The notes beneath the pieces are model-generated. The model saw only the letters and a list, made by a program, of their open reading frames with translations, did not search any database and was not told the origin of the DNA. Both the position numbers and the translations under genes were made by a program. A stretch of 64,000 bases of DNA, taken from NCBI RefSeq assembly GCF_003610535.1, contig NZ_RAPN01000001.1, forward strand, positions 3,149,320-3,213,319. The letters are read 5' to 3'. Below, piece by piece: positions 1 through 64,000 of this stretch (within the stretch, counting starts at the first letter, position 1; every line of letters begins with the position of its first letter). Origin of the DNA: Mangrovibacterium diazotrophicum (lineage in GTDB: Bacteria > Bacteroidota > Bacteroidia > Bacteroidales > Prolixibacteraceae).

Positions 1-186
1 CCGAACTGGTCCCTTGCTTACATTGGGGCCGGTTGTCTCGCCGCATCAATCCCCTTCAAAATAGCATTCCGCAAAAAAGCCCGTAAGGCAATAGCCTACT
101 ACAACAGTGGATACCGCGAAGCAAAGGATGTTAGTATGCTTTTTCAGACCGGCCCAAATGGCGTTGGTCTAGTGATGAAGTTCTGA
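1..186 (+). CDS. C-terminal end of an unidentified protein (partial)
   Basis: An open frame runs from base 1 to a TGA at 184-186 and gives the last 61 residues of a protein whose start lies outside the window. The visible part has one hydrophobic stretch (about residues 4-20) followed by a basic segment and a motif like AIAYYNSGYR. Short tails of this kind are common in Bacteroidota lipoproteins and small membrane proteins that end in a repeat of 'YNxG' type, but I cannot name the family. The next gene starts 20 bases downstream on the same strand, so the two may be cotranscribed. Confidence 0.6.
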   Translation, partial: PNWSLAYIGAGCLAASIPFKIAFRKKARKAIAYYNSGYREAKDVSMLFQTGPNGVGLVMKF

Positions 187-205
187 CGATAGACATTTCC
201 AACGA

Positions 206-1258
206 ATGGCAAGGATTAGAAAAGTAACCTGCCCTGTTTTAATTCTAATCAGCGTACTTGTTGCAACCAACCAGTATGCCTGTGGACAAGAAGTTGAATC
301 CAGTTCATATTCGAACTACTTCCGCCCAATGAATCAAAACATGGTCATCAAGGTCGACCTCAATAACCAAATTGACGGATTCAAAGTGAGTGCCAATGAC
401 GATCTGAGTTACAAAATAAAACCCAACGCCCGGTGGGCAACCCGGATCTCGCTGAACTATCACTTTTTGTCGCTCAGTTACAGTTACATTTCCCCGCTTT
501 TCAACAGCAACAAGGACGATGATCTGAAAGGTAAAACGAAGTACTTCAACCTGAGTCCACGGTTTCAATTCAACAAAATTATCCAGGAAATCGGCTACTC
601 GCGTACCAAAGGCTACTATCTGGACAATCCCAAACCGTTCGACCCCAGCTGGACAGAAGGCGATCCGTACCCGCAGTTTCCGGAGCTGGTTACCCACCAT
701 TATTACGGACGAACATCGTACAAATGGAATCCGAATTTTTCGACCAAAGCTTTCCTTGATCAAACGGAAAAGCAACTGCGAACAACCGGCAGTTTTATCG
801 GCACTTTTTCGTACGAGCTGTATCAAAACGACGACCGTACCAAGCTGACGGAAACAAACAGCTCGCAAAAAGCCAGCAACATTGAGCTGATGGCAGGCGG
901 AGGATATTACCAAACCTTCGTTCTGCACCGGGACTTTTCCCTGACCTGTGGAGCCGGAGCCGCCGGTGGGGTGATTCATCAGAAATTATACACCCGCTAC
1001 ATCGACGTCAAATACAAGACAATCCAGAACCTTCCAATTCTCCGAGGAGAGGTACTTGGAGCCCTTGGCTACAACTCGCCGAAATTCTTTGCCGGAACGC
1101 GGGTCCAGTTCACCGGAGAAACCTACAACCAATCTAAAAATTCGGGAGGTGTCATCAATCAAAATCATTTCTACGTCAGTTTCTACCTTGGTTTCCGGTT
1201 GAAAGCACCGAAACCGGTAAGAAAGCTGAATGACGAGATCGAACACATCCTCAACTAA
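206..1258 (+). CDS. DUF4421 family outer-membrane protein
   Basis: A 350-residue protein with an N-terminal signal peptide (about residues 1-27, ending near ACGQ). The rest is rich in aromatic residues alternating with polar ones, as in an outer-membrane beta-barrel. The segments NMVIKVDLNN, YKIKPNARWATRISLNYHFLSLSYSY and KYFNLSPRFQF match the layout of DUF4421 proteins of Bacteroidota, as I remember the family: N-terminal statement of the barrel, 'YxPNxxxxxGxxxxYxxxxL' block, then barrel strands. Function is unknown for the family. It follows the partial gene upstream by 20 bases and converges on the esterase gene, whose stop lies 10 bases away. Assignment to the family is from pattern recognition, not from a search. 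Confidence 0.75.
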   Translation: MARIRKVTCPVLILISVLVATNQYACGQEVESSSYSNYFRPMNQNMVIKVDLNNQIDGFKVSANDDLSYKIKPNARWATRISLNYHFLSLSYSYISPLFNSNKDDDLKGKTKYFNLSPRFQFNKIIQEIGYSRTKGYYLDNPKPFDPSWTEGDPYPQFPELVTHHYYGRTSYKWNPNFSTKAFLDQTEKQLRTTGSFIGTFSYELYQNDDRTKLTETNSSQKASNIELMAGGGYYQTFVLHRDFSLTCGAGAAGGVIHQKLYTRYIDVKYKTIQNLPILRGEVLGALGYNSPKFFAGTRVQFTGETYNQSKNSGGVINQNHFYVSFYLGFRLKAPKPVRKLNDEIEHILN

Positions 1259-1268
1259 AGTTCAGGGG

Positions 1269-2570
1269 TTATTCCAATCCTGACTGTTCCCGTAAAAAGT
1301 CAAGCGACCTGTCGTTGGTTTCGCCAAACCGCCAGTGTCCGGAAATCGGAGTAATGACAATCTCCTTTGGCGCGGAGATCACATTCAATGCTGAAAAAAC
1401 GGAAGTTGGCGGACAGGTATGGTCGTTATAACCTGTCGAATAGAATCCCGGGACTTTTACACGGCGAGCAAAATTAACCACATCGAAATAAGCGGCTGTT
1501 TTGATCCGGTCGGGAGTGGCCATCGTTGCCTGTTTATCCGCCCGGAAAACATGAGGCCAGCCGCCCGCTCGGCCATGCAGATAACCGGTCATGTCGCAAA
1601 GTGCGGGGTAAAACGCGGCCAGGGCAGTCACTTTTTCATTCAGGGCTGAAGTAACAATCGTCAACGCTCCGCCTTGGCTTCCACCAGTAACAACCACATT
1701 TTTGCCATCAAATTCGGGCAGGCTGCACAAGTAATCAACACAGCGAACGCAGCCCAGGTAAACATTTTTATAGTAGTACTCGTCGCGGTTGTCCAGGTTG
1801 GCGAACATGTAATCGCCAAAAGCGCTGCTCACCTGTTTATAGCTATCGGCATCCAATAAAGGCGAGATGCCGTGAATCTCGATCGTTAAACTGATGAATC
1901 CCTGCTCGGCGAACCCCGTGTACGGTTTTACCGGCTTCACACCGGCGCCGGGAGGAGCAAACAAAACCGGGTACTTGCCTTCGCCTTTTGGTTTGCACAG
2001 GTAACCAAATAGGCGCTTTTTGCCCCAGCCAGTGCGCAAATCCAGTAAATACACGTCCACTTTATCGGTGGAATATTCCGGTAAGAATTTCAGATTGGCA
2101 TCAAAATCAACTTGTCGTGCTTCAGCAACAGCTTCGGTCCAAAACGCATCAAAATCCTTCGGGTTTTCAACAGTGGGCTCAATCGCCTCGGGAGAAAACC
2201 CCAGTTTTGACTGTGATTTATAAGTATGCCCATCAACCTTGACCGATACATTCAAATCCCGAAACCCGGGAACTTTGCTCGTTCCGACGTTAATTTTTCC
2301 TGTTCCGTCTTTCAACAGTTGCTTTTCTTTTTTCTCCGCGTCCATCATTTCCGGTCCAACCTCGTAACTGATTTCCACATTGGGCACCGGAACACCAAAG
2401 CGCAATACCTGCACCTCAACTTCGGCTTTTTCACCGGTTTTGTAGGTCCAATCGGCGTGCGAGGGCGTTAATAAAACATCAACTAACTTGATTGGTGCGG
2501 GCGAGTTTTGGGCAAAGGCCACATTGGTCAGGGCCAGCAGAAAAACAAAAAGAAGCTTCTTCATCATCAT
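1269..2570 (-). CDS. Secreted acetyl-xylan-esterase-like alpha/beta hydrolase (AXE1 family)
   Basis: A 433-residue protein with a signal peptide (residues 1-20, cleavage near AFAQ). An N-terminal beta-sandwich (about 22-115) is followed by an alpha/beta-hydrolase domain of the AXE1/cephalosporin-C deacetylase type. The nucleophile elbow GGSQGG puts Ser298 as nucleophile; the Asp in GYNDHTCPP and the His in ISGHWR complete the triad. Family members remove acetyl groups from xylan or small acetylated sugars. The N-terminal extra domain is usual for the secreted Bacteroidota form. It stands alone, divergent from the flavin reductase gene. Substrate cannot be read from the sequence. Confidence 0.85.
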   Translation of the reverse strand: MMMKKLLFVFLLALTNVAFAQNSPAPIKLVDVLLTPSHADWTYKTGEKAEVEVQVLRFGVPVPNVEISYEVGPEMMDAEKKEKQLLKDGTGKINVGTSKVPGFRDLNVSVKVDGHTYKSQSKLGFSPEAIEPTVENPKDFDAFWTEAVAEARQVDFDANLKFLPEYSTDKVDVYLLDLRTGWGKKRLFGYLCKPKGEGKYPVLFAPPGAGVKPVKPYTGFAEQGFISLTIEIHGISPLLDADSYKQVSSAFGDYMFANLDNRDEYYYKNVYLGCVRCVDYLCSLPEFDGKNVVVTGGSQGGALTIVTSALNEKVTALAAFYPALCDMTGYLHGRAGGWPHVFRADKQATMATPDRIKTAAYFDVVNFARRVKVPGFYSTGYNDHTCPPTSVFSALNVISAPKEIVITPISGHWRFGETNDRSLDFLREQSGLE

Positions 2571-2671
2571 TATTGGTTTTTAGGAGATTCCAAATTTACA
2601 GAAAAGTGCCCACCGCTGAGGGTACAAATCATCTAAATTGCTTGGGCTTTTCTTCATCCGCTGTGGATTTT

Positions 2672-2679
2672 TAACTTTG
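2672..2679 (+). promoter_or_regulatory. Candidate -7 box for the flavin reductase gene
   Basis: TAACTTTG matches the Bacteroidota -7 consensus TAnnTTTG. It lies in the 220-base divergent gap, 112 bases before the flavin reductase start. No good -33 element is visible, so this is a weak call. Confidence 0.35.
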
Positions 2680-2790
2680 CAGAAGGCATCATTCCACGAC
2701 TGGTGGAACTGGCGGGCTGACTTCCGATTCCAAAAGAAGAATACGGATCGCTGCATTTGCCTTTTCACTTTTAACTTTTGACTTGACAAC

Positions 2791-3387
2791 ATGACACCAA
2801 AAAAAACCAACTGGAGACCGGGAACGATGGTTTACCCGGTGCCGGCCGTTTTGGTTAGCTGCGGCGAAACCCCGGAAGAATACAACCTGATTACCATTGC
2901 CTGGACCGGAACAATCTGCAGCGACCCACCCATGTGCTACATCTCGGTGCGCCCCTCGCGCCATTCCTACGAAATCATTAAACGAACCGGCGAGTACGTC
3001 ATCAACCTGACCACCGAAGAACTGGCCCGTGCCACCGACTGGTGCGGGGTGAAATCGGGATCGAAAGTAAACAAGTGGAAAGAGATGGGCCTCACCCCTG
3101 CCCCGGCCAGCATCGTGAAAGCCCCCATCCTGGCTGAAGCGCCAATTTCAATTGAATGTAAGGTGAAGGACATTGTGAACCTTGGTACGCATGATATGTT
3201 TATTTCGGAAGTAGTGAACGTGATTGCCGACGAGCGCTACCTCGACCCCGAAACAGGCGCATTTAGCCTGAAAAGTTCCGACCCGATTTGCTACGTGCAT
3301 GGCCACTACTTTAAAGTTGGCGATCAGATAGGCAAGTTCGGTTGGTCGGTCGAAAAGAAGAAAAAGGCAAAAAAGAACAAAGAATAA
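2791..3387 (+). CDS. Flavin reductase family protein (FMN-binding split barrel)
   Basis: A 198-residue cytoplasmic protein of the flavin reductase-like family. Recognisable are the N-terminal motif with PVPAVLVSCG, the block ITIAWTGTICSDPPMCYISVRPSRHSY (FMN-binding region) and the later EYVINL and GTHDMFISEV segments. Family members bind FMN and reduce it with NAD(P)H, often supplying a partner monooxygenase; many in anaerobes have unknown partners. The C-terminal tail is very lysine-rich (EKKKKAKKNKE). It is followed after 33 bases by the peptidase gene on the same strand, likely a two-gene transcript. Confidence 0.85.
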   Translation: MTPKKTNWRPGTMVYPVPAVLVSCGETPEEYNLITIAWTGTICSDPPMCYISVRPSRHSYEIIKRTGEYVINLTTEELARATDWCGVKSGSKVNKWKEMGLTPAPASIVKAPILAEAPISIECKVKDIVNLGTHDMFISEVVNVIADERYLDPETGAFSLKSSDPICYVHGHYFKVGDQIGKFGWSVEKKKKAKKNKE

Positions 3388-3420
3388 TCGAGTTTGATAA
3401 ACGAAAAATCAGAAATAGAA

Positions 3421-5475
3421 ATGGACACCAATACAGCAATCGGGTTAAACCCGCTACTGGAGCATTTTAACACCCTGCACGATTCTGCTCCGTTCACAAA
3501 AATTAAAAACGAACATTATTTGCCTGCTTTTCAAAAAGCGATGGAACTGGCAAAAGCCGAGATACAAGCAGTCATCGACAATCCGGCAGAGCCGACTTTT
3601 GAGAATACCGTTGAAGCGATGGAACGCACCGGCGAGCGCCTGAGCATCATCCGTGGTATTTTCTTCAACCTGAACTCGGCCGAAACCAACGACGAGATGC
3701 AGAAAATTGCGCAGGACGTAGCACCGATGCTTTCGGAATTTGGCAACGACATCAGCTTAAATGAAGACTTGTTTGCCCGGGTAAAATCAGTATACACGAA
3801 AAAAGACGAGCTAAACCTGAACATCGAACAGCAAACCTTGCTTGATAACAGCTACCTGAGTTTTGTGCGCAACGGGGCCAACCTCAGCGCCGAAGATAAG
3901 GACACCTACCGTAAAATAACAGGAGAGCTCAGTAAGCTGGGATTGCAGTTTCAGCAGAATGTATTGGCTGAAACCAATGCGTACGAGATGCATTTAACCG
4001 ACGAAGCCGACTTGGCAGGTTTACCCGAGTTTGTTCGCGAAGCCGCTGCTCTAACAGCAAAGCAAAAAGAAAAAGAAGGCTGGGTTTTCACCTTGCAACA
4101 TCCGAGCTTCATCCCGTTCATGAAATATTCTGATCGCCGGGATTTGCGCGAAAAGCTATTCCGGGCATCTTCCTGCAAAGGAAACCAGGACAACGAGTTC
4201 GACAACAAAGAAATCATCAAAAAAATACTGGATCTGAAGCTTGAAAAAGCCCGGCTTTTAGGATTTGAAAGTCATGCTCAGTTCAAACTGGAACGCCGCA
4301 TGGCCGAAACTCCGGAACGAGTAGCAACATTCCTGGATGAGTTGCACCAGGCATCGAAATCATTTGCCGACGAAGATTTGGCAGAAGTGCAAAAATTTGC
4401 CAACGAAAACGGTTTTGAAGGTACCATCCAACGTTGGGACTGGACCTACTATTCCGAAAAACTAAAGAATGCGCGCTACGGTTTCAACGAAGAAGAAGTG
4501 AAGCCGTTCCTGAAACTGGAAAACGTTTCCCAAGGCATTTTCGGACTCGCCAAACAGCTTTACAACCTCGAGTTCAAACAGAATACCCAAATTGAAGTTT
4601 ATCATCCCGATGTGCAGCCTTACGAGGTTTATAATGACAAGGGTGAGTTCATCGCGGTGTTCTATATGGACTTCTTCCCGCGCGACGGAAAGCGTTCGGG
4701 AGCATGGATGACCGACTACCGTTCACAATATGTAGAAGACGGTGTGAATAAACGTCCACACATTAGCATTGTGTGTAACTTCACCAAGCCCACCGAAACC
4801 AAGCCTTCGTTGCTGACTTTCGACGAACTGACAACCTTCCTGCACGAGTTCGGACACGCGCTGCACGGCATGCTCAGCCAATGCCAATATGCCAGTACAT
4901 CAGGCACTAACGTATTCTGGGACTTTGTGGAACTACCCTCGCAAATGCACGAAAACTGGGCCTACGAAAAAGAATGGCTCGACCAGTTTGCCGTTCATTA
5001 CGAAACCGGGGAAAAATTGCCCGAGGAATTAATCCACAAAATTATTGAGGCTAAAAACTTCCAATCCGGCTACTTCCAGGAACGCCAACTGAGCTTTGGC
5101 ATGCTCGATATGGCTTATTACACGCTGACAGAACCATTAAAAGAGAGTGTTCCAGAGTTTGAGGCAAAAGCAATGAAACCAACACAATTACTGGAACCGG
5201 TTGAAGGATCGCTGATGAGCACCGCCTTTAGCCACATCTTTGCCGGCGGCTACGATGCTGGTTACTACAGCTATAAATGGGCCGAGGTACTGGATGCCGA
5301 TGCTTATTCGGTCTTCCAGAAGAATGGCATTTTCGACAAAGCAACAGCAGACTCTTTCCGCGAAAATATCCTGGAAAGAGGCGGAAGCGAGCATCCGATG
5401 ATCCTCTACAAACGCTTTAGAGGACAGGAACCAACAGTTGACGCACTGCTGGAACGCAGCGGATTAACGAAATAA
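3421..5475 (+). CDS. dcp: M3 family metallopeptidase, peptidyl-dipeptidase Dcp type
   Basis: An M3 zinc peptidase of 684 residues, the usual size for Dcp/oligopeptidase A. The zinc motif HEFGHALHG is at residues 475-483, and the downstream M3 signature with SHIFAGGYDAGYYSYKWAE near the C terminus is intact. There is no signal peptide, so the enzyme is cytoplasmic and clips dipeptides or degrades short peptides. I start at ATG 3421; a TTG at 3394 would add nine residues, but TTG starts are rare here and the ATG gives a normal N terminus. It ends in front of a strong inverted repeat. Confidence 0.9.
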   Translation: MDTNTAIGLNPLLEHFNTLHDSAPFTKIKNEHYLPAFQKAMELAKAEIQAVIDNPAEPTFENTVEAMERTGERLSIIRGIFFNLNSAETNDEMQKIAQDVAPMLSEFGNDISLNEDLFARVKSVYTKKDELNLNIEQQTLLDNSYLSFVRNGANLSAEDKDTYRKITGELSKLGLQFQQNVLAETNAYEMHLTDEADLAGLPEFVREAAALTAKQKEKEGWVFTLQHPSFIPFMKYSDRRDLREKLFRASSCKGNQDNEFDNKEIIKKILDLKLEKARLLGFESHAQFKLERRMAETPERVATFLDELHQASKSFADEDLAEVQKFANENGFEGTIQRWDWTYYSEKLKNARYGFNEEEVKPFLKLENVSQGIFGLAKQLYNLEFKQNTQIEVYHPDVQPYEVYNDKGEFIAVFYMDFFPRDGKRSGAWMTDYRSQYVEDGVNKRPHISIVCNFTKPTETKPSLLTFDELTTFLHEFGHALHGMLSQCQYASTSGTNVFWDFVELPSQMHENWAYEKEWLDQFAVHYETGEKLPEELIHKIIEAKNFQSGYFQERQLSFGMLDMAYYTLTEPLKESVPEFEAKAMKPTQLLEPVEGSLMSTAFSHIFAGGYDAGYYSYKWAEVLDADAYSVFQKNGIFDKATADSFRENILERGGSEHPMILYKRFRGQEPTVDALLERSGLTK

Positions 5476-5493
5476 TCGACATATCGATCTGTT

Positions 5494-5526
5494 AGTGAGG
5501 GCTTCACTTGAAGTGAAACCCTCACT
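5494..5526 (+). terminator. Strong inverted repeat after dcp, probable terminator
   Basis: AGTGAGGGCTTCACTT and AAGTGAAACCCTCACT form a 16-bp stem with one mismatch and almost no loop, 19 bases past the dcp stop. The T-tract behind it is weak (TCGTTTT), so this may be a terminator or an mRNA-stabilising hairpin. Confidence 0.6.
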
Positions 5527-5544
5527 TCGTTTTAGCAATAGGCA

Positions 5545-5651
5545 TAAAAAAAGACAAGCGCCCCTGCGCTTGCCTTCTAACCTTTTCTCTCTGTGTATGT
5601 ATGAAAAAACTCTGTTTCTGTTTCCGTTTACGGCTTTGAGGTAAACTTCTG
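5545..5651 (-). ncRNA. Putative sigma54-dependent small RNA, copy 1
   Basis: Read on the minus strand, a predicted start near 5651 (12 bases after the -12 box) gives an RNA of about 107 nt. It opens with a hairpin GTTTAC...GTAAAC (5627-5646), continues with a purine-rich, probably unstructured stretch and ends in the stem CAAGCGC/GCGCTTG (5555-5572) followed by seven U. No ORF of note lies in it. Its duplicate at 5855-5959 keeps the same parts. I know no named RNA family that fits; expression is inferred. Confidence 0.6.
5546..5572 (-). terminator. Intrinsic terminator of small RNA copy 1
   Basis: On the minus strand CAAGCGC-AGGG-GCGCTTG is followed by TCTTTTTTT. The matching stem in copy 2 carries T-A where this has C-G, a compensatory change. 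Confidence 0.8.
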
Positions 5652-5661
5652 CTTTTTATAA

Positions 5662-5677
5662 AACAACATGCGTGCCA
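5662..5677 (-). promoter_or_regulatory. Sigma54-like -24/-12 promoter of small RNA copy 1
   Basis: Minus strand TGGCACG-CATG-TTGTT. This fits the RpoN consensus TGGCACG-N4-TTGC at every position except the last C of the -12 GC (T here); the GG-N10-G spacing is exact. The same match, including the deviation, occurs in copy 2. Confidence 0.6.
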
Positions 5678-5709
5678 TAAACTGAAATCAACATAGCCAT
5701 TAGCACCTT

Positions 5710-5725
5710 GTTAAGACTTATTAAG
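5710..5725 (-). promoter_or_regulatory. Conserved upstream element of small RNA copy 1
   Basis: CTTAATAAGTCTTAAC (minus strand) lies 32 bases upstream of the -24 box. Copy 2 has CTTAATAAATCTTAAC 31 bases upstream of its -24 box, although the sequence in between is not conserved. It contains TTAA repeats in dyad arrangement and could bind an activator. Confidence 0.45.
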
Positions 5726-5854
5726 AATTCCTCCCCTACTTTCACTCAAAATCCAACTCAAGCACCATTCTTTTGTCTAGTCCCCTTCGACTTCGAAAAC
5801 ATCAAAAATCTTCTCTACTATCAAAAAAGAAGTTGTCCCCTCAAAATCGGAACA

Positions 5855-5959
5855 TAAAAAAAGCAAGTGCCTCTGCACTTGCCTTCTCACCTTTTCTCTC
5901 TGTGTATGTATGAAAAAACTCTGTTTCTGTTTCCGTTTACGGCTTTGAGTAAACTTCTG
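5855..5959 (-). ncRNA. Putative sigma54-dependent small RNA, copy 2
   Basis: Minus-strand RNA of about 105 nt predicted from the -24/-12 box at 5970-5985 to the terminator at 5856-5882. It has the same 5' hairpin GTTTAC/GTAAAC, purine-rich linker and terminal hairpin as copy 1. Its terminator stem is GCAAGTGC/GCACTTGC. Expression and function are inferred only from the conserved layout. Confidence 0.6.
5856..5882 (-). terminator. Intrinsic terminator of small RNA copy 2
   Basis: Minus strand GCAAGTGC-AGAG-GCACTTGC followed by TTTTTTT; an 8-bp perfect stem. Confidence 0.8.
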
Positions 5960-5969
5960 CTATTCATAA

Positions 5970-5985
5970 AACAAGATGCGTGCCA
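5970..5985 (-). promoter_or_regulatory. Sigma54-like -24/-12 promoter of small RNA copy 2
   Basis: Minus strand TGGCACG-CATC-TTGTT, the same match to the RpoN consensus as in copy 1. An upstream TTAATAA/TCTTAA element is at 6017-6032. Confidence 0.6.
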
Positions 5986-6100
5986 AAAACCAAAATCCGT
6001 CTTCAAATTACCCCGCGTTAAGATTTATTAAGAAGAATGTCCCAAAATCGAGCCGGTAAATACTTCAAATTCATTTTGTGCGTTTTCAATACACGGTTGA

Positions 6101-8758
6101 ATGAATGAAGACATGAAACAAAAAGAGAACATGAAAACGCCAAACAACGGCTTTGCTTGCCGGCTAAAAGCATTAGTCAAACTATCACTACTATTGGTAA
6201 TCTTAAGCATCCAATTGAAAGTTTATGCCCAGGAGGATGTGGAACCAGCCATTGTTGACGGCCGGGTAACAGAGGAAGAGTTTGGCGAGCCGTTGGAGAA
6301 AGCCATCGTACAAATCCGCGGATCGGGTGTCTATACCATAACCAACCGCTTTGGCTACTTCCGTATGAAACTGCCACCGGCTTTTTTTGAGCTTGAGGCC
6401 ATCCACCCGGGAATCTTCAGTGAGTTCTACAATGTTTCGACTTACGAAGGTATTTTAACGCCTATGGGCGCGGTTCGACTGGAACCGGTAGCAGTTGGTC
6501 GGCTTCAGCAACGCGACATCGCTTCCCGGATTGATATCACGAAAACCCCGTCGGCAACCCGGAATACACCTGTCATAAACATGATGGCGCAACAAGGCGG
6601 AACTGATTTTAACGAGCTCTTCACAGGGGAGCCGTCGGTTTACCTGCTTGAAAACGGAGGCGGATACGGAAGCTCGGAAATTAGCGTACGAGGTTTCGCC
6701 GCCAATCAAAACCAGGTTGTTTTTAACGGAATTAGCCTGAATAACCCGGAAACAGGACGAATGAATACCGCACTTTATCCGGGCCTGAGTGACTGGGGAC
6801 ATCAGGCCCAGTTTACAAGCGGTGTTGCATCGGGCAAACAAAGCGAATTGGGACAAACCAGCTTGATCAATGTTTTGCCCTTCATGCCTCACAAAAAATT
6901 TGGTGTTAACGTGCTCGCTTCAGCTGGAATGAACGGCTACCTGAAAACAGCAGCCACGGTGCATTCCGGGCTCAGCGACCGCAAAATAGCTTTCACTTTG
7001 AAACTGGACCGAACTGCAGGCGATGGCATTCCCGATTTCACCGGGTTTGAAAGCTACGGCATGTACCTCAACCTTTTCAAAGAATACAGCCACATGCACA
7101 GTTTTCTGCTCACCTCGGTCATGAAAACGTGGAAAGCAGACCTGCGCAACCGCCCCGATTCTATCTCCCGAATCAGCAGCTACGGTATCGACCACAACAG
7201 TGGCTGGGGTTTTCTGGACAATTCGGAATTGGGATGGAACGGAAGTTTCGGCATCGCCAACCTGTCGGTACTAACCCACAACTGGCACATGCGCGTTCAC
7301 ACCCGACTGGTGAGCCAGCTTTACCTGGAATTGGAGAACAGCGCCCAAACCTATCCGCAGGGGATGATGAATGGGATGACCCCCTACGAAATACCAGCGA
7401 CCGACCGTGGGCTGGTTGATTTCGATGCTATCTCAGCGGCCAATTCGGAACAGACAATTTCCGAAACCGATGGCATTTCAACTCTGGCCGGCGTAAGTCG
7501 GACAACAAGATATGGTTTGCAAACACAACTGATTCATGAGATTGACGACGACAACAAAGTCTTCCTGTCTGCCGACCTCGAACAATACACGTCTGACCAC
7601 TTCGCAGGCGCAACCGATTTATTGGGCGCTTCCGGATTTATGAGCAACGCCGATATAAACGGCAACGATCAGGCGGCAACAAACTTCGTGGAGGCAAACT
7701 TTTTACCCAAAACCGGTAAAGCAGATAAGGTCGACTACGATTATCGCTCTTTCATTCGAAAAGGAGGCTTGGCAGCGAAATTGGAGAGAAGCGGAAACCG
7801 GGCATTTGGCTACGCTGAAACCGGGATCTATGTGAAAAGCCTGAAGCGCGAAGACTATTTTTCGTACGAAACAAACGACTCGCATGGAACGACGGACTGG
7901 ATTACACAATTCGGTTGGCGCCTGAGCACAGGCCTCACCTACCGCCTGAACGAATTTCATTCGATCCGCTTTAATTCAGGAGCATCCGGAAGTCCGACAC
8001 GTTTCGACGTACTTTTCCCTGCTGGCAACAACTGGGAAAACACATCGGCTAAAAACCAGAATCTCTATACCGGTGAACTTGCCTATGTGTTGAACAGTGC
8101 GCGGTTTTTTGTTTCGCTGCGTGGCTACGCCATGTACCAGCAAAACCGCACCGATATTCAACGCTACGGGCTGAATGCAGATGAAGAATACGCCGTTCTT
8201 TCAGGATTGAACCAGTTTCACCGCGGTGTTGAGCTGAGCGGTCAAATAACTTACTTCAAGCGGTACAACCTGCATGTATCAGCGTCGTACGGAAAATGGA
8301 CATTTAAGAATTCGGCCAATGCGAAAATATATGACGAAAGCAACCAACTGCTCTCAGAATCGGATCTTCCGTTTGATGGCTACAAAACAGACAACTGTCC
8401 GCCAATCAGCCTGTACGCGCGAAATGAGTTTAACCTGTTGAAAGGATTGGAAATCAACGTCAACTATTATCGCTCTTTTGCGAGCTATGCCCCGCTGCTG
8501 GTTCACGATTTTGATAACGACGCAGTTCCAGAGCAGCTTAAACTCCCTGCATTCGATAAGCTGGGAGCCGGAGTGAGCTACTACCATGAATTCCGCAAGA
8601 AGCAAAACATCCACGTGTTCGCGGATGTGCAAAATATACTGGGAAGTGAATACATCAACCAGATTTATTCGAATAAAAGCGGAGATGCTTTCGGCTCAAA
8701 CCTGGCACTGTATGGCAAAGGCATGAGCTGGAGAGCCGGACTGAGCATTACTTTCTAA
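6101..8758 (+). CDS. TonB-dependent receptor with CarboxypepD_reg-like N-terminus
   Basis: An 885-residue outer-membrane receptor. After a signal peptide (ending near VYAQ at about residue 44) comes a CarboxypepD_reg-like domain (about 50-130: VDGRVTEEEFGEPLEKA, then the ITNRFGYFRMKLP turn), a plug domain (motif SSEISVRGFAANQNQVVFNGISLNNP) and a 22-strand-type barrel ending in aromatic SITF. It imports an unknown ligand with TonB energy. No SusD partner is next to it, so it is not a SusC of a pair. ATGs at 6113 and 6131 are possible starts and give a more normal signal peptide. Its stop overlaps the stop of the convergent nucleosidase gene by 4 bases. Confidence 0.85.
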   Translation: MNEDMKQKENMKTPNNGFACRLKALVKLSLLLVILSIQLKVYAQEDVEPAIVDGRVTEEEFGEPLEKAIVQIRGSGVYTITNRFGYFRMKLPPAFFELEAIHPGIFSEFYNVSTYEGILTPMGAVRLEPVAVGRLQQRDIASRIDITKTPSATRNTPVINMMAQQGGTDFNELFTGEPSVYLLENGGGYGSSEISVRGFAANQNQVVFNGISLNNPETGRMNTALYPGLSDWGHQAQFTSGVASGKQSELGQTSLINVLPFMPHKKFGVNVLASAGMNGYLKTAATVHSGLSDRKIAFTLKLDRTAGDGIPDFTGFESYGMYLNLFKEYSHMHSFLLTSVMKTWKADLRNRPDSISRISSYGIDHNSGWGFLDNSELGWNGSFGIANLSVLTHNWHMRVHTRLVSQLYLELENSAQTYPQGMMNGMTPYEIPATDRGLVDFDAISAANSEQTISETDGISTLAGVSRTTRYGLQTQLIHEIDDDNKVFLSADLEQYTSDHFAGATDLLGASGFMSNADINGNDQAATNFVEANFLPKTGKADKVDYDYRSFIRKGGLAAKLERSGNRAFGYAETGIYVKSLKREDYFSYETNDSHGTTDWITQFGWRLSTGLTYRLNEFHSIRFNSGASGSPTRFDVLFPAGNNWENTSAKNQNLYTGELAYVLNSARFFVSLRGYAMYQQNRTDIQRYGLNADEEYAVLSGLNQFHRGVELSGQITYFKRYNLHVSASYGKWTFKNSANAKIYDESNQLLSESDLPFDGYKTDNCPPISLYARNEFNLLKGLEINVNYYRSFASYAPLLVHDFDNDAVPEQLKLPAFDKLGAGVSYYHEFRKKQNIHVFADVQNILGSEYINQIYSNKSGDAFGSNLALYGKGMSWRAGLSITF

Positions 8759-9495
8759 ACGAACATGAGACGGGCAATCTCGACCGAAATTTTGCTGATA
8801 TCTTCAAAAAGGAATTTGGCAAACGTGCTGTGAGCTTCCTCATCCGCATTGTCTGAGATGATGCGGATAACCGAACACGGCACATTGTAATCCGCCGCAA
8901 CCTGGCCAATCGCTGCGCCTTCCATCTCGGTGCAATACAATTCAGGATGGCGCTCTACAATTTTATCTTTCCCTTTCTGGGAAGCTACAAACTGGTCGCC
9001 AGTGCCGATTGCCCCGATGTGAATCTTCGGGCGGTACTGTTTATTGATATTCGGATATTTGTCGTCGTGCAGATTGTAAGTGAACTGCTTCACTGCTTCC
9101 AGCGCACGACGTTGCGCTGCCTGTCGCACCGGGAACCGGAATTTCTTATAAAACGGTGGTTCAATTCCATGAAAACCATCCAAACGAGACAGGTCTACAT
9201 CGTGCTGAATCAGCTGATCGCCCACCACGATATCGCCGATCTGCAGATTCTCCATCAGCGAACCGGCCATACCGATAAAAACCAGTTGGTCGACATTAAA
9301 AACATTAATAAGAGTTGTCGCCGTTGATGCTGCCGCCACCTTTCCCCATCCGGAAAGACACATCACAACCTCCTTTCCTCCGATGGTACCCTCGTAAAAC
9401 TTACGAGCTCCATATTGATGAACTTTCAGATTCTGAATGTCGTGTTCGAGCAGAAGAATCTCCTCGCGCATAGCACCTATTAAACCGGTTTTCAT
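8755..9495 (-). CDS. mtnN: 5'-methylthioadenosine/S-adenosylhomocysteine nucleosidase
   Basis: Cleaves adenine from methylthioadenosine and S-adenosylhomocysteine, serving methyl-cycle clean-up. From the ATG at 9495 the 246-residue protein begins MKTGLIGAMREE, which places Glu12 as in the E. coli enzyme. The later motif EMEGAA and the catalytic Asp region ISDNAD are present. The frame stays open 36 codons further up, but that extension looks noncoding and the alignment favours ATG 9495. It is somewhat longer than the about 230-residue enterobacterial enzyme through an insert near residues 140-160. MetK, the enzyme that makes SAM, lies 20 kb away in the same window. Confidence 0.92.
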   Translation of the reverse strand: MKTGLIGAMREEILLLEHDIQNLKVHQYGARKFYEGTIGGKEVVMCLSGWGKVAAASTATTLINVFNVDQLVFIGMAGSLMENLQIGDIVVGDQLIQHDVDLSRLDGFHGIEPPFYKKFRFPVRQAAQRRALEAVKQFTYNLHDDKYPNINKQYRPKIHIGAIGTGDQFVASQKGKDKIVERHPELYCTEMEGAAIGQVAADYNVPCSVIRIISDNADEEAHSTFAKFLFEDISKISVEIARLMFV

Positions 9496-9799
9496 TGTAA
9501 CAAGATTTGAATGGTTTTGGAAATATCCTTTGAATTTATTACAAGACTGTTTATCAAGCAAATAAATTTGATTTATATATTTCATTATATGCTTTTCAAA
9601 CATCTAAGCTAAAGCAATCTCTTGCTTTGTCTGTCCAATTTGACTTTGAAGCTACCAAAGATACCGGTATTTCGGGGATTCCCAATTGTGAAACCAAGTT
9701 TACATCCGGAAGGAAGAAAGACCGTTTAACAAAAATCCTCTGCATCCAGGTATTTCTGTATGCAGAGGATTGTAAGTAAAACCTTAGTTTATCTCCGGA
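9496..9799. other. Intergenic gap between mtnN and the PUL
   Basis: A 304-base gap. It holds the upstream region of mtnN (no clear TAnnTTTG box seen) and, near 9734-9771, the terminator of the PUL operon. I see no ORF or RNA gene in the rest. Confidence 0.6.
9729..9771 (-). terminator. Terminator of the PUL operon
   Basis: AATCCTCTGCAT (9734-9745) and ATGCAGAGGATT (9760-9771) form a perfect 12-bp stem with a 14-base loop. On the minus strand the stem runs into TTTTTG, 28 bases past the GH16 stop. Confidence 0.85.
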
Positions 9800-10915
9800 T
9801 CAGTCTTTCTGAAATACACGGACATAATCTATTTCATAGGTAGTTGGCAGGACACTTTCATCAACGCCTTGCGCGCCTCCCCAGCTGCCTCCCCAAGCCA
9901 TATTCAGGATAATATAGAAAGGTGCATCATAAGGCCAGTCATCCGTTCCGGTTCCCGGGTTATTATAGGTGTAATACACTTCATCATCAACCAGAAAACT
10001 GATGCTCGAAGAAGTCCATTCCATCGCGTACTTGTGGAACTCCGTTTGAGATGTCGAACAAGTGGTCGTGCCGCTTTTCGGATTGCTACCGTAGTGATTG
10101 GTCGCATGCAGGCTACCATGGATTACATTCGGGTCGTATCCCACTTCTTCCATGATATCCATCTCGCCGTCATCTGGCCAAGCAGTATAATTTACAGGCA
10201 TCATCCAAAATGCCGGCCAGGTTCCAAGTCCTGAAGGAAGCTTCAAACGGGCTTCAATGTACCCATATTTCCAACCGGTGCTTTGCTTACCATACATCCG
10301 AATCGAATAGACATTACCGTTTATTTTGGCCGTTTTGATTTTCAAGGTACCATCGGTGATGTAAGCCAGCGTATCTCCCGTGCCGGTAATTCCGCTTACG
10401 TAATACTGAAGCTCGTTATTCACAAAACCCGGACTGGCTACTTCATAAGTCCAGTCGGATCCGGGCATTGCGGCTTTGCCGTCGGACAAAAGTGCATCGT
10501 CAAACTCGTCATGCCAAACAAGAGAATAACCATCGGGAGTATCAATATCGTCCGAAACGTCGCCGTTTTGCGTAACATTTATCGTGTCGCGCGCGGTTGC
10601 TGATTTCACAACCAGCATCGCAGTTCTGGACGCAGCACCCGAATTTTTCTCAACAGTTACAGTCACCGTTTCCTCAGTGTTGATACTCGAACTCGGTGAA
10701 CATTTCACCCAATCTTCAGTAGTGTAAATCGTCCACTCGTTGGTCACATTAACATCGACAGTCGCCGTATCAGCCGTGTTCTCAAAAGAGATATCGTGCG
10801 TTGATACTGTGATCGTAACCGAAGAGGTTCCCGTGATATTGTCATCGCTTTTGCTGCAACTTAGCAAAGCGAGGATCATTGTAAATAAACTTAATATAGA
10901 CATTCTGTTCTTCAT
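9800..10915 (-). CDS. GH16 family endo-beta-glucanase lipoprotein with BACON domain
   Basis: A 371-residue surface lipoprotein (lipobox ALLSC, Cys20). A BACON domain (about 32-117, with NEWTIYTTEDWVKCSP) is followed by a GH16 catalytic domain. The active-site motif E-M-D-I-M-E is at residues 251-256, so Glu251 is nucleophile and Glu256 acid/base. The layout of the catalytic domain (W-x-D-E-F start, GxxxARxKLP, HGSLHATNHYG) fits laminarinases/lichenases that cut beta-1,3- or mixed-linked glucans. It is the last gene of the PUL operon, 15 bases after the glycan-binding protein gene. Likely role: first cut of the polysaccharide at the cell surface. Exact linkage preference is inference. Confidence 0.9.
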   Translation of the reverse strand: MKNRMSILSLFTMILALLSCSKSDDNITGTSSVTITVSTHDISFENTADTATVDVNVTNEWTIYTTEDWVKCSPSSSINTEETVTVTVEKNSGAASRTAMLVVKSATARDTINVTQNGDVSDDIDTPDGYSLVWHDEFDDALLSDGKAAMPGSDWTYEVASPGFVNNELQYYVSGITGTGDTLAYITDGTLKIKTAKINGNVYSIRMYGKQSTGWKYGYIEARLKLPSGLGTWPAFWMMPVNYTAWPDDGEMDIMEEVGYDPNVIHGSLHATNHYGSNPKSGTTTCSTSQTEFHKYAMEWTSSSISFLVDDEVYYTYNNPGTGTDDWPYDAPFYIILNMAWGGSWGGAQGVDESVLPTTYEIDYVRVFQKD

Positions 10916-10930
10916 GTTTCATTTTGTTTT

Positions 10931-12390
10931 TCAATCGTTACAAGAGGATTCTTTCAAGATAACTTCACTAACCGTTACCTCTGTATTAGCCGGGTTGCCT
11001 CCAAAGTCGACAACAAGATTGACCTGGTCGGCATCGATACCATCCATGCTCGTCATCTCGAATTCGTAATCTTCGTAGGCCGACAGCGAGATATTACTGG
11101 TGAAGTAGAAAGTATCATCATCACCATTTTTGTACAGTTTCACCGTGACGTTTCCAATAGCCGTGGTCGAGTTCAAGACACAATGGAAATCATAGGTGTT
11201 TGCAGCAGAGGTTGCAATGTCTGTTTTGAAGAAGCACTGCGCCTGCCATTGGTCGGTTGTAGCCGACGGTAGACTGAATGTATAGGAATTTCCATCGGCC
11301 GTCATCACCGGATCAGCTATTTGAGACCAGCCCGGTGCGTAGTAATACGAATTGGTGAAAGTACCTGTATTCCATAAGTTACAAGCCGAATCTGCATTCC
11401 AGTTCACTGTAGTTGAACCGCCGCAAGAAGATTCTTTCAAAATCACACTGCTAACCGTTACTTCTGTGTTGGCCGGGTTGCCTCCAAAGTCGAGCACCAG
11501 GTTAACCGCGTCAGCATCGATACCGTCCATATCCGTCATCTCGAATACGTAATCTTCATAAGCAGTCAACGAAATATTCTTGGTAAAGAAGAAGGTATCA
11601 TCATCGCCATTCTTATAAAGCTTCACGGTAACATTTCCAATCGACGTTGTCGAATTGAAGATACAGTGGAAGTCGTAGGTAGTACCGGCAGAGGTGGCCA
11701 TATCCGTATTGAAGAAACACTGTGCCTGCCATTGATCGGATGTAGCAGATGGCAAACTGAATGTGTATGAATTCCCATCCGCAGTCATCACCGGATCGGC
11801 AATCTGAGACCATCCCGGAGCATAGTAATACGAATTGGTGAAGGAAGCCGTCTTCCACAAGTTACAATCCGAATCTTCATCCCAATCAACCGTGGTGTCA
11901 TCATCCTCTATAACAGTACCATCATCACAACTGTGTTCTTTCAAAACTACATCGCTCAAGGTCACTTCCGTACCGTCCGGGTTGCCGCCGAAGTCCAACA
12001 CCAAACTCACATTATCGATATCCAATCCGGTCATATCAGTCATAATCACATAACTGTCTTCATAGGCCTTCAACGAAAGATTTTCGACAAAATAGAAGGT
12101 GTCGTTATCACCGGTTGCGAACAATTTAACCGTTACGTTACTGATATCTTTGGTTGAATTCAACTTACAGGAGAAATCGTAATTCGTAACAGAGTTTGTA
12201 GTCAAGTCGGTATTGAAGAAGCACTGTGCCTGCCATTGGTCGCTTGTTGCTGACGGAAGACTAATGGTGTATGAATTTCCGTTTTGTGTCATTTCCGGAT
12301 CTGCAATCTGAGACCATCCCGGAGCATAGTAATAGCTGTTTGTGAATGTTGCCGTTTTCCACAGGTTACAATCGCTATCCGGATCATATC
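10931..12390 (-). repeat. Three tandem about 0.5-kb repeats inside the glycan-binding gene
   Basis: Segments near 10934-11400, 11420-11886 and 11930-12390 encode the same CBM. Modules 2 and 3 (11420-11886 and 10934-11400) are the most alike, with long runs of near identity; module 1 is more diverged. This suggests a recent duplication of the last module. Confidence 0.8.
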
Positions 12391-13264
12391 CCTGACGTTC
12401 TGCATCAACACTGGACTTAGTTACCAGGATAAAGTGCCAGGCAATGCTGCCATTGTCAGCAATCAGTTCCATCTTGTTCGCAGTCAGGCTGACAATTTTG
12501 AATTTCGGATTTTCATACGAATCATCGTAAGGGATGTACGGGAATAAAGTATTGGCCGGAAGCGTCAGGTACACGTCGTCTCCTTCAACTTCAAATCCAT
12601 AACTGGCAGTTTGTGTTTCAACCGGTACCGTGTAATCCGAACCAGTTGTGTTGTAATCGCTGAACAACGAGCAATCGGCATTCAGCAGCACTGTACCGCC
12701 AGTACCCGGATCGTATGTATAACTACTGTCAGCTGAGAACGTGACAATATCGTCGTAGATCCCCAATGACTTTTTCTCGTTGGCCGCTGCGCTGTACAAA
12801 TTCGTACCGTCAGTTCCTGTATCGCCGTATGAAATATGGCCCGCTTCATCGCTGGCAATGACCCATTCTTTCGACGCATCGCCTGCCATACGAGTGATAA
12901 AACTGCTAAAGTCAACCAGTGTATTGTCAATGGTGAAAGACTTGGTGATAGAACCATCGCTGATACCGTTGGCATTACCCAGCTTCATTTCCACCTCGTA
13001 AGTTCCACTTTGAGAGTAGATCTTCGAAAGTCCGTTTACCGTTGAATAGGTTTCGCCATCGAAAATCCAGATCGGATAACAGGCCTGGTTGTCAATCGAG
13101 AACGTTACCTGGTTTATGCTTTGGTCAACCGTGATTGTAGCGTTGATATTCGCAGCTAACGGGATATCGCCTTCCGACGGAGAAGTCCAGTCCTCAGGAG
13201 CACAGGCTGTAATTGCAAATAGCAAGAACAGTACACGTGATATATTTATAAGATGTTTTTTCAT
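10931..13264 (-). CDS. Surface glycan-binding lipoprotein with PKD-like domain and three CBM repeats
   Basis: A 777-residue lipoprotein (lipobox AITAC, Cys21). It has a PKD-like domain (about 35-115), a middle domain (about 120-290) with motif KEWVIASDEAGHISYGD, and three tandem beta-sandwich modules at about 293-450, 462-615 and 624-777. Each module starts NLW(K/N)T, contains SYYYAPGWSQIADP and DQWQAQCFF and ends LDFGGNP..TEVT..VILKE.SC, as in CBM4/CenC-like carbohydrate-binding modules. The three copies are close even at DNA level. By position after susD it is the SusE/F-like glycan-binding protein (SGBP) of the PUL. It should hold the polysaccharide for the GH16 and SusCD. CBM family number is not certain. 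Confidence 0.85.
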   Translation of the reverse strand: MKKHLINISRVLFLLFAITACAPEDWTSPSEGDIPLAANINATITVDQSINQVTFSIDNQACYPIWIFDGETYSTVNGLSKIYSQSGTYEVEMKLGNANGISDGSITKSFTIDNTLVDFSSFITRMAGDASKEWVIASDEAGHISYGDTGTDGTNLYSAAANEKKSLGIYDDIVTFSADSSYTYDPGTGGTVLLNADCSLFSDYNTTGSDYTVPVETQTASYGFEVEGDDVYLTLPANTLFPYIPYDDSYENPKFKIVSLTANKMELIADNGSIAWHFILVTKSSVDAERQGYDPDSDCNLWKTATFTNSYYYAPGWSQIADPEMTQNGNSYTISLPSATSDQWQAQCFFNTDLTTNSVTNYDFSCKLNSTKDISNVTVKLFATGDNDTFYFVENLSLKAYEDSYVIMTDMTGLDIDNVSLVLDFGGNPDGTEVTLSDVVLKEHSCDDGTVIEDDDTTVDWDEDSDCNLWKTASFTNSYYYAPGWSQIADPVMTADGNSYTFSLPSATSDQWQAQCFFNTDMATSAGTTYDFHCIFNSTTSIGNVTVKLYKNGDDDTFFFTKNISLTAYEDYVFEMTDMDGIDADAVNLVLDFGGNPANTEVTVSSVILKESSCGGSTTVNWNADSACNLWNTGTFTNSYYYAPGWSQIADPVMTADGNSYTFSLPSATTDQWQAQCFFKTDIATSAANTYDFHCVLNSTTAIGNVTVKLYKNGDDDTFYFTSNISLSAYEDYEFEMTSMDGIDADQVNLVVDFGGNPANTEVTVSEVILKESSCND

Positions 13265-13290
13265 CGTATTATGTTTTTTGTTTTTGCTAA

Positions 13291-14799
13291 TTAGTAGTCA
13301 GTGTTTTGTTCAAGTTGGCCATCAGAAGCACTGATTTCAGTATCCGGAATAGGCAGATACTTTTTGTTCGATGTCCAGCTGACAGTGCGATATTCACCAG
13401 CGGTGAGTGTTGATGCTGCTTTGCCACTGCGAATAAGATCCCAGTAACGTTTTCCTTCGCCAACAAATTCAAGGCGGCGTTCTGTAATGATATTGTCGAT
13501 GGATACCGTTGCAGAACCAGCAGTTAAACCTGCTCGGGTGCGAACTTCATCCAAATAAGTTTGAGCGTCGCCGGTACTTCCCCCCGTCTGAATAAGCAAT
13601 TCAGCGGCGTTCAGTAAAGTTTCGGAGTAACGGTAAATGCGAAGGTCGTTACCGTAGTTCAATTGTGCATCAGCAATTTGTCCGTCGTTGTAACCGGTGC
13701 GGGCGCAATATTTTTTCAGCCAAAAGCCGGTATCTTCATAACGTTCGGTGTAACTGTATTCGCGGGCATCAAGAACAGTCGCATCTCTGCGGGTATCGCC
13801 ATCATCATACATATCGTATACTGCTTCGCGAACCGGTCCAAATCCCCACCCCTGGTTAAAGCCATCCGTTCCGTCAACCAAACCGTAAGGGCTAATCAAC
13901 TGGGGAAGAACGGTACCTCCTGCATAGTAAGGATTGCTCCAGCTACGACTGGCACCGTCATTGAAATAATTGATCGCAAAAATGCACTCGTCGTTCCACT
14001 CTCCGTCTTCGGTCCAGATATCAGCAAAATCATCCGTTAATGAATAACTTCCGTCGGCGATAATTCCTTTCATGTAAGCAAGAGCCTGCGCGTAGCGGCT
14101 ATCGTCGTTTTGGTACATGACCACATCCGCATAGATCATATAAGCCGTAGCCAATGTTACGCGACCATCCAGCGAAGCGTTTGTTTGCTTCATGGGCAAG
14201 CCTCCGTTTGTAATGGCATCTTCCAAATCGGCAATAATTCCTTCGTAAACATCATCTGCCGGGCTTTTGCCACTAACGTAGGGATCTGTGAGGTTTGTGG
14301 TGTAATATGGCACTGCTCCCCAGAATTTCCACAACAGTGAATAGTAGTAGGCGCGCAATACCTTGGCCTCTGCTTCGTACAAATTCTTGGTGGCATCATC
14401 AATATCGGTTACTCCCGGCATGTAGTACATGACGTTGTTGCAACGGTGAACACCTTTATAAGCTGAAGTCCAGATACCGGACATCACTTTAATCGGCGTT
14501 ACACTGTAATTGGCCTGAAGGTGCCAGGATTCGTTGTCGGTTGCACTGGAACCACCGGACCACATGTCGTCGCCCATCACATCCGACATGATATTGATTG
14601 GGTTGTATTCGCCCTGACCCCAGTCGAACCATTCCAGCGGGCTGTATGCGGCAATCAAAGCTTCATAAATACGTGCTTCGGTCGTGTAGTAATCGTCAAT
14701 CGTCAGTTTTGTGGGACTTTCCAAATCCAGAAAGTCATCACTGCAAGAGATCATTCCAAATATCAACGACAAACTTGCTATGATTAAATATTTTTTCAT
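13291..14799 (-). CDS. SusD/RagB-like nutrient-binding lipoprotein
   Basis: A 502-residue SusD-family lipoprotein (lipobox GMISC, Cys19) that sits as lid over the SusC barrel and binds the glycan. Seen are the N-terminal SDDFLDLESPTKLT start, the helical TPR-like region with the RAYYYSLLWKFWGAVPYYT motif and the C-terminal RRLEFVGEGKRYWDLIRSGKA and LPIPDTEI signatures of the family. It follows susC by 19 bases and precedes the SGBP gene by 26 bases. Confidence 0.95.
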   Translation of the reverse strand: MKKYLIIASLSLIFGMISCSDDFLDLESPTKLTIDDYYTTEARIYEALIAAYSPLEWFDWGQGEYNPINIMSDVMGDDMWSGGSSATDNESWHLQANYSVTPIKVMSGIWTSAYKGVHRCNNVMYYMPGVTDIDDATKNLYEAEAKVLRAYYYSLLWKFWGAVPYYTTNLTDPYVSGKSPADDVYEGIIADLEDAITNGGLPMKQTNASLDGRVTLATAYMIYADVVMYQNDDSRYAQALAYMKGIIADGSYSLTDDFADIWTEDGEWNDECIFAINYFNDGASRSWSNPYYAGGTVLPQLISPYGLVDGTDGFNQGWGFGPVREAVYDMYDDGDTRRDATVLDAREYSYTERYEDTGFWLKKYCARTGYNDGQIADAQLNYGNDLRIYRYSETLLNAAELLIQTGGSTGDAQTYLDEVRTRAGLTAGSATVSIDNIITERRLEFVGEGKRYWDLIRSGKAASTLTAGEYRTVSWTSNKKYLPIPDTEISASDGQLEQNTDY

Positions 14800-14818
14800 G
14801 ATAATTCAGGTTTGCTGA

Positions 14819-17800
14819 TTAGAAATTAATGTTAAATCCGAATGTGTAGGTTCTTGATTGCGGATAAAGACCACGATCGATTCCCAAACCATAGGTTGAG
14901 GAAGAGCCATTTGAAATTTCCGGGTCGAAACCTGAATATTTAGTAAATGTTAGCAGGTTTTCGGCTGAAACGTAGATCCTCAAATTCGTAATAAACAGTT
15001 TGTTTGAAAGACTCTGTGGCAAAGTGTAGCCCAGCTGGACGTTTTTCAAACGCATGTAAGAACCATCAGTCACGTAAAGGTCAGATGAAACACCCCAGTT
15101 TGTCTGATCGTTGTAAGCGAAACTTGGGTATTTGTTTGAAGTACCTTCTCCGGTCCAACGGTTAAGCATGAAACTTGGCAAGTTGGCTGAGTTGATATCT
15201 ACACGGCGGGTTGCATCGTAAATATCATTGCCAATTGTTCCCTGAATCATCATACTGAGATCGAAGTTTTTGTAATTCGCACTGAACGAAAATCCGTAGA
15301 TCCAGTCCGGTGTTCCTTTTCCAATCTTTGTTTCATCGTTGCTGTCAATAACTCCGTCACCGTTCACATCAACCCAACGAACATCACCGGGAGCAGCATC
15401 CGGTTGCAGTTCCTCGCCGTCAGCATTTACATATGCGCCAATCTCTGCCTGATTTTGGAAGATTCCATCCGATTTATATCCGTAGAAATAAGGGAATTCT
15501 TTGCCATTTTCGGCGTAAGAAACATATCCAAGCCCTTGCACATTATCCCATCCCTGGTAACCATTTTCGTTACCCAGGTCAATCAGTTTATTTTTCACAT
15601 AGGATGTGTTTGCATTAACCTGGAAATTCCAATCGTGGATTTTGAATTTATAGCCTAATTCAAATTCAAGCCCCCGATTCTCCATTTTACCAACGTTACC
15701 GGTCGGTGCATTGTCTCCATTATATGAAGGAATTGGCATGGTAATCAACATACCGTTTGTACGCTTCACGTAATAGTCGGTGCTGAATGTTAACGCGTTT
15801 TTGAAGAAACCAAAATCAAGACCGACGTTCGTTTGTTCCGATTCTTCCCAACGAAGGTCTGCGTTTGGAATCACATTCGACGTTACACCGCTAACTGCGC
15901 CTTGAGAACTACCACTCCCGAGTACGTAATTATTCCCGGTGGCCGTCAAAGCGATGTATCCAAAGCTTCCGATGTTTTCGTTACCGTTTCGCCCCCAGGA
16001 GAAACGCAGTTTTGAATTGGTTAACCATTCCGGGCGATCTTCCATAAAGGCTTCGTTGGTCAGGTTCCATCCTAACGAGAACGATGGAAATACCCCGTAG
16101 CGGTGACTTGCTCCAAAATTGGAAGATCCGTCGCGGCGGACAGTCACCTGGGCCATGTAACGTTCAGCATAGTTATAGCTGATTCGTCCAAAAATGGAAC
16201 TCAGTGAGTGCGGATCCCATTCACCCCCTGATGCCGACATTTTGCCATCAGCTTGCAGCCCTGTGGCAAAATCGATGTTTGCTTTATCCGCGTCTTCCTC
16301 AATCAGATCCTGGCGAGATGCACCAACACTACGCCCGGTACTCTTTTGCGCACTTTGTCCTAACACGATGCTGAAACTATGGTCGTTTATTTTGAAGTCG
16401 TACAACAAGGTGTTTTCAAGCTGCCAAACAAGGCTCTTGTTCATGGATGAATACACCGATGAATAGGTCGCGTTGTTGTTGTTATTCAGGTAATACATTT
16501 TTGTCCAGCCATCCTCGCCGTACCAGTTTTGTTCGATCCCCAAAGCTGTTTTAAACTTCAACGATTTCCACAAACTAAGTTCAGCATAAGTACTGCTTAT
16601 CAGTTTATCCGTCCAGTCCTTGGCGCCCGGTAAGGACAATTGAGCAACCGGGTTCGTAATTTCGTTATAGTCAGATCCCGCGATGGTGTACAAACGTCCG
16701 TCTTCGTCTGTTACCGCAGTAAAGGCACTGTTTCCTTCATAATAGGCATAAGCAGCATCCTCTTCTTCCTGCGTTGCATAGTAAACACCCAAAATTGGTG
16801 ACAAGGTAACCGCCGATCCCAAAATGGAACCGAACTCGGAGTTTGCTGTAATACTCCGTTGATTGATGTGTGAGTAATTGGCATTCACACCCACTTTCAT
16901 TTTATTGAGCCATGTGCGGTCTTTCGAATCGTCAAACACCGTGTAGTTGGTGTTGCTTCGAACACTTAAACGGTCGTAGTTTGACCGGTCCCAATCACCA
17001 CCGATGATACCATCCTGACTTAAATAGCCAATTGACACGTAGTAATCAACTTTATCGCTGGCTCCGCTAATGCTTAATTGGTGATTTTGTTGCGGAGCGT
17101 TCTTGTAGAAAACTTCATCCTGCCAATCAGTTCCTGTACCGTATGAATAAGGATCGTTATACAGAATACTACCTCCTCCGTTCAAGGAGCCTTCGTTCAT
17201 CATAATGGCATATTCTGTAGCGTTGAGCAAGTCGCGCTGACGCCAGGGATTTTGCAGACTGTATGAAAAATCATACGAAACTCTCACTTTACCGGCTTTA
17301 CCACTTTTGGTAGTCACCAAAATAACGCCGTTGGCTGCGCGAGCTCCATAAACCGCACCAGATGCAGCATCTTTCAACACTTCTATCGACTGGATATCGT
17401 TCGGATTCAAATAACCGATACCATCGTCAACCGGCATCCCGTCGACAATATAAAGTGGGCTGGAGTTATTAATTGTTCCTGTACCACGAACACGGATTGT
17501 AGAACCAGCGCCCGGCTGTCCGGATACGGAAGTAACACTCACACCGGCAGCCAATCCTTTTAAGGCATCGTCAACCCGAATCGGATTTACTTTGGTCAAA
17601 TCATCGGCTGATACTTTGGCGATGGAAGCTGTAACGACGCTCTTTTTCTGAACACCGTAACCTACCACAACCACTTCATCAACCGATTGTAAATCCTCTG
17701 TCAATACAACCTTGAGGTTACCAGCTGACGCTTTCACCGTTTCGGACTTATATCCGATGAATGAAATAACCAGTGTTGCATCTTGTTGGGCACTTAATCT

Positions 17801-18007
17801 AAACTTACCGTCTACATCAGTAACAGTGCCGTCGTTGGTTCCTTCCACGACTACAGTTGCACCGATAATCGGTTCGTTGGAAACGTCGGTAACGGTTCCT
17901 GTTATGTCTACCTTTTGAGCAAATGCAACTGCCGATACTGTCATCAGTAAAACCAGCAAAGCACACCTCACAAAGTAATTAGAATAAAAGACTTTGAAGC
18001 TTTTCAT
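14819..18007 (-). CDS. SusC/RagA-like TonB-dependent glycan transporter
   Basis: A 1062-residue SusC-family receptor. Signal peptide to about residue 30 (AVAFAQ), CarboxypepD_reg-like domain (about 33-115: ITGTVTDVSNEPIIGATVVV), TonB-box region VDEVVVVGYGVQKK, plug domain with the SusC signature ATGxVxVTTK-like motif (GAVYGARAANGVILVTTKSG), and the barrel ending in FGFNINF. It imports oligosaccharides with its SusD partner. It is the second gene of the operon, 30 bases after the GH3 gene. Confidence 0.96.
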   Translation of the reverse strand: MKSFKVFYSNYFVRCALLVLLMTVSAVAFAQKVDITGTVTDVSNEPIIGATVVVEGTNDGTVTDVDGKFRLSAQQDATLVISFIGYKSETVKASAGNLKVVLTEDLQSVDEVVVVGYGVQKKSVVTASIAKVSADDLTKVNPIRVDDALKGLAAGVSVTSVSGQPGAGSTIRVRGTGTINNSSPLYIVDGMPVDDGIGYLNPNDIQSIEVLKDAASGAVYGARAANGVILVTTKSGKAGKVRVSYDFSYSLQNPWRQRDLLNATEYAIMMNEGSLNGGGSILYNDPYSYGTGTDWQDEVFYKNAPQQNHQLSISGASDKVDYYVSIGYLSQDGIIGGDWDRSNYDRLSVRSNTNYTVFDDSKDRTWLNKMKVGVNANYSHINQRSITANSEFGSILGSAVTLSPILGVYYATQEEEDAAYAYYEGNSAFTAVTDEDGRLYTIAGSDYNEITNPVAQLSLPGAKDWTDKLISSTYAELSLWKSLKFKTALGIEQNWYGEDGWTKMYYLNNNNNATYSSVYSSMNKSLVWQLENTLLYDFKINDHSFSIVLGQSAQKSTGRSVGASRQDLIEEDADKANIDFATGLQADGKMSASGGEWDPHSLSSIFGRISYNYAERYMAQVTVRRDGSSNFGASHRYGVFPSFSLGWNLTNEAFMEDRPEWLTNSKLRFSWGRNGNENIGSFGYIALTATGNNYVLGSGSSQGAVSGVTSNVIPNADLRWEESEQTNVGLDFGFFKNALTFSTDYYVKRTNGMLITMPIPSYNGDNAPTGNVGKMENRGLEFELGYKFKIHDWNFQVNANTSYVKNKLIDLGNENGYQGWDNVQGLGYVSYAENGKEFPYFYGYKSDGIFQNQAEIGAYVNADGEELQPDAAPGDVRWVDVNGDGVIDSNDETKIGKGTPDWIYGFSFSANYKNFDLSMMIQGTIGNDIYDATRRVDINSANLPSFMLNRWTGEGTSNKYPSFAYNDQTNWGVSSDLYVTDGSYMRLKNVQLGYTLPQSLSNKLFITNLRIYVSAENLLTFTKYSGFDPEISNGSSSTYGLGIDRGLYPQSRTYTFGFNINF

Positions 18008-18037
18008 GTTTATTCTGTTTTGATTAGTTAAATTGTA

Positions 18038-20251
18038 CTATTTTAAATCGAACACAACAGGAGTGCCGGATTGGCTGTCGGAAGCAATCCAAACACTGAA
18101 CTCCCCTGGTTCTGCATATTTTTCCATATCGCTGTGCGTAAAAGCAAGATCAGAGGCAGAAAGCTGAAAGGACACTGTTTTAGTCTCGCCTTTTTTGAAG
18201 AATAGCTTTTGGAAACCTTTCAGCTCTTTCACCGGCCGAACAACAGAACCGGCCTTGTCCCGGATATAAAGCTGCACGACCTCTTTACCATCGTAGCTAC
18301 CTGTATTCGTCACCTCACAGGAAATTGTCAAACTCCCGTCCATCGCCATGGTATTGGCCGAAAGTTTCACATCGCCGTAACTAAAGGTAGTGTAGCTCTT
18401 CCCGTAACCAAAGGGGAACAAAGGCCCGTCTCCTGCATCCAGAAAATAACTCGTAAACCCTAAGGAAGTCTGCTTGGCACCAACAGGAATTTCGTTGATT
18501 AAAGTGATATTCTCGGCGGGACGTCCCGTGTTGGGATGCGCATAGTAAACCGGCACCTGGCCAACCATTTTCGGGAAACTGATTGGCAACTTTCCGCTTG
18601 GGACCGCCTTTCCGAAAAGCAAATCAGCCAAAGCCGGGCCTGCCATTGTTCCCCCGTGGAACGCGTAAAGTGTGGCATCAGCCAATTCAACTTCGGCGCC
18701 AATTGTAAGAGGTCGGCCAGCCATTACGATCATAACTACTGGTTTGCCTGTTTTCTTCAATTCGTCGAGCATTTGGGATTGTGCTCCCGGCAGCGAAATG
18801 TCGGCCCGACATCTCGCTTCACCACTAAGAACAGCTTCTTCTCCAGCAAAAAACAGAATGACATCCGCCTTTTTAGCACTTTCAACCGCTTTCATCATCT
18901 CATCCTCATTCGTGTCCCTGCTGTAGGTCAAACCTGCTTCGTAAATAACTTCGGTGTCTCTTCCGCACAAATCGCGGATAGCCATTAGCGGAGTCACACT
19001 GTGCTCTGGTTCCGCATCGAAACACCAGGTACCAACCTGATCTGCGCCACTGTCTGCCAGCGGACCAACAACAGCTACACTGCTTACATTTTGCAAGGGT
19101 AGTATGCCGTCATTTTTCAGAAGAACAGCTCCTTCTATGGCTGCTTCTTTTGCCTGCTCCAATGAATTCGGTAGATAAAATTTAGAATCATCCGAAACCT
19201 CCACATACGGATTGTCAAATAATCCTAATCGGAACTTTAATCTTAAAATGCGACGTACGGCTTCATCAACATCTGCCAACTTCACATCTCCGTTTGCTAA
19301 AGCTTCTGGCAAGTGTTGTACGAAGGCATAACTTTCCATGTCCATGTCCACGCCAGCATTCATAGCCTGTACGGCCGCCTGATAGAGATCTTCGCTGAAA
19401 CCCCAGGTGATCATCTGTTGGATAGAAGCCCAGTCGCTATCCAACACGCCATCATAACCCCACTGATCACGCAGAATATCCGTTAATAAGTGACGGTTAC
19501 CTGAGGAAGGAATTCCATCAATATCATTAAACGAACACATAAAAGTGGAACAGCCCATATTGGCTGCCGCTTTAAAAGGAGGTAAAACCACATCATGCAG
19601 TTCTCGTTCCGTGATGTGTGTGGTGTTGTAATCCTTCCCACTTTCGGTAAAACCATAAGCTGCGAAATGCTTGGCACAGGCTGCAATTGACGTAGCCTCC
19701 GCGAGATCATCTCCCTGAAATCCTTTGATCATGGCGGAGCTCATGGCAGTGGTCAAGTAAGGATCTTCTCCGCACGACTCCGCGACACGTCCCCAGCGAG
19801 GGTCGCGGGTTACATCCATCATCGGGGCAAATGTCCAACGTATACCCACGGACGATGCTTCTATTGCAGCAACACGAGCACCGTTTTCAGCAACCTTTGT
19901 GTTCCAGGATGCAGCCTGTCCCAACGGAATCGGAAAAATTGTTTTGAAACCATGAATGACATCGCGAGCGAATACAATAGGTATATGTAACCTACTTTTT
20001 TCAACCGCGACTTTTTGAATCGCATTAATTATTTTAGCGTCTAATTCATTCAGAATACAACCGACATTTCCATTTTCAACCTGTGAGGTAATATTACTGT
20101 CGATGTTGTCATAACTCAATTGGTTTAATTGACCAATTTTCTCATCGAGTGTCATCCTAGAAATAAGTGAATCGATCTTCTCTTCTATTCCCTGCGCTTT
20201 CACAGAAATAGAAATCGTCAAAATGAGAAGAATGAATAGTGTTTTTTTCAT
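18038..20251 (-). CDS. GH3 family beta-glucosidase (periplasmic)
   Basis: A 737-residue exported GH3 enzyme: signal peptide (1-19, SVKAQ), GH3 N-terminal barrel with the nucleophile motif DSDW (Asp273), GH3 C-terminal alpha/beta domain, and a fibronectin-III-like end domain (about 640-730). The size and order match BglX-type beta-glucosidases, which release glucose from the non-reducing end of beta-glucans. It is the first gene of the operon, before susC. Its promoter region (20252-20464) is shared with the divergent regulator gene and carries paired direct repeats. Likely finishes the beta-1,3-glucan oligomers that SusCD imports. Confidence 0.92.
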   Translation of the reverse strand: MKKTLFILLILTISISVKAQGIEEKIDSLISRMTLDEKIGQLNQLSYDNIDSNITSQVENGNVGCILNELDAKIINAIQKVAVEKSRLHIPIVFARDVIHGFKTIFPIPLGQAASWNTKVAENGARVAAIEASSVGIRWTFAPMMDVTRDPRWGRVAESCGEDPYLTTAMSSAMIKGFQGDDLAEATSIAACAKHFAAYGFTESGKDYNTTHITERELHDVVLPPFKAAANMGCSTFMCSFNDIDGIPSSGNRHLLTDILRDQWGYDGVLDSDWASIQQMITWGFSEDLYQAAVQAMNAGVDMDMESYAFVQHLPEALANGDVKLADVDEAVRRILRLKFRLGLFDNPYVEVSDDSKFYLPNSLEQAKEAAIEGAVLLKNDGILPLQNVSSVAVVGPLADSGADQVGTWCFDAEPEHSVTPLMAIRDLCGRDTEVIYEAGLTYSRDTNEDEMMKAVESAKKADVILFFAGEEAVLSGEARCRADISLPGAQSQMLDELKKTGKPVVMIVMAGRPLTIGAEVELADATLYAFHGGTMAGPALADLLFGKAVPSGKLPISFPKMVGQVPVYYAHPNTGRPAENITLINEIPVGAKQTSLGFTSYFLDAGDGPLFPFGYGKSYTTFSYGDVKLSANTMAMDGSLTISCEVTNTGSYDGKEVVQLYIRDKAGSVVRPVKELKGFQKLFFKKGETKTVSFQLSASDLAFTHSDMEKYAEPGEFSVWIASDSQSGTPVVFDLK

Positions 20252-20329
20252 AGCTCAATCGTAGATTAATTCAGAGCATGAAATTATCCTGAACAATGTC
20301 GCTATTCAAAAAAAACACTACGCAAAAAA

Positions 20330-20365
20330 CTCACTTTTAATAAATGTAAGCCTCACTTTTAATAA
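20330..20365. promoter_or_regulatory. Direct-repeat operator of the PUL
   Basis: CTCACTTTTAATAA occurs twice, at 20330-20343 and 20352-20365, 22 bases from start to start, i.e. two helical turns. It sits between the GH3 start (20251) and the regulator start (20465). Such phased repeats are expected for a dimeric LuxR-type activator; the divergent regulator is the obvious candidate to bind. Confidence 0.6.
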
Positions 20366-20464
20366 CTTTAAATTCTATATTTCAATCACTTAATTAGTTT
20401 ATCATGCTAAATAACACATCAGCGCCACCTCAACTAGTAGTAGAATTTGAGTTAAGTTTATGGT

Positions 20465-23356
20465 ATGGCGAGAACATTAATAATCTTATTCCTGATCCTC
20501 CTTGTTTCGGTAGATAAAACAACAGCACAACAACCGTCTATACGAAACTTTGCAACAAGTATATATGGTGGCGGCACACAAAACTGGTGCATTTCTCAAA
20601 CGGATAACAAGCGAATGTTGTTTGCCAACAACAGCGGGTTGCTAACCTATGATAGCGACCGGTGGTTCCTGTTCAATATAGCAAACAACACCAATGTACG
20701 CTCTCTGTATTACGATGGGGAACAAGATTACATATATGCGGGAGCAAGCAATGAATTCGGTTATTACTACACTGACTCGATTACCTTTAAAACGACCTAT
20801 CAGTCACTGTCGATAAATTTACCGGAGAAAGAACAGTCTTTTGACGAAGTATGGAATATCTACAAATACAAAGATGCGATCACATTTCAGTGCAAGCGGC
20901 ACATCTTCCTGCTAAAGCCAGACGGGGAATTCAGTGTTTTTCACACAAAATACCGGATAGAAACTTCCACTGTTGTCGACGACAAGATCATCATTGCGTG
21001 CAAAGAGGCGACCTACTACATTTTCAACAACCGGCTGCACACGATGAACAACACGGATCTATTGCAGGGGAAAAGCGTCAGAGCTATTCTTCCTTACGTT
21101 AACGGGATGATTATTTTTGCCACCGCATCGGATGGCCTCTACACCTATGACGGATTTACGACCACACCTTTGATGCTTGATATAAGTCCGTTTCTGGAGA
21201 ACAACCAGATATTTTGTGGTGCAATTCACGGCGACATGCTCGCCTTTGGCACTGTCAGAGGAGGACTCGTGGTCAAGAATATTAGCAGCGGACAAAACTC
21301 ATATGCCAATGTATCCACCGGCTTACAGAACAATACGGTGTTGTCCTTATTCTTTGACAGCCTCAATAACATCTGGCTTGGGCTGGATCAGGGAATATCT
21401 TACGTGCTCACGGAGGCACCATACAAAGAACTCTTCGGTCACAACAATCAAAACGGTACCGGTTACTCGTCTCTGATTTTTGAAAACAAATTGTACCTCG
21501 CGACAAATCAAGGGCTGTTCTTTACTCCGTTTCCAATGCCGGATACCCCGATACCGCCCCAGCCTCAACTTCTGGCGAACATGACCGGACAGGCCTGGAG
21601 TCTCCGCAATATCTCCCATTCGGTGCTGTGCGGAAATGATGACGGTGCGTACCAAATTACCGGAACTGAGGCCCGCAAAATACCTGGACCTGAAGGTACA
21701 TGGGACTTCAAAGAACTTCATCACCATCCGGGATCTGTATTATCCTGCGATTATCAGGGCCTTTACATTTTAAAGGAGGTTGAGAACCAATGGGTGTTTT
21801 CAAACCGGGTGGAAGGATTCAACGAAACGAGCACAGCATTTGAGGAAGACTCAGATGGTAGCATCTGGGTGTCGCACTGGCAAAAAGGAGTGTATCATCT
21901 GTGGTTGTCGGATGACCTCACAACGGTTGTAAAGATGAAGTTTTACAGCTCGGAGAACGAACTCCCGACAAACGACAACAACATCATTTCGAAGATCGAC
22001 GGCAAAATTTACATCTCCTCTGCCGATGGCTTTTATCGCTACGACAGCGAAAGCGGAAAACTCGTCAAAGACGCAAAGCTTAATGCGACATTCCAATCAC
22101 TGGAACATCCGCTTCGCCTCATCGAAACCCCGCGGCGCGATATCTGGGCCGTAAACACCGGTTCCTTATCCCTTGCCAAGAGAGACAGCACCGGCAACTA
22201 CGAGACTGATACACTAACTTTCCGAAGTATCGCCAAAAGACTACAGGCCAACCTCGGCCATATTGATTTCATCGATGAAAACCACACGATATTCAACGTC
22301 GAAAACGGATTTATCAGTGTCAACAACGACTATATCTCCAAAAGGAACGATGCCCAAATACTAATACGCCGTATTCTTGGAACGAAATCCACCGACACCA
22401 TTTTTTACGCCGGAACCACTAAAAATGTCCAGAAAAATATTCAAATCCCGCACGACCAGAACTCCATTAAAATAGAGTACGTCTGGCCCCAATACAGCTC
22501 CGACAAATCGATATCCTTTTCTTGTTATCTTGAAAACTACGACAACGAGTGGACCAATCAGCAGGACGCTGTCTCCAAAGAGTACACCCAGCTGAGAAAA
22601 GGCTCCTACACTTTTCACCTTCGCGGCCACAATATGGCAACAGGCGTGGTTCAGGAAACAATGATCAAGTTCACCGTTCTTCCGGCGTGGTATGAGACGT
22701 TGCTCGCTTACGCCATCTACCTGGTAACTTTCATCATTATGATGTTTTATATTTTCAAGTTTCTGAAAAATCGCTACGACCGGAGAATTCACGAGATTGA
22801 AATGCGTCGCGAACGCCAACTGCGCGAACGCGAAACGCAACTGGAAATTGAACGTCAGAAAAAGGAAAAGGAGCTGATACAAATGAAAAAAGAAGAGCTT
22901 GAAATCGAATTGAAGCATAAAACCAGCTTACTTGCCGATTCAACGATGAACCTGATTCGCAAGAACGACATGCTTCAAATGCTCGACAATGACCTCTCCG
23001 AAATTTCAAACGGAATACGGCATCAGGAAGCAACACATACGCTGAACCGCAAAATCCAGAATATCCACAAGAGCATTCATTCCAATATAAAGGAGGATGA
23101 AAACTGGGAAAAATTCGAGGAAAACTTCAACCTCGTGTATGTCAACTACATGAAGAAACTCACCGAACAATTTCCACATCTGAAGATGAATGATCGTAAG
23201 CTTTGCGCGTACTTACGCATGGGTCTCAGCAGCAAAGAAATGGCATCCCTGTTTAATACATCTATTAGGAGCATTGAAACGGCCAGGTACCGGTTGCGCA
23301 AAAAACTAAACCTGGGGCACGATGACAATCTTTCCGATTTCATCCAATCGCTCTAG
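20465..23356 (+). CDS. Membrane one-component PUL regulator: propeller, Y_Y_Y, TM, LuxR-type HTH
   Basis: A 963-residue protein with a signal peptide (1-22), a beta-propeller sensor region (about 23-640; NNIWLGLDQGISYV and SDGSIWVSHWQKGVYHL are two-component-propeller blades) and a Y_Y_Y domain (about 655-725). A transmembrane helix (about 742-764), a long charged coiled coil (about 770-850) and a C-terminal LuxR/GerE-type HTH (about 905-960: LRMGLSSKEMASLFNTSIRS) follow. There is no histidine kinase or receiver domain, unlike hybrid two-component PUL regulators. It should sense oligosaccharide in the periplasm and bind DNA directly from the membrane. It is divergent from the PUL operon and probably controls it through the repeats at 20330-20365. 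Confidence 0.85.
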   Translation: MARTLIILFLILLVSVDKTTAQQPSIRNFATSIYGGGTQNWCISQTDNKRMLFANNSGLLTYDSDRWFLFNIANNTNVRSLYYDGEQDYIYAGASNEFGYYYTDSITFKTTYQSLSINLPEKEQSFDEVWNIYKYKDAITFQCKRHIFLLKPDGEFSVFHTKYRIETSTVVDDKIIIACKEATYYIFNNRLHTMNNTDLLQGKSVRAILPYVNGMIIFATASDGLYTYDGFTTTPLMLDISPFLENNQIFCGAIHGDMLAFGTVRGGLVVKNISSGQNSYANVSTGLQNNTVLSLFFDSLNNIWLGLDQGISYVLTEAPYKELFGHNNQNGTGYSSLIFENKLYLATNQGLFFTPFPMPDTPIPPQPQLLANMTGQAWSLRNISHSVLCGNDDGAYQITGTEARKIPGPEGTWDFKELHHHPGSVLSCDYQGLYILKEVENQWVFSNRVEGFNETSTAFEEDSDGSIWVSHWQKGVYHLWLSDDLTTVVKMKFYSSENELPTNDNNIISKIDGKIYISSADGFYRYDSESGKLVKDAKLNATFQSLEHPLRLIETPRRDIWAVNTGSLSLAKRDSTGNYETDTLTFRSIAKRLQANLGHIDFIDENHTIFNVENGFISVNNDYISKRNDAQILIRRILGTKSTDTIFYAGTTKNVQKNIQIPHDQNSIKIEYVWPQYSSDKSISFSCYLENYDNEWTNQQDAVSKEYTQLRKGSYTFHLRGHNMATGVVQETMIKFTVLPAWYETLLAYAIYLVTFIIMMFYIFKFLKNRYDRRIHEIEMRRERQLRERETQLEIERQKKEKELIQMKKEELEIELKHKTSLLADSTMNLIRKNDMLQMLDNDLSEISNGIRHQEATHTLNRKIQNIHKSIHSNIKEDENWEKFEENFNLVYVNYMKKLTEQFPHLKMNDRKLCAYLRMGLSSKEMASLFNTSIRSIETARYRLRKKLNLGHDDNLSDFIQSL

Positions 23357-23400
23357 AAACTGAACCGAACAGTTTATGCCGTAATATCCCCTTGGTTTAT

Positions 23401-23408
23401 TAGATTTG
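23401..23408 (+). promoter_or_regulatory. -7 box for the HAD hydrolase gene
   Basis: TAGATTTG matches TAnnTTTG exactly and lies 26 bases before the ATG at 23434. The -33 element is not clear. Confidence 0.5.
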
Positions 23409-23433
23409 CGCTACAACCCCAAAATCCGAAACA

Positions 23434-24045
23434 ATGGCAAACACGTATAAAAATATCATCTTCGACCTGGGAGGTGTGCTGTTACAAATTGATGCGCAAC
23501 GAAGTATTCAGGCCTTTCGCGAACTGGGAATGCCCGAGATGATCCGTCCCGGAGGCTGGGGCTACAACCACCCCGTTTTCCTGGAAATGGAAGCCGGCAA
23601 GTTAAGTGATGAGCAATTTCGAACTGGCATTCAGGAATTGTTGCCTCAACCTGTTTCAAACGAAACCATCGACAACGCCTGGTGTGCCATGATTCTGGAG
23701 TATTTCCCCGAACGAATTGAGCTGGTTCGGAGACTCTCGGCCAACTACCGCGTTTTCCTGTTTTCGAATACCAACGCCATCCACATCCGCCATTTCCAAG
23801 GACTTTTCAAGCGGACTTTCCAACACGAATTATCCGAACTGTTTGAGAAGGATTATTACTCAAGCGAAATTGGTTTGCGCAAGCCTGATCCGGCTTCTTT
23901 TGATTTTGTACTGAACGATGCCGGACTGAAAGCGGAAGAAACACTGTTTGTCGATGACTCGGATGCCAATATTGAAAGCGCAAAAAAAACGGGCATGAAC
24001 ACCATTTGGCTCACACCCGAATCTGATTTATTATCTTTTTTCTAA
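23434..24045 (+). CDS. HAD superfamily hydrolase, subfamily IA
   Basis: A 203-residue cytoplasmic HAD-IA phosphatase. Motif I is FDLGGVLL with Asp11 as nucleophile, motif II is LFSNTNA, motif III lies around GLRKPDPASF and motif IV is LFVDDSDANIESAKKTGM. Family members dephosphorylate small sugar phosphates or nucleotides; the substrate is not readable. It converges on ispG with a gap of 3 bases. Confidence 0.85.
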   Translation: MANTYKNIIFDLGGVLLQIDAQRSIQAFRELGMPEMIRPGGWGYNHPVFLEMEAGKLSDEQFRTGIQELLPQPVSNETIDNAWCAMILEYFPERIELVRRLSANYRVFLFSNTNAIHIRHFQGLFKRTFQHELSELFEKDYYSSEIGLRKPDPASFDFVLNDAGLKAEETLFVDDSDANIESAKKTGMNTIWLTPESDLLSFF

Positions 24046-24048
24046 CGA

Positions 24049-25914
24049 TTAGTTCTGTTCTTCCGGCTCGCTCCAATCGCCGTTGTCACGAATCAGGTTT
24101 TCCAATTCATAAACGGCATTCTCGTACGGAATGTGGCGCTTCTTCAACGACTGTCCTTTGTAGAGGTTAACTTTTCCGTTTCCGGCACCAACAAATCCGT
24201 AATCAACGTCTCCCATCTCGCCGGGACCGTTGACCACACATCCCATTACGCCAATTTTCAGGTGGTTCAGGTGTTTAAAGTGTGCTTTTACCTTTCGGGT
24301 TGTTTCGTGCAGATCAAACAACGTGCGACCACAGCCCGGACAGCTGATAAACTCGGTCTTCGAAACACGCATGCGGCTCGCTTGCAGAATCGAGAAACTC
24401 AGATCTTTCAAGTCTGTGAAAGTAATGTTATCTCCTTCGTTGGTAATGCAAATACCATCTCCGTAACCATCCAACAGCAGACCTCCCAAATCGATTGATG
24501 CTTTAATCTGAAGGTCTTCCAGGCTGCTTTCCTTGTACGAACGCAAAATGATCACCGGCACTTTCCAGATGTGCGATTCCAGCGTCATGAAGAAAGCACG
24601 AAGCTCTGCATACGGGTTTTTGTTGAAACTCTCGAGAATGAGAACCGTTTTGCGCGTTTGCTTCAGCTTCATGATGATTTCCGGATTTTCGGACATAAAG
24701 CGGTCAAACTCCATCTTGTTGGTTCGGATGAATTTCATCTGTCCCCAGTGGCTTCCGCCAAACAGGTATTCCTCCAAATCCAGAATCGGGTAAGCGTTGC
24801 CTTCCAGATCCAGAATCTGGTCCCGGTCGAAGAAATATTCAGGAATCTGCTTGCCTCTCAGCGGCAGAATTTCCGACAAGCTACGGTCACGCAAATCTGC
24901 AATTACAACAGGAAGCTGCTTGCCTCCCATGTTCATCACAGGCCGAGTTGAGCGCTTTTCATACTCAAACGGATTGATTTGAGCAAAAAGCGGAGCTGTT
25001 ATAGGTTGGTGATTTTGATACGTTTTAATGTGGTTGACCATCTTCTTTGCCACCGGAATCTCCCGTTCAGGAGCCTCGGTTAACGACACACGAATGGTAT
25101 CGCCAATACCGTCGACCAACAGTGCACCAATACCAACAGCCGATTTGATACGGCCATCTTCGCCTTCGCCGGCCTCGGTGACTCCCAGGTGCAACGGATA
25201 CTCCATGTCTTCCAGTCGCATCCGCTTGTTGAGCAACCGAACGGTGTACACCATCATGCGGGTATTGCTGGATTTGATCGAGATCACGACGTTGTTGAAA
25301 TCAACTTTCTTACAAATCCGCAGGTACTCCATCACCGACTCAGAGATGCCCGCAGGCGTATCGCCGTAACGACTCATGATGCGGTCAGAAAGCGATCCCT
25401 GGTTTGCACCAATTCGCAGCGCTGTATTGGTCTCTTTAAGAACTTCCAAAAATGGAACAAACTGTTCCTCGATCTTTTGCAGTTCTTCCTTATACTCTTC
25501 GTCTGAATAAATATGCTGCTCGAAACGAGCGCGTTTATCGTAGAAGTTTCCCGGATTGATCCGAATCTTCGAAATATACTTGGCAGCAATCTCTGCCAAT
25601 TTCGGGTTGAAATGAACGTCGGCAATCAGTGAGTTTTCGTAGCCGCGAGCAACGAGCTCCCGCTTGATATTTTTCAAATTTTCCGCATCGGTCATACCCT
25701 TTACTGTCACCCGAACATAGTCGGCACCAGCTTTGATAATACGAATAATTTGCTCTACTGTCGCGTCGGTATCTTTTGAATCGGTATCAGTCATCGACTG
25801 AATTCTGATCGGATAATCTCCCCCCACTGGTATCTTACCAACCTGTACCACAGAGGTTTGCTGGCGTTGATACTTTGTCAAATCTTTGATGTAATTAAAA
25901 TTCCGATCTTCCAT
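24049..25914 (-). CDS. ispG: 4-hydroxy-3-methylbut-2-enyl diphosphate synthase
   Basis: IspG (GcpE) makes HMBPP in the MEP isoprenoid pathway with a 4Fe-4S cluster. The 621-residue protein is the long form found in Bacteroidota, Chlamydiae and plants, with an extra domain between the TIM barrel (about 10-290, start IPVGGDYPIRIQSMTDTDSKDT) and the C-terminal cluster domain. The cluster cysteines lie in ISCPGCGRTLFD and MGCVVNGPGE. It stands alone; its upstream gap of 281 bases shows no clear box. Confidence 0.96.
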   Translation of the reverse strand: MEDRNFNYIKDLTKYQRQQTSVVQVGKIPVGGDYPIRIQSMTDTDSKDTDATVEQIIRIIKAGADYVRVTVKGMTDAENLKNIKRELVARGYENSLIADVHFNPKLAEIAAKYISKIRINPGNFYDKRARFEQHIYSDEEYKEELQKIEEQFVPFLEVLKETNTALRIGANQGSLSDRIMSRYGDTPAGISESVMEYLRICKKVDFNNVVISIKSSNTRMMVYTVRLLNKRMRLEDMEYPLHLGVTEAGEGEDGRIKSAVGIGALLVDGIGDTIRVSLTEAPEREIPVAKKMVNHIKTYQNHQPITAPLFAQINPFEYEKRSTRPVMNMGGKQLPVVIADLRDRSLSEILPLRGKQIPEYFFDRDQILDLEGNAYPILDLEEYLFGGSHWGQMKFIRTNKMEFDRFMSENPEIIMKLKQTRKTVLILESFNKNPYAELRAFFMTLESHIWKVPVIILRSYKESSLEDLQIKASIDLGGLLLDGYGDGICITNEGDNITFTDLKDLSFSILQASRMRVSKTEFISCPGCGRTLFDLHETTRKVKAHFKHLNHLKIGVMGCVVNGPGEMGDVDYGFVGAGNGKVNLYKGQSLKKRHIPYENAVYELENLIRDNGDWSEPEEQN

Positions 25915-26170
25915 AGTCAGTCAAGCATTTTTGAGAGCCACAAAGTTAAATTAAAGTTAATAAATACAAAATGTCCAGACCTAATTTATAAGAAATTAGA
26001 CCATTTTCCGGCTACTACCCGACACTTTAACTGATTTTTCGTTGGCTTTCAATAAAAAAGGATATTTGTTAGTGTGTTTTCGCGCAAAGGAAGCGGAATT
26101 GCGGGAAAAAGAGATTACCTGAAAATTAAATTTGAGACATCAATATTTAACCAAATCGTCCCGATTTCTT

Positions 26171-26178
26171 TATTTTTG
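26171..26178 (+). promoter_or_regulatory. -7 box for gldA
   Basis: TATTTTTG matches TAnnTTTG; it lies 18 bases before the ATG at 26196. The -33 region is not clear. Confidence 0.45.
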
Positions 26179-26195
26179 GAATCAAACTTACATCC

Positions 26196-27107
26196 ATGAG
26201 TATCCGGATCGACAATATTTCGAAATATTACGGGAAGCAAAAAGCTGTTGATAATCTCAGTATCGAACTAAACAGCGGAGAACTGGTTGGTTTTCTCGGT
26301 CCGAACGGTGCCGGCAAATCAACCCTGATGAAAATTATTACCGGCTACCTGGCTGCCGACGAGGGAAAAGTTGAGATCAACGGCGAAGAAGTTTCGCCCG
26401 ACAATCACCGTATCCGGCAACAAGTAGGCTACCTCCCGGAACACAATCCGCTTTACACCGATCTGTACATCAAAGAATACCTGCAACTGACAGCTGGTAT
26501 GTATCGGCTGGACAACAAGAAAAAGCAGGCTGAACGTGTTATTGAGATGACAGGGCTCGGTCCCGAGCAACACAAAAAAATCGGCGCGCTCTCCAAAGGA
26601 TACCGCCAACGGGTTGGTCTTGCACAAGCTTTGATTCACGATCCGAAAATCCTGATTTTGGATGAGCCAACAACAGGTCTCGACCCGAACCAGCTGGAAG
26701 ACATTCGTGCCCTGATCCGCGAAATCAGCCGCGAGAAAACCGTGCTTTTTTCGACACATATCATGCAGGAGGTGGAAGCGATTTGTAACCGTGTTCTCAT
26801 TATCAACAAGGGAAAGTTGATTGCGGACAACCCGGTAGAAAACCTAAAAAGCGGCAAGCTGTTTTCGACTCAACAAGTGTTGATTGAATTTGCTGAAACG
26901 ATCAGCCCGGAGATGCTGCCATCGCGCCTGAAACTTGTTAAAATTGTCACAATCTCACCAAACAGCTTATTGGTACATGCACCGGGCGATGAAGATATTC
27001 GACCGGAATTATTTCGTTTTGCCGTAGACGAGGGACTGACTATTTTGACACTTCAGGAACAACAAACCAGCCTCGAAAATATCTTCCACAAGCTAACAAA
27101 AAACTAA
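26196..27107 (+). CDS. gldA: ABC transporter ATP-binding protein, GldA-like
   Basis: A 303-residue ABC ATPase with Walker A GPNGAGKST, signature LSKGYRQRVGLAQAL, Walker B ILILDEPTTGLD and switch His in FSTHIMQEVEAI. Length, the EHNPLYTDLYIKEYL segment and the C-terminal tail (ENIFHKLT) fit GldA, the ATPase of the gliding-associated GldAFG transporter. The permease genes gldF and gldG are not adjacent here, which is common for gldA. A related export ATPase cannot be excluded. Confidence 0.75.
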   Translation: MSIRIDNISKYYGKQKAVDNLSIELNSGELVGFLGPNGAGKSTLMKIITGYLAADEGKVEINGEEVSPDNHRIRQQVGYLPEHNPLYTDLYIKEYLQLTAGMYRLDNKKKQAERVIEMTGLGPEQHKKIGALSKGYRQRVGLAQALIHDPKILILDEPTTGLDPNQLEDIRALIREISREKTVLFSTHIMQEVEAICNRVLIINKGKLIADNPVENLKSGKLFSTQQVLIEFAETISPEMLPSRLKLVKIVTISPNSLLVHAPGDEDIRPELFRFAVDEGLTILTLQEQQTSLENIFHKLTKN

Positions 27108-27186
27108 GCTCTGCTAATTCCCTATTGATGGTTTTACTTGCACTCAAGCACTCCATCGCTGCAGGAAGACCTACGCAGACACAGAT

Positions 27187-27678
27187 CTATTGAATTTGTT
27201 TGATATACCCGAGCAGTTCGTCGGCGGTAATCAATTTTTGAGCTTCGGCAACCAGTTTGCCTTTTGCATCGAAAAAGAATGTCCGGGGAATTGTCCGGAT
27301 TCCGTAAAAAAGCAGGTTGCTATCACTTTTGTAAAAATCGAATCCGTATTCTTTGCTTCTCACAAACTCATTGATTTCACCTAAATCTTCGTCCGATATC
27401 GCAACAAACAGGACATCGTCCCCCAAGCTTTTTCTAACGCGATCAAATTCGGGTAACTCTTTCCGACAGGACGGGCACCAGGTTGCCCAGAAAACCAAAA
27501 CGACGGGCTTTCCAACAAACAGTTTCGGATCAACCTTTTCACCTGTCAGATCAACCAGATTAAGCCGACTCAGACTCATGGAATCGAAATAATGACGCTT
27601 CAGGTAGAATGCTCCGGCAACCCCGGCGATCAAAGCCCCTACGAAAATTATGAGCAACATCCGTCTATTCATTTTCAT
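27187..27678 (-). CDS. TlpA-like membrane-anchored thioredoxin
   Basis: A 163-residue protein from ATG 27678 (a second ATG at 27672 is equally possible). One N-terminal membrane anchor (about 7-24) is followed by a periplasmic thioredoxin fold of the TlpA/ResA kind with the motif FWATWCPSCRKELPEF, redox pair Cys-Pro-Ser-Cys, and the cis-Pro region IRTIPRTFFFD. It should reduce or isomerise disulfides in the cell envelope. The frame is open further upstream to 27762 but that extension has no anchor-like start. It converges on gldA. Confidence 0.85.
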   Translation of the reverse strand: MKMNRRMLLIIFVGALIAGVAGAFYLKRHYFDSMSLSRLNLVDLTGEKVDPKLFVGKPVVLVFWATWCPSCRKELPEFDRVRKSLGDDVLFVAISDEDLGEINEFVRSKEYGFDFYKSDSNLLFYGIRTIPRTFFFDAKGKLVAEAQKLITADELLGYIKQIQ

Positions 27679-27805
27679 TTGTGTTCGAATTGTTGACGAA
27701 AGATAAACATCCGAACCAGTACAAAGATTACCGGTCTCCGTTTTATCACAAAATTTAATCAATTCACGCGCTGCATTGTTATAAACAGCCTAAGGAGAAA
27801 ACAGA

Positions 27806-28810
27806 ATGGAAAGCAGAAAACAAATCGCCTTTTCGGTGTTGGATTTAGCACCGGTAGCCGAAGGCTCAACCCCAGCCGATGCCCTAAGAAACAGTCTCGA
27901 ACTAGCCCAACAAACCGAGAAATTTGGTTACACCCGCTACTGGGTTGCCGAACATCATAACATTATCAGTGTTGCCAGTGCAGCCACTTCAATCATTATT
28001 GGATACATCGCTCAAGGCACAAAATCAATCCGGGTAGGATCCGGCGGTATCATGCTGCCCAACCACTCGCCTTTAATCGTCTCTGAGCAGTTTGGAACTT
28101 TGGCAGCCCTCTACCCCGGACGAATTGACCTGGGACTGGGCCGAGCACCGGGAACCGACCAGGTGACCGCCGCCGAACTGCGCTATGATCGCATGCGCGC
28201 TGCGCAGGATTTTCCGAACGAAGTGCGCAAGATTCAACAATACTTTTCGCCGGAAAACAGCAAAGCGGCCGTTCGCTCTGTTTTATCCGAAGGTGCCGAC
28301 GTACCGGTTTGGATTCTCGGTTCGAGCACCGACAGTGCCTACCTCGCCGCTGAGTTAGGATTGCCTTACGCCTTTGCCAGCCACTTTGCACCGCAGCAAC
28401 TGATCCCGGCCATCAACATTTACCGACAAAACTTTAAGCCATCCGCTCAACTGGAAGAGCCGTATGTGATTGTGGGTAGCCAGGTCGTCGCTGCTGAGAC
28501 CGATGACGAAGCCGAATACCTGGCCAGCACCATGCGACGAAGTTTCCTGGGTATTGTTACCGGTCGCCGCGAGTTGATGCAGCCACCAACCCATGACCTG
28601 GGTTACGAAAACTGGGGAATCATCAAGGATCGGATTGACCTGATGCTAGCCTGCTCGCTCATTGGTGGAAGAAAACGGATCAAACGGGAATTACAGCAAA
28701 TACTTGGACACACCAGCGCCAACGAAATCATTGTTTCATCGCACATCTACGACCAACAAAAACGAGTGGACTCGTACCGGATTTTTTCGGAGCTGGTGCA
28801 AAACCTGTAA
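27806..28810 (+). CDS. LLM class flavin-dependent oxidoreductase
   Basis: A 334-residue luciferase-like monooxygenase of the MsnO8 type. Typical are SVLDLAPVAEGSTPADALRNS at the start, the YWVAEHHN motif, the VGSGGIMLPNHSPLIVSEQFGTLAALYPGRIDLGLGRAPGTD block and the C-terminal TAN-like segment TSANEIIVSSHIYD. The family uses FMNH2; substrates are unknown for most members. It sits alone. A flavin reductase that could supply FMNH2 is encoded 24 kb away at 2791, but nothing shows they work together. Confidence 0.88.
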   Translation: MESRKQIAFSVLDLAPVAEGSTPADALRNSLELAQQTEKFGYTRYWVAEHHNIISVASAATSIIIGYIAQGTKSIRVGSGGIMLPNHSPLIVSEQFGTLAALYPGRIDLGLGRAPGTDQVTAAELRYDRMRAAQDFPNEVRKIQQYFSPENSKAAVRSVLSEGADVPVWILGSSTDSAYLAAELGLPYAFASHFAPQQLIPAINIYRQNFKPSAQLEEPYVIVGSQVVAAETDDEAEYLASTMRRSFLGIVTGRRELMQPPTHDLGYENWGIIKDRIDLMLACSLIGGRKRIKRELQQILGHTSANEIIVSSHIYDQQKRVDSYRIFSELVQNL

Positions 28811-29087
28811 ACAATTGGGGGCCTATCTCCCTATTCATCGGATGACTCAAAGTTGCCTGGTGAACAGCGTTGACACTTGCTTCACCAAAGCAGAACACAG
28901 GTCACAAACCTGCGCCATCGGGGCGAAGCCGATACTAAAATTTATCGGCATTTACATTTGATAATTCCGGTTTCTACCCTGATATACTGCAAGCAGACCG
29001 ACCGGTTTGAAAGAACTATGGGAGTTACGAAAAAGCGAAACAATTCGATCTCTCGCTCGTCAGCGAATTGAATATGATTTCCAGTTG

Positions 29088-29118
29088 TTTGGCAAACAAA
29101 AAAAAGATATTACATTTG
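29088..29118 (+). promoter_or_regulatory. metK promoter
   Basis: TTTG at 29088-29091 and TACATTTG at 29111-29118, 19 bases apart, match the Bacteroidota -33/-7 pair. A start near 29125 gives metK a leader of about 170 bases. Confidence 0.65.
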
Positions 29119-29166
29119 CCGCCGTATTTGTGGACAAATTTGAGATTGATTGCAACCACATAAAAA

Positions 29167-29201
29167 AATGCTAAAGCAGTCGCTTTACCTTTTGAGGCAT
29201 T
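29167..29201 (+). other. Nested hairpin in the metK leader
   Basis: AATGC (29167-29171) pairs with GCATT (29197-29201) around TAAAGC-AGTC-GCTTTA (29172-29187). It lies in the predicted 5' leader of metK, about 95 bases before the start codon. Role unknown. Confidence 0.4.
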
Positions 29202-29295
29202 CCTTTCAATCCAATTCATCCACACACAACTTGTTGAATCAATTCATTTGTAACTGCTCAAACAGGCAGGCAAATTTTAATAGTTAAAGACAGAT

Positions 29296-30549
29296 ATGAG
29301 CTATCTATTTACAAGCGAATCGGTATCAGAAGGGCACCCGGATAAAGTGTCTGACCAAATTTCTGATGCCCTGCTGGATGAATTTCTGGCATTTGACCCG
29401 AACTCAAAAGTAGCCATTGAAACGTTGGTAACTACCGGACAGGTGGTGTTGGCCGGCGAAGTAAAATCGAAGACTTACGTGGATGTGCAGGAAACAGCCC
29501 GTAAAGTGATTAACGAAATTGGATACACGAAAGCCGCTTACCGTTTCGACGGTGACTCGTGCGGTGTGCTGACTGCTATTCACGAACAGAGTGATGATAT
29601 TAACCGTGGCGTTGACAAAGTTGACAAAATGGACCAGGGTGCCGGCGACCAGGGAATGATGTTCGGTTATGCCTGCAAGGATACCGAAGATTATATGCCA
29701 CTGCCGCTGGAACTTTCGCACCGCATTTTGAAGGAACTGGCTGTAATCCGCCGCGAAGAAAAAGTAATGACCTACCTGCGTCCCGATTCGAAATCGCAGG
29801 TAACCATTGAATACAACGACGACAACTCTCCGAAGCGTGTTGAAGCCATCGTGGTTTCGACTCAACACGACGAGTTTGATGCCGACGAACCGATGCTGGC
29901 GAAAATCAAAGAAGACGTTATCAATATTTTGATGCCTCGCGTAATTGCCCAATTGCCGGAGCGTGTTCAGGCTTTGTTTGGATCAGACATTAAATATCAT
30001 GTCAACCCAACCGGTAAATTCGTCATTGGCGGGCCGCACGGAGATACAGGCTTAACCGGCCGTAAGATCATTGTAGATACTTACGGTGGCAAAGGTGCTC
30101 ACGGTGGTGGTGCCTTCTCGGGTAAAGACCCGTCGAAAGTAGACCGCTCAGCCGCTTACGCATCGCGTCACATTGCCAAAAACCTGGTAGCAGCAGGTGT
30201 TGCCGACGAGATTTTGGTGCAGTTGGCATACGCTATCGGCGTCGCTCAGCCTGTAGGTGTCTATGTGAATACCTACGGAACTGCCAATGTAAAAATGGAC
30301 GATGGCGCCATTGCCCGCGAAGTTGAAAAACTATTCGACTTACGTCCGGCAGCTATCGAAGAGCGCCTGAAACTGCGTAACCCGATTTACCGAGAAACAG
30401 CTGCTTACGGTCACATGGGTCGTACGCCGCAAACCGTTACCAAAGTATTCGAATCACCCTATTGGGGCAAACTTGAAAAAGAAGTAGAGTTGTTTACCTG
30501 GGAGAAACTCGACTACGTTATCGAAATCAAAAAAGTATTCGGCATTTAA
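29296..30549 (+). CDS. metK: S-adenosylmethionine synthetase
   Basis: Makes SAM from methionine and ATP. The 417-residue protein carries the family motifs: [19 protein letters not shown] at the N terminus, the ATP-binding [12 protein letters not shown] and the P-loop-like [22 protein letters not shown]. The longer size than the 384-residue E. coli enzyme is usual for Bacteroidota. Codons lean to GGT, GCT and GTA-type choices of highly expressed genes. It is a single-gene unit between its own promoter and terminator. Confidence 0.98.
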
Positions 30550-30575
30550 TCCGCTTACCGCAAACAAAAATACCG

Positions 30576-30605
30576 AGCCCGGCCTATCAGGTCGGGCTTT
30601 TCTAT
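30576..30605 (+). terminator. Terminator of metK
   Basis: AGCCCGGCC-TATCA-GGTCGGGCT, a 9-bp stem with one G-U pair, followed by TTTTCTATTTT. Confidence 0.85.
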
Positions 30606-30829
30606 TTTAAAAACGGCCTTTTGCTGAACGCTTCTCCCATCCAAATCCGGCTAAAAACGGTTACGCAAATGTTACAGCTTGCAGATTTCTCTGCCAGTAT
30701 CAGCAGCACAATTCCAAGAATATGTCGATAAACATTACATCGTGTAATATTTTTGCAACATACCACAACATTCTGATTGACTGAACGTAAACAGCGGTAA
30801 ATTTCTAAAAAAACATTATCCAAAAACAC
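30606..30829. other. Gap between metK terminator and Pho box
   Basis: No ORF. The only structure I see is the dyad ATTACA-TCG-TGTAAT at 30734-30748, whose arms match the half-site of the array at 30830, in opposing orientation. Confidence 0.45.
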
Positions 30830-30873
30830 AATTAATCGTTTTGTAATATTTCATTAATCCGGCTGTAACGAAA
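30830..30873 (+). promoter_or_regulatory. Pho-box-like array upstream of the porin-pst operon
   Basis: Four contiguous 11-base units AATTAATCGTT, TTGTAATATTT, CATTAATCCGG and CTGTAACGAAA, with TAA in every unit exactly 11 bases apart. The last unit, CTGTAAC, is close to the E. coli Pho-box half-site CTGTCAT. The -7-like TTGATTTG (30880-30887) starts 14 bases after the T of the last TAA. OmpR-family regulators such as PhoB bind 11-base direct repeats of this kind. Confidence 0.7.
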
Positions 30874-30934
30874 TAGATCTTGATTTGCTTCCGAATTCTG
30901 TCACAGGAATTAACCTTTTCAATCTTAAGTATAT

Positions 30935-31903
30935 ATGAAACGCAAAGTAATCATCACATTTGCTATGCTCTGCATGGCTATTATCGGCATGTCTCAGACA
31001 ACCGACGAATTTAAACCAACAGGTAAGATGTACGGATCAGTCTTCACGAACTTCTACACGACGATATCTGACGGAGAATCTGCCTCAGGTTTTAACCTCA
31101 CCCGCCTTGAACTCGGTTACAAATACCAGTTCAGCCCGGTAATCTCAGCCAGGGTATGTTACGACATTGAAAATCCGAAAGACGGAGGTAGCCTCGACTT
31201 CACCGCTTTTGCCCGTAACGCCTACCTGGAATACAGCGACCACGGTTTTACAGTCGATTTTGGTGTTATCACCGCCAACGCATACAATATGCAGGAAAAT
31301 TTCTGGGGCTACCGGTACGTTGCCAAATCATACCAGGATCTATACAAATACAGCTCGAGCCGCGACCTTGGAATTAAGGCAGCCTACAAATTCAGCGATG
31401 CTGTTAGTGCCGATGTTTTCATCGCAAATGGTGAAGGCTATAAAAGTATGCAGAAAGACAGCGCACTGCGTGTAGGATTCGGAGCAACCATCGATCCTGT
31501 TAAAAAGCTAACACTTCGTGCTTATTACGATTTCATCAGCAAAGATGAAACAATGACAACCCTGGCACTTTTTGCCGGTTATAAAGCAGAAAAATTCTCG
31601 CTTGGTTTCGAATATAACCAACGCAACAATACCTCATTCGTTGCTGGTGAAGACCAGGACGGTATTTCAACTTACATCAATTTAAAACCATCTAAAAAAG
31701 TATCTGTATTCGGTCGTTACGACAAAAGAATGTCGAAAGACGACTGGAACTTGTCAAGCGACGGAGACCTGTTTATTGCAGGTATGGAATACAGCCCTGT
31801 AAAAGGCGTGCGTTTGGCACCAACACTTACCGGATGGAGTCCTGCTGACGATAGCCAAGCCTTCACAACAGGAGTCTTATTGAATTGCGAAATTAAATTC
31901 TAA
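30935..31903 (+). CDS. Outer-membrane porin of the pst operon
   Basis: A 322-residue protein with a signal peptide (1-21) and alternating strands of a beta-barrel ending in aromatic LLNCEIKF. The segments GFNLTRLELGYKYQFSPVISARVCYDIE and NAYLEYSDHGFTVDFGVITANAYNMQENFWGYRYV resemble porins of the OprP/OprO-like group that Bacteroidota place before pst genes. It is first in the operon, 11 bases ahead of pstS and just behind the Pho-box array. This suggests it lets phosphate through the outer membrane. Phosphate selectivity itself is not visible in the sequence. Confidence 0.75.
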   Translation: MKRKVIITFAMLCMAIIGMSQTTDEFKPTGKMYGSVFTNFYTTISDGESASGFNLTRLELGYKYQFSPVISARVCYDIENPKDGGSLDFTAFARNAYLEYSDHGFTVDFGVITANAYNMQENFWGYRYVAKSYQDLYKYSSSRDLGIKAAYKFSDAVSADVFIANGEGYKSMQKDSALRVGFGATIDPVKKLTLRAYYDFISKDETMTTLALFAGYKAEKFSLGFEYNQRNNTSFVAGEDQDGISTYINLKPSKKVSVFGRYDKRMSKDDWNLSSDGDLFIAGMEYSPVKGVRLAPTLTGWSPADDSQAFTTGVLLNCEIKF

Positions 31904-31914
31904 TACAATCTATC

Positions 31915-32967
31915 ATGAGAAAGTTATTAACCCTGGTTTTAGCAGTTGCTCTACTTAGCAGTTGTTCAAACTCTTCGAAAAAAACAACAGAAGGTAAAGC
32001 TGTAGACCTGACAGCTGCAGGTGCAACATTCCCGCTGCCATTCTACAACATGGTCTTCAAACAATACGGCGAAGAAACCGGATCGACCGTCACCTACGGT
32101 GGTATCGGCTCTGGCGGTGGTATCCGCAGCCTGAAAGACCAGGTTGTTGACTTCGGTGCAACCGACGGCTATCTGAACGATGAGCAATTGACTGAAATGC
32201 CGGGTGAAGTATTACACATCCCAACTTGTATGGGTGCTGTTGTTATCGCGTTTAACATTCCGGGAGTTGACTCTCTGAAATTGTCGAACGATTTGCTGGA
32301 AAAAATCTTCATGGGTGACATCACCAAATGGGACGACATTCAAATCACTTCAAACAACGAAGGCGTAACGCTTCCAGCGATGGACATCACTGTTGTACAC
32401 CGTTCAGACGGTAGCGGTACAACTCAGATTTTCGCCGACTTCATGACTAAAATCAGCGAGAAATGGGCTAGCCAGGTTGGTGTTGGCAAATCATTGAACT
32501 GGCCTGTAGGAATGGGCGCTAAAGGAAACCCAGGCGTTGCCGGTACCATCAGCCAAACAGCAGGTTCAATCGGCTACATCGGTTCTGAATTTGCTTTTGC
32601 TCAGAAAATTTCAATGGCAAAAGTTCAAAACTCAGCCGGTAACTATGTTTTGCCAACAATCGAGACAATCAGCGCTGCTGCTCAAGGCGAAATCCCAGCT
32701 GACACCCGCATCATGTTGACCAACTCATCTGATCCGGCGTCATACCCAATCAGCGGTTTCACCTGGTTGATTTTCTACAAAGACCAAGCTTACAACAACC
32801 GTTCGGAAGACCAAGCCAAACAAACCGTTGACTTGCTGAAATGGATGGTAAGCGAAAAAGCACAAAACGAAGCTCCGAAAGTACACTACGCTCCGCTACC
32901 CGCTGCAGCAGTAGAAAAAGCAAAAGCGATTTTGAGCACCGTTACTTACAACGGAAACCCTTTATAA
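31915..32967 (+). CDS. pstS: Phosphate ABC transporter, phosphate-binding lipoprotein PstS
   Basis: Binds phosphate in the periplasm and hands it to PstCA. The 350-residue protein has a lipobox LLSSC (Cys17) and the PstS motifs GATFPLPFYNMVF, YGGIGSGGGIRSLKDQVVDFGATDG and HRSDGSGTTQIFADF, which line the phosphate site. Codon choice (GGT, GCT, AAC, CTG) is that of a highly expressed gene. A stem-loop follows the stop before pstC. Confidence 0.97.
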   Translation: MRKLLTLVLAVALLSSCSNSSKKTTEGKAVDLTAAGATFPLPFYNMVFKQYGEETGSTVTYGGIGSGGGIRSLKDQVVDFGATDGYLNDEQLTEMPGEVLHIPTCMGAVVIAFNIPGVDSLKLSNDLLEKIFMGDITKWDDIQITSNNEGVTLPAMDITVVHRSDGSGTTQIFADFMTKISEKWASQVGVGKSLNWPVGMGAKGNPGVAGTISQTAGSIGYIGSEFAFAQKISMAKVQNSAGNYVLPTIETISAAAQGEIPADTRIMLTNSSDPASYPISGFTWLIFYKDQAYNNRSEDQAKQTVDLLKWMVSEKAQNEAPKVHYAPLPAAAVEKAKAILSTVTYNGNPL

Positions 32968-32981
32968 ATTAAACCGGATAA

Positions 32982-33007
32982 TTGAGCGACCGGAACACGC
33001 TCCTCAA
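32982..33007 (+). other. Stem-loop between pstS and pstC
   Basis: TTGAGCG (32982-32988) pairs with CGCTC-C-TCAA (32998-33007) with one bulge, and has no T-tract. Such a hairpin could protect the pstS message and let PstS be made in excess over the permease. Confidence 0.5.
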
Positions 33008-33046
33008 ATTCAATCCAGAATAAAAACTGAAAATTGAAGCTTGTTT

Positions 33047-33898
33047 ATGAATAGTGATAAAATAACCCGACTGGTTTTATCCCTTGGCTCATTTATCCTA
33101 ATAATTGTGGCTGCAGGAATGGTTTACTCATTGGTAATGGGATCCATTCCTGCATTCAAAACCTTCGGGTTTAAATTCATTTTCTCCAATAACTGGGATC
33201 CGACTTACGGAAAAGAAAACTACGGTGCACTGCCGTTTATCGCCGGAACATTGATTTCATCCATTCTGGCTCTTCTCATCAGTCTTCCCCTATCCTTTTC
33301 AGCCTCGCTTTTTTTAGGTGAATATTTCAAAGGAACCCGTGTTGCCCGCATTTTGAGCATGCTGGTCGACCTTTTGGCAGGTATCCCGTCAATCGTTTAC
33401 GGACTTTGGGGCTTTTACGTCCTGCGCCCATTGATGATCGAACTCGGGATCGGTAGCCAGGGATTTGGCGTTTTTACCGCCAGCCTCATCCTCGCCATCA
33501 TGATCATTCCGTATGCAACCTCGCTGAGTAACGAGATTATCGCGATGGTTCCCAACGACCTGAAAGAAGCTGCCTATTCACTGGGAGCAACCCGTCTCGA
33601 AGTGATCCAAACGGTGACCATCCCTAGCGCGCACTCCGGAATTATTGCCGGCTACATTCTATCGTTTGGGCGCGCATTGGGCGAAACCATGGCTGTAACC
33701 ATGCTGATTGGTAACTCAAACAAAGTTCCGGATAGCCTTTTCGGAACCGGCAACTCTATGGCCAGTGTGATTGCCAACCAATTTGGTGAAGCCGACGGAC
33801 TTAAATTAAGTTCCCTGATCGCCATCGGTCTGCTGCTCTTCCTGATCACAGCAATTGTGAACGGAATCGGAAAACTGATTATTAAACGGATGCAATAA
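33047..33898 (+). CDS. pstC: Phosphate ABC transporter permease PstC
   Basis: Inner-membrane permease of 283 residues with about six membrane spans. The EAA-type loop is seen in LKEAAYSLGATRLEVIQTVTIPSAHSGIIAGYILSFGRALGETMAV. I start at ATG 33047 rather than TTG 33041. It is followed by pstA after 11 bases, the usual permease pair. Confidence 0.95.
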   Translation: MNSDKITRLVLSLGSFILIIVAAGMVYSLVMGSIPAFKTFGFKFIFSNNWDPTYGKENYGALPFIAGTLISSILALLISLPLSFSASLFLGEYFKGTRVARILSMLVDLLAGIPSIVYGLWGFYVLRPLMIELGIGSQGFGVFTASLILAIMIIPYATSLSNEIIAMVPNDLKEAAYSLGATRLEVIQTVTIPSAHSGIIAGYILSFGRALGETMAVTMLIGNSNKVPDSLFGTGNSMASVIANQFGEADGLKLSSLIAIGLLLFLITAIVNGIGKLIIKRMQ

Positions 33899-33909
33899 AA
33901 GTCGAAAAC

Positions 33910-34797
33910 GTGAACACAACAGAAAACATACGACTTCAGGACACATCGAAACGCCGCCAATTAAAGGACAAACTTGTTCTTGGCATGGTTGTTTTCTTCT
34001 CGCTGGTCACCGTCTCCCCGATTATTTTAATCATCGGCGAACTGGTGCGCAAAGGTTACCGCCAAATCAGCCTCGATTTCCTGATTAAAAATACACCGGA
34101 CACCTATTCAGCCATGACCGCCATTGCCAACGGAGAACGCATTCCGGGCGGTATTGCCAACGGTATTGTTGGTACATTAATCATGGTTGTTTTAGCCGCT
34201 GCTATCGCCATTCCTGTCGGTATTATTATCGGCATCTATTTATATGAAAATCCAGGTAAACGACTGGCCAATTTTACCCGAAGCCTTTCGGATGTGATGC
34301 AGGGGGTTCCCTCCATCGTTTTGGGTTTGATCAGTTACCTGTGGGTTGTAAAACACGTTACAAACGGGTATTCCGCATTGGCCGGTAGCGTTTCGCTATC
34401 CATCATGATGCTGCCCATGATTGTACGTTCAACCGAAGAAACATTGAAGATGATTCCCAACAGCCTGAAAGAAGCTGCGCTGGCATTGGGAACGCCTTAT
34501 CACAAAGTCATTTTAAGGGTCTTGATCCCAACCGGGTTCAGCGGACTTTTCACCGGAATTCTACTGGGTATTTCGCGCGTTTTGGGCGAAACGGCTCCAT
34601 TGATGCTGACTGCACTGGGAAGTTCGATGATCAACCTTGACATTACCAAGCCAACCAGTGCCGTACCACTGTTGATCTGGGAATTTTACAACGACCCAAA
34701 CATGATTGACCTGATCTGGAGCTCATCGCTGATGCTGATGATTCTGGTCTTAGTATTGAACATGATTTCGAAGCAAATTGCTAAGAAAACAAAATAA
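33910..34797 (+). CDS. pstA: Phosphate ABC transporter permease PstA
   Basis: Second permease subunit, 295 residues, about six spans, with the loop [46 protein letters not shown]. The start is a GTG at 33910; the next in-frame ATG (residue 26) would cut into the first membrane segment, so GTG is the better choice. Extra periplasmic segment around residues 45-80, with [21 protein letters not shown], is typical of PstA. Confidence 0.95.
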
Positions 34798-34813
34798 ACA
34801 GAACTCAAGAGAA

Positions 34814-35596
34814 ATGGTAACAGATACAATTGCTGAAATAAAAAATCCAGCACTGAGCATTCAGGATCTTAGCGTTTATTACGACAAGAACAAAGCTGTA
34901 AAAAATGTTTCAGTCGACATAAAAAAGAACACCGTAACGGCGATCATGGGACCTTCGGGTTGTGGAAAAAGTACTTTGCTGCGTGCCTTGAATCGCATGC
35001 ACGAGCTTTACGACAACATCCGCACCGAAGGGAAAGTGTTGATCCACGACGAAAACATTTACGATGTGCCTGCCATTAAGCTGCGCCGTGAAATGGGAAT
35101 GGTGTTCCAACGCCCCAACCCTTTTCCGACCATGAGCATTTTCGAAAATGTGATCGCGGGTTACAAGCTAAACGGCATTCGATTGAAGAAAAATGAGAAA
35201 GAGGAAATCGTGGAACGCTCCCTGCGCGACGTAGCCCTTTGGGACGAGGTGAAAGACACCCTGCACAAAAAAGGAACCTTCCTTTCGGGTGGTCAGCAGC
35301 AACGTTTGTGCATTGCCCGCGCACTGGCTTTTGGCCCTGAAATCATTTTAATGGATGAGCCAACTTCAGCCCTCGACCCGATTGCCACTTCGAAAATTGA
35401 AGACCTTTTGGTGAAGCTGAAGGAGAACTACACCATCATCCTGGTAACGCACAACATGACGCAGGCGGCCCGTATTTCAGATTACTCTTTATTTATGTAT
35501 CTTGGAGAGTTGGTGGAATACGGCAAGACAAAAAATATGTTTACCAATCCGAAAGACCCGAGAACCGAGCAATACCTGACCGGTAAATTTGGTTAA
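34814..35596 (+). CDS. pstB: Phosphate ABC transporter ATP-binding protein PstB
   Basis: ATPase of the Pst system, 260 residues from ATG 34814. Walker A is [10 protein letters not shown]-loop FQRPNPFP, signature [15 protein letters not shown], Walker [14 protein letters not shown], and switch His in [13 protein letters not shown]. The open frame continues upstream into pstA through a TTG at 34778, but ATG 34814 matches the family N terminus (ISIQDL-like). pstA ends 16 bases before. Confidence 0.97.
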
Positions 35597-35630
35597 TCAA
35601 CCCATACACTTAACTTAAAAATTTTCGACC

Positions 35631-36317
35631 ATGACCATAAAAAAAGACGAGGCAATCCAAGGAATCTTCAACGATTTTGAAAAGCTGGCCAATGTAGTCC
35701 TCGAGCAGCTCGACAACATGGAGCACATTATTACCTCGGGCGAACTGAATATCTCGGATGAAATGCTGGCTCAACTCAACAAAAATGAGGAGTCCATCAA
35801 TCAGCTCGAGGTTAAAATCAGCGACAAGATTGTCAACACCATCGTGTTGCAGAATCCGTTTGCATCCGAATTGAGAAAGTTAATGTCGTGCTACCGGATC
35901 CTGATTAACCTTGAACGCATTGGCGACCGGGTGATCAATGTTTCCAATTTCATCAAGAAAATTAAGACCCCTGAGCTTTACGACTCCTTCCACGAGATTT
36001 TCTCGAACACCGCTATCCTGAGTGTCGAGATGGTACGTAAATCGCTTTGGGCGTTCTCAAATAATGACATTGAATTTGCTATCTGGACCATTAAGAATGA
36101 CGATGTGATGGACGAAGTGAATTCGAAGCTGTTGAAAAAACTGGTCAAAAAAACCAACAGTGCCGAAACAGACAAGCACTTGCTAACAAGCATGGTTACT
36201 TTAAAAGAAATGATGAGCAACCTCGAGCGTATTGGCGACTACGCAACCAACATTGCCGAAGCAACGATTTATGCTGTTGAAGGAAAAGATATCAGACACC
36301 ATAACATAGAAGAATAA
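35631..36317 (+). CDS. phoU: Phosphate signalling protein PhoU
   Basis: A 228-residue all-helical protein with two PhoU repeats; acidic metal-binding motifs of the type E..RIGDxxxN are at NLERIGDRVINVSNF and NLERIGDYATNIAEA. PhoU links transport by PstSCAB to silencing of the PhoR kinase. It follows pstB by 34 bases and precedes the response regulator by 1 base. Confidence 0.96.
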   Translation: MTIKKDEAIQGIFNDFEKLANVVLEQLDNMEHIITSGELNISDEMLAQLNKNEESINQLEVKISDKIVNTIVLQNPFASELRKLMSCYRILINLERIGDRVINVSNFIKKIKTPELYDSFHEIFSNTAILSVEMVRKSLWAFSNNDIEFAIWTIKNDDVMDEVNSKLLKKLVKKTNSAETDKHLLTSMVTLKEMMSNLERIGDYATNIAEATIYAVEGKDIRHHNIEE

Positions 36318-36318
36318 T

Positions 36319-36999
36319 ATGGATTTTATACCTAAAATATTAATTGTTGATGACGAGCAGGATCTGAGAGAAATCCTCCAATTCAACTTATCCAGTGAAG
36401 GGTTTCAAATTGACGTGGCTGCTTCTGCGGAGGAAGCTTTGACAAAGCCACTGGAAACCTATCACCTCATTCTCCTGGATGTGATGATGGGCGGCATGTC
36501 GGGTTATAAAATGGCCGACATCGTTCGCAAAGAGCACAAGCTGGATGTACCAATCATCTTCCTGACCGCAAAAACCTCGGAGAATGATTTGCTGACCGGC
36601 TTCAATGTGGGCGGCGACGATTACATTGTAAAACCATTCTCCATCAAGGAAGTTATCGTGCGCATCCGTGCCATCCTGAAACGCGGCCGGGCAACCGAAC
36701 AGCCGTCAACAACTCTTGAACACGAGGAGATGAAGGTGGACGTAGACCGCAAAATGGTTTCGATCGATGCTGAAGCGGTGGCTCTGACCCGGAAAGAATT
36801 TGAAATTTTGGCGCTGCTGCTCCGCAACAAAGGTAAATTCATCAGCCGCCAGGAAATACTCGACCGCATTTGGAGCAACGACGTGATCGTGACCGAACGG
36901 AACGTCGATGTGAACATCGCTCGCTTGAGAAAAAAGATTGGTGACTACGGTAGCCAAATCATCGGTCGCTCCGGATATGGTTATTGCTTTGAGAAATAA
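36319..36999 (+). CDS. OmpR-family response regulator, PhoB-like
   Basis: A 226-residue regulator: receiver domain with acidic pair Asp11/Asp12, phospho-acceptor Asp54 in LLDVMMGG and Lys in VKPFS, followed by a winged-helix DNA-binding domain (about 130-225: ALTRKEFEILALLLRNKGKFISRQEIL, with VTERNVDVNIARLRKKIG). Position between phoU and the kinase makes it the PhoB of this organism. OmpR-type regulators bind 11-base direct repeats, as found at 30830, 38862, 38922 and 44211. The symbol phoB would be by context. Confidence 0.9.
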   Translation: MDFIPKILIVDDEQDLREILQFNLSSEGFQIDVAASAEEALTKPLETYHLILLDVMMGGMSGYKMADIVRKEHKLDVPIIFLTAKTSENDLLTGFNVGGDDYIVKPFSIKEVIVRIRAILKRGRATEQPSTTLEHEEMKVDVDRKMVSIDAEAVALTRKEFEILALLLRNKGKFISRQEILDRIWSNDVIVTERNVDVNIARLRKKIGDYGSQIIGRSGYGYCFEK

Positions 37000-37032
37000 T
37001 TCATTGCTTATTCACTTTAAAACAGTTTAGCC

Positions 37033-38802
37033 GTGCTAAAACAACGAACATATCAACAACGCATTTTCATTTACTTTTTTAGTGCATTCACGGTTTTCAC
37101 CTTGTCTATCCTGGCATTTCAATACAGCCGCGAAAAGGAATACCGCCGCAGCGAACTGGAAAGCACGCTAGACAACGTTGCCAACATGACCAACGCGTAC
37201 ATCAAGCACCACAAGCTGAACGAGACGGGTGATTTCGGTGAGTTGGATTCGATCGTTTACCTGGTACCAGACCCTGAAATGCGTGTTACAGTCATCGACA
37301 TGAAGGGCGTCGTGTTGTTCGATAGTTTTGTTGAAGAATACACGGCCATGGAAAACCACCTTCAGCGCCCCGAAGTACAAAAGGCACTTTACAACGAACG
37401 CGGCGCCAATATCCGGCACTCAGCCACCACTGGTCAGGATTTCTATTATTACGCCCGTAACTACGACACCTACTTTATTCGTTGCGCGGCTCTTTACAAC
37501 ATCAAAATTCAGCATTTCCTGAAAGCATCGCGGGTATTCATTTTCTTCATGATCGCCCTGTTCCTGCTCATGTGGCTTATGCTGTATCTGGTAACCAAAC
37601 GCCTTGGCGAATTCATTACCAAGCTGCGCGATTTTGCTGTGCGTGCCGGCAAAGAAGAAGACATTGATCCGAATTTCAAATTCCCGGATTCAGAGTTTGG
37701 CGATATTCAGCTTCAGATTGTTCGTATCTACAACCGCCTGAAGCGTGCCAAAGACGATTTGAGTGCTGAAAAAGAAAGGCTGTTCAACCACCTTTACGCA
37801 TTGAACGAAGGGATTGCCTTTTTTACAACCAACAAAGAAAAAATACTGGCCAACAACCACTTTATTCAATTCATCAACATGATTTCGGAACATTCAACCA
37901 TCTCGGCGGAATCGCTGTTTGAAATTCCGGAATTTGCTGAGTTGATTGAAAAAATTGAGGCATACCTGAAACCGGGAACGGTTATCAACCCCAAAAACCC
38001 GCCACATGTACAGATTACCGTGGAAAAAAATGAAATGTTCTTCCGGGTCCAGGGGATTGTGTTTGCCGACCGCAGTTTCGAAGTACTGATCGAAGATATC
38101 ACACGGCCGGAAAAACGCCGCCTGCTGAAACAACAGCTGACCTCGAACATCGCCCACGAGCTAAAAACACCGTTGGCGTCGATTAAAGGTTACCTGGAAA
38201 CAATTCTTTCCAACAAGAATGTACCGGAGGACAAAATGCATTATTTCATCGAGCGTGCCTTCCTGCAAAGTGAACGCCTCAACGAATTGCTGAACGATAT
38301 TTCGTTGCTAAATAATATCGAAGATGCCGGCGACCTGTTCGAGTTTAAACAAGTGAAACTTCGCCCGCTGATCAACGATGTTATCGAAAACCTCGAGTCG
38401 CGCATCAACAAAAAAGAAATCAAACTGGATCTAGACATCAATGAAAAAGTCACCGTCTACGGAAATGATAGTTTGCTGTCGTCGATTTTCCAAAACTTCA
38501 TCGAAAACAGTATCAACTATGCCGGACCGAAAGTAACGATCCGAATCCGCCAATACCTGGAAGATGAGAAGTTCTACTACTTCAGCTATTCGGATAGTGG
38601 AAAGGGCGTCCCGGAAGCGCATTTAACCCGTATTTTCGAGCGTTTCTACCGCGTTGACGAAGGTCGCACCCGCGATACCGGTGGAACCGGCCTGGGACTG
38701 GCTATCGTGAAGAATGCCGTTGGCCTGCATAAAGGTGAAATATCAGTTCGAAATCGCCCCGAAGGAGGCCTCGAATTCCTGTTCTCCCTTTCAAAAAGCT
38801 AG
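37033..38802 (+). CDS. Sensor histidine kinase, PhoR-like
   Basis: A 589-residue membrane kinase with GTG start. Two membrane spans (about 10-32 and 172-195) enclose a periplasmic domain of about 140 residues. A HAMP-like/PAS-like middle region, the HisKA domain with His375 in SNIAHELKTPLASIKG, and a HATPase_c domain with N box (FQNFIENSINYAG), DSGKGVP and GGTGLGLAIVKN follow. It should phosphorylate the adjacent regulator when phosphate is low. The large periplasmic sensor region is unlike E. coli PhoR, which lacks one, but usual in Bacteroidota and Bacillus. Confidence 0.9.
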   Translation: MLKQRTYQQRIFIYFFSAFTVFTLSILAFQYSREKEYRRSELESTLDNVANMTNAYIKHHKLNETGDFGELDSIVYLVPDPEMRVTVIDMKGVVLFDSFVEEYTAMENHLQRPEVQKALYNERGANIRHSATTGQDFYYYARNYDTYFIRCAALYNIKIQHFLKASRVFIFFMIALFLLMWLMLYLVTKRLGEFITKLRDFAVRAGKEEDIDPNFKFPDSEFGDIQLQIVRIYNRLKRAKDDLSAEKERLFNHLYALNEGIAFFTTNKEKILANNHFIQFINMISEHSTISAESLFEIPEFAELIEKIEAYLKPGTVINPKNPPHVQITVEKNEMFFRVQGIVFADRSFEVLIEDITRPEKRRLLKQQLTSNIAHELKTPLASIKGYLETILSNKNVPEDKMHYFIERAFLQSERLNELLNDISLLNNIEDAGDLFEFKQVKLRPLINDVIENLESRINKKEIKLDLDINEKVTVYGNDSLLSSIFQNFIENSINYAGPKVTIRIRQYLEDEKFYYFSYSDSGKGVPEAHLTRIFERFYRVDEGRTRDTGGTGLGLAIVKNAVGLHKGEISVRNRPEGGLEFLFSLSKS

Positions 38803-38824
38803 CTTAACTTGTTAAATAATTCTC

Positions 38825-38861
38825 AAAGGTCCCGGTGATTTGTTTCATCGGGACCTTTTTT
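38825..38861 (+). terminator. Terminator of the pst-pho operon
   Basis: AAAGGTCCCGGTGA-TTTGTT-TCATCGGGACCTTT, a 14-bp stem with one G-U pair, followed by TTT. Confidence 0.85.
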
Positions 38862-38894
38862 GCTTAATACTATTGTAATCCTTTATTAATATCA
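38862..38894 (+). promoter_or_regulatory. Pho-box-like array B1 upstream of the receptor gene
   Basis: Three contiguous 11-base units GCTTAATACTA, TTGTAATCCTT and TATTAATATCA with TAA exactly 11 apart. A 5/6 match to the -7 box (TATCATTG, 38890-38897) starts 14 bases after the T of the second TAA, overlapping the third unit. Confidence 0.55.
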
Positions 38895-38921
38895 TTGGCT
38901 TTCAAATACTTACAAATCAAG

Positions 38922-38965
38922 ATGTAATTTAAGAGTAAATAATTTGTAATCATACTGCAACATAA
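38922..38965 (+). promoter_or_regulatory. Pho-box-like array B2 upstream of the receptor gene
   Basis: Four contiguous 11-base units ATGTAATTTAA, GAGTAAATAAT, TTGTAATCATA and CTGCAACATAA; TAA or CAA recurs every 11 bases. It is out of phase with array B1 (38 bases between the cores), so these are two separate sites. The remaining 38966-39135 shows no further structure. Confidence 0.6.
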
Positions 38966-39135
38966 AGGCTCGTATTTAGCGGCGGAAAAAGGTCACAACA
39001 AGCTTGAGATTAAAGAAATGCAATCGGAATTTGACCTTCATTCTAAGAGCGGCCAATAAAAACCAATCGATATAAAGGCGTCTGACAAAGCGCCGGGCAA
39101 AGTGACATAAAATTCAACGCAAGTTGATTTTAGAT

Positions 39136-41895
39136 ATGTACAAATTATTTACAAATTTTATGGGAATTAGAAGATTAGCATTACTATGTCTTTTTGTGAG
39201 TTTTTCGATTATTTCGTTTGCTCAAAAAGGGACACTTAAAGGGCTGGTAACAGACCTGAAAACTAAAGAACCTTTGGTGGGGGCCACCATCATGCTCGAA
39301 GGCACAACCAAAGGTATTATTACGGACTTTGACGGGAATTACGAATTACCAAACATCGATCCCGGAACCTACACCGTTCGTTGCTCATTCATTTCTTACG
39401 AGACAAAACTCACCGAAAACATCGTCATTAAAGCAGGTCAACCGACTGAGCTGAATGTTCAGTTAGGTGAATCTACAGTGGAAATCGGCGACGTAAAAGT
39501 GGTTGCTAAAGCGAACCGCGAGTCGGAAAGCATGCTGCTTGTGGAGCAAAAAAATGCTGTTGTGGCAACGCAAGCCATCGGTGCGCAGGAGATCTCGAGA
39601 AAAGGTGCCAGCGATGCGGAAGCTGCGGTTACAAAAGTGTCGGGGATATCGAAACAGGAAGGCGTGAAAAACGTTTTCGTACGTGGCTTGGGCGACCGTT
39701 TTAACTCCACCAGTTTGAATGGTTTTCCGGTACCTTCCGAAGACCCCGAGTACAAAAACATTTCGTTGGACTTCTTCGGCTCTGACATCATCAAGGCAGT
39801 CAATGTAAGCAAGGTTTTTGATGCCAGCATGACCGGCGACGTTGGTGGTGCCGAAATCAATATCAACTCGAAAGAGCTGGTTGGCAGTTCTGAATTCAAT
39901 GTTGGCGTATCAGCTTCGGCCAACACCAATACCTACAATGCAGACTTCCTGCTGCCTGACGGTGTGAGCAGCTTTGGTTTTGCTCAAAACACCGAAAGCC
40001 CGACCAGCGGCGACACCTATTCGTTCGCAAACTCATTGGATCCGTCGTCGCAAGACCTTCAAATTGGTAAAGGTTTGAGTTTCTCGGGCGGAAAGCGTTT
40101 CTCGGTAGGAGCGAACAAAAACCCGCTCAACTTCTACCTTATCGGTAATTACTCAACCGACTTCAGCTATACCGACGGGGTTACCCGCCAAACAACAACA
40201 ACCGGTACAATCTACCGCGACCAAACAACAACAGAGTACGAAAAGAATTCGCTTCACTTTGCGACAGCCAACGTGAACTATTCATTCAACAAATACGATC
40301 TGACTTATAATTTTCTGGCGATCCACTCGGCTAACCAAAGTCTCCGTGACGATCTAGGTCTCAACACGAACTCCTTCACTGATGACGAAGCCGGCAATAC
40401 CGGTTTGGTCAGACGCCAGCAAATTAACGACAACACCCTGTTGGTTAACCAACTTCAGTTGAAAAAAGAAATCAACTCAAGAATTGCAGCTAGCGCCGGC
40501 GTAGCTTATAATTACACCAACGGTAAAGAACCCGACCGACGTGTCAACTACTTGGCGTCGAATGGAGAAAACATTATTCAGCCACTAAAAGGAAGTGGCA
40601 ACCAACACCGTTTTTTTGGCGATCTAAAAGAAAATGACATCAACGCACTAGCGAATGTCACTTACAAACTGACAGATGATTCGGAAAAAATCTCTTCAGT
40701 AGAGATCGGCTACCGCGGTCGTTTCCTAAATGACGAATACAACGCCAGTGCCTGGGATAACCAATGGCAAACGTCAAATCCGCCTCAGTTAGACCTGAAT
40801 GATTTCTCCCTGGATGCAATATTCAACCAAGAGGGTTTTGCTGCGGGTAAATTCGCCAACAACAACTACAAAGTATTGACCTACTCTGTTGACAAGACTA
40901 TTCATAGCGGATATGTATTGCTGAATTACCAACTTACTGAAAAGCTGATCGCCAATTTAGGTGTGAAAGTAGATAAAGTAGACATCACAGTGGACTATGA
41001 TTTGGACCTGAACGACCAGAGTCCTGCCAAATCTTCACCTCCAATCGATGAATTGTATTTGCTTCCTAGTTTAAACCTGAAATATAACCTCAACGACAAA
41101 AATGCCCTTAGATTAGGCGCCAGCAAAACTTACACTTTGCCGCAGTCGAAGGAAATCTCGCCAATGTTATACGAAGGTCCCCAATGGGCTTCTCAAGGTA
41201 ACGAAGATTTGGTACCATCAACTAACTACAACGTGGATCTGAAATGGGATTACTACATGACGCCAGGTGAACTCATCTCCATCACTGTATTTGGCAAGTT
41301 AATTCAGGATCCAATTTCCAAAGTTGAGATCGCATCGGCTAACGGCTACCAATCGTACGGGAACATCGCCGAAGAAGCTAAACTCGGCGGCGTGGAAGTT
41401 GAAATCAGAAAAGACATTTTCGCCACTGGCGAAGAAACCCGGAAGAAACTAAGTACCGGTATCAACTTCTCGTACATCAAAACCGGTGTAACGCTGAGTA
41501 ACGCGAGCGGTTCGCTTCCGCTTGATTTTACCAACACCAAATCGGAACTGGAAGGCGCATCACCAATACTGGCTAACGGCGACCTTTCATATCAATACAA
41601 AAGCAACAATTTCGAATTCAACAGCACGGTGGTCGCAAACTACTTCAGCGACCGCATATATGCTATTGGAGTGGGAGGATATAACGACATTGAAGAAAAC
41701 GGCCTGGTGACGCTGGACTTCATTTCGTCAGTCAAAATAAAAAATCATTGGGGAGTTAGCTTCAAAGCAAAAAACCTTCTCGACCCCGACTTCGAACTAA
41801 CACGCAAACCGGCCAGCGAAGGAGCTGAACCAACCGTGTTGCGCAGCTACAAAAAAGGAATCAACCTAAGCTTGGGTTTATCCTATGAATTTTAA
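39136..41895 (+). CDS. TonB-dependent receptor, probable phosphate-starvation receptor
   Basis: A 919-residue receptor from ATG 39136 (a TTG at 39124 is less likely). It has a signal peptide ending at SFAQ, a CarboxypepD_reg-like domain (about 30-110: LKGLVTDLKTKEPLVGATIML), a plug domain with KNVFVRGLGDRFNSTSLNGFPVPSEDPE, and a barrel ending in LGLSYEF. No SusD follows; instead a large lipoprotein gene begins 42 bases later. The double Pho-box-like array in front and the pst-pho operon upstream suggest import or surface capture of phosphate-containing compounds in phosphate starvation. The ligand is unknown. Confidence 0.82.
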   Translation: MYKLFTNFMGIRRLALLCLFVSFSIISFAQKGTLKGLVTDLKTKEPLVGATIMLEGTTKGIITDFDGNYELPNIDPGTYTVRCSFISYETKLTENIVIKAGQPTELNVQLGESTVEIGDVKVVAKANRESESMLLVEQKNAVVATQAIGAQEISRKGASDAEAAVTKVSGISKQEGVKNVFVRGLGDRFNSTSLNGFPVPSEDPEYKNISLDFFGSDIIKAVNVSKVFDASMTGDVGGAEININSKELVGSSEFNVGVSASANTNTYNADFLLPDGVSSFGFAQNTESPTSGDTYSFANSLDPSSQDLQIGKGLSFSGGKRFSVGANKNPLNFYLIGNYSTDFSYTDGVTRQTTTTGTIYRDQTTTEYEKNSLHFATANVNYSFNKYDLTYNFLAIHSANQSLRDDLGLNTNSFTDDEAGNTGLVRRQQINDNTLLVNQLQLKKEINSRIAASAGVAYNYTNGKEPDRRVNYLASNGENIIQPLKGSGNQHRFFGDLKENDINALANVTYKLTDDSEKISSVEIGYRGRFLNDEYNASAWDNQWQTSNPPQLDLNDFSLDAIFNQEGFAAGKFANNNYKVLTYSVDKTIHSGYVLLNYQLTEKLIANLGVKVDKVDITVDYDLDLNDQSPAKSSPPIDELYLLPSLNLKYNLNDKNALRLGASKTYTLPQSKEISPMLYEGPQWASQGNEDLVPSTNYNVDLKWDYYMTPGELISITVFGKLIQDPISKVEIASANGYQSYGNIAEEAKLGGVEVEIRKDIFATGEETRKKLSTGINFSYIKTGVTLSNASGSLPLDFTNTKSELEGASPILANGDLSYQYKSNNFEFNSTVVANYFSDRIYAIGVGGYNDIEENGLVTLDFISSVKIKNHWGVSFKAKNLLDPDFELTRKPASEGAEPTVLRSYKKGINLSLGLSYEF

Positions 41896-41937
41896 AATAA
41901 GTCTCGAAAATACCTTATGAAAATTAAATTTTACAAA

Positions 41938-44106
41938 ATGAAAAAGTTATTGTTTTTCCTTTCGATTGTGACTCTGATCTTCGCTGGTTGTAGCGACGAT
42001 GAGCCGAGTGGACCGAACGTTATTGAAGGTTCTACCCTATCAGGTGACATTACGACTGATACAGAACTGGATGCCTCAGTTGAATATACCTTGAATGGCA
42101 CACTGAGCGTTAAAAACGGCGCTACTCTGACAATCCCTGCCGGTACAATGATTAAAGCCACCTCAGGCTTTAGCTCGTACCTGATCGTAGAACAAGGTGG
42201 TAAACTGGAAGCAAACGGTACTGCCAGCAACCCAATTACCTTCACTTCTGCCGCTTCTTCTCCTGCAGCTGGTGACTGGGGTGGTATCTGGATCAACGGT
42301 TTTGCACCAATCTCAGGTGGTGGCACCGGAACTTCTGAAGTTGATGCTACACTGCCTTACGGTGGTACTGATGCAGCTGACAACTCTGGTACCCTGACCT
42401 ACGTGAAAATCCTTTACTCAGGAGCACAATCAAGCGAAAGCGTTGAACACAACGGTTTGACTTTAGACGCTGTTGGTAGCGGTACAACAATCAACAACCT
42501 GTACATTGCTTACGGTGCTGATGACGCTGTTGAATTCTTCGGTGGTTCAGTAAACGTAACAAACTTGTTGGCTGTTAACTGCGACGACGATATGTTCGAT
42601 GTAACCCAAGGTTGGACCGGTACACTGGATAACGCTTACGGTATCTGGGAAGATGGTTATTCAAGTACGGAATCTGACCCACGTGGTATCGAAGCTGACG
42701 GTAACCTCGATGGTAAATATTCAAGCCAATCAGGTCAATCTGATTTCACAATGACCAACATCACCATCAAAAATGCGTCAAGTTACCTGATGGAAGACGG
42801 TATCAAAATCCGTCGTGGAGCTACTGCAACAATCACAAACGCGCTGTTGATCGGTGGTAATGCAAAAGACCTGATCGATTTGACTGACTCATCGGGTGAT
42901 GCTACAACAACCACTTCAATCAGCCTGACTGTAGACAGAACTTCTTACACTTCTAACGAAATTCATGCTGACGCTACTTACGCTAACGTGGTAATCGAAG
43001 ACGGCAACACTGGTGCAAGCACTGGTGCATTTGCCTGGACTGGTTACGACTTCGACGCAGATATGACTGCTGAAATCAGTGGTGATGTAACTGAAGATGT
43101 GTACCTGAATGCTTTGTACACTTACACCCTGAACGGTACCATGAACGTTAAAGATGGTGCTACCTTGATCATTCCTGCCGGAACAACAATTGAGGCTACA
43201 AAAGGCTTTGCTTCTTACCTGATCGTTGAACAAGGTGGTATGATCGAAGCAGCTGGTACTGCTGATGCACCTATTACGTTTACTTCTGCTGAAGCTTCTC
43301 CTGCAGCTGGAGACTGGGGTGGTATCTGGATCAACGGTTATGCTCCAATCTCTGGTGGTGGTACCGGAACTTCAGAAATTGACGCAACGCTTCCTTACGG
43401 TGGAACTGACGCAGCTGACAACTCAGGTACATTGACCTATGTGAAAATCCTTTACTCAGGAGCACAAGTAAGCGAAAGCGTTGAACACAACGGTCTGACT
43501 TTGGACGCTGTTGGTAACGGAACAACAATCAACAACATTTATGTGATGAATGGTGCTGATGACGCGGTTGAATTCTTCGGTGGTACAGTTAATGTAACCA
43601 ACTTATTGGCTGTTAACTGCGACGACGATATGTTCGATGTGACTCAAGGCTGGACTGGTACACTTGATAACGCTTACGGCGTTTGGGAGTCTGGCTACAC
43701 AAGCTCTGAATCTGACCCTCGTGGTATCGAAGCTGACGGTAACCTGGATGGTAACTACCCTAGCGACTCAGGTCAGTCTGACTTCACGATGACAAACATC
43801 TCGATTGTAAACAAATCAGACTATGTAATGGAAGATGGTATTAAAATCCGTCGTGGCGCGACTGCTACTATTACAAACGCTTTGATCGTTGGTGGTGTAG
43901 CTAAAAACATCATCGACATGACTGACAGTAAAGGTAATGCCAACACTGCTTCTGCAATCAGCTTAACTGTTGACGGAACAACTGTTCCTGATGGTAATGA
44001 CGAAATCAATACAGGTAGCGACACGTATTCAAGTGTTGTTATCGAAGCCGGAAACACAGGTGCTTCTTCTTCAGCATTTGAATGGACTGGCTTCACAAAC
44101 TTCTAA
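41938..44106 (+). CDS. Duplicated beta-helix-like surface lipoprotein, partner of the receptor
   Basis: A 722-residue lipoprotein (MKKLLFFLSIVTLIFAGC, Cys18; an ATG at 41917 would add seven residues). It consists of two copies of one about 345-residue domain, at 34-378 and 380-722. Each has YTLNGT..VK.GATL.IPAGT, AGDWGGIWINGFAPISGGGTG, TLTYVKILYSGAQ and VNCDDDMFDVTQGWTGTLDNAYG. The spaced short strands and Asp/Asn turns suggest a right-handed beta-helix. I know similar proteins of unknown role beside TonB receptors in Bacteroidota. Codon use is strongly biased (GGT, GCT, AAC), which suggests very high expression. It may bind the receptor's ligand, as SusD does, but this is inference. Confidence 0.75.
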   Translation: MKKLLFFLSIVTLIFAGCSDDEPSGPNVIEGSTLSGDITTDTELDASVEYTLNGTLSVKNGATLTIPAGTMIKATSGFSSYLIVEQGGKLEANGTASNPITFTSAASSPAAGDWGGIWINGFAPISGGGTGTSEVDATLPYGGTDAADNSGTLTYVKILYSGAQSSESVEHNGLTLDAVGSGTTINNLYIAYGADDAVEFFGGSVNVTNLLAVNCDDDMFDVTQGWTGTLDNAYGIWEDGYSSTESDPRGIEADGNLDGKYSSQSGQSDFTMTNITIKNASSYLMEDGIKIRRGATATITNALLIGGNAKDLIDLTDSSGDATTTTSISLTVDRTSYTSNEIHADATYANVVIEDGNTGASTGAFAWTGYDFDADMTAEISGDVTEDVYLNALYTYTLNGTMNVKDGATLIIPAGTTIEATKGFASYLIVEQGGMIEAAGTADAPITFTSAEASPAAGDWGGIWINGYAPISGGGTGTSEIDATLPYGGTDAADNSGTLTYVKILYSGAQVSESVEHNGLTLDAVGNGTTINNIYVMNGADDAVEFFGGTVNVTNLLAVNCDDDMFDVTQGWTGTLDNAYGVWESGYTSSESDPRGIEADGNLDGNYPSDSGQSDFTMTNISIVNKSDYVMEDGIKIRRGATATITNALIVGGVAKNIIDMTDSKGNANTASAISLTVDGTTVPDGNDEINTGSDTYSSVVIEAGNTGASSSAFEWTGFTNF
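42037..44103 (+). repeat. Tandem about 1.03-kb duplication inside the lipoprotein gene
   Basis: 42037-43071 and 43075-44103 encode the same domain. Long blocks, for example around 42270-42480 and 43308-43516, are almost identical, while other parts have drifted at silent and some coding sites. Confidence 0.85.
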
Positions 44107-44162
44107 TCTTCATGATTGTACAATAATTGAAGTGTTGACTTCAATTCCCGTAAATTTGTTGG

Positions 44163-44193
44163 GAGACCGTCCATTGGGCGGTCTCTTTTTTTT
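44163..44193 (+). terminator. Terminator of the receptor-lipoprotein operon
   Basis: GAGACCG-TCCATTGGG-CGGTCTC followed by a run of nine T. Confidence 0.85.
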
Positions 44194-44210
44194 ATAAAAA
44201 GAATCGTACT

Positions 44211-44254
44211 GTTTAATCAATTTTTAATTCTGCTGTAACTCCATCGTAATCGTC
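44211..44254 (+). promoter_or_regulatory. Pho-box-like array upstream of the small CarboxypepD_reg-like gene
   Basis: Four contiguous 11-base units GTTTAATCAAT, TTTTAATTCTG, CTGTAACTCCA and TCGTAATCGTC. A perfect -7 box TACTTTTG (44261-44268) starts 14 bases after the T of the last TAA, the same offset as in the array at 30830. The array thus covers the -33 region, as expected for an activator site. Confidence 0.7.
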
Positions 44255-44288
44255 CTCCTATACTTTTGACTCAACAAATTACGAGATC

Positions 44289-44642
44289 ATGAAGAATTTA
44301 TTTTTAACCGTCTTGATGGTATTTGCGATTAGCGTCGCAATGGCCGGAGAAAAAAAAGACAAAGAAGCTGTTGAATCCAACGCCAGCGCAACTACCGTAT
44401 TAAGCGGTTCAGTAATCGACCAGCTAACAAACGAAGCTTTGGTTGGTGTAAAAGTTGAACTGGAAGGTACCAACAAAGTTGTTTATACCGACTTCGACGG
44501 AAATTACAGTTTCGAAGATGTAAAACCGGGAACTTATAATCTGACTGCAAGCTACGTTTCATACGAAAAGAAAAGCATGGAAAAGGTTTCGGTAAACCCG
44601 AATAAGAACGAAATGATTATTAGCTTGAAATCTTCAAACTAG
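44289..44642 (+). CDS. Small exported stand-alone CarboxypepD_reg-like protein
   Basis: A 117-residue protein with a signal peptide (1-19, VAMAG), a charged linker and one CarboxypepD_reg-like beta-sandwich (about 37-114: SGSVIDQLTNEALVGVKVEL, YTDFDGNYSFEDVKPGTYNL, YVSYEKK). This is the same domain that forms the N terminus of the receptor encoded at 39136; the motif TDFDGNYxxxxxxPGTY is shared almost word for word. It has its own promoter and terminator and a Pho-box-like array. It may act in the periplasm beside the receptor; function unknown. Confidence 0.8.
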   Translation: MKNLFLTVLMVFAISVAMAGEKKDKEAVESNASATTVLSGSVIDQLTNEALVGVKVELEGTNKVVYTDFDGNYSFEDVKPGTYNLTASYVSYEKKSMEKVSVNPNKNEMIISLKSSN

Positions 44643-44673
44643 TATTTGCGGATTTCTATATACTTAAGATTGC

Positions 44674-44705
44674 AGCCACTTCTGAGAGCAGGAGTGGCTT
44701 TTTTC
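44674..44705 (+). terminator. Terminator of the small CarboxypepD_reg-like gene
   Basis: AGCCACT (44674-44680) and AGTGGCT (44693-44699) form the stem, followed by TTTTTT. Confidence 0.8.
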
Positions 44706-44799
44706 ATGCAATTACGCGTCTGCTTTACATAAGGGATTAAATTTTACCTCATTTTGTGAAATTTAATCGTAATCGTTTCTTAATTTTTTATAGGGCAGT

Positions 44800-44807
44800 T
44801 AACTTTG
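44800..44807 (+). promoter_or_regulatory. -7 box of the MORN-like gene
   Basis: TAACTTTG matches TAnnTTTG, 47 bases before the ATG. Upstream CGTAATCGTTT and CTTAATTTTTT (44768-44789) are two units of the 11-base Pho-like pattern, but the offset to the -7 box is 19, not 14, so membership is doubtful. Confidence 0.5.
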
Positions 44808-44838
44808 GCTTAACATTAGAAACAAGAATCAACCAATT

Positions 44839-44846
44839 AAAGGAGG
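44839..44846 (+). promoter_or_regulatory. Shine-Dalgarno sequence that sets the start of the MORN-like gene
   Basis: AAAGGAGG lies 8 bases before ATG 44855. A near-perfect Shine-Dalgarno is unusual in Bacteroidota and decides this start over the GTG at 44756. Confidence 0.7.
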
Positions 44847-44854
44847 CGCAAGAT

Positions 44855-45313
44855 ATGAAAAAGATAATCTTAATGATCGGTGTACTTTTCTTCGTTGCTC
44901 TGGGAGCTAACGCACAAGAAGTAATTGAAAAAGATGGTATTTACTATTTCGATTCAAAACCTTATACCGGAAGTTATATTGGCACTTACGACAATGGCAA
45001 CACCAAATTCAGCCTGTTTTTGAAAAATGGCAAGAAAGACGGTGAAATGCGTATTTATTTCCAAAATGGCAAACTGAACGAAATCCGCCATTATAAGAAA
45101 AATGAAATGGACGGTACCTGGATCACCTACAATGAGGATGAAGTTCAGGTCGGTTTAGCCAATTACAAAGCCGGTAAAAAAGACGGCGAGTGGAAAGTAT
45201 GGAACGACCAAGGCAAAATGATCTACGAAATGAACTATGTGAATGGCGAGAAATCGGGCACATGGAAAAAATTCGGAGCCGATGGTCAAATCCTTAGCGA
45301 AAGAACGTTTTAA
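44855..45313 (+). CDS. Exported MORN-repeat (YwqK-like) protein
   Basis: A 152-residue protein with a signal peptide (1-19, GANAQ) and four to five MORN-like repeats with the pattern Y..GK.DGEW: YTGSYIGTYDNGN, KNGKKDGEMRIYF, KNEMDGTWITY, KAGKKDGEWKVW, VNGEKSGTWKKF. Proteins of this kind are often labelled 'toxin-antitoxin YwqK family', but here no toxin gene is near, and the signal peptide points to the envelope. It ends at a bidirectional terminator. Confidence 0.8.
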   Translation: MKKIILMIGVLFFVALGANAQEVIEKDGIYYFDSKPYTGSYIGTYDNGNTKFSLFLKNGKKDGEMRIYFQNGKLNEIRHYKKNEMDGTWITYNEDEVQVGLANYKAGKKDGEWKVWNDQGKMIYEMNYVNGEKSGTWKKFGADGQILSERTF

Positions 45314-45333
45314 TTTTCAACGTTAAAATGCAA

Positions 45334-45360
45334 AAAGAGGAGCTTTCGGCTCCTCTTTTT
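45334..45360. terminator. Bidirectional terminator between the MORN-like and TetR genes
   Basis: GAGGAGC-TTTCG-GCTCCTC flanked by A5 on one side and T6 on the other; serves both converging genes. Confidence 0.85.
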
Positions 45361-45362
45361 TA

Positions 45363-45971
45363 TTAGCTGCGTTTCATGATTCCGTAGCAAAGTATCTTTA
45401 AAATATTGTCGACTCCTTTTTCGAGGTTCGTAGTCCCATAGTCACCGGCTGTCAGCGGCATTTCAAGCCCTTTAATAGCCGTTGTAATTCCGATAGCAGC
45501 CAGGGTAAAATCATAGATCTCGAAGGTATTTTTCCGGACTCCTTCAATCAGGATCCGTTTAATCATCCGAATCTCTTCCTGGTTGTATCTGTTCTTGATA
45601 TTATCGATGAATTCAATCGCGGTAACGTCATTCTCCAGTGCATGATAAAAGTTCGCCAAACCACGGAAAGTTGTCAGCTTGGTCAGAATATATTCCCGAA
45701 GTTTCTCCACCGGATCGGTGTTCCGCATCACAACTTTCTCCAACTCGCGTTTCAAAATCTCCACTTCTTTCAGAATCACCGCCTGAAACAAATCTTCCTT
45801 GCTGTTGAAATAATAATAAAGCGAACTTTTACCCTTCCGAACGGCATTGGCAATATCGTCCAGGGTGGTCTTCTTATACCCGTACTTACTAAAAATATCC
45901 TGAGCAATTTTCAGGATTGTCTCCCGGTTGGCGTCTTTCTTATTTACACCATTTTCGAGGTTCATCACCAT
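45363..45971 (-). CDS. TetR/AcrR family transcriptional regulator
   Basis: A 202-residue regulator with an N-terminal TetR HTH (about 15-62: ILKIAQDIFSKYGYKKTTLDDIANAV, KSSLYYYFNSKEDLFQAVI) and a helical ligand-binding half. The ligand is unknown and no transporter gene is next to it; the RND efflux operon lies 13 kb away. The second Met (residue 3) is an equally good start. Confidence 0.88.
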   Translation of the reverse strand: MVMNLENGVNKKDANRETILKIAQDIFSKYGYKKTTLDDIANAVRKGKSSLYYYFNSKEDLFQAVILKEVEILKRELEKVVMRNTDPVEKLREYILTKLTTFRGLANFYHALENDVTAIEFIDNIKNRYNQEEIRMIKRILIEGVRKNTFEIYDFTLAAIGITTAIKGLEMPLTAGDYGTTNLEKGVDNILKILCYGIMKRS

Positions 45972-46042
45972 AACTGGATAGTCTTATTTAGAAATGCGTA
46001 AATATAGCTGAAATTTTCGAATGTTTTTTGCCAAAAATCTAA

Positions 46043-48199
46043 CTACTCAACATCTGGCTTTTTAACAAGCTTAAAATCAAGCTGCTTTTTCTCCAGATTC
46101 GCCCGCATAATTTCGACCCAAACCGACTCACCTAATTGGTAAGTGCGCTTACTGTGATTACCAACCAAACAATAATTCTTCTCATCAAACATGTAGAAGT
46201 CGTCGTCGAGTTCGCGCATAGGCACCATGCCTTCGCACTTATTTTCCAGCTCAACGTAGAGTCCCCAGTCGGTAATTCCCGAAATGACGCCCGGGAAGGT
46301 CTGCCCTATTTTGTCCTTCATAAACTCAACCTGTTTGTACTTGATGGAGCTCCGTTCGGCATTGGCTGCACGGCTTTCCATCTCCGACGAGTGCTTGCAG
46401 TAGTCTTCAAATTTCTGCGCATTTGCCGATCGTCCGCCATCCAAATAGCGTTCCAGCAGGCGGTGCACCATCACATCGGGGTAACGCCGGATGGGCGATG
46501 TAAAGTGGCTGTAATACTGAAATCCCAGCCCGTAATGTCCAATATTCCGGGTCGAATATTCAGCTTTGGCCATTGAGCGAATGGCGAGTGTTTCCACCAC
46601 ATTCTGCTCACTCTTACCCTTCACCGTTTCCATCAATTCGTTCATCGATGTTGAAATGGTTTTGGCAGAGGTTGTCTGAATACCGTAACCGAATTTCTTG
46701 ATGAAGTGGTTAAAGTTCTCCAGCTTTTCAGGATCGGGTTTGTCGTGAATCCTGTAGACAAAGGTTCGGGCTTGCTTGCCACCTTTCTCTTTCCCGATCG
46801 ACTCAGCTACTCGTTTATTGGCAAGTAGCATAAACTCTTCAATCAACTTGTTACTGTCTTTCGACTCCTTGAAGAATACCGAAAGCGGTTTTCCTTTTTC
46901 GTCGATTTCGAATTTCACCTCGATGCGATCAAAGGCCAAAGATCCTTCTTTAAAGCGTTTGCTGCGCAATTTTACCGCCAGCGTATTTAGTTGTAAGATC
47001 TCCTCTTTCAGGTCGCCTTCGCCGGTCTCAATAATCTCCTGAGCCTCTTCATAGGTAAAGCGGCGATTCGAATGGATAACGGTGCGCCCAAACCATTCTT
47101 TCAACACTTCTCCGTCCTCATTCATTTTAAAGACAGCCGAGAAACAGAGTTTATCCTCGTTAGGACGAAGCGAGCAAACGCCATTCGACAGCTTCTCAGG
47201 CAACATCGGCACAACCCGATCCACCAGGTAAACCGAAGTGGCCCGCGAGTACGCCTCATCGTCCAAAATCGTGTTGGGTTTTACATAGTGACTTACATCG
47301 GCGATGTGCACACCAACTTCCCAAAGACCTTCTTTGAGCTGCCGAACCGACAAAGCATCATCGAAGTCCTTGGCATCGGCCGGGTCAATCGTAAACGTCG
47401 TTACATCGCGCATATCGCGCCGTTTCTCAATTTCTTCATCCGGAATATCAAGCGGAATGCGTTCTGCCGCTTTCAGCACGTTTTCGGGAAAACGGAGAGG
47501 CAAATCAAACTCCGCCAAAATCGCGTGCATTTCCGTATCGTTCTCGCCGGCATTTCCTAATACTTCAATCACCTCCCCAAACGGATTCTTCGCCCGGGTT
47601 GGCCACTCGGTGATCCGCGCAACCGCCTTCTGTCCGCCAACAGCACCATTCAGCTTGTCGTTCGGTATAAACAGGTCGAAACCAACTTTACCGACCGGTA
47701 TGAGGAATGCGAAGTTACGCGAGCGTTCTATCGTCCCTACAAATGTGGTTTTCGCACGTTCAATAATTTCGGTGACCTCACCTTCCAACTGGTGCTTTTT
47801 GCGTCGCGCATACATCGTCACCCGAACTTTATCGCCTTCCATCGCGTGGTTCAGGTTACGTTGCGATACGAGTACCGGCTGATCAATTTCGTCGGAGACA
47901 ACAAGCCCAAAACCTTGTGGCTGCAGCTCTACCCGACCGCAGATTTGTCCTCCGCGCGAGGTCACTTTATACTTGCCACGGAATACCTGCTCGATGGTTT
48001 GATCCTCGGACAGTTCATCCAAAACAACGCTGACCAGCCGGCGAATTTCGGGATCTTTCACTCCCAACTCCGAAGCTAACTGCTTATAATTAAAACTCTT
48101 TTGGGGATTATCGTAGAAAACGGTTAATATGGCGTTTTTGAGATTTTTTTTATTGAAAGTCGAAGACTTCGGTCGATTCTTCTTATTTCTTTTCTTCAT
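46043..48199 (-). CDS. rnr: Ribonuclease R
   Basis: A 718-residue 3'-5' exoribonuclease: basic N terminus, winged-helix (about 20-80), cold-shock domains (about 80-230), RNB catalytic domain (about 250-580, with DVTTFTIDPADAKDFDDALSV holding the metal-binding Asp residues) and a C-terminal S1 domain (about 640-715). It degrades structured RNA and helps in RNA quality control. Length is typical for Bacteroidota. Confidence 0.96.
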   Translation of the reverse strand: MKKRNKKNRPKSSTFNKKNLKNAILTVFYDNPQKSFNYKQLASELGVKDPEIRRLVSVVLDELSEDQTIEQVFRGKYKVTSRGGQICGRVELQPQGFGLVVSDEIDQPVLVSQRNLNHAMEGDKVRVTMYARRKKHQLEGEVTEIIERAKTTFVGTIERSRNFAFLIPVGKVGFDLFIPNDKLNGAVGGQKAVARITEWPTRAKNPFGEVIEVLGNAGENDTEMHAILAEFDLPLRFPENVLKAAERIPLDIPDEEIEKRRDMRDVTTFTIDPADAKDFDDALSVRQLKEGLWEVGVHIADVSHYVKPNTILDDEAYSRATSVYLVDRVVPMLPEKLSNGVCSLRPNEDKLCFSAVFKMNEDGEVLKEWFGRTVIHSNRRFTYEEAQEIIETGEGDLKEEILQLNTLAVKLRSKRFKEGSLAFDRIEVKFEIDEKGKPLSVFFKESKDSNKLIEEFMLLANKRVAESIGKEKGGKQARTFVYRIHDKPDPEKLENFNHFIKKFGYGIQTTSAKTISTSMNELMETVKGKSEQNVVETLAIRSMAKAEYSTRNIGHYGLGFQYYSHFTSPIRRYPDVMVHRLLERYLDGGRSANAQKFEDYCKHSSEMESRAANAERSSIKYKQVEFMKDKIGQTFPGVISGITDWGLYVELENKCEGMVPMRELDDDFYMFDEKNYCLVGNHSKRTYQLGESVWVEIMRANLEKKQLDFKLVKKPDVE

Positions 48200-48251
48200 G
48201 TTTCGACATTGAATATTCGCGATTGAAGTTAAAACTATTTATTTAGGATAT

Positions 48252-48284
48252 AAAAAAAGAGGAAAGCAAATAATCGCCCTCCTC
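48252..48284 (-). terminator. Weak terminator after the GH32-like gene
   Basis: On the minus strand GAGGA and TCCTC pair around a 16-base loop, followed by TTTTTTT; a short stem, so a modest call. Confidence 0.45.
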
Positions 48285-48315
48285 CGGAATTTTTATTGTA
48301 AAATTTTTGATCGAA

Positions 48316-49767
48316 TTACTTCTTGGGGTACACGGAAATCATTGGATAAACGTCGAGGTTATCGATAAACAACTCTCCTCCTGTATTGTAGAGAATATAT
48401 TCGTCGCCAATTCCGGTAGACGAGTATTGTCCGGACAGAACAACTTTACCGTCATTTGCGAAAATCTCGACCGAAGACCGATCAACCAAAACATCCAGTT
48501 TTATCTTGCCATCCTCGGGCATCAACGAAGCCGATTTACCCAGACAGGATAAAAGATTGCGGGTCGCATCGTAGCGTATTTCCACACCATTCTGTCCTTT
48601 CGCTGCCCGAATAACGTAACCAAAACTACTCACGGTTTTCAGATCAAAAGTTCCTTTGAAACGGAAACAATCTCCTTTCAACCGCTTCACCGGATTTTTA
48701 TCCAGACCCGGCAAGATATTTTTTTCGCTAATGTTGAATGATTTGTCCTGAAGTTGTCCCAATTCCTTCACCGGCTCTTTTACCAAACGAAGGCCTTCGG
48801 GATACTTATGAAGTGACAACTCAACCGGGATCGACATCTGGCCGGCAAATGGCATTTCAGCCAACTCTTTTTCCGAAATCGAACCAATTTGAATAACGCG
48901 CTGCGTACCATCCTCGCCAGGCACGATCCAGCTCGAGCCACCTTTAAATGTGCCATAGTCCGTTTTCATCAAACTGGTGAGCGCCGTAAAACTTTTACCG
49001 TCAAAATCACCAATCACATAGGCACCGATCGAATCCGTCAGCACCCACTGTTCTTCATCCGGGTGTCCGTTAACCGGCAACTCGAAAAGATCGGGGCGTC
49101 CTTTTGGTCCAACAATGTGGCTTTGGTAACTCCAATCTGTCAAATTAGTCGATGTGTAAAACGAAAAGCCATCGCCAATATCGCCGTCTTCGGGATTTCG
49201 GGCCAGCACCATCACAAAGCATTTTCCGGGTTCGTACCAAAATACTTTCGGATCGCGGGCATTTTCGTCCGCTTTATATGGGATGATTGGATTGCTACCG
49301 TACTTCGTCCAGTTTTCTCCGTTATCGCTGCTGTAAGCCATGCGGATCCCACAATCGTAACTCGTGTAAAAAATCACCAGCGTTGGCGAGCCTCCTGCTT
49401 GCTTTCCGAGTACATTTTGCTCATCTACCAGGGCGCTACCGCTGCGGATAGTACACTTATACAAATCGCGGGTGTCATTGTCGGGAACAACGGCGATCGG
49501 CTTCACCTCCCAATGCAACAAATCCTTACTCACAGCATGCCCCATATTGGTGTAAATGGCTGTATTTCCAACCGGGCTGTATTCGTAAAACAGGTGATAA
49601 AGCCCATCACTGTAAACCGTAGCGGCCGGGTTACCGATCCAATTGGCAGGCGCAGTAAAATGAAATTGCGGTCTCATCGATTGCGTGAAATCAGGTTCAG
49701 ACTCCTGAGCGCGCGCAAAAACAACAAATAAACACAGTAATAAAGCAGAACAAAGAGGTTTGATCAT
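48316..49767 (-). CDS. Exported GH32-fold protein with both catalytic acids replaced
   Basis: A 483-residue protein from ATG 49767 with a signal peptide (1-20, FARAQ), a five-blade propeller and a C-terminal beta-sandwich of the GH32 (fructan hydrolase) type. Recognised by HFTAPANWIGNPAATVYSDG, YHLFYEYSP, MGHAVSKDLLHWE, ARDPKVFW and RPDLFEL. In active enzymes the first motif is WMNDPNG with Asp as nucleophile; here it is WIGNPAA, with Asn46. The acid/base Glu of the ECPD motif is Gly223 (GRPD). The RDP Asp172 remains. I infer a non-hydrolysing, perhaps sugar-binding, protein or one with changed chemistry. The frame opens upstream at 49839, but ATG 49767 gives the clean signal peptide. Confidence 0.85.
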   Translation of the reverse strand: MIKPLCSALLLCLFVVFARAQESEPDFTQSMRPQFHFTAPANWIGNPAATVYSDGLYHLFYEYSPVGNTAIYTNMGHAVSKDLLHWEVKPIAVVPDNDTRDLYKCTIRSGSALVDEQNVLGKQAGGSPTLVIFYTSYDCGIRMAYSSDNGENWTKYGSNPIIPYKADENARDPKVFWYEPGKCFVMVLARNPEDGDIGDGFSFYTSTNLTDWSYQSHIVGPKGRPDLFELPVNGHPDEEQWVLTDSIGAYVIGDFDGKSFTALTSLMKTDYGTFKGGSSWIVPGEDGTQRVIQIGSISEKELAEMPFAGQMSIPVELSLHKYPEGLRLVKEPVKELGQLQDKSFNISEKNILPGLDKNPVKRLKGDCFRFKGTFDLKTVSSFGYVIRAAKGQNGVEIRYDATRNLLSCLGKSASLMPEDGKIKLDVLVDRSSVEIFANDGKVVLSGQYSSTGIGDEYILYNTGGELFIDNLDVYPMISVYPKK

Positions 49768-49853
49768 GGCTGAAATTTTCAATTTGCTTAGCAAAATAAG
49801 CAAAAAAACGCTATATAAATCATAAATTGCTTCACGCAATTTCGGTTAAGCCA

Positions 49854-52328
49854 ATGAAGTTTATTTTTACAGCCATATCTCTAATTCTGCTTTTCAGCCC
49901 GGCGAAAGGACAACTCAAAACAATGGGCAAAGCACATGTGCATGCACCCGTATGTTACGCATCCGACGAGGTGCACCGGGTTTATGTGGAGCCGCCGACG
50001 CGGATCCGACTTAAGTCGGCCCAAACGACTGCTGCAACCATTAACGTTACCTACATTGGTTTTTCGGATGAAGCAAAAACCGCCTTTGCTTATGCTGTCG
50101 ACATTTGGGAGGGACTGATAAATTCACCTGTCACCATCAACATCCTGGCGCGTTGGACTCCACTGGAATCAGGTGTTCTGGGAAGTTGCGCCCCGACCGA
50201 CTACCTCGAAAACTTCGACGGCGCCCCACTCAAAAATTACTACTACCCAATTGCACTGGCTGAAAAACTCGCCGGCAAAGAACTGAATAATTCGTATGAA
50301 TACGAGATATCTGCCCAATTCAACAGCAGTAACGAATCGTGGTATTTTGGAACCGACGGCAATACGCCGTCCACAAAATATGATTTTGTATCGGTGGTTC
50401 TGCACGAAATCGCGCACGGGTTGGGCTTTACAGGCTTGTGCTACGAAAGTACAAGCGGTAATCAAACCGTTGGAGGCTACGGCTGGATCGAAGACCATCC
50501 GGGAATTTTTGACGATTACATGATCAACTTTGACGGAGACAAACTGGTTGACCAGACGAAGTTTCCGAACTTCTCAACAACCCTCTTTGACGAGTTTGAA
50601 TCCGGCTACCTGATCTTCAAAAATGACGAAACAAAGTCGCAAACCAACAACAGCTATCCTCGCCTTTACGCTCCACTGACCTACGACGAGGGATCAAGTC
50701 TTTATCACTTGAACGAAAGCACCTACTTTCCCGGAAACCCGAGTTCATTGATGACCCCGAGTATTGGGCGCGGCGAAGCGATTCATAATCCGGGACCGGT
50801 TACACTGGCTATTTTCGACGAAATGGGATGGGTTTATACCACGATCATTCACGATGAATTACCGGATACGGAAGATACGACAACACCTTTGACCGTGGAG
50901 GCCCAAGTCATAAGCGACAATGGTCTCGACAGTACCAGTGTAAAAGTAGTTTACACTTACTCTGATTTCACAACACCAGACACCCTTCAACTGAATTATC
51001 AAGCATCAACCAGCTTGTTTACAAACCAAATTCCGATAAACGGCGCGAGTGAAATTCGCTATTACCTCATTGCAAACGACGTTGACGGGAACTTATTCGC
51101 CTTGCCAACACAAGCGCCGGATACCTATTTCAATGTGCTGATCGGTGTGGATCAAACTCCGCCGACATTGACTCACGAACCGGTTGTCCTGCAAATGGAA
51201 AGTGACCAAACACTAACAATTACGGCACAAGCAGAAGACAACATTGGTGTTGCCAACGTCAAAATGGAGTACGCAATCAATGACCAGGACTTCCAAACAG
51301 TAACGCTCGACGAGGCGGATGATGCCTACCAGAAAACAATCACCCTGCCGACGATTACCGACGGCGACTCTATCCGGTATCGCCTAATCGCGACCGATAC
51401 ATCCAGTCAGGCATTAACGACCATACTACCCTCAAACGGTTATTTTGTCGTTACAATCGAGGGATTTTACGACGCAGTGACGAATTACAGCAACAACTTT
51501 GACACCCCGGATCGGGATTTTATTTCGACAAGCTTTTACACCGCTACCGAAGAAGGCTTCGACAATGCCTCTCTCAACAGTCCCCATCCTTACCTGGCTC
51601 CCGAAAAATCAGATCAAAACTTTGAATACACAAGCATTTTGAAGCACCCGATCATTTTACAGGAAAACGGCGAGATGAGCTTTAACGAGGTCGTCCTGGT
51701 TGAGCCCGGCGCAACAGGGACAAGCTATAGTGACGACGATTTTTGGGACTATGTTATTGTTGAAGGATCGCTGGATGGCAGCACCAACTGGCTGCCAATT
51801 ATCGATGGCTACGACTCGCGGGCAAACAGCTCCTGGCTCACAACCTACAACTCTTCAACGGATGGCGATAACTCAACGGCAACAGGAACGAAAGACCTGT
51901 ACGTTGCACGAACAATTTCGCTAACCGGAAACGGCAATTTTAGCGCCGGGCAAACGGTGTACCTGCGCTTCCGCTTGTTCTCCGATCCTTTCGCTTACGG
52001 CTGGGGTTGGTCCATCGACGATCTGGTGATTCAGGATCCGGGAACTGCAGTTGCAACAATCGAAATCTCTCCGGGCGAAGTCATTTTCTTCCCAAACCCG
52101 GCAAAAGATCAGTTGAATATCCAGGGATCTTTGAAAGAAGCTCCAGGTGATATTCTGCTTTCGATCTACAACAACACAGGGCAAAAATTACTGCAGCGAA
52201 AAATCGAGGGAAGCACCGCCAACTTTAATGCCGAGCTTGATATCTCGAACTGGCAATCCGGTATTTATCTGGTCAATCTTCAGTTTGAAAACGGGCAATT
52301 GATTTCGCGTAAAATTGTGCGGGAATAG
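49854..52328 (+). CDS. T9SS-exported HExxH metalloprotease-like protein
   Basis: An 824-residue protein from ATG 49854: signal peptide (1-19), a protease-like domain with the zinc motif HEIAHGLGF (His184, Glu185, His188) and a later Met-turn-like SLMTPS, then beta-sandwich/Ig-like regions (about 340-560), a jelly-roll-like region (about 560-740) and a C-terminal type IX sorting domain (about 750-824: FFPNPAKDQLNIQG ... SGIYLVNLQFENGQLISRKIV). It is exported through the T9SS and probably fixed to the surface. The usual third metzincin ligand (His/Asp after GFxx) is Gly here, so the third ligand is elsewhere or missing. Confidence 0.82.
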   Translation: MKFIFTAISLILLFSPAKGQLKTMGKAHVHAPVCYASDEVHRVYVEPPTRIRLKSAQTTAATINVTYIGFSDEAKTAFAYAVDIWEGLINSPVTINILARWTPLESGVLGSCAPTDYLENFDGAPLKNYYYPIALAEKLAGKELNNSYEYEISAQFNSSNESWYFGTDGNTPSTKYDFVSVVLHEIAHGLGFTGLCYESTSGNQTVGGYGWIEDHPGIFDDYMINFDGDKLVDQTKFPNFSTTLFDEFESGYLIFKNDETKSQTNNSYPRLYAPLTYDEGSSLYHLNESTYFPGNPSSLMTPSIGRGEAIHNPGPVTLAIFDEMGWVYTTIIHDELPDTEDTTTPLTVEAQVISDNGLDSTSVKVVYTYSDFTTPDTLQLNYQASTSLFTNQIPINGASEIRYYLIANDVDGNLFALPTQAPDTYFNVLIGVDQTPPTLTHEPVVLQMESDQTLTITAQAEDNIGVANVKMEYAINDQDFQTVTLDEADDAYQKTITLPTITDGDSIRYRLIATDTSSQALTTILPSNGYFVVTIEGFYDAVTNYSNNFDTPDRDFISTSFYTATEEGFDNASLNSPHPYLAPEKSDQNFEYTSILKHPIILQENGEMSFNEVVLVEPGATGTSYSDDDFWDYVIVEGSLDGSTNWLPIIDGYDSRANSSWLTTYNSSTDGDNSTATGTKDLYVARTISLTGNGNFSAGQTVYLRFRLFSDPFAYGWGWSIDDLVIQDPGTAVATIEISPGEVIFFPNPAKDQLNIQGSLKEAPGDILLSIYNNTGQKLLQRKIEGSTANFNAELDISNWQSGIYLVNLQFENGQLISRKIVRE

Positions 52329-52413
52329 TCGGAACAGGGTTGAATTGAGATTTCATTTCTGTTAATAATCCGGGGGCAATTTTGAAAAAATAGAAACAAA
52401 ACAGCCGATAAAT

Positions 52414-52442
52414 TTTGATTTTAAAATAAATCTCTATCTTTG
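52414..52442 (+). promoter_or_regulatory. Promoter of the tyrA-aroF leader
   Basis: TTTG (52414-52417) and TATCTTTG (52435-52442), a full -7 match with 17-base spacing. A start near 52449 puts the leader-peptide ATG about 16 bases into the transcript. Confidence 0.65.
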
Positions 52443-52464
52443 TCAGCAAATTAGACAGAAACAA

Positions 52465-52533
52465 ATGCTTTTAGCTAATACTTTTTATTACTGGTTTTAT
52501 TACTTCACTTCCAAAAACGGGGTCGAACAGTAA
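52465..52533 (+). CDS. Aromatic leader peptide of the tyrA-aroF operon
   Basis: A 22-codon ORF, MLLANTFYYWFYYFTSKNGVEQ, ending at TAA 52533. Residues 7-14 are eight aromatics in a row (FYYWFYYF: three Phe, four Tyr, one Trp). It lies between a full promoter and an intrinsic terminator that precedes genes for aromatic amino-acid synthesis. This is the layout of trp/phe-type attenuation: ribosomes stalling for lack of charged tRNA-Phe/Tyr/Trp would let transcription continue. Too short for usual gene callers. Confidence 0.85.
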   Translation: MLLANTFYYWFYYFTSKNGVEQ

Positions 52534-52600
52534 TTGTATTGTCAAAAAAGCAGAGAATAAAATACTAGAAGGTCCCGAGATTACTCGGGACTTTTTTTTT
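52487..52600 (+). promoter_or_regulatory. Attenuator RNA switch (alternative hairpins)
   Basis: Segment 1, ATTACTG (52487-52493, inside the aromatic codons), can pair with segment 2, CAGTAAT (52528-52534, at the leader stop codon). Segment 2 can instead pair with ATTACT (52580-52585) in the loop and 3' arm of the terminator hairpin. Separately CGGGGTC (52518-52524) can pair with GGTCCCG (52571-52577) using two G-U pairs. Either late pairing would break the terminator. Confidence 0.65.
52572..52600 (+). terminator. Attenuator terminator before tyrA
   Basis: GTCCCGAG-ATTA-CTCGGGAC, an 8-bp perfect stem, then nine T. It lies 14 bases before the tyrA ATG and inside the transcript, so it must be conditional. 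Confidence 0.9.
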
Positions 52601-52613
52601 GAAACAAACGAAC

Positions 52614-53507
52614 ATGAATGTAAGCATTGTAGGACTTGGATTAATTGGCGGATCGGTTGCCAAAGATTTGCGAAAAGCGAATTTTGCAACCCACCTCATC
52701 GGGGTCGAAGCCAGCGAAGCACACGCAGAGGAGGCCTTGCGCATTAATTTAGTCGACGAAGTACTTCCATTGAATGACGCCGTGGCCAAATCCGATTTGG
52801 TGGTCATCGCCATTCCGGTGGACAAGATTCGGCAAATCCTTCCGCAGGTTTTGGACCAAATCCAACCGGGCACTACGGTGACAGACCTGGGATCGACCAA
52901 GCAATTGATTGCTGATGTGGTTGAAGGACACCCGAAACGTCGCAACTACGTGGCTGCCCACCCGATGTCGGGAACCGAGAACTCCGGTCCTTCAGCTGCA
53001 ATGGACGGCTTGTTCGAGGGCAAAATCACCATCATCTGCGACCAGGAAAAAAGCGGACCTCAACACCTGGCTCTGGTTGAGAAGATGTTCCAGTGCTTGG
53101 GTATGAACATTGCCTACATGTCGGCCGACGAACAAGATCACAGCACCGCTTACATTTCACATCTTCCGCACGTTGTAGCATACGCGCTGGCTAACGCGGC
53201 GATGTCTAAGGAAAACCGCCACATCATTTTCGACCTTGCCAGCGGGGGGTTCAATTCAACGGTTCGCCTGGCAAAAAGTACACCTTCGATGTGGGGGCCA
53301 ATTTTTCAGGACAACCAAAAGTATATCATTGAATCGCTGGATACGTATATAAAGCATCTGAAAGAATTTCGGGAGAGCATTTTAAACGACGAACAGCGAA
53401 TGTACGAGCTGATGGAAAACGCGACCAAGATCCGCGAAGTGCTGGGTGGTGCAAACCCGTCGCTCATTAAAAACGAAGAAAAAATTATTAAACTTTATAC
53501 CAAGTAG
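52614..53507 (+). CDS. tyrA: Prephenate dehydrogenase
   Basis: Converts prephenate to 4-hydroxyphenylpyruvate in tyrosine synthesis. The 297-residue protein begins with a Rossmann motif, VGLGLIGGSVAKDL, and has the PDH motifs DLGSTKQ, HPMSGTENSG and SHLPHVVAYALAN. I use ATG 52614; a TTG at 52599 lies in the terminator T-run. The gene follows the attenuator directly and is 2 bases ahead of the DAHP synthase gene. Confidence 0.94.
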   Translation: MNVSIVGLGLIGGSVAKDLRKANFATHLIGVEASEAHAEEALRINLVDEVLPLNDAVAKSDLVVIAIPVDKIRQILPQVLDQIQPGTTVTDLGSTKQLIADVVEGHPKRRNYVAAHPMSGTENSGPSAAMDGLFEGKITIICDQEKSGPQHLALVEKMFQCLGMNIAYMSADEQDHSTAYISHLPHVVAYALANAAMSKENRHIIFDLASGGFNSTVRLAKSTPSMWGPIFQDNQKYIIESLDTYIKHLKEFRESILNDEQRMYELMENATKIREVLGGANPSLIKNEEKIIKLYTK

Positions 53508-53509
53508 AA

Positions 53510-54601
53510 ATGGGAGTAGAAATTGACATTAAACCAATTAAAGAGTGGTTACCGAAGCTGAATAACCCTCTTTTAATTGCCGGGCCTTGCAGCCTTGAAA
53601 CTGAAGAACAAGCGATGGACACAGCGCGTCAACTGGCTAAAGACCCGCGTGTATTTGTATACCGCGGTGGTGTTTGGAAACCACGTACGCGTCCGGGAAG
53701 CTTTGAAGGGATTGGCACTGTGGGTTTGGAATGGCTGAAGCAAGTAAAGCAGGAAACCGGCTTGTTGGTGGGTACTGAAGTTGCTAATGCTCAACATACT
53801 GAAGAAGCTTTAAAAGCAGGATTGGATGTACTTTGGATCGGAGCCCGCTCAACAGCCAGCCCGTTCGTTGTTCAGGAAATTGCTGACGTACTGAAAGGTA
53901 CCGACGCTGTGGTCATGGTGAAAAACCCGGTTAACCCGGACACCCAATTGTGGATGGGTGCCATCGAGCGACTGTCGAAAGTGGGTATTACCAAACTGGT
54001 AGGTATTCACCGCGGTTTCACTCCTTTCCGCGAAACCAAATACCGCAACTATCCGAACTGGCAATCGTTCATCGAGCTACGCCGCCTGATGCCAAATCTG
54101 CCGGTTATTTGCGACCCGAGCCACATTGCCGGAAAACGCGAATACCTGTCCGAGATCTCTCAAAAGGCATTTGACATGGGTATGGACGGTTTGATGATTG
54201 AATCACACCGCGATCCGTCATGCGCGTTGAGTGACGCTGCACAACAGCTGACACCTGCCGACCTGTTCAAATTGCTGGATAAATTGGTAATCCGCAACGA
54301 GAAAGTTGACAACAAACAATTTGAAGATCAGCTGGAAATGCTGCGTAGCCGTATCGACTCACTGGATACTGAATTGCTTGAAATCCTTTCGTCACGCATG
54401 GAAGTTGTTCGCCAAATTGGTCAGTACAAAAAAGATAACAACGTGACTGCGCTTCAAATGAGCCGTTGGACTGAATTGATGAACAAACGCGTTTCTGCCG
54501 GGGAGAAAATGAATTTGAACCGCACGTTCGTACAGATTCTTTTCCAATTGATTCACGAAGACTCGGTACGTATGCAAACTGAAATTATGGATGCTGAATA
54601 A
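53510..54601 (+). CDS. Bifunctional DAHP synthase / chorismate mutase (type II fusion)
   Basis: A 363-residue fusion. Residues about 1-260 are a 3-deoxy-7-phosphoheptulonate synthase of the AroF/KDOPS-like type (LLIAGPCSLETEEQA, YRGGVWKPRTRPGSFEG, VICDPSHIAGKREY). Residues about 270-360 are an AroQ-type chorismate mutase (LRSRIDSLDTELLEILSSRMEVVRQIGQYKKDNN). It makes the first shikimate-pathway step and the branch step to prephenate, which TyrA uses next. Fusing the mutase to the synthase is usual in Bacteroidota. It shares the attenuator-controlled transcript with tyrA. Confidence 0.94.
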   Translation: MGVEIDIKPIKEWLPKLNNPLLIAGPCSLETEEQAMDTARQLAKDPRVFVYRGGVWKPRTRPGSFEGIGTVGLEWLKQVKQETGLLVGTEVANAQHTEEALKAGLDVLWIGARSTASPFVVQEIADVLKGTDAVVMVKNPVNPDTQLWMGAIERLSKVGITKLVGIHRGFTPFRETKYRNYPNWQSFIELRRLMPNLPVICDPSHIAGKREYLSEISQKAFDMGMDGLMIESHRDPSCALSDAAQQLTPADLFKLLDKLVIRNEKVDNKQFEDQLEMLRSRIDSLDTELLEILSSRMEVVRQIGQYKKDNNVTALQMSRWTELMNKRVSAGEKMNLNRTFVQILFQLIHEDSVRMQTEIMDAE

Positions 54602-54623
54602 GCATTGCTGAATCGATATTGAG

Positions 54624-54655
54624 AAGGACTGCCGGACGGTGGTCCTTTTTTTTCG
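54624..54655 (+). terminator. Terminator of the tyrA-aroF operon
   Basis: AAGGACTGCCG-GA-CGGTGGTCCTT, an 11-bp stem with two G-U pairs, followed by T8. Confidence 0.8.
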
Positions 54656-54659
54656 AGCA

Positions 54660-54692
54660 CCGATGCACGCAGAGACGCAAAGTCGCCAAGAT
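54660..54692. repeat. Fragment like a dispersed 'CGCAGAGACGCAAAG' intergenic repeat
   Basis: The stretch GCACGCAGAGACGCAAAGTC resembles a short repeat I recall from intergenic DNA of many Bacteroidota. Only one partial copy is in this window, so the call rests on memory, not on a comparison here. Confidence 0.3.
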
Positions 54693-54786
54693 ACCCATTG
54701 TTTAGTGATCTGGAATGCAAAGGCCTTTAGAAGTTTATTTTCAACTGCATCCTATTGCCTTCAACCGATTTCTCCAACAACGATTC

Positions 54787-55224
54787 CTACTTTTTATTCT
54801 CAAAAGTTATACTTGTTTTGTTGTCGGCAGAAACTTCTTTGGAAGCCAGAATTGAACAGAGCTTTTCAAGACACTTGACCATCCCCTTTTCAACTACGGC
54901 GTAATCTTTCAGCTCCTTGCCCGCATAAATAAACATGATGGCTAATTGCACGTTCTTTTCCACCGAAATGCGTAACAACTCGCTTTTATTTAAACGGTAG
55001 GTTTCTCGCATCAGTCGTTTAAGGTAATTGCGCTTTACGGCCCGCTTAAAGTTTCGCTTGGAAACCGAGAATGCTGCTTTTACCGGACGACCATCTTCAA
55101 ACGACAACTCGCGGTACACCACTTTTAACGGGAATACAAAAAACGATTCACCATCGGCAAACAACTCACCGATAGCTTTCCGACTGCAGAGCCGGTCGTT
55201 TTTTGAAAGGCTGAATTCGCTCAT
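54787..55224 (-). CDS. rnpA: Ribonuclease P protein component
   Basis: Protein subunit of RNase P, which matures tRNA 5' ends. The 145-residue protein from ATG 55224 has the FSLSKNDRLCSRKAIGELF start, AFSVSKRNFKRAVKRNYLKRLMRE (RNR motif) and LAIMFIYAG. The C-terminal tail is longer than in E. coli. It is not beside rpmH, as in most bacteria; in Bacteroidota it commonly sits next to hemD, as here. Confidence 0.93.
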   Translation of the reverse strand: MSEFSLSKNDRLCSRKAIGELFADGESFFVFPLKVVYRELSFEDGRPVKAAFSVSKRNFKRAVKRNYLKRLMRETYRLNKSELLRISVEKNVQLAIMFIYAGKELKDYAVVEKGMVKCLEKLCSILASKEVSADNKTSITFENKK

Positions 55225-55294
55225 TAGGAAACTAAAGTACAATAAAAAAGGGGAATCAACTTCCCCTTTCATTCCGGTGTATAAACTCGTGTGT

Positions 55295-56044
55295 TTACTT
55301 TACTTTGTTGTGTTCTTTGATGAACTGTTCCAACGCCATCGTCATCGATGGTGCCTTGGCTGTTGGAGCTTCAATATCCAAACGTAACCCTGCTTCGCGC
55401 ACAGCAGTCGCTGTTGTTGGACCGAAACAGGCAATTTTCGTGTCGTTTTGTTGGAAGTCCGGGAAGTTTTGTTTCAATGACTTGATTCCTGACGGACTGA
55501 AAAATACCAGAATATCGTAGTTCACATCCTTCAAATCAGACAAATCACTGCTTACTGTGCGATACAGAATCGCTTTGGTGTATTTGTAACCACCTTTATC
55601 GAGTAATACAGGGATCTCTTGTTTGTGAATGTGCGAAAGAGGAACAAGGAATTTGTCATCCTTGTGCTTCTTCATAACCTCTACCAAATCAGCGAAAGCA
55701 CCGTTTCCGTAGAAGATTTTTCTTTTTCTGTAGACGATATATTTCTGCAGGTAGAAGGCTGTTGCTTCCGAAATACAAAAATATTTCATCGTATCAGGAA
55801 CGGTAATACGCAATTCCTGGCAAATTCTGAAGAAGTGGTCGATAGCTGTCCGGCTTGTAAAAATTACAGCCGTGTGATCCAGAATCTGGATCCGTGTCTG
55901 CCTGAATTCTTTCGAAGAGACTCCTTCTACTTGAATGAAAGGCCTAAAATCCACCTGAACAGCCGTTTTCTCGGCTAAATCAAAATAGGGGGATTTTGCG
56001 GTCTCAGGCTTGGGTTGCGATACTAAAATTTTCTTGATTTTCAA
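55295..56044 (-). CDS. hemD: Uroporphyrinogen-III synthase
   Basis: A 249-residue HemD-family protein: two alpha/beta domains, with the weakly conserved signatures AVIFTSRTAIDHFF near residue 60 and YDILVFFSPSGIKSL and IACFGPTTATAVREAGL in the second half. It closes and inverts ring D in tetrapyrrole synthesis. HemD is poorly conserved, so the context (DUF4271 and rnpA neighbours, as in other Bacteroidota) supports the call. Transcribed DUF4271-hemD-rnpA. Confidence 0.88.
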   Translation of the reverse strand: MKIKKILVSQPKPETAKSPYFDLAEKTAVQVDFRPFIQVEGVSSKEFRQTRIQILDHTAVIFTSRTAIDHFFRICQELRITVPDTMKYFCISEATAFYLQKYIVYRKRKIFYGNGAFADLVEVMKKHKDDKFLVPLSHIHKQEIPVLLDKGGYKYTKAILYRTVSSDLSDLKDVNYDILVFFSPSGIKSLKQNFPDFQQNDTKIACFGPTTATAVREAGLRLDIEAPTAKAPSMTMALEQFIKEHNKVK

Positions 56045-56077
56045 GATTTCTTACTTTTAAAAATTTATATACCAACT

Positions 56078-57034
56078 TTATACTAACACCAATTTGTAGA
56101 TAAAGAATAGTGGTAAAATTTCAAGGGTACAAAGGTACAAAATCAAATAAAATAACGGAAAATCTTTCCGGACTAAAATTTTCATACCCCGAAACACCAG
56201 TAAAATATAGCATCCCAGAGCCATCACGACACCTAATCCAATGATTATTTGTGGATTTGGGAGTCGCGAGAAGGCCAAAATCAGCGTAACCGGGATCAAG
56301 CCTAAGCCTAAAATCCGGTTATAAAGATTCATGTTATACAGGATCTCCTGGGTCTCTGAAACGGTTTCACTAATCTTTCCTTGCAGCGAATACAAGAATT
56401 GTTTACCAACAAAATAGAGGACTGTTCCGGAAAACAACAGCAAGTATTTCAACAAATTATGTTTGACGTAAAAATCGATCTCTTTCCCGAAAATCTGGAA
56501 CAAAAACAGGCTGGCAGTTAAAAAGAAGATGATGTCCAACCGGAAAGCAACATGGGTAAGGCTCACCGACCGCTCGCGAAACAGGCGCGAAGCAGTTCCA
56601 TAATTAACGGCAGCCTGGAATAATTGCACCAGGTATTTACCGAAAAACAACCGCACCGTGGCGAAAAGTGCGAAAACCAGAATTAAAACACCAACAACCC
56701 AATCGGCTTTCCGTCCCTGCAAATTGCGCATCGGTAATGTTAACCTCGGGGACTCTGTCGTTGTACTTAATTGAACCTGGATGGAATCGACCGGGTGAAT
56801 CATCTCCAGCAATTTCATTTCTTCCGGACGATAACGGTAATTTTTTTGCTGAGCGGGAACTGCATTTGCCATTTTATTACCGGCGGTGCCCGTATTGCTG
56901 GTAGACTGAGCTGACAGCGGTTTCGCCTGGCGCAATTGCGGTTTCTCCTGAACTTTCAGGCTGGAATCCGCTTGCACCGTTCGAGTCGGAAGGGTATTTT
57001 TCAGACTATCTTGCTGCAAATAAAACGCTGTCAT
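56078..57034 (-). CDS. DUF4271 membrane protein
   Basis: A 318-residue protein: a disordered polar N-terminal part (about 1-105) and then about six membrane helices (GVLILVFALFATVRLFFG, IIFFLTASLFLFQIFG, YLLLFSGTVLYFVGK and others). The order DUF4271-hemD is a conserved Bacteroidota pair. Function unknown. First gene of the minus-strand operon, 33 bases before hemD. Confidence 0.85.
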   Translation of the reverse strand: MTAFYLQQDSLKNTLPTRTVQADSSLKVQEKPQLRQAKPLSAQSTSNTGTAGNKMANAVPAQQKNYRYRPEEMKLLEMIHPVDSIQVQLSTTTESPRLTLPMRNLQGRKADWVVGVLILVFALFATVRLFFGKYLVQLFQAAVNYGTASRLFRERSVSLTHVAFRLDIIFFLTASLFLFQIFGKEIDFYVKHNLLKYLLLFSGTVLYFVGKQFLYSLQGKISETVSETQEILYNMNLYNRILGLGLIPVTLILAFSRLPNPQIIIGLGVVMALGCYILLVFRGMKILVRKDFPLFYLILYLCTLEILPLFFIYKLVLV

Positions 57035-57130
57035 TCCTTACTCAGTGTGAATTTCTTTGCAAAAATAATGAATTCGTGATGCAAAACAGATCATTCATTA
57101 ACTTTGTGCTTTATTATTTTTTACATCACT

Positions 57131-58084
57131 ATGCCTGAAAGCAATTCATATTCTCTGGCCCCTCTGCAAGGCTTCACCGATTTCGTTTTTCGCAGCTGCT
57201 ATCACCGGGTGTTTGGAGACATTCAGGCCTATTATATCCCCTACATCAGTTTTGGTCCCGGCAACAAAATTCGGAACAGCCAACTGCGCGACCTGCTTCC
57301 CGAGAACAACATGGATATCCCCGTGATCCCTCAAATTCTGTGTTCCAATGCCGAGGAAATGCACCGCCTGGCCGAAATCGTTAAAAATTACGGATACACG
57401 AAACTGAACCTGAACATGGGCTGCCCCTACCCCATGGCCACCAACCGCGGACGCGGATCAGCATTACTCGAAAATCGGGACGAGCTGAAACAGATATTCG
57501 ACCATCTTTTCTCCAATTTTCAATTTGAAGTATCCCTCAAGTTTCGGGCGGGCATGACAGACGAAAACAGTATTTTCGAGCTGATTCCCATCCTCAAAGA
57601 CTACCCGTTCAGCAAACTCATCTTTCACCCCCGAACAGCCGATCAACTTTACAAAGGTTCGGCCAACCGCGAATTGTATGCCCGATTTGTGCAGGAAATA
57701 AACCTCCCCATTGTCTATAACGGCGACTTAAACACCCCGGCTGATTTGGAACAGATTCGGCAACTCAACCCTACTCAATCAGAATGGATGCTTGGTCGAG
57801 GTATTCTCTCCGATCCTTTCCTGATCCGGAAAATCGATCACCGCCTTCCTGAAATTCAACAACAACGCGAGCTCAAAAGGGAATTTCATGATTCCATTTT
57901 CGAGGAATACCAACGACAGTTTTCCGACCAAGGCCAGGTATTGATGAAGATGAAAGCCTTTTGGTCTTACTTCGCGAACTCCTTTTCAAATCCCTCAAAA
58001 GCATTCAAACCCGTCAAAAAAGCGTCGTCCCTTGCAAAATTCAAAACCAACTACCCGGAAATATTTCACAACTTCGAGCTTTAA
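57131..58084 (+). CDS. tRNA-dihydrouridine synthase family protein
   Basis: A 317-residue FMN enzyme from ATG 57131 that reduces uridines in tRNA. Seen are LAPLQGFTDFVFRSCYHRV, the catalytic-Cys motif LNLNMGCPYPMATNRGRGSALLE, FKL-like RAGM and the C-terminal HPRTADQLYKGSANRELYA and YNGDLNTPADL blocks. The tail is shorter and more diverged than DusB. Which uridine it modifies cannot be told. Confidence 0.9.
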   Translation: MPESNSYSLAPLQGFTDFVFRSCYHRVFGDIQAYYIPYISFGPGNKIRNSQLRDLLPENNMDIPVIPQILCSNAEEMHRLAEIVKNYGYTKLNLNMGCPYPMATNRGRGSALLENRDELKQIFDHLFSNFQFEVSLKFRAGMTDENSIFELIPILKDYPFSKLIFHPRTADQLYKGSANRELYARFVQEINLPIVYNGDLNTPADLEQIRQLNPTQSEWMLGRGILSDPFLIRKIDHRLPEIQQQRELKREFHDSIFEEYQRQFSDQGQVLMKMKAFWSYFANSFSNPSKAFKPVKKASSLAKFKTNYPEIFHNFEL

Positions 58085-58133
58085 TTAACTCTACTCCTTG
58101 ACTTTCCGTTAAAGTATTCTTAACTTTTGATCA

Positions 58134-58153
58134 TTTAAGAGATCGTTCTTAAA
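58134..58153. promoter_or_regulatory. Inverted repeat upstream of the efflux operon
   Basis: TTTAAGAGATCGTTCTTAAA, a perfect 7-bp dyad with a 6-base spacer, about 50 bases past the dus stop and 110 before the -7 box. It could be an operator for a dimeric repressor or the tail of dus; no T-tract follows. Confidence 0.4.
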
Positions 58154-58261
58154 ATACGCATCTGCATTATATCCAACAGCTTACTTTCCATATAGAGAAA
58201 AACTAACGCACAATAGAAAATACCGATAACATCTATACATTTATATTTCTGCATATTTAGA

Positions 58262-58269
58262 TATATTTG
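58262..58269 (+). promoter_or_regulatory. -7 box of the efflux operon
   Basis: TATATTTG, a perfect TAnnTTTG match, 30 bases before the tolC-like start. The -33 region reads TTTCTG at about the right distance. Confidence 0.5.
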
Positions 58270-58298
58270 TCGCAGGAATTTAAAACAAAAAATCAGAT

Positions 58299-59633
58299 AT
58301 GCGTAAAATCGATCACCTCTTGCTCTTGTTAGCTGTAATGGCTTTACCCATTTTAGCCAGCAGCCAAACCAAACGGCAACTAAGTTTACAGGACGCTCTT
58401 CAATTAGCCGAAGAAAACAACCTGGCAACCAAAAGTGCCGAAGCACGTGAATTGGCAGCCCGCGGTCAGTACCGAATGACCAATTCCGTTTTCCTCCCCG
58501 GACTAACGGTGAGCACCACCGGTGTCACTACCAACGATCCGCTTTCTTCTTTCGGCTTCAAACTGAAACAGGAAATTGTAACTCAAGCCGATTTCGACCC
58601 GACTTTATTGAATGATCCGGACCGTATTGACAACTTCAATACCAAACTTGAAGTTCAGCAGCCGCTACTGAATCTCGACGGTATCTACGCCCGCAAGGCC
58701 GCCAAAAACCAGTACGAGGCCATGAGCCTGCAAACCCAACGCGTGAAAGCCAATATTCGCTACCAGGTGAAGAAGGCCTATTTTATGCTGGAGCTCGCTC
58801 AAAACGCTGTTGGCGTATTGGAAACATCGGTAAAGGTTGCCGAAGATGCCCTGAAATTAACCAAAGACAATGAAGCACAAGGCTTCGTGAAGCATGCCGA
58901 CGTTCTGGAGGCGATGGTTCGGGTTGACGAGCGCAAAAACCAACTGCTGGAAGCCCAAAACAACCTGCAATCAGCAAATGAGTTCCTTGCCCATCTATTG
59001 GGTGTGGATTTAAATACGCCCATAGAAACAACCGACTCGATGATCCAATCGCCGGCACTGGCGGTGTGGCAAGCATCGGAAACGACCATCGAAGGCCGCT
59101 CCGATGTTCAGGCAATCCAAAAGCAAATACAGGGAGCTGAGAACATGCTGAAGTCTGAAAAGATGAAGTTTGTACCCCGCCTCAACGCTTTTGGTGCCTA
59201 CGAGTGGAACGACAGCAAATTGCTGGGAACTTCGGCCAACAACTACCTGGTTGGAGCAAGCCTGAGCTGGAACCTGTTCGGCGGGTACAAGAATGTGGGT
59301 AGCGCACAACATGCCAAAGCTCAATTACAGGAAGCACAATACAATTACGAAGACTATCTGTCTCAAAGCCAAATTCAATTAAACCAGGCCAAACGAAATG
59401 TGGAACTGAAATACCAACAGGTGCAATCGGGCAAACTGGCTAAAGAACAAGCTACCGAATCGTTCCGCATCCGCAACGACCGCTTTGCCCAAGGCCTGGA
59501 AAAAACAACCGAATTACTGATGGCCGAAGCATTGTCGTCACAAAAGAATCTCGAATTCATCCAAGCCATTTACAACTACAAGGAAGCTGTCTTCCAACTT
59601 GAATTATTACTCGAAAAAGATATTAACGAATAA
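58299..59633 (+). CDS. TolC family outer-membrane efflux channel
   Basis: A 444-residue outer-membrane factor: signal peptide (1-22, LASSQ), two repeats of the TolC fold with long helices (QDALQLAEENNLATKSAEA and later VGASLSWNLFGGYKNVGSAQHAKAQL). It forms the exit duct of the tripartite pump encoded with the next two genes, 15 bases upstream of the adaptor gene. Confidence 0.93.
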   Translation: MRKIDHLLLLLAVMALPILASSQTKRQLSLQDALQLAEENNLATKSAEARELAARGQYRMTNSVFLPGLTVSTTGVTTNDPLSSFGFKLKQEIVTQADFDPTLLNDPDRIDNFNTKLEVQQPLLNLDGIYARKAAKNQYEAMSLQTQRVKANIRYQVKKAYFMLELAQNAVGVLETSVKVAEDALKLTKDNEAQGFVKHADVLEAMVRVDERKNQLLEAQNNLQSANEFLAHLLGVDLNTPIETTDSMIQSPALAVWQASETTIEGRSDVQAIQKQIQGAENMLKSEKMKFVPRLNAFGAYEWNDSKLLGTSANNYLVGASLSWNLFGGYKNVGSAQHAKAQLQEAQYNYEDYLSQSQIQLNQAKRNVELKYQQVQSGKLAKEQATESFRIRNDRFAQGLEKTTELLMAEALSSQKNLEFIQAIYNYKEAVFQLELLLEKDINE

Positions 59634-59648
59634 ACGCCGCGATAACAC

Positions 59649-60743
59649 ATGAAAACTCGTATGAATAAAACCAAGCTTATGCTGCTTGCTGTAACAGCAG
59701 CAACCCTGACTCTGACTTCTTGCGGGAGCAAGGAAAAGCAAGAGAGAACCCCTGAACACACCATCACTGCAAAAGTAGCAACGGCCCAGGAAACCAACTA
59801 CCCGGTACAATACAGTTTCTCGGGTAAGCTGCAGGCCGACAAACAATCGAACCTGAGCACCCGCGTCATGGGACAAGTGCAAAAGGTTTATGTGAAACCC
59901 GGTCAAAAAGTAAATGCCGGCGATCTGTTAATTCAAATTCGCAACCAGGATATTTTGGCTAAAAAAGCACAGGTTGAAGCCAGCAAAGTGGAAGCAACCA
60001 CCGCTTACGAAAGCGCCGAGAAAGACCTGAAACGTTACGAAGCGCTCTACAAAAACAACAGTGCTTCGGACAAAGAAATGGACGACATGCGCACCCGTTA
60101 CCAGATGTCGAAAGCGCGCTTGGATGCTGTTAACCAAATGGAACAGGAAGTAGAAGAATCGCTGCGTTACACCGGTATTCGCGCTCCGTACAGCGGTGTC
60201 ATTACCGGGAAGTTTGTGCAGGAAGGCGACATGGCCAACCCGGGCATGCCCTTGCTAAGCATCGAAAGCCCCAGCCAATGGAAAGTTTACGCCCGCATTC
60301 CCGAAAGCGACATTGCCCGCCTGGAATTGAACGCACCTGTCAACGTGCAATTCACCTCTATTGCCGGGTTGGAAGTTCAAGGTACCGTTTCCGAAATCAA
60401 CCCGTCATCAACCAATACCGGAAGCCAGTTCGAAGCCAAAGTTCTGCTAAATACATCCGGCGCCGACGCCAAGCAACTTTACAGCGGCATGTTTGCCACT
60501 GTGAACTACGAAGAAGGAACACAACCGATGATTTTAATCCCGAAAAGCAGCCTGGTAACCCGCGGTCAGCTGGTTGGCTTGTACACCGTAAGCCAAGCCG
60601 GAACATCGCTACTGCGCTGGGTCCGCACGGGTAAAAGCTATGGCGACTCGATTGAGATTCTTTCGGGATTAAGCGATGGCGAAAAATACATTTTGTCGAG
60701 CGACGGAAAATTGTTCGACGGAGCACTGGTTGTAAACAAATAA
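59649..60743 (+). CDS. Efflux RND transporter periplasmic adaptor lipoprotein
   Basis: A 364-residue HlyD/MFP-family protein with lipobox LTLTSC (Cys25), a lipoyl half-motif (VMGQVQKVYVKPGQKVNAGDLLIQI), a helical hairpin (about 105-170), the second lipoyl half (IRAPYSGVITGKFVQEGDMANPGMPLLSIE) and beta-barrel domains. It couples the RND pump to the TolC channel. Spaced by 10 bases from the pump gene. Confidence 0.94.
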   Translation: MKTRMNKTKLMLLAVTAATLTLTSCGSKEKQERTPEHTITAKVATAQETNYPVQYSFSGKLQADKQSNLSTRVMGQVQKVYVKPGQKVNAGDLLIQIRNQDILAKKAQVEASKVEATTAYESAEKDLKRYEALYKNNSASDKEMDDMRTRYQMSKARLDAVNQMEQEVEESLRYTGIRAPYSGVITGKFVQEGDMANPGMPLLSIESPSQWKVYARIPESDIARLELNAPVNVQFTSIAGLEVQGTVSEINPSSTNTGSQFEAKVLLNTSGADAKQLYSGMFATVNYEEGTQPMILIPKSSLVTRGQLVGLYTVSQAGTSLLRWVRTGKSYGDSIEILSGLSDGEKYILSSDGKLFDGALVVNK

Positions 60744-60753
60744 GCAGAACATC

Positions 60754-63700
60754 ATGAAGACAGGATTTGCAGGCGGAATCGCCAAACTATTCATAAACTC
60801 GAAGCTGACGCCCCTTTTGATGGTCGCTTTCCTGATCATCGGGATTTACAGCTCGTACCTTACTCCGAGGGAAGAAGAACCTCAAATTGACGTACCAATT
60901 GCCGACATCTTTTTCCGTTATCCGGGTGCTAGCCCCAAGGAAATTGAGTCGCGTGTTATGCAACCGCTTGAAAAAGTCGTTGCCAATATTCCGGGTGTTG
61001 AATATGTGTATTCAACATCGATGCCAGGCCAAGCCATGCTGATTGTACAGTTCTATGTTGGCGAAGATATTGAACGCTCGCTGGTAAAAATGTACAACGA
61101 GATCATGAAGCACATGGACCAAATGCCGGCCGGAACTTCTCTGCCTCTGGTAAAAACGCGTTCAATTGATGACGTTCCGGTACTTGGGTTGACCTTGTGG
61201 AGCGAAAACTACGACGATTACCAACTAAAGCGCATGGCGCAGGAACTGAACAACGAGATTGAACAGGTAACCGATGTTTCGGAAACCAAAGTGATTGGAG
61301 GCCGTTCACGCGAAATTCGCGTGGTACTGAACAACGAAAAAATGGCCGCTGCTCACGTCGATGCGTTGATGATTGCCCAACAAATCCAATTGGCCAACGG
61401 TCAGTTCCAGGCTGGTTCATTCAGCAAAAACGACACAGAATACCTCGTTGAAGCCGGAGAGTTCCTGAAGTCATCCGAAGACGTAGAGAACCTCGTTGTC
61501 GGCGTTTACGACAATCACCCGGTGTATCTGAAACAAGTAGCCGACATCATTGATGGCCCGCAAGAGCCCATTCAATATGTAGAATTTGGCTACGCCCAAA
61601 TGGACAACGAAAAGAAAGAATACCCGGGCGAATATCCGGCCGTGACCATCTCAATTGCAAAACGCCGTGGAGCTGATGCCATGCGCGTGTCCGACGAGAT
61701 CCTACAGAAATTAGATATCCTGAAAAAAGACCTGATACCCGACGATGTCAACGTAACCGTAACCCGGAACTACGGAGAAACAGCTTCGCACAAAGTATCG
61801 GAATTGTTGATGCACTTAGCAGGTGCGATCATTTCGGTAACCTTTGTTGTGATGCTGGCCATGGGATGGCGCGGTGGTTTGGTTGTGTTCCTATCGGTAC
61901 CAATCACCTTCGCCCTGACCATGTTTAGCTACTATTTCCTGGATTACACATTGAACCGGATTACCCTGTTCGCACTGGTATTCGTTACAGGTATCGTCGT
62001 CGACGACTCGATCATCATTGCCGAAAACATGCACAGGCACTTCAAGATGAAGAAACTGCCGTTCATACAGGCAGCATTACGCTCCATCGACGAGGTGGGT
62101 AACCCAACCATCCTGGCAACTTTCACCGTAATTGCAGCTGTATTGCCGATGGTATTCGTAAGCGGTTTGATGGGGCCTTACATGAGCCCGATGCCGATTG
62201 GCGCTTCCATCGCCATGATCTTCTCCCTTTTGGTCGCATTGACCATCACGCCGTACCTGGCTTATCGCCTGCTGAAGCACGATAAAGGTGAAGACAAGGA
62301 ATTCCGCATGGAAGACTCGATGATTTACAAGATGTACAAGAAAACGATCAGCCCGATGCTGGAATCGCCGTTCAAGCGCTGGGGATTCATTATTGGCGTA
62401 ACCGTGTTGTTGCTGGCTTCCATGACTTTGATTTATTTCAAAATGGTTGCTGTGAAAATGCTTCCGTTCGATAATAAAAATGAATTCCAGGTGGTGGTCG
62501 ATATGCCGGAAGGCACGACACTGGAACGCACTGCCGCTGTTACAAAAGAGCTGGCTGCTTACATCGCTCTTCAGGACAACGTGCTGAATTACCAGACTTA
62601 CGTTGGAACGGCTTCGCCGATGAACTTCAACGGCCTGGTGCGTCACTACGACCTGCGCCAGGGAGCCAATGTTGCCGACATCCAGGTGAACCTGACCGAT
62701 AAAGGCGATCGCAAGGAACAGTCGCACGACATTGCCAAAGCCCTTCGCCCGGGATTACAGGCAATCGGTAAAAAATACAATGCCAATGTGAAAGTTGTGG
62801 AAGTTCCTCCGGGCCCTCCGGTATTGTCTACCCTGGTAGCCGAAGTTTACGGGCCAGACATGGATACGCAAACGAAGATTGCCCAGGGTGTGAAAAAAAT
62901 CTTCTCCGAAACAGCTGATGTTGTAGACATTGACTGGTATCCGGAAGACGACCAGGTTGAATACAAATTCAATGTACTGAAGGAAAAAGCCGCCTTGCTG
63001 GGACTGACCACACAACAGGTCACTCAAAGTTTGGCTATGGCACTGGGCGGACAGGAAGTATCGCAACTGTACCAGGAAAAAGAATACGAACAAACGGGCA
63101 TTAAACTACGCCTGGGCGAGAAAGACCGCTCGGGACTGAACGAACTGAAAAACATCAACATTATGAGCAGAACCGGCCAAATGGTGGCTCTGGGAGATGT
63201 GATTGAAGTTGACAAAGGCGTTCAGGACAAGAGCATCTACAGGAAAAATCAACGCCGCGTGGTTTACGTTACGGCCGATGTTGCCGGTAGCCTGGAAAGC
63301 CCCGTATATGCCATTCTCGACATGTCGGAAAAACTGAAAGGCATCCAGTTGCCTGAAGGTTATTCCCTGAGTGAGGAGTACACTGAACAACCCTTCACGC
63401 AAGATAACTACAGTGTAAAATGGGACGGCGAGTGGCAAATCACTTACGAAGTATTCCGAGACCTCGGTACCGCTTTCGCTGTTGTGCTGCTGGTCATCTA
63501 CATGCTGATCATCGGTTGGTTCCAAAACTTCAAAGTGCCGTTTGTCATGATGATTTCTATCCCGCTTTCGCTGGTTGGTATCCTGGTCGGCCACTGGCTG
63601 ATGGGCGCCTTCTTTACTGCGACATCCATGATTGGTTTGATCGCGCTCGCGGGGATCATGGTCCGAAACGCCATCCTGCTGATCGACTTTATCAACCTCC

Positions 63701-63978
63701 GGCTGGCCGATGGCGCACCGCTGAAAGACGCTGTAATTGAGGCCGGGGCTGTACGTACAACGCCAATCCTGCTGACTGCCGGAACAGTGGTCATCGGAGC
63801 CGTGGTGATTCTGTTCGACCCGATCTTCCAGGGATTAGCCATCTCACTCATGGGCGGCAGTATCGCGTCAACCTTCCTGACGCTGATCATCGTCCCATTG
63901 ATCTACTATATGACTGAAAAGAAAAAATACCCGGAAACGGAAGACACCAATAAAACGGAAAAAACGGAAGAACTATGA
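60754..63978 (+). CDS. RND efflux pump permease (AcrB/MexB superfamily)
   Basis: A 1074-residue inner-membrane pump with twelve spans and two large periplasmic loops. The TM4 proton-relay motif VVDDSIIIAENMHRH is intact, and the duplicated half is seen in TM10-12 (IALAGIMVRNAILLIDFINL). Substrate class, drug or metal, cannot be told; a metal-type Met cluster is not obvious. Its stop overlaps the next start by 4 bases (ATGA). Confidence 0.95.
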   Translation: MKTGFAGGIAKLFINSKLTPLLMVAFLIIGIYSSYLTPREEEPQIDVPIADIFFRYPGASPKEIESRVMQPLEKVVANIPGVEYVYSTSMPGQAMLIVQFYVGEDIERSLVKMYNEIMKHMDQMPAGTSLPLVKTRSIDDVPVLGLTLWSENYDDYQLKRMAQELNNEIEQVTDVSETKVIGGRSREIRVVLNNEKMAAAHVDALMIAQQIQLANGQFQAGSFSKNDTEYLVEAGEFLKSSEDVENLVVGVYDNHPVYLKQVADIIDGPQEPIQYVEFGYAQMDNEKKEYPGEYPAVTISIAKRRGADAMRVSDEILQKLDILKKDLIPDDVNVTVTRNYGETASHKVSELLMHLAGAIISVTFVVMLAMGWRGGLVVFLSVPITFALTMFSYYFLDYTLNRITLFALVFVTGIVVDDSIIIAENMHRHFKMKKLPFIQAALRSIDEVGNPTILATFTVIAAVLPMVFVSGLMGPYMSPMPIGASIAMIFSLLVALTITPYLAYRLLKHDKGEDKEFRMEDSMIYKMYKKTISPMLESPFKRWGFIIGVTVLLLASMTLIYFKMVAVKMLPFDNKNEFQVVVDMPEGTTLERTAAVTKELAAYIALQDNVLNYQTYVGTASPMNFNGLVRHYDLRQGANVADIQVNLTDKGDRKEQSHDIAKALRPGLQAIGKKYNANVKVVEVPPGPPVLSTLVAEVYGPDMDTQTKIAQGVKKIFSETADVVDIDWYPEDDQVEYKFNVLKEKAALLGLTTQQVTQSLAMALGGQEVSQLYQEKEYEQTGIKLRLGEKDRSGLNELKNINIMSRTGQMVALGDVIEVDKGVQDKSIYRKNQRRVVYVTADVAGSLESPVYAILDMSEKLKGIQLPEGYSLSEEYTEQPFTQDNYSVKWDGEWQITYEVFRDLGTAFAVVLLVIYMLIIGWFQNFKVPFVMMISIPLSLVGILVGHWLMGAFFTATSMIGLIALAGIMVRNAILLIDFINLRLADGAPLKDAVIEAGAVRTTPILLTAGTVVIGAVVILFDPIFQGLAISLMGGSIASTFLTLIIVPLIYYMTEKKKYPETEDTNKTEKTEEL

Positions 63979-64000
63979 TGAAGTTTGTCATTATTCAATG
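63975..64000 (+). CDS. Start of a further gene of the efflux operon (partial)
   Basis: ATG at 63975 overlaps the pump stop codon (ATGA) and opens MMKFVIIQ before the window ends. Coupled translation is likely. Too short to identify. Confidence 0.55.

Follow-up and report, generated by a model that had tools for sequence, protein, structure and literature searches.

Sigma54-driven sRNAs and sponge RNAs are both known kinds of bacterial regulators. SroC is an sRNA sponge that titrates another sRNA by base pairing, while GlmY is not known to titrate its sibling in this way. As far as the available text of its sources goes, the decoy sRNA GlmY of E. coli has a sigma54-dependent promoter and works with the protein RapZ (PMC7073468, PMC6075780). 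For Bacteroidota, the accessible part of a study of Flavobacterium psychrophilum lists in its Table 2 a putative regulatory RNA, Rfp36, whose promoter is of the sigma54 type (SM4), and reports that in this species genes for chaperones, proteases, gliding and envelope proteins have promoters of this type (PMC9723704). Finally, according to the excerpts at hand, FopS of Bacteroides is multicopy and short, with a U-rich seed that includes UUUUUCA and precedes a terminator, and start codons are the site of action of both GibS and FopS (PMC11697453, PMC7366714).

The two units described here, in Mangrovibacterium diazotrophicum, resemble Rfp36 in that each is an sRNA candidate behind a sigma54-type promoter in a member of the Bacteroidota, a likeness of description; the accessible part of the source describes neither a tandem pair nor a sponge role for Rfp36. 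With GlmY they would share a sigma54-dependent promoter on a decoy-type sRNA, but they belong to another lineage and GlmY, in what its sources describe, works with RapZ. Their titration of another sRNA through base pairing would be like that of SroC, but in a different phylum. In Bacteroidota, an sRNA promoter of the sigma54 type has a precedent, and the claim of an earlier note on this DNA that the pair would be new for Bacteroidota was too wide, because Rfp36 is already listed behind such a promoter in the part of PMC9723704 that we could access. Our literature search found no sigma54-switched sponge against an RNA derived from frr, the gene for the ribosome recycling factor (RRF), nor did it find this RNA family, its loop or its frr partner.

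The window (i.e., the whole stretch of 64,000 nucleotides that was analysed) contains a gene-free stretch of 625 bases (5476–6100), as the earlier note had it, between a dcp-like M3 peptidase gene (3394–5475, plus strand; PF01432) and the gene of a TonB-dependent receptor with a plug domain (6101–8758, plus strand; PF07715), and the list of open reading frames holds none of at least 60 amino acids within 5476–6027. Directly after dcp, a long inverted repeat, GTGAGGG...CCCTCAC (5497–5533), is probably the dcp terminator. The two units read on the minus strand, to which all their coordinates below refer, and form a repeat (5547–5640 and 5856–5949) with 94% identity over 94 nt, beyond which a 49-nt block is 88% identical and, upstream, an 18-nt block is 94% identical. 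The spacing between the copies is 307–309 bases, in line with the roughly 308 given before. In both units, a short spacer separates TGGCACG-N4-TTG from the 5' hairpin, which a purine-rich linker joins to the terminator. If the base after TTG is taken as −12, the expected starts fall at 5651 and 5959, the very positions proposed earlier, and the predicted small RNAs span 5546–5651 (unit A, with its terminator ending near 5546) and 5855–5959 (unit B), both starts being deduced from the boxes. Folding (z = −3.07 for unit A and −3.53 for unit B) predicts in each the 5' hairpin and the terminator that the earlier note had described: in unit A, a GUUUAC/GUAAAC stem with the loop CUCAAAGCC (5626–5646), a hairpin that is found family-wide, and in unit B, a hairpin with the loop UCAAAGCC (5935–5954); the intrinsic terminators, delimited by folding and alignment, lie at 5546–5578 and 5855–5888. 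The terminator stems, CAAGCGC/GCGCTTG versus CAAGTGC/GCACTTG, differ by a paired change that was already noticed at first reading; the alignment of the two units confirms it as compensatory, and, when nine units are aligned (the window's two included), a pair-keeping double change is seen in 6 of 20 predicted pairs. No Rfam family reaches its gathering score over the units in a covariance search, which agrees with the previous statement that no named RNA family has this build, and the matches in their region are all weak (9.1 to 27.5 bits). The sole match of the window at the gathering score is elsewhere, a SAM-II riboswitch at 29124–29184 (plus strand, 62 bits).

The −24/−12 boxes were located by pattern scan at 5677–5664 for unit A (TGGCACGCATGTTG, conserved in homologues) and at 5985–5972 for unit B (TGGCACGCATCTTG). 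The pattern TGGCAY-N5-TTG occurs five times in the window, against 1.38 expected from shuffles, and 0 of 100 shuffles reached five. In the consensus of the sigma54 −12 element, TTG is followed by C, but this base is T in 64 of the 69 family units that we aligned (see below); TGGCA[CT]-N5-TTG is present in all 69, though both the model and the pattern selected for the promoter. A model of the RNA without its promoter (R1) matched 16 of 140 family genomes (E ≤ 0.01) and gave 15 loci in addition to the genus's eight tandem units. A −24/−12 match lies within 8 nt of the equivalent upstream place in five of these 15 loci, the same five that have the 5' CAAAGC motif; one of them (G025) belonged to R1's own alignment, and leaving it out gives 4 of 14. 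Four other R1 matches (L016, L018, L021 and L032) were set aside as FopS-like 3'UTR elements by their look and not relatives of the units; among them, L032 1501–1609 (G000:C5; R1: 41.7 bits) resembles a 3'UTR and has GAGAGAAAAGG and a terminator, but is devoid of a sigma54 box.

The genome encodes one copy of rpoN (one Sigma54_DBD match) and has 13 matches to Sigma54_activat, seven of them strong. Upstream of the boxes, the repeat and the alignment of homologues delimit a candidate activator site, TTCTTAATAAGTCTTAAC, in unit A (5710–5727) and its counterpart in unit B (6017–6034); this TTCTTAATAAnTCTTAA element recurs with at most two mismatches in six of nine genus-level units (G025 being counted among the nine). 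No single family-wide activator site was found in the upstream sequences of the family units, and the top shared upstream 8-mers in other genera derive, by reading, from adjacent coding sequence. The comparative evidence supports two sibling small RNA genes that would be driven by RpoN, as the earlier note had suggested, and the sequence-based case for the promoters and the genes is strong.

The tandem pair lies between the same two genes in all four genomes of the genus (g1, G000 to G003), in which the flanking genes were recognised by reading. In these genomes, the surrounding DNA has changed and the boxes and the RNA remain, which bears out the contrast between kept boxes and terminators and drifted flanks drawn from the window alone. 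A 201-nt query recovers two copies in each of the four and a single one in G025, from another genus (5 of 61 genomes). Using a model of the promoter and the 5' motif (R2, sequence only), we obtained matches in 78 of 140 Prolixibacteraceae genomes (E ≤ 0.001), of which 68 were accepted after removal of ten: six as antisense matches to the frr 3'UTR (G089, G093, G012, G103, G153 and G157) and four as protein-coding (G024, along with G154, G155 and G023 of g21). In G012, no sigma54 RNA was found, and L281 (G012:C46) carries a CAAAGCC-like motif once, devoid of a sigma54 box. At the level of units, the motif and the boxes were inspected in all 79, and the full downstream sequence in part of them; 69 were retained after discarding G089, G012, G093 and G141c (frr 3'UTR antisense), G097b (doubtful), G024, G155, G023 and G154 (protein-coding) and G016, whose motif is one base short but which stays among the 68 genomes. 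The second tandem copies of G000, G001, G002 and G003 stand outside the 69.

By our terminator criterion, a terminator-like fold follows soon after in 66 of the 69 aligned units, against a mean of 1.9 and a maximum of 6 out of 69 in 20 rounds of shuffling of the downstream sequences. The sequence downstream of the 5' part varies among family units, while the CAAAGCC hairpin is kept. In ten genomes inspected, the units adjoin dcp, lepA or a TonB-receptor gene, or follow an MTA-phosphorylase-like gene (neighbours being named by reading, except where Pfam-assigned), and, because neighbourhoods differ between genera, the units are genes of their own and not a fixed UTR. The earlier note had named a coding remnant or a transposon end as what would speak against small RNAs. 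At face value, a tandem duplication might indeed be a chance repeat or such a remnant, but the conservation pattern refutes this explanation, which we regard as barely credible: the pair is present in 4 of 4 genus genomes, relatives occur in 68 of 140 family genomes, and no frame is conserved, since only some relatives have an AUG in their units and out-of-frame indels and stops occur.

In the 5' hairpin, the CAAAGCC loop is nearly invariant, and the flanking arms vary yet remain complementary. At least four pairs enclose the loop in 59 of 61 distinct sequences, and the mean hairpin energy is −5.31 kcal/mol, versus −2.62 when the flanks are shuffled and −3.47 when each right arm is taken from another genome; in neither control did any of 200 randomisations give so low a mean. 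The hairpin arms covary across the family.

When the complement of the motif was searched in nine genomes, a perfect 16-nt match was recovered in eight (not in G065), each time in the same setting, directly after frr (RRF by Pfam). In the window, CUCAAAGCC of unit A (5632–5640) is complementary to GGCUUUGAG of the frr 3'UTR by sequence comparison, and the complement search places CUCAAAGCC of unit B at 5941–5949. In eight genomes, which belong to five genera, the frr 3'UTR is the same from just past the stop codon to the end of the seed, but the coding sequence of frr differs; in much of the family, about 78 nt of this 3'UTR are nearly invariant, with a terminator at their end (L096 1440–1560 and orthologues). 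Matches are found in 88 of 140 family genomes (E ≤ 1e-6), or 86 without G065 and G109, whose hits were discounted as short and located elsewhere. The exact seed is present in 37 of 38 loci inspected (six of the 38 being repeats of the same place), and an RRF motif lies within 400 nt upstream in 33 of these 37 according to a simple pattern. No Rfam family reaches its gathering score at the frr 3'UTR. From its near-invariance and its terminator, we infer that the frr 3'UTR probably gives rise to a 3'UTR-derived sRNA.

Of the 68 genomes with the sigma54 RNA, 64 have a detected frr element; the other four, G063, G078, G065 and G109, are devoid of a convincing match. The genomes with both, the RNA only, the frr element only and neither number 64, 4, 22 and 50, respectively (Fisher p = 8e-16, a value uncorrected for descent; the distribution follows phylogeny). 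By genus, 8 of the 12 that have the frr element also have the RNA, which occurs in 0 of the 11 others (the coding case of g22 excluded). Across 395 genomes of the class, R2 yielded 69 matches (E ≤ 0.01; best besides the window genome, 21.6 bits), judged as noise collectively and not one by one, and the frr 3'UTR yielded 41 (best non-own, 42.8 bits), likewise treated as noise. With these matches so taken, neither RNA appears to extend beyond the family, in a sampling where their own order is thinly represented. A scan of genome contigs for the exact pattern returned 49 stretches, including some from Bacillus, Sulfurovum and other unrelated groups, which were taken as chance.

The most conserved part of the unit is complementary to the frr 3'UTR, and the complementarity takes in the loop and its A-rich flanks, in the correct order. 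In each of 12 chosen genomes, the RNAduplex energy lies between −35 and −54 kcal/mol, with 0–2 of 200 shuffles as low, keeping in mind that A-rich/U-rich pairing inflates duplex scores; when internal folding is counted, 0–5 of 100 shuffles are as low in 12 of 12 chosen relatives. All pairing tests used the frr 3'UTR of the window genome, also for G065, where none was found. The window's own copies, both of which carry CCGU instead of CCAU, are only modestly better than shuffles after correction for accessibility (4 and 9 of 100 as low). Moreover, the motif shows 55 tolerated (G-U-keeping) transitions, 12 non-tolerated ones and 29 transversions across 44 distinct sequences, counted over 12 tolerant sites versus 5 others; this pattern supports the pairing weakly, because the hairpin also constrains the sites and the site numbers are unequal. 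Extensive complementarity to another predicted sRNA is conserved, and it is weaker for the window's copies. A loop so compact and so nearly invariant, on a stem that varies, might also be a protein-binding site, the complementarity to frr then stemming from another constraint, but the frr 3'UTR has the complementary strand and not the same strand, and the complementarity reaches into the flanks in the correct order, so that we hold a protein-binding site to be highly improbable.

Since the most conserved part of the units is complementary to an almost invariant RNA, the units are probably sponges. The reading that we consider, on balance, somewhat probable is a target mimic, i.e., a sponge under sigma54 control that acts on the frr-derived RNA and that, in the copies of the genus, has a FopS-like second seed. 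Among the points against it, the motif is lost in one tandem copy of G002, and a sponge and a mere target look alike at the sequence level.

The phylum Bacteroidota makes little use of Shine-Dalgarno pairing. In the window genome, the motif with up to three mismatches has 143 matches, versus 75 for the reversed pattern, and start codons were inspected for 30 of the 143. At most two mismatches leave 20 matches, one of which is the frr 3'UTR; seven fall on the ATG start of a plausible gene, and five of the seven encode proteins that look by eye like signal-peptide proteins or lipoproteins, while 12 of the 19 best sites besides frr are not plausible gene starts, which also speaks against a sponge. 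These CUCAAAGCCAUGAAAAC-like sites at the start codons of exported-protein genes, with the motif over the start codon and N-termini that read as signal-peptide-like, occur both in relatives (L092, L101, L103, L110 and L119) and in the window genome (L201, L209, L210, L212 and L213). The leaders of L092, L103 and L110 contain AACAGAAAACAG-like repeats matching the second complementary block; in L092, there are many such repeats, complementary to the frr 3'UTR, upstream of the start of a small exported protein. In L248, L256 and L275 (g21), as well as in L274, a sigma54-type promoter and a CAAAGCC-like motif lead into signal-peptide genes.

It may be asked whether the sigma54 RNA is itself a regulated target or a decayed mRNA leader, silenced by the frr-derived RNA as mRNAs would be. 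The same promoter and motif do precede a signal-peptide gene in three g21 genomes, and many units retain an AUG after AAAGCC; nevertheless, frames are not conserved, the AUG is absent from several units (e.g., those of G000, G002, G005, G025 and G075), the terminator-like fold mentioned above soon follows in nearly all of them and the hairpin arms covary, which makes a target or leader rather unlikely in our view.

The copies of the genus carry a second stretch, GUUUUUUCAUACA, which the alignment to the FopS model places at 5598–5610 in unit A, as a possible anti-start-codon seed, and the alignment of the units at 5907–5919 in unit B. It is complementary to AUGAAAAAAC-type starts. UUUUUUCAUACA is found in 9 of 9 aligned units, G025 included, and in the units UUUUUUCAU is followed by AAGGUUA and the terminator, the seed being predicted as weakly paired. 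Like FopS and GibS as described in the available excerpts, the units have a putative U-rich seed with UUUUUCA, which could cover AUGAAAAA starts, and then a terminator. Unlike them, they have sigma54-type boxes at the expected distance, where those excerpts give a sigma-ABfr promoter for FopS and PM2 for GibS, and they add a 5' hairpin with CAAAGCC and the complementarity to the frr 3'UTR. The alignment to FopS (RF04319) is full-length and in register, but its 17.6 bits (E = 4.3 and 0.88) are far below the gathering score of 56 bits; membership was rejected and the likeness kept as a resemblance. Outside the window, L054 (G000:C1:2453500-2459500) holds six FopS-like repeats scoring 37.2 to 32.3 bits against RF04319, below the cut-off.

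These features raise the alternative that the units are FopS-type trans-acting sRNAs, in which the GUUUUUUCAUACA seed would repress exported-protein mRNAs and the complementarity to frr would be secondary in the genus. The invariance of UUUUUUCAUACA, the weak in-register alignment and the presence of a FopS-like array in the same genome are in its favour. Yet the units inspected in other genera often have no such seed and keep the loop, and the 24-nt complement of the seed, allowing up to three mismatches, finds only the two units themselves in their own genome, so that any seed targets would need shorter pairing. The six-copy array follows a mutS-like gene and has TAnnTTTG promoters (gene and promoters by reading), and, as it is separate, the sigma54 units would form a separate arm. 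Altogether, we deem this alternative unlikely.

Under the sponge reading, an enhancer-binding activator would fire and sigma54-RNA polymerase would transcribe the paralogous stand-alone units. An sRNA derived from the frr 3'UTR would block start codons of the CUCAAAGCCAUGAAAAC type, and the CAAAGCC loop would imitate this 5'UTR/start-codon site of exported-protein mRNAs, the loop and its A-rich flanks pairing with the frr 3'UTR RNA. Once the frr-derived RNA was sequestered by the unit, exported-protein mRNAs would be relieved whenever sigma54 is active, while the second stretch, GUUUUUUCAUACA, in the copies of the genus could repress a set with AUGAAAAAAC starts, as FopS does. By analogy with the accessible part of the promoter set of F. 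psychrophilum, an envelope-stress input to the units would fit.

Little is established on sRNA action in Bacteroidota, and here sequence alone predicts a circuit made of a sigma54-controlled RNA, a near-invariant frr 3'UTR as its partner and start-codon sites in exported-protein genes. More tentatively, and as a possibility that we would not yet call probable, Prolixibacteraceae may use a growth-linked sRNA cut from frr to silence exported-protein starts, a sigma54 sponge to titrate it and the sponge's own seed to silence a second set, so that the start-codon sequence would sort envelope genes into opposing sRNA regulons.
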